Below are positions 1 through 64,000 of a DNA stretch of 64,000 nucleotides, in pieces. The DNA is from Rugalucina vietnamica (taxonomy: Eukaryota > Mollusca > Bivalvia > Lucinida > Lucinidae): assembly GCA_964017185.1 (NCBI GenBank), contig OZ024875.1:61871043-61935042 (forward strand), given 5' to 3'. The stretch's first letter is position 1. Each line of letters begins with the position of its first letter. The position numbers were made by a program, and so were the translations under genes. The notes beneath the pieces were generated by a model. It did no database searches. It was not told the origin of the DNA and was given only the letters and a program-made list of their open reading frames with translations.

Positions 1-44
1 GATTGCAAGCAATCCCTGAGGATTGGAAAAATAAGAGCATTAAA

Positions 45-80
45 TGGATGTACGGGGAGACTTTTTAGGGCCGCCACACG
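45..80 (+). repeat. Short dispersed segment shared with the cadherin intron
   Basis: A segment reading GTACGGGGAGACTTTTTA-GGCC-CCACACGGCACAAC recurs near 29952-29993 and 30337-30371 with few changes, so it belongs to a dispersed repeat whose other copies lie in the cadherin intron duplication. Confidence 0.6.
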
Positions 81-231
81 GCACAACCACAAGAACTCTG
101 ATATAAAAAGGTACAAGTAGGCAAAGATCAGGAAAAGGCGCAATCAGAAAAAGATTCCCACTCCAAAAACCGAGGTGGGAAAAAACCAAACTAACAATCA
201 GGTACTTATACCATGAAACAATCTTCTTCAT

Positions 232-1225
232 TCTTGTGGTCACTCTAGCGCCTTTATTTTTCATTGGATCTTCTTCATTCTTGCAGGTAACAAGGACAAC
301 AAGAATATCTCGGATGGGTTCAAATTTCAGCCAGATCCGACCTCTGACTGTGGAGTTAGCTGCCCTTGAGTGTTTGTAAAATCATTATTTTGTGTTGTGG
401 CCACTCTAGCGCCTTCAATTTTGATCGGATCTTCTTCATACTTGGAAGTAACATGGATAGCCATAACATCACGTATGAGTTTGAATTTCAGCCAGATTCA
501 ACCCTTGACTGCAGAGTTATCTGCCCTTGACTGTGTGAAAAATCAATATTTAGTGTTGTGGCCACTCTAGCGCCTTCATTTTTATTCGGATCTTCTTTAT
601 TCTTGGAGGTAACAAGGACATCAATAACATCTCGGATGAGTTCGAATTTCGACCAGATCCGACCTCTGACTGCGGAGTTAGCTGCCCTTGAGTGTTTGAA
701 AAATCCATATTTTGTGTTGTGGCCACTCTAGCATCTTTGTTTTTCAGTGGATCTTCTTCATTCTTGCAGGTAACAAGGATAACTACAATATCTCGGATGA
801 GTTCGAATTTCGTCCAGATCCGACCTCTGGCTGCAGGAGTTATCTGCCCTTGAGTGTTTGAAAAATCAATATTTTGTGTTGTGGCCACTCTAGCATCTTT
901 GTTTTTTCAGTGGATCTTCTTCATTCTTGCAAGTAACAAGAATAACTACAATATCTCGGATGAGTTCGAATTTCGGCCAGATCTGACCTCTGACTGCGGA
1001 ATTAGCTGCCCTTTAATGTTTGAAAAATCAATATTTTGTATTGTGGCCACTCTAGCGTCTTCAATTTTGATCGGATCTTCTTCATTCTTGGAAGAAACAA
1101 GGATAACCATAACATCTTTGATTTCGAATTGGAGCCAGATTCGACCCTGGACTGGGGAGTTAGCCCTTGAATGTTTGAAAAATCAATTTTTAGTGTTGTG
1201 GCCACTCCAGCATCTTCAATTTTGA
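232..1225. repeat. 161-bp satellite, about six copies
   Basis: Head-to-tail copies begin near 232, 392, 553, 714, 876, 1038 and 1193 (period 160-162, last one 155). Each contains a GTGGCCACTCTAGC block, an ATCTTCTTCATTCTTGGA-type block and a GACCTCTGACTGCGGAGTTA block. Copies differ by scattered substitutions. Short frames on both strands here are a by-product of the array. Confidence 0.9.
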
Positions 1226-1419
1226 TCAGATTTAAAAAAAAAACAACAAAAAAACAAAAAAAAACAAAAAAAAAAAAAAAACAACTTTGTCCAGTGACTG
1301 TTCTTGTTGACTCTCAGGTGAGCGATCGTTGCCCTGGGCTACTTGTTATTTTCCGCAGTTTGTCCGAGACTTTGCCTTTTACATGTAAGCCTTCTATTGG
1401 GAGCCCGTCAGACTTTGTC

Positions 1420-1907
1420 TTAGAATTTCCGGTGTAGGAGTACATGGATTTGTAGAGTTGTGCTATGCTCATCAGTGTGCATGGGTCCCGTTGGTAGGGT
1501 TCGGTCCCAGGGGTCCATAGTTCGAAGACTGTGCCCCTCTGTGGGAGGCTTCCTTACCATCAAGGCCCTTGATGGTAAATGTATTAGGAAGTAGCGTACC
1601 TGTTTTTGGTTGTAACTCACTTTTTGGGCCTCAGTATCTTTTTTACAGCGTTCGGCTAGGGGAACTCCTTAAATTTTGTGGGTAGGCAGGGACCCTGGGG
1701 AGTATTAAGGTGGGTTTTTACTCTTGTCTCCACGACAGACTCCTCTGAAGTGAGGGAATATTCAGTTTGACTATTCGTCGAAGAGTTCGGCGTAATGGCT
1801 AGCACGGTGGCTTCATTGTCGGGGACACCGGACTCAATGGCGCTATTTTCCTGCTCTACGGAACTGTCCGAACCATCGCTGTACTTAATAGAGCAGTTCA
1901 TGAGCAA
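1420..1907 (-). other. Possible decayed coding fragment, unrecognised
   Basis: Two adjacent open stretches in different frames (1907-1656, acidic Ser/Glu/Thr-rich, and 1620-1420) could be one frame-shifted reading, for example the end of an old transposon protein. No motif identifies it. There is no start context or splice support. Low confidence that it is coding at all. Confidence 0.2.
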
Positions 1908-2841
1908 AGGAACAGGCGATTAAACACGGCGCTGTGTCAGGATTGGTTGCAATGAGAAGGCCTGATTAGCGTTTTCGTCGCAACATATTATGCCCATGTC
2001 GGGGCTATCCCAGTTTTCCACATATGTGGTAAAAGCCTAAACACCTGCTATATGGTCAGCCATCTTGGAAGAAAATGGAGAACTATGTGTTTTTGCAAAA
2101 AAGTAGAGAAATAAACACAGTTATTTGGACTGTGGGACAGCAGAAAGAATATTAGTATGTAGATATAACCAACTTGACGTGTATCCACAAAAGCTGGATC
2201 TGTTCCTCTGTCTTTTTTCTCTACCTACAATAACTAAATACCTATAGATTAGCTGCAGCAATTCTGTACTCTTCGGCGTCAGGTCGAAAAGTGTATGATG
2301 ATGCAGGATTACATAGACTAATGGAATTTGTATTTATGGGTCATTATCAAAAAATGGAGCAATCCAGAAAGGCAAAACGAAAATAAATAATTGTCCATTT
2401 TTTCTTTTTTAATGGGTTAGTTTTATTAACAGGGGCAAACAGAATATAGAAATAAAATATGCCAAGTTTAACTGAACAAATAGTGCACCAGCATTAATTA
2501 ATTGTATGGTACCCTTGAAAAAATATCAGTGCTGTCACGAACAAACTTTCTTGTGTAAAACGTTCATTTGATAAGACTTCCCCAATCTGTAAGTGGGGGT
2601 ATATATAACTTGTCACGAACAAAAATTCACACAAGCCTTAAATAACGAAGGAGAGAGCTCCAATGAAAATGCACATATTGTGATCTGTTTCTGAAGCGCT
2701 TTATTTTTATAGACATAATCTTGTACGATTAATCCAAAAATAATTTCAGCTAAAGGTTTACTATTTCAGTATAGTATCATTATATACCAAAAGCAATTAT
2801 GTTCATATGCTGCGTTTCTAGTATTTTAAATTATTATGACC

Positions 2842-2891
2842 GTGACAGCACTGATATCGTGACAGCACTGATGCTGTCGTGACAGCACTGA
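2842..2891 (+). repeat. Three copies of a 13-base motif GTGACAGCACTGA
   Basis: Exact or near-exact copies start at 2842, 2859 and 2879. Reverse-complement or variant copies occur at 2527-2539 and 5555-5619. Spacing is irregular (17-20 bases). Function unknown. Confidence 0.7.
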
Positions 2892-2989
2892 TAATTATCC
2901 GATCTCGCCTTTTTCATTCCAATGTGTGCGGAGTTGATGAATTTCTGACCATTACCTGATGAGCTTAGGGGCAGTGACTGACATAAGGT

Positions 2990-3075
2990 AGCAACCAATG
3001 AAGCCTCGGCTGATGCTCGAACCAGGGACACCTTTGCGTAGATCCAATGCTCTAACACAACACGTTCAAACGCAG
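2990..3075 (-). repeat. tRNA-like head, possibly from a SINE
   Basis: On the minus strand TTAGAGCATTGG (A-box-like) is followed 25-30 bases later by TGGTTCGAGCATC (B-box-like). There is no convincing acceptor stem or CCA end, so this is at best a tRNA-derived SINE head or pseudogene. Confidence 0.3.
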
Positions 3076-3599
3076 TGTAACACGTAAAGCGCAGTAGAAG
3101 CACTATTCAGCTTATCACTTTAAGCTGCAGCATGAGAAAATGTGTCTTTGGGCCTTTCGACCATGTCTGAAACAACCAGGATTGTTCACCACAAAAGACC
3201 GCAGGAAAATTTGGACCCTGTCTATGGAGTTTTCCGAAGGTGACGAACAAATTAGTCTATTGTCTGTTGACTGTAGCTCAGATATTCCGGAAGGATACCG
3301 CTGAGCTATTCAGACTACCTAAATTCAAGGACTTTTTCACAGGACGCCAGTATATTGCACCGGCTGGATTAGCCAGTCACGTGATATCAGCCAAAAAGAG
3401 GAGGCTTGCCGGTTTGCTGTCACGTCACAGTGATAGTTGTCAATCGAGTGCCTCACCAGGCTTGTAGCATTATCGGCGTACGCCCGAAGAAAATATATAA
3501 ATTAGATCTACTGTGAGAACACAATCAATTTTTGAGGGACTTGTTTACTCGAACTTTATATTATTATATTACTGCCTCCATTTTGCCTCATCAGGAAAA

Positions 3600-4935
3600 C
3601 ATGTCCGTGAAATGTGTACCCCCCCCCCCCCCCCCACACCCCCAAACCCCACTTTTTAATAATAAAACTGGGGTATGCAGGGGTATACCTATTTTTAGCT
3701 TACCTGAGCCGAAGGCTCACAGGTGAGCTTATAGTATACCCATGCTCCGCCGTCCGTCGTCGTCGTCGTCCACACTTTTCAAACAACGTCTCCTCTGAAA
3801 CCGCTGGGCCAATCGAAGTCAAACTTCATGTGGAGCATCCTTAGGAAGGGGGAAGAAAAAGTTATATATATGATACAGGTCACATGACCAAGATGGCTGC
3901 CATGGCTATAAATAGCAAAAACCTTTAAAAATCTTCTTCTCCAGAACCGGAAGGCCTATGATCTTGAAACTTGGCATGAAGCACCATGCAATGGAGCTCT
4001 ACAAAAGTTATATAAATCATGATCCTGCGATGACCTTGACCTATTTTATGGCAAGGTCAACTTGGGTCGCCAATGCATTTGAATGGGGAAAAATGATAAA
4101 ATGCTATTAAATGGGTAAAACTTACTGGGAATAAGTAAATAGACAGAAAATTAATGTTTATGGAAAAATTTTGGCCCCTGGGGGTTGTCTGCCCCTGCCC
4201 CGGGGCTATATACATGTATATTTCCATAATATTGAAACATCTTCTCCTCTGAAACCGCTTGGCCAATCGAAGCCAAACTTCATGTGGAGCATCCTTAGGA
4301 AGAGGGAAAGAAAGTTTATATAAATGGTCTAGGTCACATGACCAAGATGGCCGCCATGGCTATAAATAGCAAAAACCTTTAAAAAATCTTCTTCTCCAGA
4401 ACCAGAAGGCCTATGATTTTGAAACTTGACATGAAGCATCAGGCAATAGAGCTCCACAAAGTTTATATAAATCATGACCCTGGGATGACCTTGACCTTTT
4501 TTACAGCAAGGTCAACTTAGGCCGCCCATGCATTTGAATGGGGAAAATTGTTACAATGTCATTTGAAGGGCAAAACTTGTAGTAAATTGCTAATGGACTG
4601 AATCTTTATGATTTAAAAAAGAAATTGACTGCAGAGGTTGCTCTGACCCTGCCATGGGGTTATATACATGTATATTACCATTCTAGTCAAACAAGTTTAT
4701 TGGTATATATCTCAGGTCTCAGGTGAGCGTTTACAGGACCTTTGGTCCTCTTGTTCTTATTTTTGCTCCAAAACATAGATTATGGGTACTCGTTAGAACC
4801 GGTTCTAACCGTTGTATACCCACAATCTATGTTTTGGAGCAAAATTAAGAAAAACAGCATTTTTTTTCTACTGAAAATTTTCATTTAATAACAACTTTCA
4901 AAATCTCTGTATATTGCATGGGCATGTTTTCGTAT
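3600..4935. mobile_element. Fold-back MITE copy A, split by an insertion at about 3698-4748
   Basis: The family consensus seen across this window runs: ACATGTCCGTGTAATG end, ACCCCACTTTTATATA segment, a palindromic core around GTGGGTACTCGTTAGAACCGC, then ATGCAATATACAGAGA and an end ATGGGCAAGTTTTCGTAATG. Here the first part ends at 3697 and the core resumes at about 4749. The insertion is one unit of the 465-bp repeat family. Confidence 0.75.
3698..4748 (+). repeat. 465-bp-family repeat, two units, plus orientation, with terminal hairpins
   Basis: One end is a hairpin around GAGCCGAAGGCTC (3705-3720), the other a hairpin around AGGACCTTTGGTCCT (4734-4750). Two internal units share CTTCATGTGGAGCATCCTTA at 3824 and 4278, followed by GGTCACATGACCAAGATGG and a CCTTGACCT block. 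It sits inside fold-back copy A, so it inserted later. No coding capacity. Confidence 0.8.
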
Positions 4936-4967
4936 TTGTTATGTATTATGTGAAATATTAAAGTTAT

Positions 4968-4970
<3 letters not shown>

Positions 4971-5021
<51 letters not shown>

Positions 5022-5077
5022 GTGTGTGTGTGTTTTTTTTTTGTGTTTTTTTTTTTTTTGTTTTTTTTTTTTTTTTT
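4971..5077. repeat. Poly-T tract
   Basis: Fifty T in a row followed by a T/G-rich tail; explains the apparent poly-Phe and poly-Lys frames here. Confidence 0.95.
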
Positions 5078-5554
5078 ACCCAAAACAGATTTGGATACCT
5101 GTTACAACCGCCTCCTCGAGGTACATGTATATTAATTTGGTAGGTTTTACGGCACATCTGTGCCAGAAGTACCCCTCAAGGAAAAGGATGGCGTTTTAAA
5201 GGCAATTTTTCTGAATAAAGTGGGGGTTTAAAATTTCTTTTATACTGAAAAGGGGTAATCTTATTTGGAATGGACGACGCAAAAAGGGCATTTATCGAAG
5301 CTACAAACACACTGTCTCAATATCATTATGGGAGTACCGCCCCCGGGGATAATTGGATATACCCTGGTCGACGAAGAATTTTGTATTTGTAGTTTTGTAT
5401 CACCCCCACACACCTCAAATGGTTTTCAAGCGGATATAAATTGGCCACTTCTGGCCGCGGCTGGTGTTAGTAGCTGAGACCCTCTATGAAAGGCGACCTA
5501 GCTCCTTTCAGTCTAGGAAATTGCTTGAATCTACACCTGCTGACAGATGTCGAC

Positions 5555-5619
5555 TCAGTGCTGTCATAAATGCATCAGTACTGTCACGACCGTGACAGCA
5601 CTGACCGTGACAGTACTGA
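5555..5619. repeat. Inverted cluster of the GTGACAGCACTGA motif
   Basis: Two copies in minus orientation (5555-5566, 5575-5587) face two in plus orientation (5592-5604, 5607-5619), so the cluster can fold on itself; a partial copy lies near 5948. Confidence 0.65.
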
Positions 5620-6119
5620 GTTTCACACAGAAATTTAATTCTAATGACTAACAACAGAATGCAAAACTTTGCATGTCTATTCTTACTGCTCCTAAGTTGA
5701 AATTCAGTCATGGTTTTAAAATGTATGTGATATTTACAATAAGCGGCAAAATGCGTGTGATAGGACTGATGCTTGTAAAATTCCCACTCCAAGTCTGACA
5801 TGTCTTTATGGTATAGCAACGGAGTAATGCGATTTGTTCAAAAGTTTTTTACCGTAACTTCTTCAGCTTGGTGTCATCTACAAAACGCTATTGTTTTGAT
5901 CCGAGAAAATGATTTGTAACTCAGGTCAAAATCGATTTTCAATAACTGTGACAGCACTATATATGTGCCCCCACCCTTAAATAGCACTTTATATATCATA
6001 AGATTTTTGAATTTGACTTCAATAACATTCTATGCAATAGATGGTCACAGAAAATGTGATTTCTGTCAAGCTTCTTTTGCAATGGAAACAAATAAAACTA
6101 CTTACCCTGACCCTGGGAC

Positions 6120-8708
6120 ACGGTAACCAGAGGACCATTGGTCCTGAGAACGCTCACCTGAAGCCTGATCTTGGAGTATTAAGTCATAATGAAATGACCT
6201 TGACCTTGAATACTCACACACCTTTATTGACTTCATAAGTTGTCTGCATCTGCAAAGTTTCAGGTCTCAGGCTGCAATAGTTTCCAAACCCAGTGATTTC
6301 TGAGAAAACCATAATTTTAATTTTGATATTTAAATGACCTTGGGCCAAGGTCAAGACATGACCTTGACCTTCATTAATTACTTACCTTCATTGACTCCAA
6401 TAGTTGTCTGCATCTAGCAACTTTCAGGTCTCAGGCTGCAACAGTTTGTTTTCGCCTTTTCCCACCTGAAAGCCTATGTTTCCAAAATTGACCTTGCCGT
6501 AAAATAGGTCAAGGTCATCATAGGGTCATCATTTCAACACTATGATGGGCTGGAGTCCAAAATGCTACATACCAAGTTTCATGAAAATTGGCCTGCCGGT
6601 TCTGGAGAAGAAGATTTTTGAAAGGTTTTTACCGTATATGGGCGTGGCGGCCATCTTGGTCATGTGACCTGGATTTCGCGATCAAACTTTCGTCTCCCCT
6701 ACCCATGGATGCTCCACATAAAATTTCACTTTGATTGGCCGCGCAGTTTCAGAGAAGAAGATCTTTGAAAAGTGTGTATGGACAACAGAATGGCCAAGGT
6801 CAAGAGATGACCTTGACCTATATTAATCACATACCTTCATCTACTCCATTAGTTGTTTGCATCTACCACTTTTCAGGCCTCAGGCTGCAATAGTTTTCAA
6901 AAAATCCATAGTTTTCACTTCTTCCTATGTAAAAGCCTATGTTTCCAAATTTGACCTTGCCGTAAAATAATTCAAGGTCATCCAAGGGTCATCATTTTAT
7001 CAAACTATGATGGGCTGAGGTCCCCGATGCTACATACAAAGTTTTGTGGAAATCGGCCCACCGGCTCTGGAGAAGAAGATTTTTGAGTGGTTTTAACCAT
7101 ATATGGGCGTGGCGGCCATCTTGGTCATGTGACCTGGATTTCGCGATCAAATTTCGTCTCCCCTACCCATGGATGCTCCACATAAAATTTCACTTTGATT
7201 GGCCGCGCAGTTTCAGAGAAGAAGATCTTAGAAAACTGTGTATGGACAACAGACCTGCCAAGGTCAAGAGATAACCTTGACCTATATTAATCACATACCT
7301 TCATCTACTCCATTAGTTGTTTGCATCTACCACTTTTCAGGCCTCAGGCTGCAATAGTTTTCAAAAAATCCATAGTTTTCACTTTTTCCTATGTAAAAGC
7401 CTATGTTTCCAAATTTGACCTTGCCGTAAAATAGGTCAAGGTCATCCAAGGGTCATCATTTTATCAAACTATGATGGGCTGAGGTCCTCAATGCTACATA
7501 CCAAGTTTCATGGAAATCGGCCAGCCGGTTCTGGAGAAGAAGATTTTTGAGTGGTTTTTACCATATATGGGCGTGGCGGCCATCTTGGTCATGTGACCTA
7601 GATTTCGCGATCAAACTTTCGTCTCCCCTATCCATGGATGCTCCACATAAAATTTCACTTTGATTGGCCAAGCAGTTTTAGAGAAGAAGATCTTTGTAAA
7701 GTGTGTATGGACAACAGACTGGCCAAGGTCAAGAGATGACCTTGACCTATATTTATCACATACCTTCATCTACTCCATTAGTTGTTTGCATCTACCACTT
7801 TTCAGGCCTCAGGCTGCAATAGTTTTCAAAAAATCCATAGTTTTCACTTTTTCCTATGTAAAAGCCTATGTTTCCAAATTTGACCTTGCCGTAAAATAGG
7901 TCAAGGTCATCCAAGGGTCATCATTTTATCAAACTATGATGGGCTGAGGTCCTTGATGCTACATACCAAGTTTCGTGGAAATCGGCCCACCGGTTCTGGA
8001 GAAGAAGATTTTTGAGTGGTTTTTACCATATATGGGCGTGGCGGCCATCTTGGTCATGTGACCTGGATTTCGCGATCAAACTTTCGTCTCCCCTATCCAT
8101 GGATGCTCCACATAAAATTTCACTTTGATTGGCCAAGCAGTTTCAGAGAAGAAGATCTTTGAAAAGTGTGTATGGACAACAGACTGGCCAAGGTCAAGAG
8201 ATGACCTTGACCTATATTTATCACATACCTTCATCTACTCCATTAGTTGTTTGCATCTACCACTTTTCAGGCCTCAGGCTGCAATAGTTTTCAAAAAATC
8301 CATAGTTTTCACTTTTTCCCATGTAAAAGTCTATGTTTCCAAATTTGACCTTGCCGTAAAATAGGTCAAGGTCATCCAAGGGTCATCATTTTATCAAACT
8401 ATGATGGGCTGAAGTCCCCGATGCTACATACCAAGTTTCGTGGAAATCCGCCCACCGGTTCTGGAGAAGAGGATTTTTGAAGGGTTTCTACCATATATGG
8501 GCGTGGTGGCCATCTTGGTCATGTGACCTGGATTTCGCGATCAAACTTAAAATGCCACTACCCAAGGAGGCTCCACATAAAATTTCAACTACATAGGCCA
8601 AGAGGTTTCAGAGAAGAAGATCTTTGAAATTGTGGACGACGAACGGACGGACGCCGGATCATGGCCATCCTATAAGCTCACCTTGTGAGCCTTCGGCTCA
8701 GGTGAGCT
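6120..8708 (-). repeat. 465-bp-family tandem array, about five units, minus orientation
   Basis: Bounded by the same two terminal hairpins as the 3698 copy but reversed (AGGACCATTGGTCCT near 6130; TGTGAGCCTTCGGCTCA near 8684). The CCAAGGTCAAGAGATGACC block recurs at 6793, 7257, 7722 and 8187, a period of 464-465 bases. Because 465 is divisible by 3, the same short frame reappears in each unit and looks like a conserved protein; it is not a gene. Units are more than 90% alike by eye, so the expansion looks recent. Confidence 0.85.
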
Positions 8709-8710
8709 AA

Positions 8711-9538
8711 AAGTCGATAAAATAGCACTTCTAGCATCTCTTTTTTTGCAAATAACGTACTCGGAAACGTGAAATCGCGTGTGGTTCTAGTAAAGCACCG
8801 CGGAAACTAATATTATACATGGAAAAAGCAAACCTCGGACATCGCCATTAAGGACAAGGATTGCTCCATTTTTTGATAATGACCCTTATAGTAATGTGAA
8901 TGGCATCCAAATTAATTAAGAAATAATACAAACAACATTTATTACCTTGCTACACTCTGTAGCACCATAGGGTGTTTTAAAATACCGTTTGCGTATATTT
9001 CTGTCGCCCCGTCAGCATTTCTCACTTCAGAATTAATGGAAAATATGAACGATTTCTAATATCGCTGGGTACAAAACATCATTTACTTCGCAAAATGCCT
9101 CTGTCGCCCATACCTTTGAAATTCGTACGTTCAGTCACTGAATTGCCGCACTACCATACAAAACATTATTTACTTCGCAAAATGCCTCTTTTCCACTGCG
9201 ACAGTCGCGCATACCTTTGAAATTCGTACGTTCAGTTGCCGCACTACCACTGGATTTCTGGCGAACAGTGAATCTATAGGATGTTTTCGATACTGAGCTT
9301 TGCACGCATGTTACCACGAGATATATGCATATACTATGTATCAAACATGTTTAAACATTATGCAGAAGAAACTAGGACACCATAATTTAACATTATTATT
9401 GATATTTCAAATGAATACATGTCTTTAAATGGACACTAAAGATTAATTTTGATATGTAAACGAAACCGGGACAAAATATCGCCATATTGCTTTGCCTTGA
9501 GAACTTACTTGACCTCAGGAAATAAATACAAAATCGAA
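8711..9538. other. Region upstream of the amidase gene
   Basis: Unique-looking AT-rich DNA apart from an 88-base tandem duplication at about 9068-9250 (TTTACTTCGCAAAATGCCTC twice). No clear TATA or initiator was recognised; the amidase promoter presumably lies here. Confidence 0.5.
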
Positions 9539-9558
9539 ATGGCAGAAAAGAAAGGTAA

Positions 9559-9608
<50 letters not shown>

Positions 9609-11882
9609 CTGAGCAAAGAAATTACATATATAAAATACTGTTAATAAAATTAGGATATACATGTAATCAAAACGCATTGTAAATTCTCCAAAATTTCGCG
9701 GCAACAGAATTGCAAGAGATTCGAGACATACGAATATTTTGACGGGTAAAATTCAAAATGCGCTTCTTTCGCGAACCGTTTGCGACACTCGCACGAATGT
9801 CAAATGACAGTTTCGCAACTCAGTTCGCAAAACAGTCCCAAGGCATTCGCATACCAGTAAAAGCTTGACATTATTGAAAAAAAAAATGAAATAATCTTCA
9901 CGCAGAAAACAATTTTGCAGTTTTATTTTGCATCAATTCAAGTATAAATTCAACTTTCTTTGATTGTTGTTACTGTCACTGAACACATCTATAAAATATA
10001 CATGTACAGAGATTTTTTTAGCTATACGAAGTTGGTGGAACAAAACATTACACGGGATGTAGCGGGGTATACATTTCACGGATATGTTTTAATTGCAGAA
10101 CTCTACAAAACACCTGTGATAAAGCCCGCATCCCTGGAAGAACTGAGAGAGATTGCGCAGCAGTGGAACTTGGGCTGTACAGATGAAGAACTCGTCGATT
10201 TACAAGGTCTGCTCTATAAATTTTGCACCAGTCATTTGTATCCCCGGCTCCCCTAGGGCCGGGGAATAGCGGGGCTTTTAACTCTTCAATTTTTAAAGCC
10301 CGGCTTAAAGTCCTGCACTGCGGGACCAGAGTTGTGGTAAAATCCCTGATAAAAGGCCCCGGCTCCCCGGAGGCTGACAAAAATGTGGAACAACAGCTGG
10401 GAATTGCTCTGAAGAAACTGAAATATGAGGGAAGGGCTTGAATTTATGTTTAAAAATGTTCAGATGCATTTGCAGATTAAATACATTTGTAAGTACCATA
10501 AAAGTAATTAAGTGTTAAAAATACCATAAGTGTCTAATTTGAATTAATGTGGCCGCGTATCTGGCGGGAAATAAAAAAAAAAAAAAAATAAATAAAAATA
10601 AAAAAAACCCCGGAAAATCCCCGACACTGCCGGGACTCATCAGAGGTTAAAGCCTGGCACTTTAGCCCCGCTATGTCCCCGCCATTCCCGGCCCTAGAGG
10701 TGCCGGGGATACAAATGAGTGGTGCATTTAAAGATGTGGAAGGCATTGTATTGAATGTATGAGCATGTAGTCTAATTGGTACTTTGAAATTGGACCGCGA
10801 GCCCTCTTTGAGCACAATTTGGTTTAAAATTATGTCTGTTTGAAGACAGCTAATTCATAAGTTTCAAAACAGCCAGGGTGATGTTTCCTTTTGAAATAAT
10901 GTAGAAAAATACTCAAAAGAGTGACATCTCACGCTGTCTTACCGTTTTTGAATTCTATAACTTTATCATCAAGCGGCCATAACATATTACTTCAATTATT
11001 TTTGTGTCTTTCAGCTGACATTAATGCATCTTTTAGTACAAATTACCAACGGTTATCTGAAATAGTGACCCCAATCCCACCAGTGAAATATCCCCGGACA
11101 CCCGGGTACCGACCTACCCCAGAGGAAAACCCGCTTAATGCTTGGTAAGTGAACAAATAGAAGCTGGAAATAAAATGCGCTTGTTACACATGCACTCATC
11201 CGTAGTTTAGTATACTTACATACTTGGAATGAAAATTATATTATTAAAAACTTTAGTGAGTACAAAATGACCTTTATTGGGGCTTAAATTTATGATTTTT
11301 GAATGGTTTAAGCCTATGGAAAGTGTGAAGTATGTGCTAAAACCATGACTCGAAATAGTCAAATGATTTAAAGCATGTCAAATAAGCCACATACTGATTC
11401 AATGAACCCATTTCTTTGTTATAGGTTTCGAAAATGTGACATTCAAGGAGCCCCCGATGGAATTTTAAAGGGCAAGAAGGTAGCGATCAAGGACAATGTC
11501 TGTGTGGCAGGGGTTCCAATGATGAATGGGTCCCATATACTGGACGGTTATACCCTGGACACTGATGCTACAGTGGTCACTCGAATACTGGACGCAGGTA
11601 CATTCAGCCCTATCAATACACCAAATCTTAGAACATAACGAGGCTCTTACTTAACCTGCAAGTCTATGTATTTGTGTCGTTTTTATGCACTATATAAAAG
11701 AACTAGGGTAGAGCTTACAAAATCTCACCACTTTGAAATATGTTTGGTCTCCACACAAAATGATACAGAAAAGAAGTGTAAGTTATTTTGTTTTCTTTAC
11801 TTTCTATAACAAAGTGGATTGTTAAAATTCAGGACGACATTGTAAATGATTCATAATAAAAATGTGATATGTTTGTTCTTTT

Positions 11883-11930
<48 letters not shown>

Positions 11931-14201
11931 TTCTGATGCAGTATATCATATTCAGCAACTGTTGTTATTGTTTTGTTTCGTTGCTATATGTTCTCTATGT
12001 TGTTGTAGTTGTTCAAGTTGTTTTCTTCTTCTTCTTCTCCTTTTTCTTCTTCTTCTTCTCGCTCCCTAAGCCTTTTTTCGCTTTCATTTACTCTCGTGAT
12101 GCATTTTTCTTGTCGTAATCAGGTGGCCATATTGTTGGCAAGGCTAGCTGTGAGTATCTGTGCCTGTCTCCCAACAGCCACACCAACTGTACAGGACCAG
12201 TTCTCAACCCGCTGGACACCACTAGGACCACCGGGGGCTCGAGCAGTGGGAGCGCCGCACTGGTTGGTATCAACAATTTTATCATTTATAATTGCGAAAA
12301 CTTCTTGAATGAGGGATAGACTCAAGCCTGATGCTTAATATGTTGGGTTAAACAGTGCAACATGGTCCTACGTATATAACTGCGACCAGAACGGACAAAG
12401 TAACGCCTTCTTCGACAGCTGAGCACACAGTTTCGGTGTGCCATTGTTCACTATGTTGTTTAGCGTTGTTCTTTTTTGTTTGAACTCGTTTTAAAAGTTC
12501 AGATTGCCAGGATCTAAAACATTTTGTACGTACAAACGAAAATTGTCTTTTAATAAGAATGTCGAATAGTTCTGTCTATAAAGTCTAGAATGTCCCACGT
12601 AAGGAAGTTAAAATAGTGGAGACAAGCGTATTTCTAAGAAAATTGAGCCGCCCCATGGGAAAACCAACAATCTGCATAGGCGAATAGAAAGGCGCAGATC
12701 AGCTTCGCGGTTACTTTACCGCGAAGCTGATCAGCGCCTTTCTTTTCGCTATTCGGATAGTACAATTCCTCTTCTACTTAAATCCGAAATTTCATGTTTC
12801 TAGCTCTTTTCTGTGCTTGTACAGGCCGGTTTGTGTCGGACCTGTTCGGAACCCAAATTGTTGGTTTTCTCACGCACAGGCTCAATTAATGTTGCGGAAG
12901 CCCGTGTTTGTGTTTTATCTTGTTTTACAGGTATGTAACGGCGACGTTGACATGGCAATAGGTGGCGACCAAGGTGGTTCAATCCGGGTTCCAGCAAGCT
13001 GTTGTGGGTTGGTAGGCCTGAAGCCCACTTGGGGGCTGGTTCCATGCACAGGAGCCATCGGTATAGAGACAACCCTAGACCACGTGGGCCCGATCGCTAG
13101 AACCGTGAAAGATTGTGCACTGTTTCTTCAGGTACTTTTAAAAACATCACGACATCACGCTTAAAATACATGGAGTTTGAAGAATGTGACATTTTTGTAG
13201 TCTATCGAAAGAATATTAATTACTTATTGTATCTACAAAAATGAAAGTCATTGAAACAGCAGCGAAATAAAACAAGACTCGATAACAACGCAATGAATCG
13301 CAAGACAGGGGAAATGTTTGATTTCATGTAACTAAAATTAATACCCTATCAGCCTATGCTGCGGATATGTTCTTTCTTATTCTAAGGGCACCTTCATTTT
13401 GCCTAAATAGTGAAAAATATTTTTTTCTATCCAGGCAATAGCGGGTTATGACCATGGGTTCGATCCCCGGCAACCAGTGAACCTAAAAGTCCCGAAATAC
13501 AATGAATTCGTAAGTAGTTTGATACATAATCATGCACATACCAGTTGAAGATGTTTAATTTGTGCTCAAATGAAACAATCAAAAAGGTTTCAAACGTGAA
13601 TTATCTATCTGCTGATACTGAGGCGATCAATTTCTGAGCATCACGTAAGGTGAATTGGAATTGGCCCAAAATTAGGCTAGTTCCCGTAAGCTCAAACGAC
13701 CATCCATAGAAATATACTGGTATATTGATCAAATATTGATGATTATTTCTTTATAATTCAGACTGGTCATTGTTTCTTTCCATATTAGTCACGATTTTTT
13801 GAATATATATCAAAATGTAATGTTACTATCATCACGAATACTTGTCTGTGAATTAAATATACCTCCACCCCATTATAACGTGCCTTATTATAATGCGGTT
13901 TTCAATATACTACTGCTTTATCTTGTTCCCCAAATTGATTATTATGCTATATGTCTCTTGTAAGTCACCTCGTTTAACAATGGTTAACTTACAACATGCT
14001 ATGATTCTATGGACCCCAAAGATAGCGTTATAATGAAGTTGACCTGTACCCCTAAAACCCATTTTTATTGTATACGGGGATATACATAGACTGTCTCTTA
14101 CCTTTGTTTCAAAACATAGAGTGTGGATACTCGTTGGAACCGCCTCGGCAATACAAGGTGTACCCTAAATCTATGTTTTGAATAATAAATAGAATAAAAT
14201 G

Positions 14202-14236
<35 letters not shown>

Positions 14237-16340
14237 CAAATGAAAATAAATTTACAATTTTTACAAATAAGGAAAAATCTACATATTATATGGGCGTGTT
14301 TTCATAATTACAAGTGCCATTTCAGCTGGAACCAGGCATATCAGGAAGAAGGGTGGGTGTTGTTAAGGAGGGTTTCAATGGCTGCGAAGATGACGTAGTT
14401 AAAGTTGTAAGAAATGCTATTGATATGATGGCAAAGGCAGGGGCTATTGTGGAGGAAGTTTCTATACCAATGCACTTAGATGGTAAGAGCTAAAGTAATA
14501 GCTGACCTGAGCTGTCGGCTTATTTAACGGTTAGATTGAAACTTAGTGGAACGTGGGGTAGCACTTTTTGTGCGCGTGAATTTACTCCTCCGCCAGCAAG
14601 GTATAGCCACGCCCACCACTATTTCCTAAGATAAACATTGTGTTTTTGCACCTATATTTACCTGTAAAAAGCACGTGTTGATTTGTTTGTCTAACCCACG
14701 TGTTGTCTAACCGTCATTGACCGTAAGCTAATGTGCAGATTTGAATGGTCAATATAAAATGAATATTAATGATGGGTGGTTTGACGGAGGACTCAATTGG
14801 TAAGACATCTGAAAAAAATAAATAAATCACAACTCTTTAATATCTAGATGCAGATATATTGTCATTTATTATTTTTCAAAAGTCGAAGACAATTACAAAT
14901 ATATGATAAGACAAAATCCAAACCAAAGACAAGCCACGTCGCTCAGATAGATCCATATATTGCGCATACAGAACAATCCGAAGCCAGTCACAAACCTATG
15001 TTCCACTACTATTTTACCGATATATAACAATGAACGCTAAAGCTACATGAAGTGCCGATTTGGATTTTTCTTCCCTATCAAAGAACCAATCTATAGAATT
15101 TAAGCAGGTTCGCGAACGCTTTGCAGAAATATAGGAGGCATAAGGCATCATACGTTCAATGAGTTCATAGCCATCTAATGATGTTGTTATACCATCAGAC
15201 TTTGTTGGTACTTGAAAGGATGACGATAAGGCCAAAAGCGGCATTCCACATTGCGGTTTCTATGAATGTCATCGTATACCGTTCGGTCTCTGCAATACAC
15301 CTGTAAAGTTTCAGCTGCTAATGAAAAGTGCCTTTAGCGATATGAATCTGTTCGACTGTCTAACATATCCCGAAATTGAACATGGACACATGATCATCTA
15401 GCGATCTATGAGCAGTCCTTAACCAACACCAAGATGATATTCAACGTGCCTTAGTGTTTAGCAAACGGAGTCTAAGAAGTCGTATAAGAAACCCAGCCCA
15501 TATGTTAGTTGTAAGATGGACAATTACGGATAAATTTCAACTTTACGTCTTCGATGCGTGTTTCGACTTGATTACAGACAACAACCCACAACCATACGTT
15601 ATGACTACGCAAAGTTGGAAGCCACTGGTCATCGATGGGTTTCTGCTTTGTCAAATTGCAATTTCAGTTTGACCTTCCTTCAGGAGTGGCAAACTTAGCC
15701 TATCACGTCTTTATGGAGGACGGGACGAGATGCCACTTGCTCATAGTCTGCTAGCACGCAGATGAACGCAACTGGTGAAGCGCAGAACATGTTTTTCACA
15801 TAAATAGACTCAAAAGAAACCACGAGATTCGCGTTATTCCGAAGGTATTTAGCTATAGATTGCTTGCTGTACCGTGATAATACCTTTATAGCACTTGTTT
15901 ATACTGACGTTATGTCATATATAATGCCATTTTTTAAAGAAATAAATATATTGTATGTTAATTGTGTTATTCTAGCTGGTGCTATAATGACTCCAATAGT
16001 AGTTCAAGGAGGATACAGGTGCCTGTTCGCTGGGAATGGTAAGTTTGAACTATGGCAAACACTTTGGCGTGGTCTGCTGCATAGACATACGGTAGGAAGG
16101 CGAATTTTCGTTTTACTTTTCTGTGTATGTAATTTTTACCGGAATGTCAAGCTATTTTATTCTTCAACATTTTTCTGTGTCTTTATTGCTTCGCATTCCA
16201 GTAAACAGTTATAAATGTTTGTTTGATTGTTTGTTTGAGTTGTTGCTTACCGTCCGTCCCAGTCAGCAGCTATGGTCGTGTCGGGACGTTGCCTCCATTT
16301 TATTTTACATCAGGATGTCATGATATCCAAAATGTGCTTG

Positions 16341-16380
<40 letters not shown>

Positions 16381-19300
16381 ACGAAAAATGCTTATATGTA
16401 TAAAAAAAAAAACTTGGATTTTTTTCCAATGTGCAGGGCAGAGCTTAGCTAAGCCCAGCCTTGGATGATTTCATTGTTGAGAAAGGGTCCCAGAGCTGAC
16501 AATGTATAATTGAAGTAAAGGTGACTATGCTTGTTATCTTTGTGCTATACCTGCGTTTCACCTGAATGATTTCAAAATAGGTGAAGTGTATGGTAGACAC
16601 ACAAAAACATAAACATTTTGTTTTTAAGCTACACTCAAATATTTCTATCAAGTTAGCCAATGCCTCTATTTTTGTCAACAACTCTTTGCTTAACTGATGG
16701 TACAGGTCAGTAGAAGGTCAATAAAGTGCAATTCGAAAAAATAAAGCGATTCGGAGAACCAGCTGATTTTACTTATTTTTCCTACAAGGTCAGCTCGGTC
16801 AAATTAGCAGCAAATTTGCTGCATCAAAAACGGTCAAGTTAGCAGCAGTTTTACTGCAGCAAAATCGGTCATGTTACATGTAGCAGCATTTTTGCTACAG
16901 CAAAAGCAGTCAAGTTAACGTTAATTTTGCTTGCAGCGTTAGAATTAAATTTGCTGCAGCAAAATACAGTCAAGTTAGCGGCAATTTTGCTGCAGCGAAA
17001 TTGGTCAAGTAAGCAGCTATTAAATAATATCGCTTGCAGCGAACATTTTTGTCGCAGATATATTTGGCTTTACTCTAGGAGATAACGCATAAGAAAATGA
17101 CATTTAATGCCACAATCACATCTTTTCGACGTCACCTACGAAAAAAGTTCAATGTAAGTGGAAATGTTTGTCGCCATTTTTTATTATTTTATTCTTATTA
17201 TTATTTTTTTTTCTTTTTCGTCTGGCTGTGATCGCTATGTAGAAAATGATGATGAATGCTGCAACAGAACTTTTCTAGACCACATATTACCAATGTTATG
17301 GAAAATGTTGCCGATTTTTACAGTTTCGTCTGACTGTGAGTGCTATAGGAAACGAATACTTATGCCTCAAACAAGACTTTTCTATCCCACCCATAACATA
17401 GCTTAAGGACAAAAGTTCCCTGCCAACAGTTAAAGTGTCCATAGACTGCAGGGTAATAGGTTTGCTCATCAGTGTAAGCTTCAAGATAGACGATGATACT
17501 CTGGAGCCTTGTCTGTATGAACAATAGACAATAGGTGGCAAAAAGTTTCGATGCAGCTAACGACCGTTTTTTTTTTTGTTTTTTTTTTTTTGGTGCTACT
17601 GCTGCTGCTGCTGCAACAGATTCGCTGCTAACTTGACTGAGCTGTCAGTAACACTTTACAGATCCGTACTGTGGCTTCCAGTAATTGCAATTTTTTTCTG
17701 CTGCCCTCATTAGTAAATTAGTAATTTAAAGTAAGCCTGCATCATTTGATATTTAATTGTATCAGAATTAAAGTTTTAAACCTGAAAGGAAAAACAGAGA
17801 GTCATACAACAAGAATGTTTACTTGGCATTTACTAAGGGGATTTTCAATATGGCCATACATAAATACAGTCATGTAGTACAGAATATTTTTCTGTGATAG
17901 TATGTGTTTACCCATCATTTTCATTGCATGAGGTTAAATTTTGACACTGATTGGTTCAACAATAACAAGTGTCCAAGTGAGAACTACCTATTTCTAAATG
18001 TAATGGTCAACTTTGGCATTGTCAATCAAAAATTGACAGGCTCCGCCCTGCACATTGAAAAAAATCAGACTATACGTATGGATGGTTTGACTTGAACCAC
18101 TTTTCCTCGGCAGGCTCAGATCCGGGCGGTAAACCAGCAATAATGGGCAGATGGTCAGCCAGTAGTGCATAAGCTTTATCTTTAGGCACAAGCAGCCCAT
18201 TTATTTCTTTAGGCCCCAATGATTGGGCGCCCCAGTAAACAGTAATAGCAATACATTTCAATATAACTTACATTCTAATCAACTCACATTTTCATATTTA
18301 AGAATGAGGACCTTAGCAGTTAACATCTTTTAATAATTTAAAATTGTTTACAGCCCATGGATATCATTGGAAAGGGCTATATAATGAGTCACTACAGGAA
18401 GCTTTATTTCGTGGGTTTAAATGTCGAGCAGAAGATATGCCAAGCGTGAGTATCTATTTATCTATAAAAGTCGAAACATGTAATTTTCAGTAATTTATTA
18501 AAAAAAAACGCGTCATTGCAAGCTAGTATAACTGGTATACATTAACAGATATAGCTTGCAAAAAGGATATCATCTCATGCACGGTGTCGCTTTACTACGT
18601 ATACAGTATGAGGAAGAAAGCGTTTGAAAGAAAGAAAAGAAAGAGAAAATTACTATCAACTTTTTATATAATGATTAAATAGAGGCCGTTGTTGGAACAT
18701 GGTACAAAACAAACTCATTATCATACATAGTCTTGTATATAGATCTAATCTTGATTTAGACGCTTAATCTTAATAATTCTTTTCAGAATCCAAAGCATTT
18801 CATTTTGTCCGGCAGTTATCTAGAGAAACACTATGGCAACAAGTTTTATGGGAAAGCCCAGAATGCTTTGATTCTCCTCCGCCAAGCCTACGACCTAGCC
18901 CTGGGGCAGTATGATGTTCTAGTAATGCCCACTGTGCCCACAAAGGCCCCAAAACTACCAGAGAAGGGACAGTCAAAAGAAGGTAACAATCAATGCTGAG
19001 CTATGCTGGTCCCTACATGAGATCACTTCTTTTGTTTTTGTCTTTGTGTTTAAATTTTTTGTTCTGTTGGCGCATATGTATGTTTTCCTATTTTAGTTAA
19101 GTTTAGGTAACTGAGTGGCCATCTATTGGGAAAATAGCTGCTAATTCGGCTTACAATGTGTTATCATGGTATAAGTAAGTACCTGATTGTTAATTTAGTT
19201 TTTTCGCACCTCGGTTATATGGAGTGGGAATCTTTTTCTGATTGCATCTTTTCCTGTTCTTTGCCTTCTTGTACCTATTCTATTGCAAAACATATTAAAA

Positions 19301-19684
19301 TTAATTTAGTAAGTAATGATCGCGTAGTTGGTCATTTTTGTTTCAGTTACACAATGACGTGGCCCGTGACTTGGCTTTGAGGTCCATTAATATTGTATAA
19401 AGTAGGCCCTCCCTTCTGCTTACATTATAATTCAGTCATTTGGAGAATAATCATTGATAAGATTTCTTTATGTATTTACACATTTATTTCTTTCAGAACG
19501 CCCAAGGGGTTTGGGACTGAGGAACACCCAACCATTCAACATCACCGGTCACCCATCACTGTCAATCAATGCAGGGTACTCTGAGGGGCTCCCTATAGGC
19601 ATGATGATAACTGGGAAACATTTTGATGAAACAACTGTACTGCAGGTTGCTTATGCATTTGAACAACTCAGAGATGGAAAATAA
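9539..19684 (+). CDS. Amidase-signature (AS) family hydrolase, 12 exons, 512 aa
   Basis: Predicted to hydrolyse carboxamides to acid plus ammonia; substrate unknown. Exons: 9539-9554, 10099-10206, 11015-11144, 11425-11597, 12123-12262, 12931-13131, 13435-13509, 14326-14482, 15976-16038, 18354-18445, 18787-18982, 19497-19684 (stop TAA). They total 1,539 nt and stay in frame through eleven GT-AG introns. Seen in the protein: AIKDN with candidate catalytic Lys about residue 107, GGSSSGS at 180-186 (cis-Ser), GGDQGGSIR with nucleophile Ser about 206, and a C-terminal [14 protein letters not shown] block. No signal peptide or membrane helix is seen, so it is probably cytosolic. The closest family pattern I recall is the roughly 520-aa enantioselective/acylamidase group of bacteria rather than GatA or vertebrate FAAH. 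Exon 1 codes only MAEKK plus one base; it was chosen because its phase fits and the donor is GTAAGG. No clear poly(A) signal was seen. Confidence 0.9.
9561..9605. repeat. (CT)n microsatellite next to the exon 1 donor
   Basis: About 22 CT units start six bases inside intron 1 of the amidase gene. Confidence 0.95.
9675..9865. mobile_element. Partial copy of the CGCGAC-type self-similar element
   Basis: It shares CCAAAATTTCGCGGC and TGCGACACTCGCACGAA-like strings with 48876-49519 and ends in a matching terminal repeat (TTCGCATACCAGTAA). The left end is missing. It lies in intron 1 of the amidase gene. Confidence 0.6.
10224..10726. mobile_element. MITE of about 500 bp with inverted ends of about 60 bases
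   Basis: The left end GCACCAGTCATTTGTATCCC and the reverse complement of the right end GCACCACTCATTTGTATCCC match with one change; similarity continues through CCTAGGGCCGGG and AGCGGGGCT. It lies in intron 2 of the amidase gene, 18 bases after the exon 2 donor. The middle includes an A-rich run at 10570-10606. Confidence 0.75.
11880..12060. repeat. (TTTC)n and (TTC)n microsatellites
   Basis: TTTC repeats at 11880-11930 and TTC-rich DNA at 12025-12060, both in amidase intron 4. The second forms the extended pyrimidine tract before exon 5. Confidence 0.9.
12644..12886. mobile_element. GC-hairpin MITE, copy 1
   Basis: About 240 bases with ends GAGCCGCCCCATGGGAAAAC and (reverse complement) GAGCCTGTGCGTGAGAAAAC. 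The long central palindrome is built on GCGCAGATCAGCTTCGCGG. It lies in intron 5 of the amidase gene and ends 44 bases before exon 6. Related copies: 23122, 28093, 57850, 59368. Confidence 0.8.
14041..14313. mobile_element. Fold-back MITE copy B
   Basis: Core CAAAACATAGAGTGTGG / CTAAATCTATGTTTTG with the GTTGGAACCGCCTCGG loop and a TATATGGGCGTGTTTTCATAA end. It stops about 12 bases before amidase exon 8, so the acceptor lies against the element. Confidence 0.75.
15240..15770 (+). pseudogene. Decayed Ty3/Gypsy-type reverse transcriptase and RNase H remnant
   Basis: Inside amidase intron 8. Frame from about 15244 reads [18 protein letters not shown], matching the RT block before the catalytic motif. 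Further on come [16 protein letters not shown] and [19 protein letters not shown], which match the RNase H TDNNPLTYV ... KLDATGHRW region of Gypsy elements. Stops and frameshifts separate them and the catalytic aspartates are not intact. No LTR or integrase was seen. Confidence 0.65.
16240..16335 (-). repeat. SINE-like 3' tail fragment
   Basis: The minus strand matches 35510-35580 through ATGGAGGCAACGTCCCGACA and GACTGGGACG, so this is a fragment of the same dispersed family in amidase intron 9. Confidence 0.55.
16341..16379. repeat. Poly-A tract
   Basis: About 39 A in a row directly next to the SINE-like fragment. Confidence 0.95.
16791..17644. mobile_element. Self-similar inverted-repeat element, TTAGCAGC family
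   Basis: The ends CAGCTCGGTCAAATTAGCAG and (reverse complement of the right end) CAGCTCAGTCAAGTTAGCAG match with two changes. The left 250 bases are five or six degenerate copies of GGTCAAGTTAGCAGCAATTT plus GCTGCAGC, itself partly palindromic. It lies in amidase intron 9. No coding frame of note; a fragment recurs at 39302-39390. Confidence 0.75.
18060..18245 (-). repeat. SINE-like dispersed repeat, minus orientation
   Basis: The reverse complement aligns with 35262-35455 (shared strings TTGTGCCT, GACCATCTG, TGAGCCTGCC, ATCCATAC), including near-matching short translations. In amidase intron 9. Confidence 0.6.
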
Positions 19685-19721
19685 CACTTTAAACAGCATA
19701 GAGAGGTGTGAAAATTAGCGC

Positions 19722-19995
19722 TTTAGACAGCACACCCCCTGAAACCCCACGTATATATAGAAAATCTGGGGTTTGCAGGGGTAAACCTAATTTTCTTATT
19801 TTTGAACCAAAACATACATTGTGGGTACTCGTTAGAACCGCCTCGGCGAGACGTTTCTTACGTGTACCCACAATGTATGTTTTGAGCAAAAATGTTAAAA
19901 ATATCTTTTTTTTTTTTTTTGCAGTGAAGTTTTCAATTGTTTCTTCTAAAACATTTCTCTGTATATTGCATGGGCAAGTTTTCGTAATGGATGCA
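19722..19995. mobile_element. Fold-back MITE copy C
   Basis: Core GTGGGTACTCGTTAGAACCG with inverted flanks AAAACATACATTGTGGG / CCCACAATGTATGTTTTG. It begins about 40 bases after the amidase stop, so it may supply part of the 3'UTR. Confidence 0.8.
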
Positions 19996-20591
19996 GGAAA
20001 TAGCACTTTGGAATCAAGGGTCTGGAAGTATCACTTTTGACAGTTTTGGTGCGGCAAATAACTTTCTGTGCAGATTTGAAACGGAGAAATAGCGAACCAT
20101 CCGAGAAGTTGACAGAAGAAAATGACCTCTTCACACCCAGACACAAAGGATTGTGTACTTTTCTGCGGCTGTTTTGTTATATTCTATAATTCTGAATATA
20201 TTTTCAGTCAGTATGTCTATTTCTGATTAAACTGATTATATTTCTTCAATAACATTAATATGCAGTTGTAAAGTAACAATAATTGTATCGGAAATGGTAC
20301 AAAAGTTTGATACATTATATTGATAGAACTTCGTGATAGAACTTTCCTTACTTGAATAGCTCTGGGTCGTCTTTATTATGGTTCTCTTTCAAATTGTCAT
20401 TTTATCCTACCATGTTGCTGAAAACGAACTTCTTGTTACTACCAATTGCCCATTTTACGAAATTCAATCCTATTAAGTATTTCCATGTTATTCAAAATGT
20501 TAAAGCCCCTTGCACATTATTTATAGAATATAGTGTGGTATTAAAGTGGAGGACAGAATTGACTCAGTTTGGCTGGTTCATGCATTTTATT

Positions 20592-20611
20592 GTGGGCGCC
20601 TAGGCGCCCAC
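20592..20611. repeat. Perfect 20-base palindrome
   Basis: GTGGGCGCCTAGGCGCCCAC is self-complementary over 20 bases. The 19,996-20,750 stretch around it shows no gene. Confidence 0.8.
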
Positions 20612-20789
20612 ATTCTCTATAAGTCATATGTACGCTGGAGCACTTACACAATTTTGACCATACCTGGGAGTGTTTGTTCATACTTTATTCTTGCTACTTC
20701 CGGTCTACTCTTACGGTTCAACTATTTACCACTGTCTAATCATTAGTAGCGCACCACAAGTTGGGGTCACCTCAGTATAACAACGTATA

Positions 20790-22160
20790 CTGAATACTCT
20801 GAAACCACTGGGCAAATCAAAGCCAAACTTCATGTGGAGCATCCTTAGGATGGGGGATACCAAAGTTTGTATAAATGGTCCAGGTCACATGACCAAGGTG
20901 GCCACCAGGGCTATAAATAGTAAAAACCTTAAAAAATCTTCTTCTCTGAAACCGGTGGACCGATTTCAATGAAACTTGGTATGTATCATAGGGGACGCCT
21001 GCCCATCATAGTTTATATAAATCATGACCTTGGGTTGACCTTGACCTATTTTACCGCTAGGTCAATTTTGGTCACATAGGCTCTTCAATGGAAAAAAGTG
21101 AGAGCATTGAATTTTTCAGGACATTTTGAAACCTGCGACCTGAAAGTTGGTAGATACAGACAACTTATTGATTTAATGAAGTGTTGTGAGTATCCAAGGT
21201 CAAGGTCATTTCTTGACCTTGACCAAAGGTCATTCACATATTGAATTTAAAACTTTATTTTCTCAGAAACTACTCGACTAATCAAAGCCAAACTTCATGT
21301 GGAGCATCCTTAGGAAGGGGAACCAAAGTTTGAGTAAATGGTCCAGGTCACGTGACCAATATGGCTGCCAGGACTATAAATAGCAAAAAACATAAAAAAA
21401 AAAATTTCTTCTCTGGAACCGGTGGACCGATTTCAATGAAACTTGGTATGTAGCATCGGGGACGCCTGCCCATCATAATTTATATAAAACATGACCTTGG
21501 GTTGACCTTGGCCTATTTTACCGCAAGGTCAATTTTGGTCACATAGGCTCTTCAATGGAAAAAAAGTGAAAGCATTGATTTTTTCAAAAAGTTTCAAAGC
21601 TTATGACCTGAAAGTTGGTAGATACAGACAACTTATTGATTTAATGAAGTGATGTGAGTATTCAAGGTCAAGGCCATTTCTTGACTTTAGCCAAATGTCG
21701 TTTACATATTAAATCTAAAGCTTAATGTTCTCAGAAACCACTTGACTAATCAAAGCCAAACTTCATGTGGAGCATCCTTAGGAACGGAAAATCAAAGTTT
21801 GTATAAATGGCCCAGGTCACATGACCAAGACGGCAGCCAGGGTTATAAATAGCAAAAACCTAAAACAAATCTTCTTCGATGGAACCGACGGATCGATTTC
21901 AATGAAACATACTATGTAGCATCAAGGGCCCTGGCCCATCATAGTTTATATAAATCATGACCTTGGGTTGACCTTGACCTAATTTACAGTAAGATCATAT
22001 TTGGTCACATAGGCTTTTTAATGGAAAAAAAACATGATTTTCAGAATGTTTTAAATAAAACCTGTAACCTGTAAATAGGTAGATACAGACAACTTCTAGA
22101 GTTAATGAAGTTATTTGAGTAATTAAGGTCAAGGTCATTTAGGTCATTTTTCAATCAAAG
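20790..22160 (+). repeat. 465-bp-family tandem array, three units, plus orientation
   Basis: CTTCATGTGGAGCATCCTTA recurs at 20828, 21293 and 21761 (period 465-468), each followed by GGTCACATGACCAA and CCTTGGGTTGACCTTG. Same family as 3698-4748 and 6120-8708 but more diverged between units, so older. Confidence 0.85.
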
Positions 22161-22349
22161 TCTGTTTCTATGGCTTGACGCTGTCGCGCCAAGCAAAAAC
22201 CATTGGCTGAAAAAAAAAATTTATAAAACTTTGTGAATTTAACTCGCAGGAGTCAAACAATACCAAGAATCATGTATTAACAAAATAACGGTTGCAGAGT
22301 GTCCAGCACCAACATCATTCCACAAACCCAATTGGCATAAATAACAGTA

Positions 22350-22560
22350 TCTGCTCAAACTCAGTAGGTTGAATAACAGCTCCAGGATCGGTAGGTACCG
22401 GGTTCTATCCCGGGCCGCGACATACCAAAGTCGATAGCAACGGCATTAGTTGCCCTCCCCTTGGCACTATGATTTTCGGGATGGCCTTTGTGTCAATATA
22501 ATGTGACTATGGGGATATCAGGTAAAGTGTCTGGGATCTGATACTGGCAAAAGTAAGGTC
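22350..22560 (+). repeat. tRNA-like SINE candidate
   Basis: A B-box-like GGGTTCTATCCCGGG and a GTTGCCCTCCCCTTGGCAC body suggest a tRNA-derived SINE; no A box or tail could be fixed. Confidence 0.3.
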
Positions 22561-23960
22561 AATGTAAAAGTTAGCAATGAGCTCCCTGTCACAACCAGGC
22601 GCCATCATGATATTTCAGATAATGTTGGCAACAACGTTAAAATCAACAAAGTATCTACTCACAACACTGCAAGTCTGTTTACACCGAAATTTAGCTAAAC
22701 GCCCACCAGCTTTTTAGAAAAGCTAATACTTGTAAAATGTTTTATTCGCCATTTTGTAGTATTTTTATTTATTGGGTTCTGATGGGAAAAAGTTTTAATA
22801 TCAATTTATGCATGTAAATACATATTGTAAATCACTTTAAAAGAATTACAAGAACTGGCGATGAGTGTGGCGCTTATAAATTATTTGTAATTGATAGACA
22901 CATAACCACTATATTCGGAACAGCGAACTAATATTTTTTTCTCAAGATTTTTATGTATATTTTATAATTATTTTTGTTAAAACAAATCAATCATACTTGT
23001 TAATTTTGTGGGGTGAAATATCAATGAAAGAAAGTCGAGCTGCTGCATTTTTCACCAATGACTCCCATTACATGGTGCATTACACTTTCAGTAGGCAAGG
23101 TGAGTGATGCAATGACAAATGAGCCTGTGCGTGAGAAAACCAACACTTTGATTTTCGACCAGGTCTGACACAAACCGGCATGTACAGTCACAGAAGCAGG
23201 CTAAAAGCTTGAAATTTAGGATTTAAGAAGAAGAAGAAGGATTGTACTATCTGAGCAGCGAAAACAAAGGCGCTGATCAGCTGTGCAATTACCGCACAGG
23301 TGATCTGCGGCTTTGTTTTCGCCTATGCAAATTGTTGGTTTTCTCGTACAATGACAAATCGTAGTTCATTGCTGGTGTTGGTTATTTGGACGAAGGAACT
23401 TACCATAAAATAGGCCTACATTCAAATGTCTAGAATTGCTTTATTCGGCACATGTACGATTTAAGTTTTAGTCACGGCAATGTTACATGCAATGCACATT
23501 TTTGCTGTGACCTAACGTACACCTTTTACAATTTCGCGTCTTTTGAAAATAGCACAGTTGCGTGATGGACGTCCTGCTTCTACATAGAACAATCGGTGCG
23601 TCTGAATAATACACGTAGCATACTTTCAAGAGGCACGATTTTTACTTATTATAGCATGTAGTGGGCGAAGGACTTGAACTCTTAATACAACTAGTCTTGC
23701 TGCGTTCAGTCAGTTTGAACTAGTTTAATTTTGATGGATGCCACTCCACAAAGTAAATTAAGTGATCATCTATATTTCATTTTGTTTTAGCAAACAAACG
23801 AGCTCTTCAATAATTTCTTAAATGAATAGATTACAAGGTGTAATAAATTTTACTCCCTTTAGTTTCGCGATTTAGATCCGTAATACGTCATTTGTTTAGA
23901 CGTTAAGACTATTTACATGTTTACACAGACAGTAATGACGCCCCTGTGTAGGCTAGAAAT
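22561..23960. other. Intergenic DNA before the chitin-binding gene
   Basis: No gene recognised. It contains one GC-hairpin MITE (23122-23350) and otherwise unique AT-rich sequence; the promoter of the downstream gene lies at its right edge. Confidence 0.5.
23122..23350. mobile_element. GC-hairpin MITE, copy 2
   Basis: Opposite orientation to copy 1: starts GAGCCTGTGCGTGAGAAAAC and contains GCGCTGATCAGCTGTGC. Its right terminal repeat is cut short. CAATGACAAAT occurs exactly at both edges (about 23111 and 23349), an 11-base direct repeat that may be a target duplication. Confidence 0.75.
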
Positions 23961-23963
23961 ACG

Positions 23964-23970
23964 TATAAAA
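23964..23970 (+). promoter_or_regulatory. TATA-box candidate for the chitin-binding gene
   Basis: TATAAAA lies 108 bases upstream of the first in-frame ATG. A start site about 30 bases downstream would give a 5'UTR of about 80 bases containing one short upstream ORF (ATG at 24005, stop before 24072). Inferred from position and motif only. Confidence 0.45.
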
Positions 23971-24071
23971 CCAGAAACTCTAACCAAATTTTCATCATTT
24001 ATTTATGATAACCCAAGCTGGACAGAGCTCTAACATTTTTACGTTAAACGGATTTCATATTGTCTAGTTTT

Positions 24072-25641
24072 ATGATAAATAGTTTCATCATGAAGCAAAT
24101 GATGTTTTATTCTGCGCTACTATTTCTTGCGGTTTTTAACTATGGCTGGGCCGACGATCCAAACTTATGCGCCACGGGAAAATATCGGATTATTCCGAAG
24201 TCTGATTGTCAGGGTTACTATTTTTGCCTGTTTGGGAAGGCTATAGACATGCCCCCATGTGGCCCGGGGGCGGTGTTTAGCCGCAGTGCCCACGTTTGTG
24301 TGAGGAAAGGGGGTATCTATGACGATTGTGTGCCTGGAGAAGTTGATGTTGCTACGGACAATAAACCGAACAGTAAGTAAAACCACAGAACAAAAATAAT
24401 GATAAAATATTTAAGAAAGTTTACATATATGTACCGCAAATTAATAACTTATTTAAGGAAGAATGACTTTTGATTTTTAAAGCTTCATCTTCCATGTTCA
24501 TTTTAGTTTCTACATCTACACGGACATATTCATATTGCTCGACAAAATGGAGTGTGTTTTACCGGTAGGTCAACCTGAACGCATCAGATTCAAAGTAGAT
24601 GGCTTTTCAGGACAGATCAGGACCTAGCTGACATAGTTTGGCATGTGTAATTTCGTTTTATCATGCAATGGTAACTTATCCTCTGCTACGGTTACAGGGC
24701 CACAGACAATTGAAGAACAGTGTCAAAATGGCGCAACATTTATACCCCACCCAACAGAATGTCAACTGTACTACAACTGTAAAGTGCGCTACGACGATAT
24801 ACCACGATACTTCGAGCAGTATATGCAGGAATGTTCATATCCAAAGCAGTTTAGTAACCAGACGATGCAATGCGAGGAATTTGAGAAGGTAGAATGTGGG
24901 AAGAGGAAAGATACGAAAGATGGCTGTAAGTTAGATTTACAATATCTTTACTTCAGCCCATCGTGTGATTATTTCCATGAAAAATTCACGATATCATTGT
25001 ATATTTTCATAAGAAGTCATTTGAAACAAAGTCTACAGCTATATAAAATTAAGTCGTATTGGTTTCATTTATAACATTGTTGCTAAAGAACTTATATTTA
25101 TATTTGACCACCCCCACCCTATATAAAACGCCCATGTGTGTTGCACTTCGTGCAGTAATTAGCTTTGCCCAATTCCGTTTTAGGCGAATATCGAGCAAAC
25201 CAGTGCAACACTGCTCACTGCATACCATGCCATGTTCGAATACCTTCTTGTATCGACAAAACTGACGGAGTTCACGCCCATGATGAACGACCATGGTCGC
25301 CATATTACATCACGTGCTACAAAGAGCGATCTGTATCAATGGACGTTTGTCCACCTGATGCTAGTGGACGCGCACAGTTGTTCCACATGGATATCAAGGA
25401 ATGTGTCCCGCTTGATATGGTACCACAGGAGCACGGGGGAACCATGCCAAAGTGTGAAGGGCGGGAAGATGGGAATTACCTCGATGACGTAGGCAGATGC
25501 AACCAGTATACCGTCTGCTCCTCTGGCACCATAGCGGATATAGTCAAATGCAAGGAAGGCGAAGTTTTTGACGTACTAAAGGAAGGATGTGTAGAAAAGG
25601 ACAAGGCATGTGGCCCTTGTGGAGGGACGAATAACTGGTAA
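24072..25641 (+). CDS. Secreted chitin-binding (CBM14/peritrophin-A-like) protein, 3 exons, 328 aa
   Basis: Exons 24072-24372, 24698-24925 and 25184-25641, joined by phase-1 introns. A hydrophobic N-terminus (MMFYSALLFLAVFNYGWA) looks like a signal peptide cleaved before DDPNLC. Then come cysteine-rich modules: two clear six-Cys peritrophin-A-type modules (exons 1 and 2), a variant one (PSCIDKT to KECVPL), and a fourth six-Cys module (KCEGREDG to KDKAC). The family binds chitin in peritrophic membranes, shell matrix or immune secretions; which applies here cannot be told. The first in-frame ATG is 24072, with another at 24090. The last codons TGG TAA overlap a possible donor (GTAAAT at 25638). 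Splicing to a good acceptor at 26141 would change the final Trp to Cys followed by TAG, same length. Confidence 0.85.
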
Positions 25642-25644
25642 ATC

Positions 25645-27479
25645 ATTGTTAACTTATGGCTATGTTAAGCTCAATTTGATTAAAATCGGATCTACACGTA
25701 CACCTGGTTGCAAGCCAGTTCGAATTTTAATCTGATTGTGTTTAACTGCACCATTCATTACTTTTGACTTTAAACCTCACTGGATGCGACGCGCACAGTC
25801 ACATTTACCCATCGTACATCGCGATGTTCACGTCATTTCGTTTTGTTTACGTTTTTTACGCAGAAAACATTATCATAATTGATATCTTAAAACCAACTAT
25901 GAATGAGTTGTAGTAGATCTAAATAGCCTAAACCATCACCACGCATGTCTCAGTGATACATTTGTACTATAGCGACTAATGCATCAAATATAGCGAACAA
26001 CATCAACAAATCGAAAGTAAACACGATCAATTTTGACGTCAATATTAATTTTGTATGGAATTTTGAAATAAACATTTTATAGTGTAACGTATACAGATAA
26101 TGGAATCAATATGTTTATTGTATTTTTTTCTTAATTTTCAGTTAGTCCGGTTTTGTGGTCGTTCTACATTGACTACTTCACCAATGGATCTCGCACAAGG
26201 AACAGGCTACACTGATTAACTAATGCATCTGTGACAATCGATGTGTTATTTTTTTTTTTTTTTTTTTTAAATATGAATTATGATGATTCAACAGGATATG
26301 CGACATAATCGAAAATTGTATTACAATACGTCTGTATCAAAGGAAATATTTTCAACCAACCAATGCGCTTTTGATTGCTAACTGGCAGTTTGGTCTGCCT
26401 GTTTGCAGTCGAATAAACTGTTGGTCTGCCTTTACATGTTCACTTTAATCTTTGTGTCAGTTTTCGATTGCTGGTAGTGAATTGTGTGACTTGAACGATC
26501 GACGATTTGCATTTCTGTGATATTGTGTTGTTGCTGCTGAATTTAGAAATGAAATAAAGGATAGTGGGCAACAACTTATATATGCGACCTGAAAGCATTT
26601 ACAAACTTGTCGAATGTTCGATGTGTATGTTTAAAAATGGAATATAGCTTTCAGGAGTTAAAGGTATCTCCAAGAAATGTTATGAAATCCGTTATGTTTT
26701 ATACTTTAATGAGCTTATAAATAAATAAGTAAATGTCTCGTGTTCTGTTTGTTTTTCATTGTCGGGTGATGAGCATGGGGTTCTGTTCTACAGTGGGTTA
26801 TTTACAGTATAGATGTACTGGAAAAATAATTAAGTTCCTTGGGTCCTCGAGTAGAACATATTCGAGATCTGGTTAGTTTTAGTCGTGAAAGATGTTTTAT
26901 CATATGTAAGTGGCAAAAACAAATTAGTTGACTCGGATATGTCCGTATACTTCGTTTGATCGTACATGTATTAGACCTAACGTGCCATTCGTAGTATTTG
27001 TTAGGATAATGCCATGATTTATGATGATGCTTCACCTACCCTACTTAAATAGATAACAATGTTTGAATTTTAGAATTTATTGTCTGAACAAACACAATAA
27101 CTCAACTTCAACCAATCTTCTTCAGATCATATTTATTTTCTGAAGACTTTCAGTGAAGAACATAGATAAGATTTTAATTAGACAGGCGCTTTGAAGTATT
27201 TAAAACCAACAAAACTGTAAATAAAATAACAAATCGAAAATAAATTACATAACGAGCAAGAATATGGTCTAAAATCACCGCCGTGCGCTAGATGATCGGG
27301 GAACGGCCGAAATCATCGTCGCAAAGACTACGGGTGGCCATCAGCCGATATGAGTTTTCACAAGACTATTTATTTACTTTTGTCAATTTCCCCAGATTTC
27401 AGAGCACACTTAAATTAAGCTACACGATATCCCAAACAACTTTAGTGCGGGGTATTAACATTTAGGAAAAAAAGGGGCT
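25645..27479. other. 3' flank of the chitin-binding gene and intergenic DNA
   Basis: It contains a good acceptor (TTTTTTTCTTAATTTTCAG ending 26141) that could make an alternative terminal exon, and AATAAA at about 26067 and 26554. The rest is unique AT-rich DNA with no recognised gene. Confidence 0.45.
27368..27374 (-). terminator. Poly(A) signal candidate of the cadherin-like gene
   Basis: The + strand reads TTTATT here (AATAAA on the gene strand), about 110 bases past the stop codon at 27482-27480. Another candidate lies further downstream. Confidence 0.45.
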
Positions 27480-30400
27480 TCAGTGTGCTTTTCTAAATTT
27501 GTTCCACTGTGAGTCCTCTGCCGGCTGAAAGATCTCTGCTGTGGCCTGGGGTACCACCGGGACCGTGTTGCTGACCACTGCTCCAGGAGGGGCGACACCG
27601 CCGTTATACCTGTGGCAAAGGATCGAAAACGGTTAGACAAATTGTTCCAAAACAAGAAGAGTTGTCAATTTATTTCTTAATGATTGCCGGGGTATATTAA
27701 TAACTGAAGGCAGCTGTATTTACGAAAAAATATAGACGATTATATTAGGTTTTCTTTTCTAGACCTTTAGTAAATACAATGATAAATCCTCGTTCTAATC
27801 AGGGGTTTTTTTTTTATCGCATATTTATAATTAATTTTACATTTATAAACGAGCTTTAAAGCTGATAAGCATAGCAAACAGCTATTTTTCTTTAAACTAA
27901 ATAATTATTACTGATTTTTCGATTCGTCTGTAAACCGTATTTTATTCCCGGTTTTCATATCTCCATCGTGTTTCTTTTTCTCTTTGGTGTGTTCTGCGGC
28001 ATTCTTTCTCCGTCGGCGTCGTTGATGCTTCGGTCGACAGCAATCGCATAAACGCTGTTTCCTTTGAAATGAAAAAAATCTTCAAGGATAAATGAGCCGC
28101 CACGTGGGAAAAAACAACAATCTGCATAGGCGAAAACAAAGACGCAGATTAGCTTCGCGGTAACCGCGAAGCTGATCAGCGCCTTTGTTTTCGCTACTCG
28201 GATAGTACAATTCCTCTTCCTCAAAATTTCAAGCTTCTAGCTCTTTTCTGTGCTTGTACAGACCGGTTTGTGTCAGACCTGTTCGAAAACCACATTGTTG
28301 GTTTTCCCACGAGGCGGATCAAATATTGCCTAAGTTATAAAGTACTCGCAGGAAAACGTTGTTATGATGCAAAAATGTATTGATCGTCTAAATCAAAATA
28401 AGATTCTGAAGTTTCAGATGAGAATGGAAAATTGGTGTAATAGTCCGATCTCGCTGAAATTTGACCCCAATCCATTATACGTCGGACACTTCCATTGCTT
28501 CCAAAACAAATCTTGAGTGTCCGGCAAGAAAAAAGACTTTTTGCAGAAACCACAGTCACTAGAAATTGAGATTCGTCGAAATTCTTTATTACTTACACTT
28601 TGTATTCACTAGCTATGAGCTTTCTCATCTTCCGCTGCTCGCAACCATAGCAACATCTCAGCACGCACAGCGTTCCTAGGAACAAACACAGCAACAACAC
28701 GGCAAACCCAGCTCCGGACACCAACGTCACGCTTGACGTCGTACAGAGGAAACAGGTCGTCACTTCCGTCCAGTTGGCGACCGTCGGCTTCTCCGTGTAC
28801 GTTACCGTTAATGTGACTGTCGTCGAACGCTTCGGCTTGCCGTTGTCCTTGACATCTACTGTGACGTAAAACGTCGAGTTAAAATCCATCTCAAACGCTT
28901 TCGTAATTGTCACGTTTCCCGTCGTGTCAATATCGAAATACGTCTTCCCATAACCCTTATTGTAGCCACTGACGGAATATACTAATTCAGAATTATTGCC
29001 GCTATCAGCGTCTGAGCAGTTGAGATGCGTTATAGATTCCGACGCGGCCTGAGCGTACGTCAGTGACAGCGTGTCGCTAAACGGATTACAGACCGGGTCG
29101 TTGTCGTTGATGTCAAGAATAGTGATTTCATAGTCGGCGCTCGCGGAAACTCCGTCAGGATCAACGCATTGTAACGTCAACGTTAACGTCTCTGGAAGCG
29201 TTTTGTCGTCATAATCCCAATCTCTATTATAGAAAACTTCGGCGGTAGTTTGGTCAATGGAGAAGTAGGAGGAGTATACACCAAACAGGATTCTGTATTC
29301 CAACGCACTGACGTCAGGTGTCCCGTCAGGGTCGTCACACAAAACCGACGTGTTATTTACGAACGCACCAGCCTGTAAAAAATTGTCCAAAACTATATCC
29401 AATGTTACTGTCGTAGTCACGGTACGTAAAGGAAGTGTTTGTGCACATTGCCCCTTTTATCAAAATTTAGTTAAGCTCTTGAAAATTATTAATGGAAGGT
29501 TTTTGTACAAATAAACTTTCTAAGAAGTAAAGTTGCACTTTATGTCCATTTTCGTTGGGAGTTCAGTTATGCACTTTATTTGACGTTTTTATACACACAT
29601 ATCAGATAATAGAGCGAATATGGTTTAAAGGGGCAGTTTAAATAAAAAATAATTGTTAGATCCTTTGGAAGCAGTAAAACATTCAAAGCGAGAAGATGGG
29701 CCATATTGTACAATTTCGGGAAATGCTTCATCAGTGACCCTTTACAAAACTGGCAGCGAAAGCCAGACATTTTTGCTGCAATTTCAAGAATTTACATCTG
29801 TGTAGTCTAAATCAAAGACTCATATTCCCAAAGGGGCCAAATAATCAAAATATACTGTTAAGAAGATGATTCTTAAAGTAAAATATATTTGAAATACTCC
29901 AAATAAATTCACTGATCCCAAAGAATAAAAAAAAATATAATCTGCACTATGGATGATGTACGGGGAGACTTTTTACGGCCACCACACGGCACAACACCAG
30001 CTGCAGTAATAGCAAATAAAAGTAATTGTTAGATCCTTTGGAAGCAGTAAAACATTCAAAGCGAGAAGATGGGCCATATTGTACAATTTCGGGTAATGAA
30101 CCTTCATCAGTGACCCTTTACAAAACTGGCAGCGAAAGCCAGACATTTTTGCTGCAATTTCAAGAATTTACATCTGTGTAGTCTAAATCAAAGACTCATA
30201 TTCCCAAAGGGGCCAAATAATCAAAAAATACTGTTAAGAAGATGATTCTTAACGTAAAATATATTTGAAATACTCCAAATATATTCACTGATCCCAAAGA
30301 ATCAAACAAAATATATAATCTGCACTATGGATGATGTAAGGGGAGACTTTACGGCCGCCACACGGCACAACACCAGCTGCAGTAATAGCAAATAAAAATA

Positions 30401-32106
30401 ATTGTTAGATCCTTTGGAAGCAGTAAAACATTCAAAGCGAGAAGATGGGCCATATTGTACAATTTCGGGTAAAGTAGTTTTACTTCTTTCCTCCTGCGAT
30501 AACTTTCTGAACTTACCGAACCTTCGTCGGCGCTCACAGGGTCTAAGGCGGATGGCCAATACGGCGCCTCGTTGACGTCCGCTATGACAATTGTCAGAAA
30601 TTTATTCTCTAGCGTGGTGGAGTGGTACTCGTCTTTAATTGTCAACTCAAACTGGTATTGCGTTGTCGTCTCGTAGTCCAGTTCAAAGCCTTCTTTTAGA
30701 TACACTTCTCCAGCTGAAAACATAGTTTTGAATAAAAGTTTATTGACATTATACATGCCCATGGAAGGGCGTGATGCAAGACAGAACGGCAATGATAGTG
30801 AATGCTTTGTGGCTATGCTCTGGCTCATTACGAAAACTTGTAACGGCCATGCAATAAACAGAGATTTTTTGAGCTTTAAAAGTTGAAAATTTTCAGCTGA
30901 AAAATTTTGATATTTTTCTTATTTTTGCTCAAAACATAGATTGTGGGTACACGTTAGAACCGCCTCGGTATCTAGGTATACCCATGCATACACCAGTTTT
31001 GCTATATAAAAGTGGGGTTCAAGGGGGTATACCGTGATTACACGGACATGTTTTCCCGATTCTCAGTAAATGGTTTCACAACATTTTACAAAATAAAAAT
31101 AATGGCAACTGAGAAAAGACTTTTTTAAATTAAAATGTACATGTAAAATTTTTTCGAGCGAGCTTATAATTGATACATATTTACGTTCGCGTGGACATAT
31201 CGACACTTACTGGAGAGAATGATGTCAAACACACCACTATCATCTTGTTTTGACACTATTTCAAACAGAACAGCGTCACCGTCATTGTCCTGATAGTTGA
31301 TAGTGAAAACTAGTTTACGTCCTGCCGTCAGCTCGGGCAGCGTTAACGTGTGATTTAGGTTGGTGATCTCTGGTGGGGTGTTCACGTCTGAAGAAGTAAG
31401 CAGGGCGCCTTTAATGCTGATAAATATGCGATTTGATGAAATGTAGGTTAGCTACATGTACTTTTGTGATTTTTATTACAGAAAATTAACATTTTTCCAT
31501 TTTAGCGAATAACGTTGTTTTCCATAACATTCTTAAACACTCTCTGAAAATCTCACCTGTGCTGAGCATTTTATAGACATCCTTTTAGCTATTACAAATA
31601 GGATTTCGGTGTACCATACTTAAAACATAATCGCACCGAATACCTCTTAGGCGGTCGAAAACTGGTTGTACCGGAACATCGCACTACTAATCGATGCTAA
31701 AAGTTAAAGGTAAGCAATGATTAGGAACTTGTGCAATCTGAACCAAACTCCCACGCTACAACCCCAGGTTGAAAATAACTACGTATATGCGCTGATAGGC
31801 AAAGAGAACCGTATACGGCAATCCAAGCGAGCAGCTATTTCCTTAAAGGTGGCAACTCGGTTACCTTAAATATATTATATAGATGCGCACAAACAGGTGC
31901 AACCAGTCAAAATATCGGCAGCAAAACATAGAACAAATTTATAGATCTAACAGAAACAGGAAAGCTCTGGCCACATGTGAGACAAGCCAAGTTCTGCTTG
32001 CGGGTGTGTCAGGTGGTTTTTCTCGGGGTTCTCCCGTTTTCGCCCCACCTACTGATTGGCCCGTCTCATATGAGCTGAAATAATCTTGAAAGGGACGTTA
32101 AAGTGG

Positions 32107-32138
<32 letters not shown>

Positions 32139-34064
32139 AAAGAAAAAAGAAACAAGACAAACTCGTGACTAAGTAGCCCCACCTGTGATTGTTAACCGTA
32201 GTTCCAACGACTGTATATTACGACCATCCGTTGCATCAAAGTATATCGTGTATAGGGTGTAGTTGACTTCTAGTAGGTCGTGGGTAGCCACGAGATAGTC
32301 TGTGAAATAAATATTTGAGTAAATTTTACCAAAGGAAAGACTTGTGATTTAAACGATTTAGATGATACCATGGTATAGTAATCTGAAATTGAAAAAAAAG
32401 TGCTAGGGTTATATAAAATCATTCAGTCAAGCATACACTTAATCAAAATGAAATCATTAAGATTGTTAAACACTGAGGTTAAACAGCTATGATGTATAAA
32501 ATCGGGGCTTCGAACCCCACTTACGGCAGGTTGTGTCCTTGAGCAAGACACATTAACTCCCCATGAACTGGTTAATCAGTACGAGTAAGCTGTGGCTCCG
32601 TTCCGATATGACTGAAGAATTGTTGACCGGGATGGTAAGTTAAAGGAATGTGCGACTTACCACCACTAAATGAGAATGGTGCTGGGTCAGGGTCAGTGTT
32701 AGTGATTGTGTTAGTTAGAGTGTCTCCATCATCATCCGTGTACTCCAGCGTAAATACCACGTGACCACTCTTCACTGTCTTGGCACTCACTGACTTTGTT
32801 GCTGTTTACGAATGGAAAATGCAGAAAACGGTCGAAATAAGGAAAGCCGGCATGTGCGGAGAATAATACTAGGGGTGTTTTTACAGTCAAATCATGCTTG
32901 CACTAAGAAAATAAGGATACAATGTAGTTTGAAATACAAGTTTAAATTCTATAGAGAAAACTTGGTCTGCTGAATAGTACATGTAGAAATTTTATCTGCA
33001 TTTATCTATAGCAGCCATTTTGTTATTTTCTGGTCATTAATAAATTCTAATTACATATTACATGTCCTACAATATTCTATAGTGATTTGTATTTCACCAG
33101 AAAACAACTTAAGTAAGAGCCATTTTGGATGTCATCTTGAATAATGAAAAGCTCAGAATTAGTATAAAAAGTACAGTATGGTTAAACGTGCCATCACATC
33201 TTTTCCGTTTAACTTTTATCATCACACATATATAATACTCACCAACACCGCCGACAAAGTTTGACAGTACAAAGTCAGCATTGGCATCAACATTGACGGT
33301 GAGAGCCTGTGAGTCCGACGGGCTCCCACTGGCGGGGCATGTTACAGTGAGGGTGTAGGACGGGGTCAGGGTGGCGCTGAAGCTGGGGGACCCGATAGTC
33401 CAAACTTGCTGTTCTCCTGATGAAAGTAAACATGCATTAGCATTACGATAACTTGCCCATCCAATATATGGAGATGTTTAAGTTGTGAAAATTAAAAAAA
33501 TTTAGTAGAAAACTTTTGATATTTTTCTTATTTTTGCTAAAAACATAGATTGTGGGTACACGTTAGAACCGCCTCGCCGAGTACCCACAATCTATGTTTT
33601 GGAGCAAAAATAAGAAATATAGGTATATCCCTGAATACCCGAGTTTTTCTATATAAAAGTGTGGTTTAAGGGGGTATACATTACACGGACATGTTTTCCT
33701 GATGAATATATATATTGAGCCATGTCGGATCAGTAGCATCTAACAAAACAGGGAAAAATCTGAAAAATTCATAGGACCTTATGTAAAGGTGATCTCGTTC
33801 CTACTTCGCGATGCATTGATTTGTCATATTTCAGTTAACATATTGTTAGTGCATTCAAATAATTTTGTTCTACCATTGCCTATGTCTGTGAACATAAAAT
33901 TTCCATCATCATTTCCACTGGAGAACCCACACGTTGACGTTGACGCCGGATAAACGCTGAAGCTGTAGACTAGAACTGACGTCGTTGTGTCCTCGTGGAC
34001 TGACGTCGTAGCTGGGAGGTTTCCGATCTCAACAAACGCCCCTGTATAAAATAACATGCAAGGG

Positions 34065-34112
<48 letters not shown>

Positions 34113-35124
34113 AAGTGGAGTTGAGTTCGTGAGATTCCATTGCTCCTTTCAAATTTTCGATATCAAGTCATATCAAGTCATTAAGCAGCCAGCTTTAAAT
34201 GGCTATGAAGAGAAAACAGTGGTTGTTAAAGCATAACCCGTGTTTCATGGAGAAATGTCCAGTGACAAATTCTAAATCAGAAAGAAAGTAACAAATTAGC
34301 GGTGGCAACGCAGAAATAGAGAAAAATAAATGGCTATGTTAAAATTTATAGAAAATCCTATAGGAAAAAAAGAGAAACTTTTCATCACCGTGACCATTCT
34401 TAGACAGGATGGCAGTAATATATTTACTGAAGTCTATATGTAATGTCTGTTTAAAGCTTCTGTGTCATATAACATACGGGGGGTATCCAAAATAACGTAG
34501 ACTTTTGCTGTAGCTTCTATACAGCTCAATCAAATGCTTATAAAAGAACATGAACATAAATCGGAATATGTCTAGAATATCGTGGCAAAATATCAGGCAA
34601 AAATAACTACCCGTTAAAAATCTACAATCAAAACAAAAATGCCACTATGGTCTACCCGGCGCACGTCAGCTTTGATTTCGTAACGTCATTGGCGTTTTTA
34701 TTCATTTTGAATTTAACACCCTCTCGGCGCTTACGGCGACCCAGTCAATATGTTCCATAGATAAAAGAATTTTTACTTATTGTGCTTTGTACTGCACATA
34801 TTTTCCTTCAATATCCAAAACTCGAAACACATTTGCGTGTTTGCGATACATACGAAACTTGTAATTGTCTTATCTTATCTTGATATACGAATGTTCTATT
34901 TTATCGCAATATGCATTTTTCTAAAATGTATCTACGTATGTTGAAGCTACAGTAAAAGTTTACGTTATTTTGGATTTTCCCTCGTACGTACCAGAGACTA
35001 CAAAAATAATGCTATTCTAGCGTCGATCTTTTAACGTGGTATGACGTAAGGACTTACCGGACACAGAGTTGATGTAGAAAATAGCAATAATATGATAGAT
35101 ATGTCCAAAACAAAACAAATTCAT
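27480..35124 (-). CDS. Short single-pass cadherin-like protein, 9 exons, 675 aa
   Basis: Exons in gene order: 35124-35058, 34041-33874, 33416-33243, 32801-32661, 32299-32183, 31387-31211, 30713-30517, 29453-28597, 27609-27480. They total 2,028 nt in frame; exons 2-6 are symmetric phase 1-1, typical of shuffled extracellular modules. Exon 1 codes a signal peptide (MNLFCFGHIYHIIAIFYINS). Cadherin calcium-site motifs are seen: DDDGD in exon 4, DVNTPP, LDYE about 293, DVNEAP about 327, DPDG, DINDNDP about 461, DADSG. The membrane helix is about 589-612 (GAGFAVLLLCLFLGTLCVL), followed by a Cys/basic stop-transfer and a tail of about 63 residues with no recognisable catenin site. It is presumably a calcium-dependent adhesion or recognition protein at the cell surface, much shorter than Fat/Dachsous/Cdh23. 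The exon 7-8 join lacks part of an EC repeat, so a missed exon is possible. AATAAA on this strand lies about 27368. Confidence 0.82.
28093..28315. mobile_element. GC-hairpin MITE, copy 3
   Basis: GAGCCGCCACGTGGGAAAA start and a nearly perfect central palindrome GCAGATTAGCTTCGCGGTAA / CCGCGAAGCTGATCAGCGCC, ending TTGGTTTTCCCACGAGGC. It lies in the last intron of the cadherin-like gene. Confidence 0.8.
29600..30475. repeat. About 375-bp tandem duplication in a cadherin intron
   Basis: AATTGTTAGATCCTTTGGAA starts at 29651, 30024 and 30400 (373 and 376 apart). Units are nearly identical, including GGCCATATTGTACAATTTCG and CCACACGGCACAACACCAGC. It fills almost all of the intron between exons 8 and 7, which is where an EC repeat looks incomplete. 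Confidence 0.85.
30827..31060. mobile_element. Fold-back MITE copy D
   Basis: It runs from CATTACGAAAACTTG to ACACGGACATGTTTTCC with only half of the core palindrome (ACATAGATTGTGGGTACACG). In cadherin intron 6. Confidence 0.7.
31721..32140 (+). repeat. SINE-like dispersed repeat with poly-A end
   Basis: It shares GGAACTTGTGCAATC, CCACATGTGAGACAAGC and TTTTCTCGGGGT blocks with 59625-59795 and ends in a 27-base A run (32110-32136). In a cadherin intron. Confidence 0.5.
32490..32610 (+). repeat. tRNA-derived SINE fragment
   Basis: A B-box-like GGCTTCGAACCCCAC is followed by GTGTCCTTGAGCAAGACAC, a tail motif common in marine-animal tRNA-derived SINEs. It lies 50 bases from cadherin exon 4. Confidence 0.4.
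33440..33705. mobile_element. Fold-back MITE copy E
   Basis: Strong inverted core: AAACATAGATTGTGGGTAC and its complement GTACCCACAATCTATGTTTT around GAACCGCCTCGCCGA. It ends ACACGGACATGTTTTCC. In cadherin intron 2. Confidence 0.8.
34069..34110. repeat. Poly-T tract
   Basis: About 42 T in a row, 28 bases upstream (gene sense) of cadherin exon 2; on the gene strand it is poly-A, poor for an acceptor tract. Confidence 0.95.
34478..34982. mobile_element. MITE of about 505 bp with inverted ends of about 40 bases
   Basis: Left TCCAAAATAACGTAGACTTT... and right (reverse complement) TCCAAAATAACGTAAACTTT... both continue through CTGTAGCTTC. In intron 1 of the cadherin-like gene. No frame of note. 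Confidence 0.75.
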
Positions 35125-35254
35125 GTTTAGTGATCATGTTAATTTTGGAACTAGAACAATAAATCAAAAGTTCGGTTGAAAAGTATAGATTTCCAAAAAT
35201 CAGTGAGGCTTAGCAAGAAATAACAAAGGCATTGACACCAATTCAACATGAAAG

Positions 35255-35640
35255 GGCTCATATTACATTATACTTGCATTTGCAAGCATTAAACCTTGTT
35301 CCGGCCCCTGTCCTTTGGGGCCTAGGAGAAATAGATGCGTTGCTTGTGCCTCCATGCAAAGCTTCTAAATTACTGACCGACCATCTGATTGAACTGGTGA
35401 ACCGCATAAGTTTGAGCCTGCCCAGGAAAATTGGTTTTAGGCAAATCATCCATACAAATAAGCCTTATTGGTTTGCTTGGGTGATTATATTTATAAAGCA
35501 TATTTTGAGTGTAATGACACCCTATTGTTTAAAATGGAGGCAACGTCCCGACATGATCATTGCTGTTGACTGGGACGTAAAGCGTGAATTAAAAAAAAAA
35601 CAAAAAAAAAACACAAAAAACAACAACAAAAAAAAAAACA
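35255..35640 (+). repeat. SINE-like dispersed repeat, longest copy
   Basis: Includes CTTTGGGGCCTAGGAGAAAT, GACCATCTGATTGAACTGG and, near the end, GGCAACGTCCCGACATGATC plus an A-rich tail (35590-35640). Fragments at 18060-18245 and 16240-16335 are in the opposite orientation. Confidence 0.6.
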
Positions 35641-35867
35641 TTAAACCTTGCTCCGTGATCCATCACACGGAATTGCTGCTTTTTATTTCTTACATTTTAT
35701 TTTTCCAATCGAGCTTCAGCGTTTTATTTCCACATACCATCGCTAATTTTCTTGTCTGGTATTCATGATTGTACACGAACGACTTCATGCCAATTGCACC
35801 CTAAATGAAGAACATGGATATGGAACTTCTAATGTTAGGCGATAGCAACGGAAATGTAAATATCAGT

Positions 35868-36150
35868 TAATGCATTACGAAAACTTGCCCATGCAATGTA
35901 CAGAGATTTTGTAAGTTGTATAAATTGAAAAAAAAAAATCAGTAAAAAATTTGATATTTTTCTTATATTGCTCAAATCATAGATTGTGGGTACACGTTCG
36001 AACCGCCTCGCCGAGGCGATTCTAACGAGTACCCACAATGTATGTTTTGGAGCATAAATAAGAAAAATAGGTATATCCCTGCAAAGCCTAGTTGTCCTAT
36101 ATAAAAATGGGGTTTGAGGGGGTATACATTAAACCGACATGCTTTCCTGA
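35868..36150. mobile_element. Fold-back MITE copy F
   Basis: Complete: CATTACGAAAACTTGCCCAT end, core GAACCGCCTCGCCGAGGCGA, ends near ACCGACATGCTTTCCTGA. Confidence 0.8.
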
Positions 36151-36907
36151 CGGCAAACACGTGTTTTCCTGAGTCGATTCAATGGTTCTGGACGAATAGA
36201 AAAAAGATTGCTCTTGATGTTTTCCACGCCAGGTTCCTAAAATAGTAGAAAACGGCAAAAATGAAATCTCGCTAATTAATTATAAGCATTTTGCCACCTA
36301 CTGGCTACATTAATAAGCTGCAATGATCGCTTGGAGCAATGGCTTCTTTTTTAAGCATGCAAAAATATGCGTGTTTATGTTTTTCATGTACTGTACATAT
36401 GGTAAAAATAAAACAACATGGCAAAATATGAAGGAGTACATTGGCTGCAGTTGGTTGAATAAGCATTCTGACCCCATGGGAAGCGTTACTATTCGAGGTC
36501 TGTCCATAAAGTTCGTAGGCATGCCTGGCTTAACACAGATTATATAAGGGTAAGAATATTTGCCGTGTTAGCCGAAACATTTTAGTTCATTAGAGATACA
36601 TTGAGCTCGACATTGAGGTAGTTGCCGACGCCGTATAACTACTCTTTCTCAAAAGTTATAATCACTCAACAGGCCCTCTGACATATACGCATCTAAGAAA
36701 TCTTGAAGGAGTTGAAAAATTACTTATGAATCCGAGAAATCAGCAATACTGGCATTGCTCTAACCGACATTATTATAACTTACTCAATAATGAAAATATA
36801 AATAAGCTGATTCTGCAGCTAGTGTGTGTCGTGTGTTGGCCGTAAACATCCCCGTAAATTATTCATCGTTCTGATTTTATTTTCCTTCCTGTCCTTTTGG
36901 GATCAGC

Positions 36908-37605
36908 ACATTACGAAAACACGTCATGCAATATACAGAGATCTTTCTAAGCTGTAAAAATTCAAAATTATAGATTTTTTTTATTTTCTTATTTTTGCTC
37001 AAAACATAGACTGTGAGTATACGTTAGAACCGCCTTGCCGAGCAAAAATGAGCAAAGATATATTTACCTCTGCATACCCCAATTTTCAAGGTGGTATACA
37101 TTACTTAAGGATTGAAATTCAGATTTTAGCTTTCACTGGATGATGAAAAACATTAGGCTGTTTTAATGTCTGTGAAGCCCGAAGGGCTTCTCGGAGACAT
37201 TAAAACAACTAATGTTTTTCATCATCCAGTGAAAGCTAAAATCTGAATTTCAATACTTATATTTACATTTTATATTATCAATCAAGTATCAGATTTTCAA
37301 TTGCGCATACCATCGCTCATTTGCATGTTATTTGACATTAACTGATCCTTAACGTAATTTTGGAACAGCCAAAATGTCAACTTTTCGCGCTTAACGTCAT
37401 GGCGATACGCGACCGACGTCACGCCAACAAGAGTAAACAAATAACGTCACTGGTTGGTTCTGACGTCGCGCCGCCCATGCGGGCGTGGCTTCTAGATCAC
37501 GTGACTTAATGTTTTTCATTGGGAAATGAAGAACATCAAGAAAGATACTTTCATTTAGGGCGATTGCAATGAAAATGTAAATATACGGACATGTTTTCTT
37601 GGTGC
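36908..37605. mobile_element. Fold-back MITE copy G, split by a 480-bp insertion
   Basis: Its left part (CATTACGAAAACACGTCATG onward) stops at about 37104 after GTATACATTAC. The expected remainder ACGGACATGTTTTC resumes at about 37584. Between them is the left copy of the 480-bp element, which therefore inserted here. Confidence 0.7.
37105..37583 (+). mobile_element. About 480-bp hairpin-headed element, copy 1
   Basis: It starts TTAAGGATTGAAATTC and ends GCAATGAAAATGTAAATAT. The first 150 bases are a near-perfect palindrome (37109-37253) centred on GAAGCCCGAAGGGCTTCTC. The remainder is unique sequence rich in CG-containing words such as GACGTCGCGCC. No frame of note. Confidence 0.85.
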
Positions 37606-38684
37606 AAGGGTATTCTGAGAAATTAAAATCATGGTCGCTAAAAATATATTCCTTTTCTAAACTTTTTAATGTTTGGCTTTTAGTTTGATTTATAAAATGC
37701 CCTTTATCTCTGAAATGTTATTTACGTACGTATTAAACATGAAATTGAATGCCAGAAAAAATGGAAACTAAGATACTTCTTAAGTGCTTCATGGAGGCAC
37801 ACAACTTTAATACAATATTAGTATCTTAAAAACAATATATAAACCAGCATGGACCTATATATTATTTTGTTGTTTTATTTCAGAAATACTACAAGAAATT
37901 TCTGACCGGACCTCGTATTTTAAATGTTTTTCACAAAACAAAACTTCTTTCTTATTCTGGCGTTTATTTGTAATCATGAGAATACGTGTGTTAAACATAC
38001 CACAATCTCTGAACACTATGGGGAGTATAAAAAAGAATAGTGCGGTAATGACATATAGATAATTATTTTGGTGATTTGAATACTTGTCTGAAAATCACAT
38101 TTTTGCTTTGACATTAACACAAAATTACTTTATCGATAAATCACATCTTCATATCTACAATAGTTATATAAAACAAACTTCGAGGAAAGATACGTTCACG
38201 TGATGGGAATAATTATAATTGTATAACCCCCACCCCGACACATGAATCATTAGCAATGGGAAGGAAAAGCAACCCCACTCTGTTTGCCTACCAGAAAACA
38301 TTTGAAAAACAACCTGCATGGAACTATGTTATGACAAGGCTGATTTATAATAAAACGCCTATTTTTTGGTATTATAAAACAAACACACACTTTTATCAAA
38401 TTTTTCATTTCACTGGAATTTGGAATATTGGATGGAAAATGAAGCCCCCTGTTCGTCAAAAATACCAGCATGCGCGGAAGCTTGGGTGGAAAGAGAGAAA
38501 CAAGAGTCAAGAGCCTCGGAATCAGGGGTCAGTGCCGAGAACCCTAATGCAAGATTTGACGTCATTGGATTGATTACGGCGAGGGCGTCATATGGAGGGG
38601 AAAGGTAATTGTGTTTTTGTATTTTGTTTTTGCACGTGTTTCAAAAGAAGGTAGAGCAATATAACTTTCATTCCACAATCCACA

Positions 38685-39164
38685 ATATTTAAATTTTCAT
38701 TGCAATCGCCCTAAATGAAAGTATCTTTCTTGATGTTCTTCATTTCCCAATGAAAAACATTAAGTCACGTGATCTAGAAGCCACGCCCGCATGGGCGGCG
38801 CGACGTCAGAACCAACCAGTGACGTTGTTTGTTTACTCTTGTTGGCGTGACATCGGTCGCGTATCGCCATGACGTTAAGCGCGAAAAGTTGACATTTTGG
38901 CTGTTCCAAAATTACGTTAAGGATCAGTTAATGTCAAATAACATGCAAATGAGCGATGGTATGCGCAATTGAAAATCTGATACTTGATTGATAATATAAA
39001 ATGTAAATATAAGTATTGAAATTCAGATTTTAGCTTTCACTGGATGATGAAAAACATTAGTTGTTTTAATGTCTCCGAGAAGCCCTTCGGGCTTCACAGA
39101 CATTAAAACAGCCTAATGTTTTTCATCATCCAGTGAAAGCTAAAATCTGAATTTCAATCCTTAA
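38685..39164 (-). mobile_element. About 480-bp hairpin-headed element, copy 2 (inverted)
   Basis: Reverse complement of 37105-37583 with only a few differences that I could find, for example GACCGATGTCACG against GACCGACGTCACG. AATATT lies at both edges, a possible target duplication. With copy 1 it forms an inverted pair around a 1.1-kb spacer that holds no recognised gene (a 105-codon frame at 38256-38573 matches no family I know). Confidence 0.85.
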
Positions 39165-39301
39165 ATATTCACTATAAGCCGCTTAGTTTTCGAATCTATG
39201 CTACCTGAGATTAAAATGCAATCTGATTACATCAATGATTATAGAAAACATTGAAGTTATTCGTATCACTGGAATTAATTTTCTAAACAAGTCATGTTTT
39301 A

Positions 39302-39390
39302 AGCTCGGTCAAGTTAGCAGTAAATTTGCTGCAGCAATAAAAACGGTCAAGTTAGCAGAAAATTTGCTGCATCTAAAAACGGTCCAAGGG
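39302..39390 (+). mobile_element. Fragment of the TTAGCAGC self-similar element
   Basis: AGCTCGGTCAAGTTAGCAG followed by a second degenerate unit, as at 16791; the rest of the element is missing. Confidence 0.6.
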
Positions 39391-39761
39391 GCACGGTTGG
39401 CAGAATTTATAAAGAGGAGAACTATACGTTGCTACACACAAAATATTAAACCTCTCTGGGCTTTGTGGTTTTTGAGAAGATTTTGTTTTCTCAAGTTTGT
39501 CACATTGTAAGTCTATGGGAGCTATCTGTTGCCATGGAAAGCAGAGTTCCGACGCAAAACCAAACAACCTTTCCCCTATCATTTACCCCAAATATTGATT
39601 TTTGACTAGAAAACATGTCACGCATTCGTGTGTCATATATATCTGAAAATACACCCCGTTGTCTTTCTGATACCTAGCTTCACTGTAACTCGATACAAGT
39701 GCAATTTCAAATAAAATAAAAAGCCCAAACAATGATGTCTACGATCAATATACCATTTTAC

Positions 39762-39878
39762 TAGAAAGCGATAGTATAATTTTCATACAGATGTATAATT
39801 TTCATACAGATAACGTTGTTCGGGTGAATTAAAAAACAACAACAACAACAGAAAAAAGTGTCACTTGGGATAGCCTCC

Positions 39879-39924
<46 letters not shown>

Positions 39925-40025
39925 AAAGCGATAATATAATTTTTATACAGATGTATAATTTTCATACAGACAACGTTGTTCGGGTGAATTAAAAAACAAC
40001 AACAACAAAAAGAAAAAAAGTGTCA
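39762..40025. repeat. Direct duplication around a (CA)n tract
   Basis: A segment beginning CTAGAAAGCGATA and ending AACAACAACAA occurs at 39762-39855 and 39921-40025, on either side of (CA)20 at 39881-39920. The TGGGATAGCCTCCTT preceding the CA tract is the same as at 41515-41530. Confidence 0.8.
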
Positions 40026-40329
40026 TAAACCACGATTTTCCCCAAAGCTGAAAAACTTTGGCTGGAGGAAAACACAATGAGACTATGAACACAATGTTGG
40101 CGATATTTTAGGCGTGGGTTTGATTAGAAGATATCTGCGGGGCATTGGTATTTTGAGGCAAAGAGAAAATGTTTTATCAAATATGAACTTTTCACCAAAA
40201 TATCATAAAACATGACCTGGTTAGAAAATTAATTCCAATGATACGATAAACTTCAATGTTTTCTGTAATCTATGGTGTAATCAGATTCCATTTTACTCTC
40301 CCGTAGCATAAAACTCCCTGATTTTGCCA

Positions 40330-41515
40330 AAGTTTCCTCGCATCTTATTTATTTATTGAGAGCGCTTTCCCTCTTGGAATTATCTATGCAAACTTTTTTG
40401 GAAATCGCTCATTAGGCGTTATTATAACATGGCCTGTCCATCTCGGCTGTGCTACATGTAGCTTTAAGACCTATGCATGCTTTGCATCCCTGCCTGCAAC
40501 AGGACCTCTATGTCTGGAATCTTGTCTTGCTATTTGATTTTCAACATTTTTCTCCAACAGCTTAAGTGGAAATGATTCTTGAGTCGCTTTGCATGACGCT
40601 GGTATACTTTTCAGGTCTCCTATGCGTATTAGAGGGGGGGGGGGGGGGACAGTATCACAGCCCTGTAGACTTTCAGCTTGCTGTCAAACTTGATTCCATT
40701 TCACTCCCAGGCATCTGCACAGAATGCCACACTGGCTGGCGCAGTTCTGGCAGTGATCTCATCATCAATGAGCACTGCTCTAGAGAGAGTGCTGGTTGGA
40801 GTCCAACCTCGCTTCAGGTTCTTATGCTGATTGTAAGGTCAGTTATTTCACATGATTGTGCAACTTGATCCACTTACTTGTCCTTGCATTTTTGCTTCTG
40901 CAATGACATTCTTATTCATGCCATCAGCATAGATAAGCTCATCTAGCACATATGTCTGCACCTTAGTGTTGGCTTCCAACCTTCTAAGGTTGACAACTTG
41001 CCATTAAAGCAGCACCTAATTGGGAAGCCAGTATCTATATTCTGACAGTAGTATGGCAGACAATATCAAGCTGAACAGTGTCGGTGCCATCACAAAGCTC
41101 TGTTTGACCAAATTTGTAACCTGAAATGATTCCGAGAACTCTCCAACATTCTGAACAAGAGCCTGCATGCCATCATGAAAGTTGTCGCATCATTGCTATA
41201 TGAATCTGGATGGACAGCCAAACTTCAAACTTGGACATCATCTTCCAGAGTCCATCACGACTGACTGTGTCGAAAGCATTGGTGAGGTATATATATATAT
41301 ATATATACATTCTGTTCGTCATTTTTCTAGTAGTTATCATGTCTTTTGTCGCTCTGTCTTTCCTGAAACCACACTGACGTGCTGGGATGAGTCCCGTCTG
41401 ATCAAGATGAATATTCAGGCGATTCGACAGCATTTTTGCTAGTATCTTTCCAGTACTTGAGGATGGCCTTTCCTTTTGTATAGGTGGATTATGTCCATGC
41501 ATCCTTAAATTCTTA
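40330..41515 (-). pseudogene. Decayed LINE (non-LTR retrotransposon) reverse transcriptase
   Basis: Minus-strand frames show STGKILAKMLSNRLNIHL, CGFRKDRATKDM, AFDTVSRDGLWKMMSKF, then LIYADGMNKN in place of the catalytic YADD, and TLSRAVLIDDEITAR. This is the classic order of an endonuclease-type LINE RT. Stops, frameshifts and an inserted TA repeat (41288-41306) show it is dead. Confidence 0.8.
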
Positions 41516-41528
41516 TGGGATAGCCTCC

Positions 41529-41582
<54 letters not shown>

Positions 41583-41583
<1 letters not shown>

Positions 41584-42020
41584 CATGAAGAAAGCAGGGA
41601 TGCAAAGCATGCATACAGTCGAGAAGCTAGCACAGCTAGGGTGGAATGGCCACGTTATAAGAGTTCTGAGGAGCGTTTTCAATGGAGAACTACAACAGGG
41701 AAAACGCTCTTAACATACTGCACAGGTGTGTTCAAAGTGGCGGGACCTCATCAACAAAGGAGCGGGTCACGATGAAGAAAAGTGAATCTGTGAAGCTGAA
41801 AGAAAGCGAGGAGAATGCATATAGCCAAGACCAATAGACCACCAGCTGATACCATGACATTGACTCGCTCTACTTGCAACAGGCAGTTTAGAGCTAGAAT
41901 TGGCCTAGTCAGCCATCAACTCACTAACACACATGAGCGATGGTCATTCTCATTACTTAGAGACGAACGACCAGTCTCAACCAAAACCACAACGAGCACA
42001 ACAGACAGGCAGACAGAATG
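41583..42020 (+). pseudogene. Decayed LINE 3' end, opposite orientation
   Basis: Frames read KKAGMQSMHTVEKLAQLGW, KWRDLINKGAGHDEEK and finally TCNRQFRARIGLVSHQ, the C-terminal zinc-finger region of the same LINE family. It ends in (AAT)n at 42021-42037. It overlaps in content with the minus-strand fragment, so these are two copies head to head, separated by (CA)25 at 41531-41580. Confidence 0.75.
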
Positions 42021-42407
42021 AATAATAATAATAATAAAACGCGTCTTTGTTAATATTGCATATCAGGGATCGATGAAATTTCTGTTGTAACTAGCTAAAC
42101 TTGTATGTAATAATTCTGGCATCTGTCAGTGTTGTTGACTGGTTTGAGTTTCCACGGTCGATAAATAGGTGGCAAAATACGTCTCGATTCTGGTAGCATC
42201 TTAGTAACTCATTAACGTATCCATGATAACTGCGAAAACGTAAGAATCCAATGGCAACGGAAAAGAAATAATCAAAACAAAGCCAAAGTAGACAGTCATG
42301 ATGGAAAGACCGCTTGCATAATAGAATGCAGAAATTTTATAACTTTCAATATTTTTGAAGGTGTTTAATACTACAGATCGCGGGATAAATAAACAAAACA
42401 ATTCATC

Positions 42408-43788
42408 ATGGAGCAGATGTCAGATCTGAAGTAAGTTTTATTTATTTATTTGCTTTATTTGTTTATAAAGGCTTTATTTACAGCTCTACCATTTTTGTTT
42501 ATTTCATATTTATTTTCATCGCTATCACAGAAAGGCGACGACTTAATACGAGCCGCGGCATCCTTTTAGCCTCCAAAAGCAAACCAAGCGATTTTGTTGT
42601 CACGAAATAGTACGGATATAGTCCAAACATTCAAACTACGGCACAAACGAGCATCATTTGTGATTGTAAAACCTGAATTGCGCCTTGAAGGATCGAAATT
42701 AAAATTAATGTCTTTCTGTAGAAAGGAAAGTCATTTGCATACAGTAGGCCTATTTTGCGCATTGTTCTTTCCATATATACCGGCATTCAGGGTATGGCCT
42801 CGGCTGTTAGTGATTCATCGAACCAACAACTCCAACTGAAACAACTTTATGACAAGACAGTGTCAATTGAAAACATTACGTGCCATCAGTTTTGCATAGA
42901 AATAAGCAAAGTAGTCATATCACACTGTGTTTGAAGCATTTGACAATGATGCCGATTGTGCATAGAGGTTTCATAATGCACTTCTCTATATTCCAGGACG
43001 GAGAACCTGAAGAAGGGAGCAGCTCCGGTGAACAAAGATGACATTATTGACATGATTCAGACTAACATGTTTGCCGAGATAGGCTGTGGTGGGTACCATC
43101 TCTAATCCTTGATTTTTTTTTGAATGAGTGAAAACGATGCTGCATTTTCCGACAGCGCCCTTAATGAGTAATATCGTTTGTGAATTAATTAGGTTCGCAC
43201 CTGGCTCTTTTTAAGCAAGACTTAGAGTAGTCTTAGTTTCAGAAGGAATCCAAGTCTCTATATGGAGTATATGCCTCACTGAAAATCAGTGTTAATACGG
43301 GTAGCTCACGTACGTATGTGAGGCGACTAAGTAGGAAATGCGCTTAAATAGGGAAAAACCGTCCAGGTGAAGAAAGAAAATTGCGCTTATCTAGGAAATT
43401 CGTTCACTGCGCTTAAGTAGGAAACGCTAGCAAACTGAAGGCAATTCCTTCCAATGTTTCATATCAGCCGCATCATGGGAAAACCGACATTTGTATATGC
43501 GATAATATTAGCATAGATCAGCTGAGCAGCTGAGCAGTGCTTGTGTTACAATACAAAAATAGTAGGTCTACAATCCCTCTGTTTTCTGAACCCAAAGTAT
43601 CAAGAGTGCTCGGTAGATTTCTGTGGCTGTGCAACAAGTTTAAAGTTCGAGCAAAACCTATATACTATCATATTTCTTCGTCCCCGTTCTTGGTTGCATA
43701 TAGTCTAAAATGCTGGCAGTTGTTTCGTCGAAGTTTTAGATTATACCAAAACTAGATACATATGTAAAAAAAAAAAAAAAAAAAAGAA

Positions 43789-43847
<59 letters not shown>

Positions 43848-46800
43848 TTATCATAAAGAATGTCTGTTCATCTACCAATGCAGTCTGTGCATAGTCGTCG
43901 ACAAACCGCATGGTTTTAAACATAACGCTAATGTTACGTCTACACCGGGCCACGTTCTCACTACGTCCTTACTACGTCCTAAAAAAATTAAGGACGTAGT
44001 GAGGACGTGGTACGGACTTGTAGGACGTGGTAGGAACGTAGAAAGGACGTAGTGAGGTCTTGATGGACGCGGAGGTCTTGGTCAAATTTTGAACATGCTC
44101 AAAAGAAACGTGGCGAGGACGGGGTGGGATTAGAACGCAGTAAGGACGTAGTAAGGACGTGGTAAGGACGTAGTAGGAACTTGTAGGACGTAGAAAGAAC
44201 GTGGCGCAAACGTAGTGCGGTCTTCGTGGACGCGTTGCAAATTTGTTGCAGACCATCAAGACCTCGCTACGCTTTTACTACGTCCTCGCTACGTCCTCGC
44301 TACGTCCATCAAGTTCTCGACAAGACCATACCACGCTTCTTGTACGTCCTTACCGCGTCCTAGATGACTGCACTGCGTTCTTATCACGTCCTAGCGGTTC
44401 CTAACACGTCCTTAGTAGGTTCTTATCACGTTCACACCAGGTTCGAACTACGTCCTCCACGTTTTATTAATTTTGTTTTAATTGTCCCGTACCCTCAAGC
44501 AATTGCTTTCGCTTTTATTTAAATCATATCGTAATCGAAACATGAACAGAGAAGTACTCTTGTAACTTGCTCTCCTTCAAGGACATCATGCCTTACTTGG
44601 TGCACAGGCTGCACTTGTGCTATTTCACAGGAGGAGGAATAGAAGGGCAAGATCTTGTTGGGTGCGCCCTTGGCTATCAGCTGAAAGGAGGCTTCAGTAT
44701 GGGCATTACGACCGACTACTAGCGGAGTTGAGGATAGAGGCATTCTTCAATTTCATGCGAATACCACCGGAAATGTTGTCCGCCCGTCATTTTCTTACTG
44801 CAATTTCAAGCTGTTTCGCAACTTATCTGACTCTTAATATACGACTGATTAATATATTTACAGTTAGAACGTACTGGAAACGTAGTTCGCGCGTGGTATG
44901 AACTGCTTGGTCTTTGTGAGGACGTAGCAAGGACGTAGTGGAAACGGGATGAACTTGGTGAGCGCGTATTGAGGACGTAGTGGAAACGTGAAGGACGTAG
45001 TAAGGACGTGATGCGGACGTAATAAGAACGTGGCGGGGACGTAGTAAGGACGTAGTGGGAACTTAGAAATCCGAAATTGTTTCATTTTGACCCCGTCCTC
45101 GCCACGTTCTTGAATTTTAAGAACGTGGTAAGGACGTAGTGAGAACGTGGTCCAGTGTAGACGTAACATAAAGATGTGGTTTGATCCCAGAAGCCGCAGT
45201 CATTTTCGTTTGTTCGTGTTCAACGACTGATTAATATCCCACTCAACATTTTTGGCCGGAACCTAAGCTTCATGGATAGTAGCAACTACCTCACACATAC
45301 ACCCATGAAATGCCTAAATAAACACCTAGCGGGGGGGGGGGGATGCAACACGAGAATAAATATTATTTTCATCGTCCGTCCTGGTCCGTGGTAACAAATG
45401 AACTGCTTATTTAATAAAATCATGTGTGCTATTAAGAAATAAATACACCACGAAAACTTGCCCATGCAATATACAGAGATTTTTTCAGCGGTAAAAATTG
45501 AGAGTTTTGTCGGATTTTTTTTTTTATTTTTATTTTTTTATTTTTATTTTATTTTTTTTTTTGTGGGTGCACGTTAGAACCGCCTCAGTACGCTTTACAC
45601 GGACGTTTTCATTATGAAAAGTAAAAAAAAGATCAGCTTGTGCAACATCAAATGTGTTTGCTGCTAGAGTAGCGTGGTAACTGTGCAGGTTGCGCATTTC
45701 GCTCATGTGGTACTATGGCAAAAAGCAATCGTCGAAATTTCGAAAGCCATTGCAACAGCGAAAATTCTTTTAAAATTAACCTCGAATACAGGTTTTTGAT
45801 GGTTACACACAATTCACAGTCGATAAGCCAGTGGTTAGCAGATAATCTGTGTTTTAATTACAAGTTTAGCTGCACAATTGAAACTGATAGTGTATTGATG
45901 TAAACAATAGGAAAAGCAGAACTGCTTATCATGTATAATGTCACATAAATCCCGCCACCATCCATTTTGACTTTCCCTTTCTGTTCTCTGACCAAAGATA
46001 CAACATGGCGCATTTTTCCTTTTTTTTTCTTCTGTTGTTTTGCGTTTATACAGTTCAAATTTTGTGTGTGGGAGAAACTAATTAAGGTGTAGTACAAGTA
46101 CTGGACCCTGTCTTACAGTTACCTCCCCTATATCACAAGTACTGGTCCCTGTCCTACAGTTACCTCCCCTATATCACAAGTACTTGTCCCTGTCCTACAG
46201 TTACCTCCCCTTTATCACAAGTAATGGTCCATGTCCAACAGTTGCCTCTACTATATCACAAGTAGTGGTCCCTGTCCTAGAGTTACCTCCCCTATATCAC
46301 AAGTACTGGTCCCTGTCCAACAGTTACCTCCACTATATCACAAGTACTGGTCCATGTCCTAGAGTTACCTCCACTATATTACAAGTAGTGGTCCCTGTCC
46401 TAGAGTTACCTCCCCTATATCCCAAGAGTTCTGGACCCTGTCCTACAGTTGACTCCCCTTTATCACAAGTACTGGTCCCTGTCCTACAGCTACCTCCCAT
46501 ATATCACATGTACTGGTCTCTGCCCAACAGTTACCTCCACTATATCACAAGTAGTGGACCCTGTCCTACAGTTACCTCCCCTATATCACATCCTCTATAT
46601 CACAAGTACTGAACCCTGTCCTACCGATATATCCCCTATATCACAAGTACTGGACCCTATCCAACAGTTGCCTCCACTATATCACCAGAGCTGGACCCTT
46701 TCCTACAGTTACCTTCCTTCTATCACAAGTACTTGTCCCTTGTGGACCGGTTCATCACATATATCACAAATACTGGAACCTGTCATACAGTTACCTCCCC

Positions 46801-49800
46801 TATATCACAAGTACTGGCCCTAATCCTACAGGTACATCCTCTTTATCACAAGTACTGCTCCCTGTCCAATAGTTACCTCACCTATATCTCAAGCACTGGA
46901 TTCTGCCGTACAGTTTCCTCCCCCATATCACAAGTACTAGTTTGCCCTACCGGTAAATTCCCTATATAAGTACTGGGTACTGCCCTACCGCTATTCATCG
47001 TAAATCACATGTACTGTAACCTGTCCTGTCGGTACATCCCCTATATCACAAGTACTGGACCCTGCCCTACCGGTACATCCCCTAAAGCACAAGTACTGGG
47101 CTCTGTCCCACAGTAACCTCCCCTATATCACAAGTACTGGTCCTTATCCTACCGGTACATCCCTTATATCACAAGTACTGGACCCTGTTGTACCGGTTCC
47201 TCTCCTGTATCACAAATAATGGACCCTGCCATAAAGGTGCATGTGCATCCCCCATATCACAAGTACTGGATCCTGTCCTACCGTAACAACCACTATATCA
47301 AAAGACCAGGCCCATGACTTAGCAGTACATCCCCTATATCACAAATACAGGACCATGCCATACCGGTATAATCACCATATCATAAGTAATGGACCCTGAC
47401 CTACTGTAACATCCCCTATATCACAAGTTCTGGTCCCTGTCCTACCAGTATATCCCCTATATCACAAGTACTGGACCCTGTCTTACCGTTACATCCCTAT
47501 GTCACAAGTACTGACCCTGACCTACCAATACATCTCCTATATCACAAGTACGGGACCCTGCCCTACCGATACATTCCCTAAATCACAAGTGCTGGACTCT
47601 GTCCCACAGTAACACCCTCTATATCATCAGCACTGGTCCCTATCACACCGTTAATTTCCCTATAACACAAATACTGGACGATGTCCTACCAGTACATCCC
47701 CCATATCAGAAGTACTGGACCCTGTCTTACCGTTACATCCCTATGTCACAAGTACTGGACCCTGACCTACCAATACATCTCCTATATCACAAGTACGGGA
47801 CCCTGCCCTACCGATACATTCCCTAAATCACAAGTGCTGGACTCTGTCCCACATTAACACCCTCTATATCACCAGCACTGGTCCCTATCCTACCGGTACA
47901 TCCCTTATATCACAAGTACTTGACCCTGTTTTACCGGTACCACTCCTGTATCACAAATACTGGACCCTGCCGTAAAGGAACATCCCCCATATCAAAAGTA
48001 TTGGACCCTGTCCTACCGTTACAACCCCTATATCAAAAGACCAGGACCATGACTTACCGGAGCATCCCCTATATCACAAGTACTGGGCCATGCCCTACCG
48101 GTATAATCCCCAGTTCCAAGTAATGGACCCTGTCCTACAGAAGCATACCCTATATCACAAGTACTCGTCCCTGTCCTACCGGTTTATCCACTATATCATA
48201 AGTACTGGACCCTGCCACTCCGTTACTTCCCCTTTATCACAAGTACTGGACGATTTCCTACTGACACATCCCCCATATCAGAAGTACTGGACACTGCCCT
48301 ACCGTTACATCCCTATGTCACACGTACTGGACCCTGAACTACCGGTACATCCCCCGTATCACAAGTACTGGACCTTGCCCTACCGATACATCCCCTAAAT
48401 CACAAATGCTGGACTCTGTCCCACAGTAACCTCCCTATATTAGTATATCACAGGTACTGGTCCCTATCATACCGCTACATCCCCTATATCACAAGTACTG
48501 GTCACTTTCCTACCGCTTAGCCCACTATATCCCTAGTACTGTACACTTACCTACCGGTACATCCCCTATATCACAAGTACTATTCCCTGTCTTACAGAAA
48601 CCACCCCTATATCACAAGAACTGGACACTGTCCTACCGGTATATCCCCTATATCACAAGTACTGGACCCTTTCCTACAGTTACCTCTCCTATATCACAAT
48701 TACTGGTCTTTGTCCTAGCGGTACATACCCTATAGCACAAGAACTGGACCCTGTCCTACAGTTACCTCTCCTATATCACAAGTACTGCACGCAGCTTAGC
48801 GACGTTACAACCTTTATTACATAGACAGTGCGTAAGTAAAGAAGGAGCCTCTAACCATGTTCGTAAAGCCCCTATTTCACTGGAATGCGACAACTGGAGA
48901 CTAGTTCGAGCCTATTTCGCGACAAAGATCAACGATATTAACAAAACTTTCACATCGCAGTCTCCTTGAATGGACTTTACGAGACAAATTCGCGATTTTC
49001 GGTCTAATTTTGAAAATATATCTCGGAATTGTCGCGCGATAGTCGCGTGACTGTCGTATGACATTCGCGGGACATTCGTGAGATTGTCTCACGACGTTCC
49101 CACGAACGTAGCTTTAGTTTCATTTTCATTCGTACGATAGTCGAGAGACATTCGTAAGAGTGTCTCACGACATTCGTACGAATGTCGCTTAGTTTTATTT
49201 TCTCGCCAGATAGTCGCGAGGACTGTCGCGCAACTATCGTACGGCATTCGTACGACGATCGCACGAGAGTCGCGAAATTTTGGCATTGTAAATTCGCCAA
49301 AATTTCGCGGCGACATGTTCGCGACACTCGCATGAACGTCGTACGACTGTCGCACGACAGTCACGCGACAGTCTTGCGACACGTTTTGTCAAAAAGAATC
49401 GCATAAAGTTTTTAAACATATTATAAACTTTCGCGACCAGTTCGCGACTAGTTCGCGACACATGAAAATTCTCACGACACTCGCAAAACAGTCGCCAGAA
49501 ATTTGCATGCCAGTGAGATACTAGCTTAAGCTGTACACTCAAGGCTTATCTATCTAGCTATTGATACTGCGTCACCCTCATTACTGAGTATTATGCGCTG
49601 GTTTGTGTTGGATAGGGTCGAAAAATCTTTAGGACAGGTTTTCTCACGACAAGGCGTATTGATATCCTATATTAATGCAATTAACAAATTGCAATTATAA
49701 GTCTGACTCGTATTAACTTTTCCAAGTTGGTTAGTCGTTTTCCCACTTAGTCGCATTTCCCACTTAGTCGCATTTCCCACTTAAGCGCCTGACGGACGTT

Positions 49801-52800
49801 TTCCTAGATAGTCGTAACTTTTTCCTACTTAAGCGCATTTCCGACAGCCGCCTAACATACGTAGCTTTATTTTCAGGTCCTTTGTGTCGAGTGAACCCTC
49901 TAACAGATCGGGGAAAGAGGTTCCAGTTGTTCAAGATCCTCTGTCTGACCGTCATACCAATCCTTGGGGTGTGGGGCTTCACCATGTACTCCCTCTCCGA
50001 CAGCGTGGAGGGGAAAGCCGACATTGAAACGGTAAGGTTTTCTTTCTTTTATTTTCTTTCTGTTGGGTTTGTTCATTCGTTTAAAGCGCTGATCTTAAGT
50101 TTTTTAAAGCTAGTCTAAACCGACATGCGGAGATGTTTTGAAAAAAGTGACTACCGAACTGTCTTCTAGAAAAGTGAAATGTTATATAACACTACCAGAC
50201 ACTCATTGGAAATGCCTAGATGGTTTTTGTATTTATTAATATCGTGTTACATAAAATTAATATAATAAATAGAAGATTCTGTTTTGCATTGTTGTGATCA
50301 AGTGGCCCAGTAGATTTCTGTTGTGATTTTTGACCAGTAGGGTTTCTTTTTCGAAAACAAAGAGACGATCTATGCCAATTAACAGTCCGTCCATATTTAG
50401 GCCTATAAAGCCGAGTTATGCATCGGAACCGCTTTTTGGTTTGATGCTGTACGTGTGTCTGTCCTTTTCGGAAACCCCAAAGACATGATGTATTCTTCCT
50501 TAAACAGGCCAAAGGCTCTATGTCCATCGTAGTGGTCCTGGGTCGACTTATTCACAGACTCCAAATGGAGCGGGACATGAGCGTCCTGTACCTTAGTGAC
50601 CTGGGCCCGGGCACGAAGACCTTCCTCCTGGCCGAGTACATGGCGACTGACGACGCCCTAGAACAGCTCACCATCTGGCCCGGGGCGCTTCAGAGCAACC
50701 CTAAAGAACAGTACCGGAGCAAAGTAAACCTCATGTCCTATATTGCCCAGCACCGGACGTCATTGAACCCAAAGAAGGTCGACTTGTTTGAGGAGATCAA
50801 CTTCTACAGCGACATTACGAGCGAGTTCTTGGAGTGGCTTGTGGAGAACATAAAGGGCTCGGGGTTCGGATCAACCTGGAAGACCCTGGTCGCCTACCAG
50901 AAGGTCACGAGGTGTAAGGAGGACATTGGGGTGGAGCGGGCGTACGGTGCCATGTTTTATACCAATGGACATTTCCCGAAGTGGGTGGATTTCGAGTTCT
51001 ACAACTATCAGGTCCATGATTTCAAGTATAATTACAAGACGGCTGTGTTCTATTCTGACATCGTGGTGCCATTGTTGAGAGAGGAGGTGAAGGAACTCAA
51101 GTCAACAGGTAAAGAACATATTCGAAACAGCAAACAAAAGTAATACGACGTCATGAACACCATGCAGTTACATGAGAATAATTTTGAATCCTCCAGCAAA
51201 ACTTTGTCCGGTCCAAGCTATAAGATGTCAAAACTTTGGCAACAAATAAACACCTTTACTGCCTCCGTTGTCACAATCAATAACAGGTGTGTCTCTTTGT
51301 TATCAGACTTGAAATAAAACAAAAAAAGGCATTTAGTATACATTCTATGAAAAATAATGTGTCTGAATCATTGTGTGACCCGATGCCCCAAGAGGAGTCA
51401 GTATGTTGGTTTGGTTAAGGCAACAGAATGTCCACCATTTGGGAAATAGCTATTACGGCTTATGTATGCTCCTTAAACAAGCTTTATTCACGTTGTAGGT
51501 GTCAACATCACGGTAACAATCAACGCCTACCGTTACGAGATACAGTATCACGACCTGAATACCTCGTACAAGTCGGAAGAGAAGACGAAATGGTTTTTCG
51601 ACAACATGACGGAGTATCTCGACTCACTACTCGACATTCAAGAACAAGTGGCGGGAAAGATCACGGAAGAGGTACTTGGATCGTTTTGAAGCTAGGGTTT
51701 ACAGAATACGAGTATCTCGCTTTAAGATTTAAACGTCAGAGTTAATGTGTACCTTAAACGCATGCCGCAGCAAATTGAACAAATGCAACAAAAGTTGTTG
51801 ACTACAGTGTTTTTATTACACCGAAACTTCGAGTCTAGCAGAATCTGTGTTTGGTACATTTTGGGGGAAGGGGTTATGTAAAGGTATGCGTTTACCAATA
51901 AATGATAGGCTTAAAGGGAAACGCAACGTTGAAGTACAATGAATCTTATATGAAAGTACTCACCTCCCTAAACAATTTGGTACAAGTTTTATCATTGGAT
52001 GAAAATTAAGAAAGTTATGTTGGTTTGAATACTCCCTGATTTCTGTTTAAGGAGGCAGCCATCTTGGATATTTATGAGGCTTTATGACGTCATAAAGCCC
52101 AAATTAAAAATGCTTTATCAAGATTAATGAAACACTGTTAATATAAATCTGTAAATTTTAGTTTTAATGTGTCCTTCCTCGGTGTCCTTCTCTTGGTTTC
52201 CTATCAATTTTGGCCATATTTTGCCATATTAATATTGAAATATAAAATTTATACAATGCTTTGATTTTTGCAGTTTCTAATTTTAAAAATATTCAAACTG
52301 GCGGCCGAAAGTCACTTCGTTCCAAACATATCAAATGCCAAGATCGCCGATTTGAACAAAATTTGCACCAATATGTTTGCTTTGAATAGATCTTTACTTT
52401 TAAAGGTATTGTTGTTGACTATTGCGTTCCCCTTTAATAATGAATTAAACAGACGCATACAGCATAACTTTTGATCTGTAGTAACATGAAAGTATCAATC
52501 CATTTACATAATATTGTTTTGTTTCACTTCAAACTACAGGTTGAAGCGGTCCTATCCCAAATCGTGACCAAGGTCGTCATCTATGCCTCTATGGTAGTGG
52601 TTGTCATAGCAATGTGTCCCGTTATCATGTTTTCGTCCGAGGCTTTGGCAAGTGACATCCAACGCTATACACAGACACTGGTGGAGAAAACTAAAGAGCT
52701 GAACTTGGAGAAGCACAAGACAGATACATTGCTGTATCAGATGGTACCGAAATCTATTGCTGAACGACTGAAAAACAGTACAGCGGTGGAATCGGAGTTC

Positions 52801-53691
52801 TTTAGGTGAGCGTAAATATATCTGATATGCATCAATACCATTTAATCTGACCCATTTCGTGCCCTAGAGACCTTGCCTGTGCGATAAGTTTGCATTGTGT
52901 CGTTGATAGCCTTACCCGACCTTGACGATGCTGGTTGATGATTTCCGACTCAGTTGGCTTCAAATCTTTTCCTCTTTTCAATTTCAGATCCGTGACGATA
53001 TTTTTCTCTGGAATATTTGGGTTTAGTCGAGTCTGTACTGAGTGCTCTCCCATGGACTTGGTGAGGATTCTGAACAGCCTGTACACGTCTATGGACGAAC
53101 AGATCGGTCTCTACGACGTGTACAAAGTTGAAACTATCAATGACTGTTATATGGTGGCTTCAGGTATGGGAACTTCATTATGGGATGGGTAACAATATAA
53201 AAATCGAATATCGTGCTAATGGGGCAATTTATCAATAGAACTGGTCAGATTTACTAATAGTAGAAAAAACTTCTGGATGGCCGTCGTGAACATGTGAATG
53301 CTAATTTTTAGATCATCTGAATAAAAAATGGTCAACACTATTGGCACCTTTTTCGCTAAGTGCTTTGTTCAATATCAAGACACTGCATGCATATATAGAT
53401 ATCTGTGCATCTGTCTTTTAGGTTTACCGAACCGTAATGAGGAACGTCACGTGACTGAGATAGCCAATCTGGCTCTGGATGTTCTGCACATGTCAAGAAA
53501 CAAGAAGTTTCCTAATTCGGAAAATACCCCCGTTCAGCTGCAAATTGGAATTAATACAGGTGACAATGCCTTCTCAATCTCAAAAGCATTAATGCTGTGT
53601 TCTTTTTGAGTTTAGAAATGAATTTTAAAGTTCCTTTTGGGGATTCTAATTGGTATGAAGTATATAGTTCTAAATTATAAAACAGTGCTAT

Positions 53692-53762
<71 letters not shown>

Positions 53763-56152
53763 TTTTCGGTACTGCATGAAACTAACTTTCTGTATGCGAT
53801 CTAACAAGGTGTTAATTAAACTGCCTGTAAAATAATAGTTAGTTCGGAAGTTCAGTGGTGGCCTGTATGTAAAGATTAAATTTGAACACTACTATAGTTT
53901 TCAGTAGCTAAATTTATATGCCCTCGTCGTAGAATTGCATATCTTACATTAATTCATCACTGAGATTAAAGGAAAATTAGACCACTTTGATTCGTAAACA
54001 TGTTGAATTTCAGGAGATTATTCCCATTATAAACGCGTTCACGGCGTTTTGGGGGAACCTTGAAGCAATGCTTCTCGTAATCAAGAACTCAAAATGGTTA
54101 AACTCTACTTACATCACATGTATTAAATTTAGTCAAGTCAATGTAAATCTTATTTTAATCAACTAATTACATCTACTAGAAATTACAGGGCCGTTTTACC
54201 TTGTTAACTACTAGTTATTTGATAGACACTTTCCTCGTGTCATATAATGCATCAGGTAAATGTAGTTACATGTAGTCCATACATTAATATCCTAAATATG
54301 TTCTCATATTCATATTAGGGTCAGTATCTGCTGGGATTGTGGGTTCTATTATGCTGAGGTATTGCCTGTTCGGAGATACGGTCAACATTGCCTCGAGGAT
54401 GAAGTCATACGGATTGCGTAAGTCTACCAGTGGGACAGCAGTGTTATTTGCAGATTTATTTGTTTCGTTATAGCTGAATTTGCAATTTTATCACCCATCT
54501 AAAATCATTACGAAGACTTGCCCATGCAATATACAGTGATATTTTTCAGGTTAAAAAAAAATGAAAATTTCATTGGAAAAATTTTGATATAAAACATTTT
54601 TGTTCAAAACATTCACAGTGGGAACACTTTAGAACGCCTCGATTCTAACGAGTACCCACAATCTATGTTTTGGACCAAAACTAAGAAAAATAGGAATACC
54701 CATGTAAACCCAAGTTTTACTAGATAAAAGTTGGGGTATGAAGCGTATAGATTTCACGGACATGTTGTCTTGATGTTATGCATGCGTTCTGCTTTTCTAT
54801 TTAAAGTATTCATAATTATTATATACCATAAAGTTGAAAACACCATTATGCGAAGTTTTTCTTTCTTTAATCGAACAATTTAAGTTCGATTGCAAGATAT
54901 CCTGAAAATTAGTTGAACATTTTTTTAAAGATAACTATTTTTACGGAAGTTCACAGGTCTTTCATTTTGTTTTCAGCGAATAGGATCCATATCAGTGAAA
55001 ACACGTACCTGTGTCTCAAGAAGGCGGGCAAATTCAAGATGAAGTTTCGTGGAAATCTTGATATCAAGGTATTAACCCTTTAATGTAGAATGGATCCACC
55101 TATCATTATCAGTTGTATGAGTCCACTTTCATTTTCGGTGAATCAGGAGTGATTTTCAAATTTTATTCGATGTAACTCCTCGAAGCAACAGAAACATTGG
55201 TTTCCGCCACATGTATTTCGTTATGTCCGAGCCCGGCTCTAGATGCCATTTTTTTATTAGGTACAAATTTTTAATATACATCAGTAAATTATTCCTTTTA
55301 TTATTTTAAACCAGTCTACACTTAAGACTCCCCGATGTTTTGTACTGCGTTGCAATATTTTATGATTTATGTAAATATGTGTATATGTTTTATACACTAT
55401 GAGGGCCACATTGATAGTTAAATGTGTTTCACCCTCTTTAAATAATGTATATAAATAAATAAAATAAATAAATATCACCAGATGGGACGCTGCGTTCTGC
55501 GGCGTCACATCTGGGGCTATACTGTTTGCATATGCCCCATAAAAAGGAATTCAAACAACAGTTTCAATGGTAGTATTCCTATCTTAGCAGAATTTATACC
55601 ATGCATTATTGAAAAGAAGGATTAAAGCATTCCAATAACATAATGTCAGACTCTCATAACACTCCACGTATCAGTGCAAATGCTTTTAAATGTCAGTATG
55701 TGGATTCTACGTTCAAGTCCCCTATCGGCTTCCGTAGGATTCAGTTGTTCACTTTAAGTCTTTCCACGTTTAGGGGTTTCATTCCCATAAATGCCAAATC
55801 ACCAACGGAGATGATATGTACAGATTGAAGGCCACATACAAACCAATGTCTTTCGGTAGTGGCAACAATGCCATAGGTTTTCTAATGTTCTTCTGTTATA
55901 TAGGGTAAAGGTCACATGGATACCTACTGGTTGTTGGACAAGTCTTACGGCGGTAGTAGTAAGGTCAAGGACGACACATCCGAGACGCTGATGACGCAAC
56001 AAATGACATCACATCAAGATCAGATGGAGACCAAACTGACAGGCGGAGGAATACAAAGTCCAAGTCAACGCCGAAAGGTGAATAGCAACGAAGAGGCAAG
56101 ACCTAAAGATATGTACGAGCCCCATGATCATGATGGAGGCGAAACGACATGA
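42408..56152 (+). CDS. NIT-domain receptor guanylate cyclase, 11 exons, 687 aa, one metal-site Asp missing
   Basis: Exons: 42408-42430, 42997-43088, 49877-50031, 50508-51108, 51499-51671, 52540-52805, 52988-53163, 53422-53559, 54319-54417, 54977-55068, 55904-56152. They total 2,064 nt in frame. Layout: short cytosolic N-terminus; TM1 about 55-76 ([19 protein letters not shown]); extracellular NIT domain in exons 4-5, with the typical [17 protein letters not shown] start; TM2 about 360-382; a coiled linker ([20 protein letters not shown]); class III cyclase about 438-605; an 80-residue polar tail. Guanylate-type residues are present: KVET (Glu485), YCLFGDTVN with its Cys, Asn and SRM Arg. The usual FSDIVGFT reads FSGIFGFS (Gly445), while the second Asp is kept (Asp489, TINDCY). 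Animal NIT-GCs have been linked to nitric oxide signalling in the annelid Platynereis. Possible outcomes are a weak or inactive cyclase, or an obligate heterodimer subunit. Confidence 0.9.
43469..43545 (+). mobile_element. Partial GC-hairpin MITE (left part)
   Basis: GCCGCATCATGGGAAAACC followed by a decayed core AGATCAGCTGAGCAGCTGAG. A matching right part, GGTTTGTGTTGGATAGGG ... GGTTTTCTCACG, is at 49600-49655 in the same orientation. Confidence 0.5.
43766..43846. repeat. Poly-A and (CA)n microsatellite
   Basis: About 20 A, then CA repeats from 43794 to 43846. Confidence 0.95.
43932..45168. mobile_element. Self-similar inverted-repeat element, GGACGTAG family, Harbinger-like
   Basis: The ends TGTTACGTCTACACCGG and, in reverse complement, TGTTACGTCTACACTGG match. 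TAA lies directly outside both (43929-43931, 45169-45171), a 3-base duplication typical of PIF/Harbinger transposons. Both arms are dozens of degenerate GGACGTAGTAAGGACGTGGT units, in the other orientation over 44265-44460. In the middle (44617-44780) a plus-strand frame reads [27 protein letters not shown] and [11 protein letters not shown], like the N-terminus of Harbinger/ALP1-type transposases; the catalytic part is absent. Confidence 0.75.
45448..45620. mobile_element. Fold-back MITE copy H, reduced
   Basis: ACGAAAACTTGCCCATGCAA start, T-rich middle, GTTAGAACCGCCTCAG, ACACGGACGTTTTCATTATG end; half of the core is lost. Confidence 0.65.
46095..48790. repeat. 41-bp minisatellite, about 65 copies
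   Basis: The unit is approximately TATATCACAAGTACTGGTCC plus CTGTCCTACAGTTACCTCCCC. Exact 41-base steps are visible at 46099, 46140 and 46181. Copies vary by substitutions and small indels. The first third favours ACAGTTACCTCC, the middle and last thirds ACCGGTACATCC, so subfamilies are blocked along the array. It lies in intron 2 of the NIT cyclase gene; long tri-frame reading stretches over it are artefacts. Confidence 0.95.
48876..49519. mobile_element. Self-similar inverted-repeat element, CGCGACAGTCG family
   Basis: The ends TTCACTGGAATGCGA and (reverse complement of the right) CTCACTGGCATGCAA form an imperfect terminal repeat. The interior is built from degenerate words such as GTCGCGCGA, CATTCGTACGA and GTCTCACGAC on both strands. 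No coding capacity. In intron 2 of the NIT cyclase gene; a partial relative is at 9675-9865. Confidence 0.7.
51911..52437. mobile_element. TTAA-flanked MITE of about 520 bp
   Basis: TTAA then AGGGAAACGCAA at the left (51911) and, in reverse complement, TTAA then AGGGGAACGCAA at the right (52437). TTAA target sites are typical of piggyBac-type elements. It contains a TATGACGTCATA palindrome near 52083. In intron 5 of the NIT cyclase gene. Confidence 0.65.
53691..53764. repeat. (TTTA)n microsatellite
   Basis: About 18 uninterrupted TTTA units in intron 8 of the NIT cyclase gene. Confidence 0.95.
54508..54770. mobile_element. Fold-back MITE copy I
   Basis: CATTACGAAGACTTGCCCAT start, core with CGAGTACCCACAATCTATG, TTTCACGGACATGTTGTC end. 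In intron 9 of the NIT cyclase gene. Confidence 0.75.
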
Positions 56153-56253
56153 TTCATATAGCGGCAATGGATGGACGACAACCGAAAACACGCTTAATAA
56201 TCATATTACGACATTATATTAACTTTTCAATCTCCGTCTGGATTCGTAATCTA

Positions 56254-56259
56254 AATAAA
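56254..56259 (+). terminator. Poly(A) signal of the NIT guanylate cyclase gene
   Basis: AATAAA about 100 bases after the TGA stop at 56150-56152, with no closer candidate; a short 3'UTR is inferred. Confidence 0.55.
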
Positions 56260-57140
56260 TGTTTTGCAAGTATACAGTAGGGTATCAACATGTCTTTTTG
56301 CCAGGCGTTTATCGACTGCAATAGCGTCCGAGGTTGTCGCCTTTAGGGTGTAGCAATGTAAAACAATATGGGTCCCATCCTAAGAAGCCCTTTTTCCGCA
56401 TAAGGTTAGAATTTTACCATTCTTGCCGCTCAACTAGACAAACCAGCAAAAGGATTTGAAAATATCTTCTGTTAGAGGATATACATCCCTATGTGTTATA
56501 CTATTTAAATTTCCTCAAACGCAATAATCACTGTTCAAGTAAAATATAACTTTTTTTATTATTATTTTATAATGATTGTGTTTAGGCAGGCCTACATTTT
56601 AATAATTAGAATTTATATACAGTCATTCAAATATTTTAATGTTCCATAAAACTTAAATGCAACATTACCATCTGTCAATCACGTTTGCAGACTCAAAATA
56701 ATTTTGTTGTTGACAAGGTCTGACACATACTCGCCACAGCCACCAAAAGTGCTATTATGAATGATACTACTGTCTATACACCATCTTTCAGAAATGGTCA
56801 TATTTTTCTTGAGGTCATTTACAAAAGTGATATTTTGAAAAATGCAGTTTCTAGAAGATGATGTATAGACTGTAGTAGTTTTTGTTAAAGCTTCATTATA
56901 TGCTGTCACAAAATTTGCTATGAACTGTATATAAACTGATAATAATTTACATATCATCTATACGTAATAAGTGGCACATTAATTTTTTTTACCTTTTTAA
57001 CAGGAAAATGTCAGAATCTATTCCTATTTTTATCACGATATTGTGTATAGATTTGTACATAGTTATGTTGTTACAATGTGTTATATTAGAGGTTGAAAGA
57101 GGAACATATGTGAGATAAATGAATACAGTATTCATAAATA
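56260..57140. other. Intergenic DNA after the NIT cyclase gene
   Basis: Unique AT-rich sequence. A 92-codon minus-strand frame (56679-56957) has no recognisable motif and no gene context; I do not call it. Confidence 0.5.
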
Positions 57141-57143
57141 AGC

Positions 57144-57146
<3 letters not shown>

Positions 57147-57175
<29 letters not shown>

Positions 57176-57640
57176 GATATATTATTATTATTGCATCTGA
57201 TTCTATATAATCATTTTTTCTTTTTCTTTTCTTTATAAAAAATGTGTAGTCTATTAAAATTTTCAGTCGTAAATTAGTAAAAACGTCAGTGGAATGCTAA
57301 TATAAAAATCCAGCTTTTAATAGAAAAAGTTCTTTCTCAACTTTATTCAAAGTTTACAGTACTACCATATAGACTCACAGCTAGAGTTTGCAAAAGTGGG
57401 CGGGATTTTCCCTACACATCATGTTGTATTTTTACTAGATGCTAGTAACTGATAAGCCGTAAGTCCTATGGGTAGTACAGCGGTTTGAATAAAACAAACT
57501 CAACATCTCGTGTACTAATTGTCACAAGAATAAAATGATTTTGATTTTTTTCTCAAAGGTATTTAGCCATGTACATCAGAACATTATATTATTTAGAACA
57601 CCATATTATTTAGATTTAGCACATAATTTTGTTAACGTGT

Positions 57641-57716
<76 letters not shown>
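57147..57716. repeat. (ATT)n and (GAAA)n microsatellites
   Basis: ATT repeats near 57147-57175 and about 19 GAAA units at 57642-57716; AT-rich unique DNA between. Confidence 0.9.
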
Positions 57717-57849
57717 GTGGTCAGTAAATAAGGTATATTTATATATAAGAAGTTCTTAAAAGATATTCCAGAAACATAACAACGCTTTTCAGTATTCTTA
57801 CAGTATTCTTATGTTTTACAGAAGTATGTGTTTTTGTTATGATATGAGC

Positions 57850-58072
57850 TTCGACGCGAGAAAACCGGTCTTCGGGAGATCCGACCAGCTGTGACATAAA
57901 CCGGCCTGTACAATCACAGAAGTAGGCTAGAAGCTTGAAATTTCGGATTTAAGAAGAAGAGAAACTGTACTATCCGTGTAGCGAAAACAAAGGCGCTGAT
58001 CAGTTACTGCGAAGCTGATCTGCGCCTTTGTTTTCGCATAGGCAAATATCCGGTTTTCTCATGCACAGGCTC
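57850..58072. mobile_element. GC-hairpin MITE, copy 4
   Basis: Core GCGCTGATCAGTTACTGCGAA / GCTGATCTGCGCC with TTTTGTTTTCGC flanks, ending GGTTTTCTCATGCACAGGCTC; ATAT lies at both edges. Confidence 0.7.
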
Positions 58073-58234
58073 ATATGGAAATATCTCGAGAATCATCTCG
58101 AGGAAGGAATTATTTGTAACACAAAAAGCTCAATTGTGGGTACCAGATAGAATGGCTTTGTCTGCAACAGTCTTCGTATTAACCTCTACAGCATAAGTCA
58201 TTCCGCAGAAAAACCGCATGATGCTCTTCGCTTG

Positions 58235-58410
58235 TTCATTACGAAAACTTGTCCATGTAATACACAGATAAATTTTAGGCGGTTCTAACGAGTACCCCCA
58301 ATCTATGTTTTGGATTAGAAATAAGAAAAATAGGTATACCCCTGTATACCCCAGTTTTGCTATATAAAAGTTGGGTATAAGGGGGTATGAATAACACGGG
58401 CATGTCATCG
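58235..58410. mobile_element. Fold-back MITE copy J, reduced
   Basis: CATTACGAAAACTTGTCCAT start, half core GGCGGTTCTAACGAGTACCC, CCCCAGTTTTGCTATATAAA, ACACGGGCATG end. Confidence 0.7.
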
Positions 58411-58592
58411 TGATGTTCAGTGATGTAGTTCAGTGAGTAGATAAAAAGGGAAGATGCACTGTCAATAACAATGGTTGGACTGCTTTTCACCAAAATAATT
58501 TTGTTGTAAAAGAACCTCTGCATGCTCAGTCTTATCACGTATATATTAGCTGTAAAAATACAAATTATGAACGACAATGCGTACATGCGTGC

Positions 58593-58593
<1 letters not shown>

Positions 58594-58650
<57 letters not shown>
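58594..58650. repeat. (GT)n microsatellite
   Basis: About 28 GT units. Confidence 0.95.
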
Positions 58651-58651
<1 letters not shown>

Positions 58652-58865
58652 GCTTTGAATCTTTAAGATGTTATGAATGACTGTGTTGGTACATGTAACG
58701 TAATCCTTTTTACAACTGTTTACCATTCCGATAGATCATTATTACATTGACGCGTGAGGACTTATATTATACATCACTAAATAAAATAACTTTCTATATT
58801 GATAGCCATGGTTATTTTAAGATTGTATATAAAACACAAAAACAAATGCAACATCACAGTTCATT

Positions 58866-59225
58866 ATTTCAAAAAAATATGCAACAGTCACTTATCACTG
58901 ATTATTATTTATGAACACACAAAAGCAAATGCACCAGTCACATCTCATTATTATTTATGAACACACAAAAGCAAATGCACCAGTCGCATCTCATTATTTT
59001 TTATGAACACAAAAAAGCAAATGCAAAGTTGTCACATCTCATTATCATTTATGAACACACAAAAGCAAACGCACCAGTCACATCTCATAACTATTTATGA
59101 ACACACAAAAACAAATGCACCAGTCACATCTCATTATTTTTTATGAAACGCAAAAACAAATGCAACAGTCACATCTCGTTATTATTTATGAAAACGCAAA
59201 CAAATGCAACAGCCACATCCCATTG
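58866..59225. repeat. 46-bp tandem repeat, about eight copies
   Basis: GAACACACAAAAGCAAATGC starts at 58913, 58959 and 59005 (exact 46-base steps) and continues with small changes to about 59215. Each unit ends CAGTCACATCTCATTATT. Confidence 0.9.
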
Positions 59226-59367
59226 ATTTTAAATGTCGCATATTAAATGCGTGGAAACTATCAATATTTCAATGTGTTCTGCGGTTTTGAGTGAGAGATG
59301 AATAAAGCTGTTTGATTCATATTGACTCGTTCTTCTTTTTTCTCCTTTACCAACAAAACTGATATAT

Positions 59368-59585
59368 GAGCCTGTGCGTAAGAAAAACTATCAATTTGGG
59401 TTCCCACCAGGTCCGACACAAACCAGACTGTACAGTCACAGAAGATGGTTAGAGGCTGGGAATTTTGGATTTAGAAAGTAGAGGAGTTGTACTATCTTTG
59501 TAGCGAAAATAAAGGCGCTGATCGGCTTCGCAGTTACTGCGCCTTTGTTTTCGCATATGCAGATTGTTGGTTTTCCCATGCGGCG
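59368..59585. mobile_element. GC-hairpin MITE, copy 5
   Basis: GAGCCTGTGCGTAAGAAAAA start, shortened core GCGCTGATCGGCTTCGCAG, ends TTGGTTTTCCCATGCGGCGG; ATATAT at both edges. Confidence 0.75.
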
Positions 59586-59624
59586 GCATATATCGCACTG
59601 AAAATATTTTGAAAGTTGAAATAA

Positions 59625-59795
59625 GGAACTGGTGCAATCAGAACCAAAGTCTCAAATTACAAATCCACATGTGAGACAAGCAGCTTTTGTGTGCGCCAGG
59701 TGGCTCAGTTTTCTCGGGGTGATTTCGTTTTCAACCTACATACTGATTAAGATGAAATAATCTTTAAAGTTACGTAAAACTGAATAAAAATGACA
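59625..59795 (+). repeat. SINE-like repeat, shortened copy
   Basis: It matches 31721-32140 at both ends (CCACATGTGAGACAAGC, TTTTCTCGGGGTG) but lacks about 200 bases of the middle. Confidence 0.5.
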
Positions 59796-59869
59796 ATTAA
59801 GTTGGTGCCATTACACAGAGAACTATCCATCAAATCTGAAGACTAATTTACTGGAGACATGCCAAATGA

Positions 59870-60345
59870 CATTATTTCACCAGGGGGTTTGGATGGGGGA
59901 GAAATTAGTCCCTTGAACGCACGAGTGAAGCGAACTTGGACACACACTCATCTGACATTTCATGAGTCGTAGGTCATTCCAGTCCCTGATAGTCTGGGGA
60001 AAGAAACTACATTTATAGGCCTTTGTATAGCAATATAAGTCGATTAACCGTTCTCCTTTTCTTGAGAGATTCTTACTTGAGTTGTTCAAGAATGCCAGTA
60101 TAACTCCTAGTTACAAATCTAGCGGCACGAGTCTGTACCTTCTCCACTTCCGCCTGAAGGCCTTTAGTATGAGGTTCCCAAACAGAACTTCCATATTCCA
60201 GGACCTGGCACACCAGTCCTTTATAAGCTGTTCTTTAACATCTTGGGGGCAAGAATCCAAGTGTCTCGTTGGCTTTAGTACAGATATTGGTGATATGGGT
60301 ATTCCACTGCAAGTCATTTGTAATTGTTACACCTAGATATAGGGG
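59870..60345 (-). pseudogene. Decayed LINE remnant (C-terminal region)
   Basis: Minus-strand frames read QWNTHITNICTKANETLGFL, CQVLEYGSSVWEPHTKGLQ, EVEKVQTRAARFVTRSY, ESLKKRRTVNRLILLYKGL and FFPQTIRDWNDL. This is the order found downstream of the RT in many non-LTR retrotransposons. Frameshifts and stops separate the blocks, and part between LLYKGL and FFPQT is deleted. A different family from the 40-42 kb LINE. Confidence 0.75.
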
Positions 60346-61010
60346 GCCTCAGTTTTATTTATCCGTTTATTCATGCGGACATTCTGAATACAAGCATGCA
60401 TGCCATTCACTGGTTCTCGCGAAAGTGGGCATTTTGAGTGGCGTAAAAAAGGAGATAATAATTGGACCAAAAAGATATTCATTGCCTATCTTTTACTTGT
60501 TTCATGTCTATTGTAACGAATTTTAAAGTTTTTGCACTGTAAATATCACATAGGTCCTAAACACATGTGGCGACATAACAACACTACTTTGTTTTGACTT
60601 GTATTCTACGAGTCAGGCATAGTAAACATTACGCAGTCTTGTATGAAAATGTGCAATCGCTAAAGATAATCATTTAGTGCTTCTTATCAGGACTAAATAC
60701 TGCTTTTGAAGTATGCTGCTTATTTTCGGGTATCTAGAAAAAAAATAAGTTCTTTTTTCAGTCCGAAGAAGTACAAATATAATGTACTTTCAGAAAAAAA
60801 ACTAGTGTCAATTTCATAGAAAGCCTGCACTTTCATAAACCTACAAATAACAGGAAGTCCTTTTGTCTAATGGTTCATTGGGCACAAGGCTGTTTTAAAC
60901 ACACAAAATTAAAGTTCACCTAAAAGGCGAAATTCATCTCTTGCTTTCGCATTCCTGTACCGACGATTGTCCCGTAGAATACATGTACTTATTATAATTC
61001 ACCATTGTTG
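60346..61010. other. Intergenic DNA, nothing recognised
   Basis: Unique AT-rich sequence, no gene or clear repeat seen. Confidence 0.5.
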
Positions 61011-61011
61011 C

Positions 61012-61166
61012 ATTATCTGCTGGTTCCCAACTTACACATAATCAATATTGGAAATACAGGTAATCCCCCCCGCCCCCTGAGAAAATAATCAATAATCCAG
61101 GGGGGGGGGTTGGTTACCTGTATCTTCAATACTGATTTCAATAAGCTGGGAACCAGTAGATAATGA
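61012..61166. repeat. Hairpin-forming inverted repeat
   Basis: Arms of about 55 bases: CATTATCTGCTGGTTCCCAA at 61012 pairs with the stretch ending near 61166 (reverse complement CATTATCTACTGGTTCCCAG); both continue to ATACAGGTAA. C-rich and G-rich runs face each other in the loop. Confidence 0.75.
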
Positions 61167-61334
61167 AAAAAGGTGAATGCTCTAGTACAATACAGAAACA
61201 AACAAAAATAAATGAATAAAGTCGGCTTGAAAAAATATCCGTGTAATTTAGACCCCCCCCCTCCCGACCCCATCCCCCCCCCCCCCGGCTCTTATACTGT
61301 AAACTGACTGGGGTTGACAGAAGGTCTACATGTA

Positions 61335-61500
61335 TACTTTTCATTTCTATTCTAAAACATCGATTGCGGGAACTACGCCTAGGCGTTTTCAAGTGTTCCC
61401 TCAGTCTATGCTTTGAGGTTTTGTACAAAGGCATGGATTGTGGGTACCCGTTTGAACCGCCTCGATCATGCGAAACTAACATGTATCCACATCAACGTTT
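61335..61500. mobile_element. Fold-back MITE copy K, diverged
   Basis: CTAAAACATCGATTGCGGG / CCCTCAGTCTATGCTTTGAG plus a second half core ATGGATTGTGGGTACCCG and GAACCGCCTCGAT; the ends are lost. Confidence 0.55.
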
Positions 61501-62059
61501 TTAACAAGAGGAAGAGAAGGTAAATTTCTTCTTTTTTTTTTTTCGACTGAAAATTATCGTATTAACACGTGAGAAATCCATCCAGGTGGTATAGACTTGT
61601 AATGGACATGATTTAAGCAAAAATGTGAATAACAGAGGTACAGAACTGCGCATGCTAATTAAGGTCTTTGATGTTCGCGGGTCAGCAGTAGATTCAACGT
61701 TGATTCGAGACATTATAAGACTGCTGAAAGCCACTTGTCCTATTAAAGATGTTGACTACCATATTCGTTCTAATTAACGCACATGCTCCGATATCCACAC
61801 ACCCTAGACGTTTTGAAAAACATGCTCATAAGCGCACATGACTCGACTAACATATTGGTAGCTTACACCTATTTTACGCATATATACCGTATCAAAACTT
61901 AACATTAATTGATGAATCGCTGTTTTTAAACGAATGGGACAAATGAATGACATCATCTGACATTGATATTTTTGACATACATGTTATTTCAGCAACTTTT
62001 ATATGTTGTTTCCGTTCGTAGTGTGCGCTAATTAGAACTATATTTAGTTACCTCCCCTA

Positions 62060-62597
62060 TCACACACTCACGAGTTGGAGCTACGAGTTAAGCTCCGGCC
62101 ACTTTTTTGGTGAACTCGTAGCAACTCGTACAGAAGTCGCCATATGTCGGCGGTTGTTGTACATTAGTCTTCTAAACTCGTAGCAACTCGTAGCTGTCGT
62201 GGAAATGCTTAAAATTCTCGTAGCAACTCACCGTGTAAAAGTGGGAGGGGCATGGGCGAAGCGTAACTCGTACTGATCTAGTAGCTTATCGACAGAACTC
62301 GTAGTAGTGTCGTAGGATGTCGTGCATTGTCGGCGTCTTGTCAAATATGGCGAGTAACCTACGAGTTACCTACGAGTTGCTACCATATTCAAGGCGTCTT
62401 CTCGCGAGTTGCTACGACATCTCGCGTGTTTACTACGACATTCCTACGAGTATCCGCGAGTTTCCACGACTTACATCGTATGAATCTCGTGTAGAACTCG
62501 TAAGACATTATAACTCGTGGCAATTCGTGCGACAAGCGGCGAGTTATGATTTGAGCTAAATCGTAGCATGTCGTAGCTTCAACTCGTGAGTGTGTGA
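62060..62597. mobile_element. Self-similar inverted-repeat element, ACTCGTAGCA family
   Basis: The ends TCACACACTCACGAGTTGG and (reverse complement of the right) TCACACACTCACGAGTTGA are nearly identical over about 27 bases. The left half is full of ACTCGTAGCAACTCGTA words, the right half of their complements (TACGAGTTGCTACGA) then ACTCGTGGCAA again. Similar words continue outside to about 62700. No coding frame of note. Confidence 0.8.
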
Positions 62598-62700
62598 CAG
62601 CTTTTAATTTTTTCCAACTTAACTCGTGGCAACTCGCGCGACAAGCGCCGACTTATAACTCGTACCAACTCGTAGCATGTCGCAGCTTCAACTCATGGCA

Positions 62701-64000
62701 GTCCCTTTTAACTTTACTTTAAGTTATTTTGAAAAGTTGTAGTTACCTGTAAGTGCACTGTGTGGCGTGTGTGCTAATTACATGTATCTGTATCTGACAC
62801 CTCTATTGAGTATTACATGGAGTGCATGCGCAAATGACCGACATCAAAAAATAAAAGTTCTGGTTAAAAAACTGGTTCATAGGGAAATATTTTAGCAAAT
62901 TAGAACGAATACGAAATATTTTGTATTCTATTTTGTACATAAACAACGTATTCTACGGGACATTCTGCTCGAGCTTAATGAAATATATTGACACGCATTT
63001 GAATACCCAAACAAAATCCCTATCAGAATAACCGATTTTATTTATCAATAAATTCGAGTAGATCTACCTGAAATGCATTCTTCCGGCAAGGAGCGTTGAC
63101 TGTATGGCCTGTATATGCCTATACTTTAGCAGCCCAGAACACTGTTATTAAGATCCCGATGCTGATCCTGTAAACTGTGGACAATAGTTCCATGTGTTAT
63201 AAAGAGATAGGTGTTAAGATATTTATAAATTCTGTCATCATTGGTTAGAAATTGAAGTTTCCGTGGGGTAGGGGGTCAAAATTTCATCACTACAGAAAGA
63301 TAGAAACTTTGTTTTTTTTTCTTGCATGGTGACCATTGTTGTTACTAATGTTTGTACTTTAGAGCATTCAGTCGACAGACACATGCAAGAATCATGTAAA
63401 ATGCACAGAAAATGTTTAAATATTTGCATTATATTAAATATTGTTAGAAAAACTTTTAGGAGGTACCTGTATAGCATTTCTGCCTATGGAATATAAGATT
63501 GCCATATATACTCTATATATAACAAATGCAAAAAGTGTTGTCTCCAATCTGTCGCGAAGTTCGCGATACTTTTTGTTGTTACTATTATTTTCATTTATAT
63601 TGTTTTGTTTAATCACCCAGTGCTCCAAATAACATTTGTTCTTCTTTCACCTTGCTCCATTTGACGTCGCACTTATTGACCGGTGTATTATGGAGCAGCA
63701 TGAGCTGCACGTGTAATATGTGCATGGAGCAGCACTGATTACATGTGCAGCATGCTGTTCATGAGTATCTTGAGTATGGAGCACTGGGCTATATAAAGCT
63801 TGGAAATTTTGTTGCTCAAATAATGATACAAAAAGTTAAATACAATGATATGGATGTTTGCTGTTAAAATAGAATAAAAATATTGTGTGTGGAATAAATT
63901 GTGTTTAGTGTTCAATATCCGCTGCCGTAGAGAAAAAAGCCAAAAAGGGCAACAATTAGGATCTCTGCGACATCGATTGGTGCCGGAACCCGGGAACGTG
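62701..64000. other. Window end, no gene recognised
   Basis: Unique AT-rich DNA. Near 63684-63785 the word ATGGAGCAGCA and its relatives recur in a short cluster. Nothing else can be supported. Confidence 0.5.

Follow-up and report, generated by a model that had tools for sequence, protein, structure and literature searches.

The window, by which we mean the whole stretch of 64,000 nucleotides of Rugalucina vietnamica DNA under analysis, carries on its plus strand a guanylate cyclase gene of which nine exons were located, spanning 49877 to 56152. All nine are open and every internal end is AG/GT; the exon or exons with the start codon, upstream of 49877, were not located. The first located exon (49877..50031) encodes a first hydrophobic, probably transmembrane, helix and is followed by the exon for the nitrate/nitrite sensing (NIT) domain with both of its Glu-Arg motifs (50508..51108), and then by the exon in which this domain ends (51499..51671). 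A second hydrophobic and probably transmembrane helix lies together with a signalling-helix linker at 52540..52805. The first cyclase exon (52988..53163) carries the motifs FFSGIFGFS and ETINDCY between AG and GT splice sites, further cyclase exons lie at 53422..53559, 54319..54417, and 54977..55068, and the last exon (55904..56152) encodes a hydrophilic tail to the stop codon.

A Pfam scan of the 578 residues of the spliced window protein placed the NIT domain (PF08376, residues 55-296, E=1.8e-19) upstream of the cyclase domain (PF00211, residues 383-567, E=4.6e-60, 202.8 bits, the family cut-off being 21.9). The only other match at E<=0.001 in these 578 residues was to HNOBA, restricted to the last 42 positions of the profile (175-216), its signalling-helix part, and falling in the linker exon. 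An H-NOX domain gave no Pfam match in these residues, which start at the first located exon. By eye in the translation, hydrophobic stretches flank the NIT domain on both sides and are putatively transmembrane. A search for solved-structure relatives of the NIT exon gave one chance match (E=0.52). By analogy with other NIT-containing guanylate cyclases (NIT-GCs), which have been proposed as receptors for NO or nitrate/nitrite (PMC7400543), the NIT sensor of the window protein may have nitrate, nitrite, or NO as its ligand.

Elsewhere in the window, a tandem array with a 41-base unit runs for about 2.7 kb (46094-48787); long stretches of it are open in several frames, and its end lies about 1.1 kb upstream of the first exon located for the cyclase gene. 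Another array, at 6343-8629, is made up of five copies of a 465-base unit with a 92% match, and arrays of 454- and 468-base units at 3781-4681 and 20797-22031 have a stretch of sequence in common. An open frame on the minus strand (41173-41529) matches the reverse transcriptase family PF00078 just above the cut-off (E=6.6e-7) and is likely a retroelement remnant. Rfam gave no match within the window.

We scored the catalytic domain at the eight active-site positions of soluble guanylate cyclase (sGC), as numbered in section 13 of PMC3591389, and the window protein reads GEDQCNRK. At position 1 a Gly (GGA, 53010..53012) replaces a metal-binding Asp, and at position 4 a Gln (CAA, 53541..53543) replaces an Arg that contacts the triphosphate. 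The other six are kept: the guanine-selecting Glu at position 2 (53130..53132), the second metal-binding Asp at position 3 (53142..53144), Cys at position 5 (codon from 54363), Asn at position 6 (codon from 54384), Arg at position 7 (codon from 54396), and Lys at position 8 (codon from 55066). A first-pass annotation of this DNA had read FFSGIFGFS in the exon at 52988-53163, and both the exon bounds and the Gly were confirmed; it had also listed Glu, Asp, Cys, Asn, and Arg as kept, which holds for all five, but it missed the loss of Arg 4. The losses are thus confined to the metal and triphosphate half of the site, where two of three residues (Asp 1 and Arg 4) are gone, and the other half is intact at all five positions (Glu, Cys, Asn, Arg, and Lys), the five that the sGC beta chain contributes. 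The protein does not hold the full catalytic set in one chain as active homodimers do, a set that is not needed for membership of PF00211. We also considered whether an acidic residue nearby might compensate for the Gly and set the idea aside, as the nine residues on each side of it contain none.

This division of the residues is familiar from sGC, in which one active site is shared by two chains, the alpha chain contributing positions 1 (Asp), 3 (Asp), and 4 (Arg) and the beta chain positions 2 (Glu), 5 (Cys), 6 (Asn), 7 (Arg), and 8 (Lys) (PMC3591389). Human sGC homodimers are reported to be inactive because the residues are split between the chains (PMC3591389), although some sGC beta subunits are reported to be active as homodimers (PMC5225109). 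Five solved sGC beta-1 sequences (6jt0_B, 9oxn_B, 6pas_B, 4ni2_B, and 3uvj_B) all read FSGIVGF at the position-1 site, as does the sGC beta in the clam's own genome (L033), which scores GEDTCNR with only a chance-level match at position 8; the genome's sGC alpha scores DEDRCTK. Like the window protein, sGC beta has lost positions 1 and 4 and kept 2, 3, 5, 6, and 7, as read in the genome's own copy, with the solved chains aligned at position 1, and sGC beta-1 works as half of a catalytic site together with an alpha subunit (PMC3591389). An Asp at the FFSD site, which the first-pass annotation took as the rule for class III cyclases, is therefore not universal, and since Gly is the sGC beta state the Gly alone is ordinary. 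The two proteins otherwise differ: sGC is soluble and has a heme NO-binding domain, whereas the window protein has a NIT domain and hydrophobic segments with no H-NOX match, and in our tree it groups with the NIT-GCs, apart from sGC.

The sGC comparison also bears on the idea that the window protein is an active homodimer with an altered metal mechanism, binding metal through the second Asp only and perhaps using Mn2+. Retention of that Asp agrees with such a mechanism, but the genome's own sGC beta retains it too, and homodimers of human sGC reportedly have no activity (PMC3591389). Arg 4, which contacts the triphosphate, is missing as well, and the first acidic residue near the Gly is reached only ten residues further on, at the Glu of CTEC. 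We regard an altered metal mechanism as very improbable.

NIT matches were found at seven loci in the clam's own genome (1.09 Gb, 47 contigs). With the window NIT protein as query, four loci, the window included, matched at 49% identity or more, and one matched at 32% (C14:45.93). The tandem neighbour, on C7 and on the same strand about 29 kb downstream measured exon to exon, keeps all eight active-site residues (DEDRCNRK). Paralogue C5:45.19 (SEDLCNRK) has lost the same two positions as the window protein, 1 and 4. The reverse is found in paralogue C13:40.93 (DEDRCYRE), in which the alpha side is kept and two beta-side positions, 6 and 8, are lost, the Lys-to-Glu change at position 8 being read at an exon end whose next exon was not found; it retains Arg 7, leaving the beta half incompletely broken. 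Residues 1, 3, and 4, which would complement those of the window protein, are present in both the neighbour and the C13 paralogue.

Three further cyclases are associated with NIT matches, two of which (C14:45.94 and C14:41.90) are complete at positions 1-7. The third, C7:3.92 (L023), is a probable NIT-GC that keeps both metal Asps and Arg 4; its sole change in positions 1-7 is Lys for the transition-state Arg 7 (HYCVFGEAVNVAQKM), and it may be another alpha-leaning subunit. In the case of C14:45.94 and C7:3.92, some 9-16 kb separate the NIT match from the cyclase exons, and the two are joined by position alone. What makes the window gene of interest is the combination, within one receptor family, of its paired losses with a matching C5 gene and a mirrored C13 gene. 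As to gene structure, the neighbour (L010 6740-7955, C7:61.95) has its NIT domain, second hydrophobic segment, linker, and first cyclase exon in a single 1216-base exon, where the window copy has introns. The neighbour's motif, FSDIYDF, also has an Asp where Gly is usual.

The paralogues speak as well to the possibility that the Gly is an assembly or sequencing error at this codon, or that an alternative exon supplies FSD in its place. The Gly is known from one assembly alone, and the Gly/Gln state may be confined to this assembly or to this species. Both clade paralogues that retain the position-1 Asp have the codon GAC, however, from which GGA differs at two bases, so a single miscalled base cannot account for the Gly, and the second loss sits in a different exon. 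We searched for a second FSD exon, which the first-pass annotation had named as an observation that would overturn its reading, in the window and in four adjoining 10 kb stretches (L009-L012) and found none except the neighbour's own in L010, the remaining matches reaching E=0.06 at best. An error or an alternative exon is, on this evidence, barely credible.

The history of the losses was examined with a tree of hand-spliced exons from which the eight active-site positions had been removed. Four genes with the motif IND(C/S/T)Y form one clade (99/98), and the Glu-Arg motifs of both NIT helices are present in all four copies. Within the clade the window gene and its neighbour group together (94/81) and C5 is outermost (87/77), a topology that implies that positions 1 and 4 were lost twice. 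With a longer alignment that includes the NIT domain, the tree joining the window gene to C5 is 3.6 log units worse (AU p=0.295), so that one shared loss is not rejected, and the grouping of window and neighbour is not resolved against C13. A beta-type subunit that has been maintained fits either history, whether the matching losses occurred twice or there was a single old loss after which the other half was long conserved.

Whether the gene is decaying can be judged from its rate of change. Between the window gene and its neighbour dN = 0.22 (NG86) and dS is saturated, which indicates that selection has on average been purifying, although this need not hold for the time since the losses; because dS is saturated in most comparisons we quote no dN/dS ratio. 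Changes unique to the window gene number 28 against 37 for the neighbour with C13 as outgroup, and 20 against 40 with C5 as outgroup. When only the cyclase domain is considered, the counts become 14 against 12 and 8 against 8, so the window gene is not the slower of the two there. The window branch is not accelerated relative to the neighbour, and no frame breaks or bad splice sites were found across the nine located exons. A pseudogene was set aside given the open exons, canonical splice ends, and lack of acceleration. The argument of the first-pass annotation that a dead gene would have lost other residues too still stands. A recent inactivation, with catalysis lost and decay beginning too early to have left frameshifts, would explain why two catalytic residues are gone, and the saturation of dS makes the losses on this branch undatable. 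We nonetheless consider it improbable: besides the open exons with canonical splice ends and the lack of acceleration against the neighbour, both losses fall in the same half of the site and match those of sGC beta and of the C5 paralogue.

To see how unusual this pattern is, we scored 30 cyclase loci in the genome, and 24 of them gave a reading at both position 1 and position 4. Both are lost in three of the 24 (the window gene, C5, and sGC beta) and neither is lost in the remaining 21, a joint loss with a Fisher p of 0.0005, or 0.004 without sGC beta; a 25-gene version that includes C1:39.66 gives p=0.0004. These values overstate the case, as genes are treated as independent and shared ancestry is ignored. 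One-sidedness by itself is less striking, since the chance that three genes with two losses each (window, C5, and C13) all come out one-sided is p=0.10. Left out of the 24-gene count were C13:4.28, C10:0.54, C9:41.35, and C9:41.26, with position 1 unread, as well as C10:16.68, with position 4 unread, and C1:39.66, whose "D" lies in non-coding sequence. At five loci where the match ran into an intron the best-scoring residue was overridden: position 1 of C3:79.03 (its exon reads FSDICGF), position 4 of C14:41.90 and position 3 of C14:45.94 were read from exons, and position 2 of C8:49.78 and of C15:31.27 was taken from a second match. Outside the scored set are L001, L002, L008, L021, and L034-L039, which are adenylate-cyclase-like or degenerate by eye, and the survey leaves out at least six cyclase loci (C10:14.7, C10:33.5, C12:27.0, C1:11.97, C17:2.59, and C14:19.56).

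Other departures from the usual residues turned up in the survey. C10:16.68 (L031), sGC-like in appearance, has the motif FSYMVGF, in which Tyr takes the place of the metal Asp, and keeps positions 2, 3, 5, 6, and 7. The receptor-type genes L004 and L005 (C3:14.08 and C3:31.11) have Thr for the guanine-selecting Cys (RYTLFGDTVN) and are complete at the other positions read.

Taken together, we propose that the window gene is probably a membrane NIT-GC that has become a beta-type half-site subunit needing an alpha-type NIT-GC as partner. A homodimer of the window protein would contain no intact site and should have little or no activity. If it pairs instead with an alpha-type NIT-GC, that partner would supply the Asp, Asp, and Arg of positions 1, 3, and 4, and the window protein would supply guanine recognition, the ribose Asn, the phosphate-stabilizing Arg, and the Lys. 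As in sGC alpha/beta, one of the two sites would then work and the other would be dead. The candidate partners would be the tandem neighbour on C7 and the C13 paralogue, the latter forming an sGC-like pair; the neighbour, with all eight residues, could also homodimerize without need of a partner. With a NIT sensor on each subunit, two sensory inputs would be joined at one catalytic centre. This mechanism is a strong prediction from the residue pattern and the open exons, rather than a demonstration.

The first-pass annotation had offered three explanations for the Gly, of which a heterodimer subunit is now favoured, because the loss of positions 1 and 4 is that of sGC beta, recurs in C5, and is mirrored in C13; an altered metal mechanism finds no support, and a pseudo-cyclase is less favoured. 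As a regulatory pseudo-cyclase the window protein would pair with the neighbour or another NIT-GC and act mainly as a damper or gate on it, or as the bearer of a second NIT sensor, with little output from the shared site. The intact neighbour could homodimerize actively, and a half-site partner would cut its two sites to one; the Gly and Gln, moreover, damage the metal and triphosphate half. A pure inhibitor, however, would have no need of the five beta-side residues, all of which are kept, and the reverse loss in C13 is what is expected if both halves are used. We therefore judge a purely regulatory role to be unlikely, though less so than recent inactivation.

Beyond the beta-type half-site reading of the window gene itself lies a broader proposal, which we hold more tentatively and as something less than probable. 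In the NIT-GCs of this lineage, alpha- and beta-type subunits may have evolved anew from complete homodimeric cyclases, the beta type perhaps twice (in the window gene and in C5) and by the same two losses as in sGC beta. The products would be obligate mix-and-match heterodimers, each combining two NIT sensors with a single catalytic site, and the sGC split would have recurred in a membrane receptor that senses NO or nitrate/nitrite. If so, the division of labour between sGC alpha and beta would have been repeated in another cyclase family. If some NIT-GCs are obligate half-site subunits, assays that express a single gene would misscore them as dead, and receptor identity would be set by which pairs meet in a cell. 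The presence of complete, alpha-like, and beta-like states in one genome makes the split testable by expression and mutation.

We found no report of split-site NIT-GCs in the open-licence literature. NIT-GCs occur in many animals, with molluscs among the groups that have the most (PMC7400543), and the placozoan set described there has the NIT domain between two transmembrane segments, followed by the cyclase; the window protein has its domains in this order, with putatively transmembrane stretches on either side of NIT. A commentary reports that in Platynereis two of them, NIT-GC1 and NIT-GC2, are found together in photoreceptor cells, which require NIT-GC1 in order to receive NO signals (PMC10584369). 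The portions of these two sources that describe animal NIT-GCs (PMC7400543, PMC10584369) make no mention of catalytic-residue loss or of heterodimer pairing. Pairing is known from other membrane guanylyl cyclases. The chytrid NeoR/RGC enzymes are active only as heterodimers (PMC7655827, PMC8815786), but RGC1 and RGC2 are both said to keep all residues relevant to cyclization (PMC8815786), so that in chytrids the pairing is not forced by lost residues. Closer to what we propose are DAF-11 and ODR-1 of Caenorhabditis elegans, membrane guanylyl cyclases described as obligate partners, with both monomers contributing residues essential to the one catalytic site of the pair (PMC5225109). By the scheme of that review they have an extracellular domain and a kinase-homology domain, and its account of them mentions no NIT domain. 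The likeness is drawn from this description, and on that footing DAF-11/ODR-1 provide a precedent for a split site in a membrane receptor cyclase.
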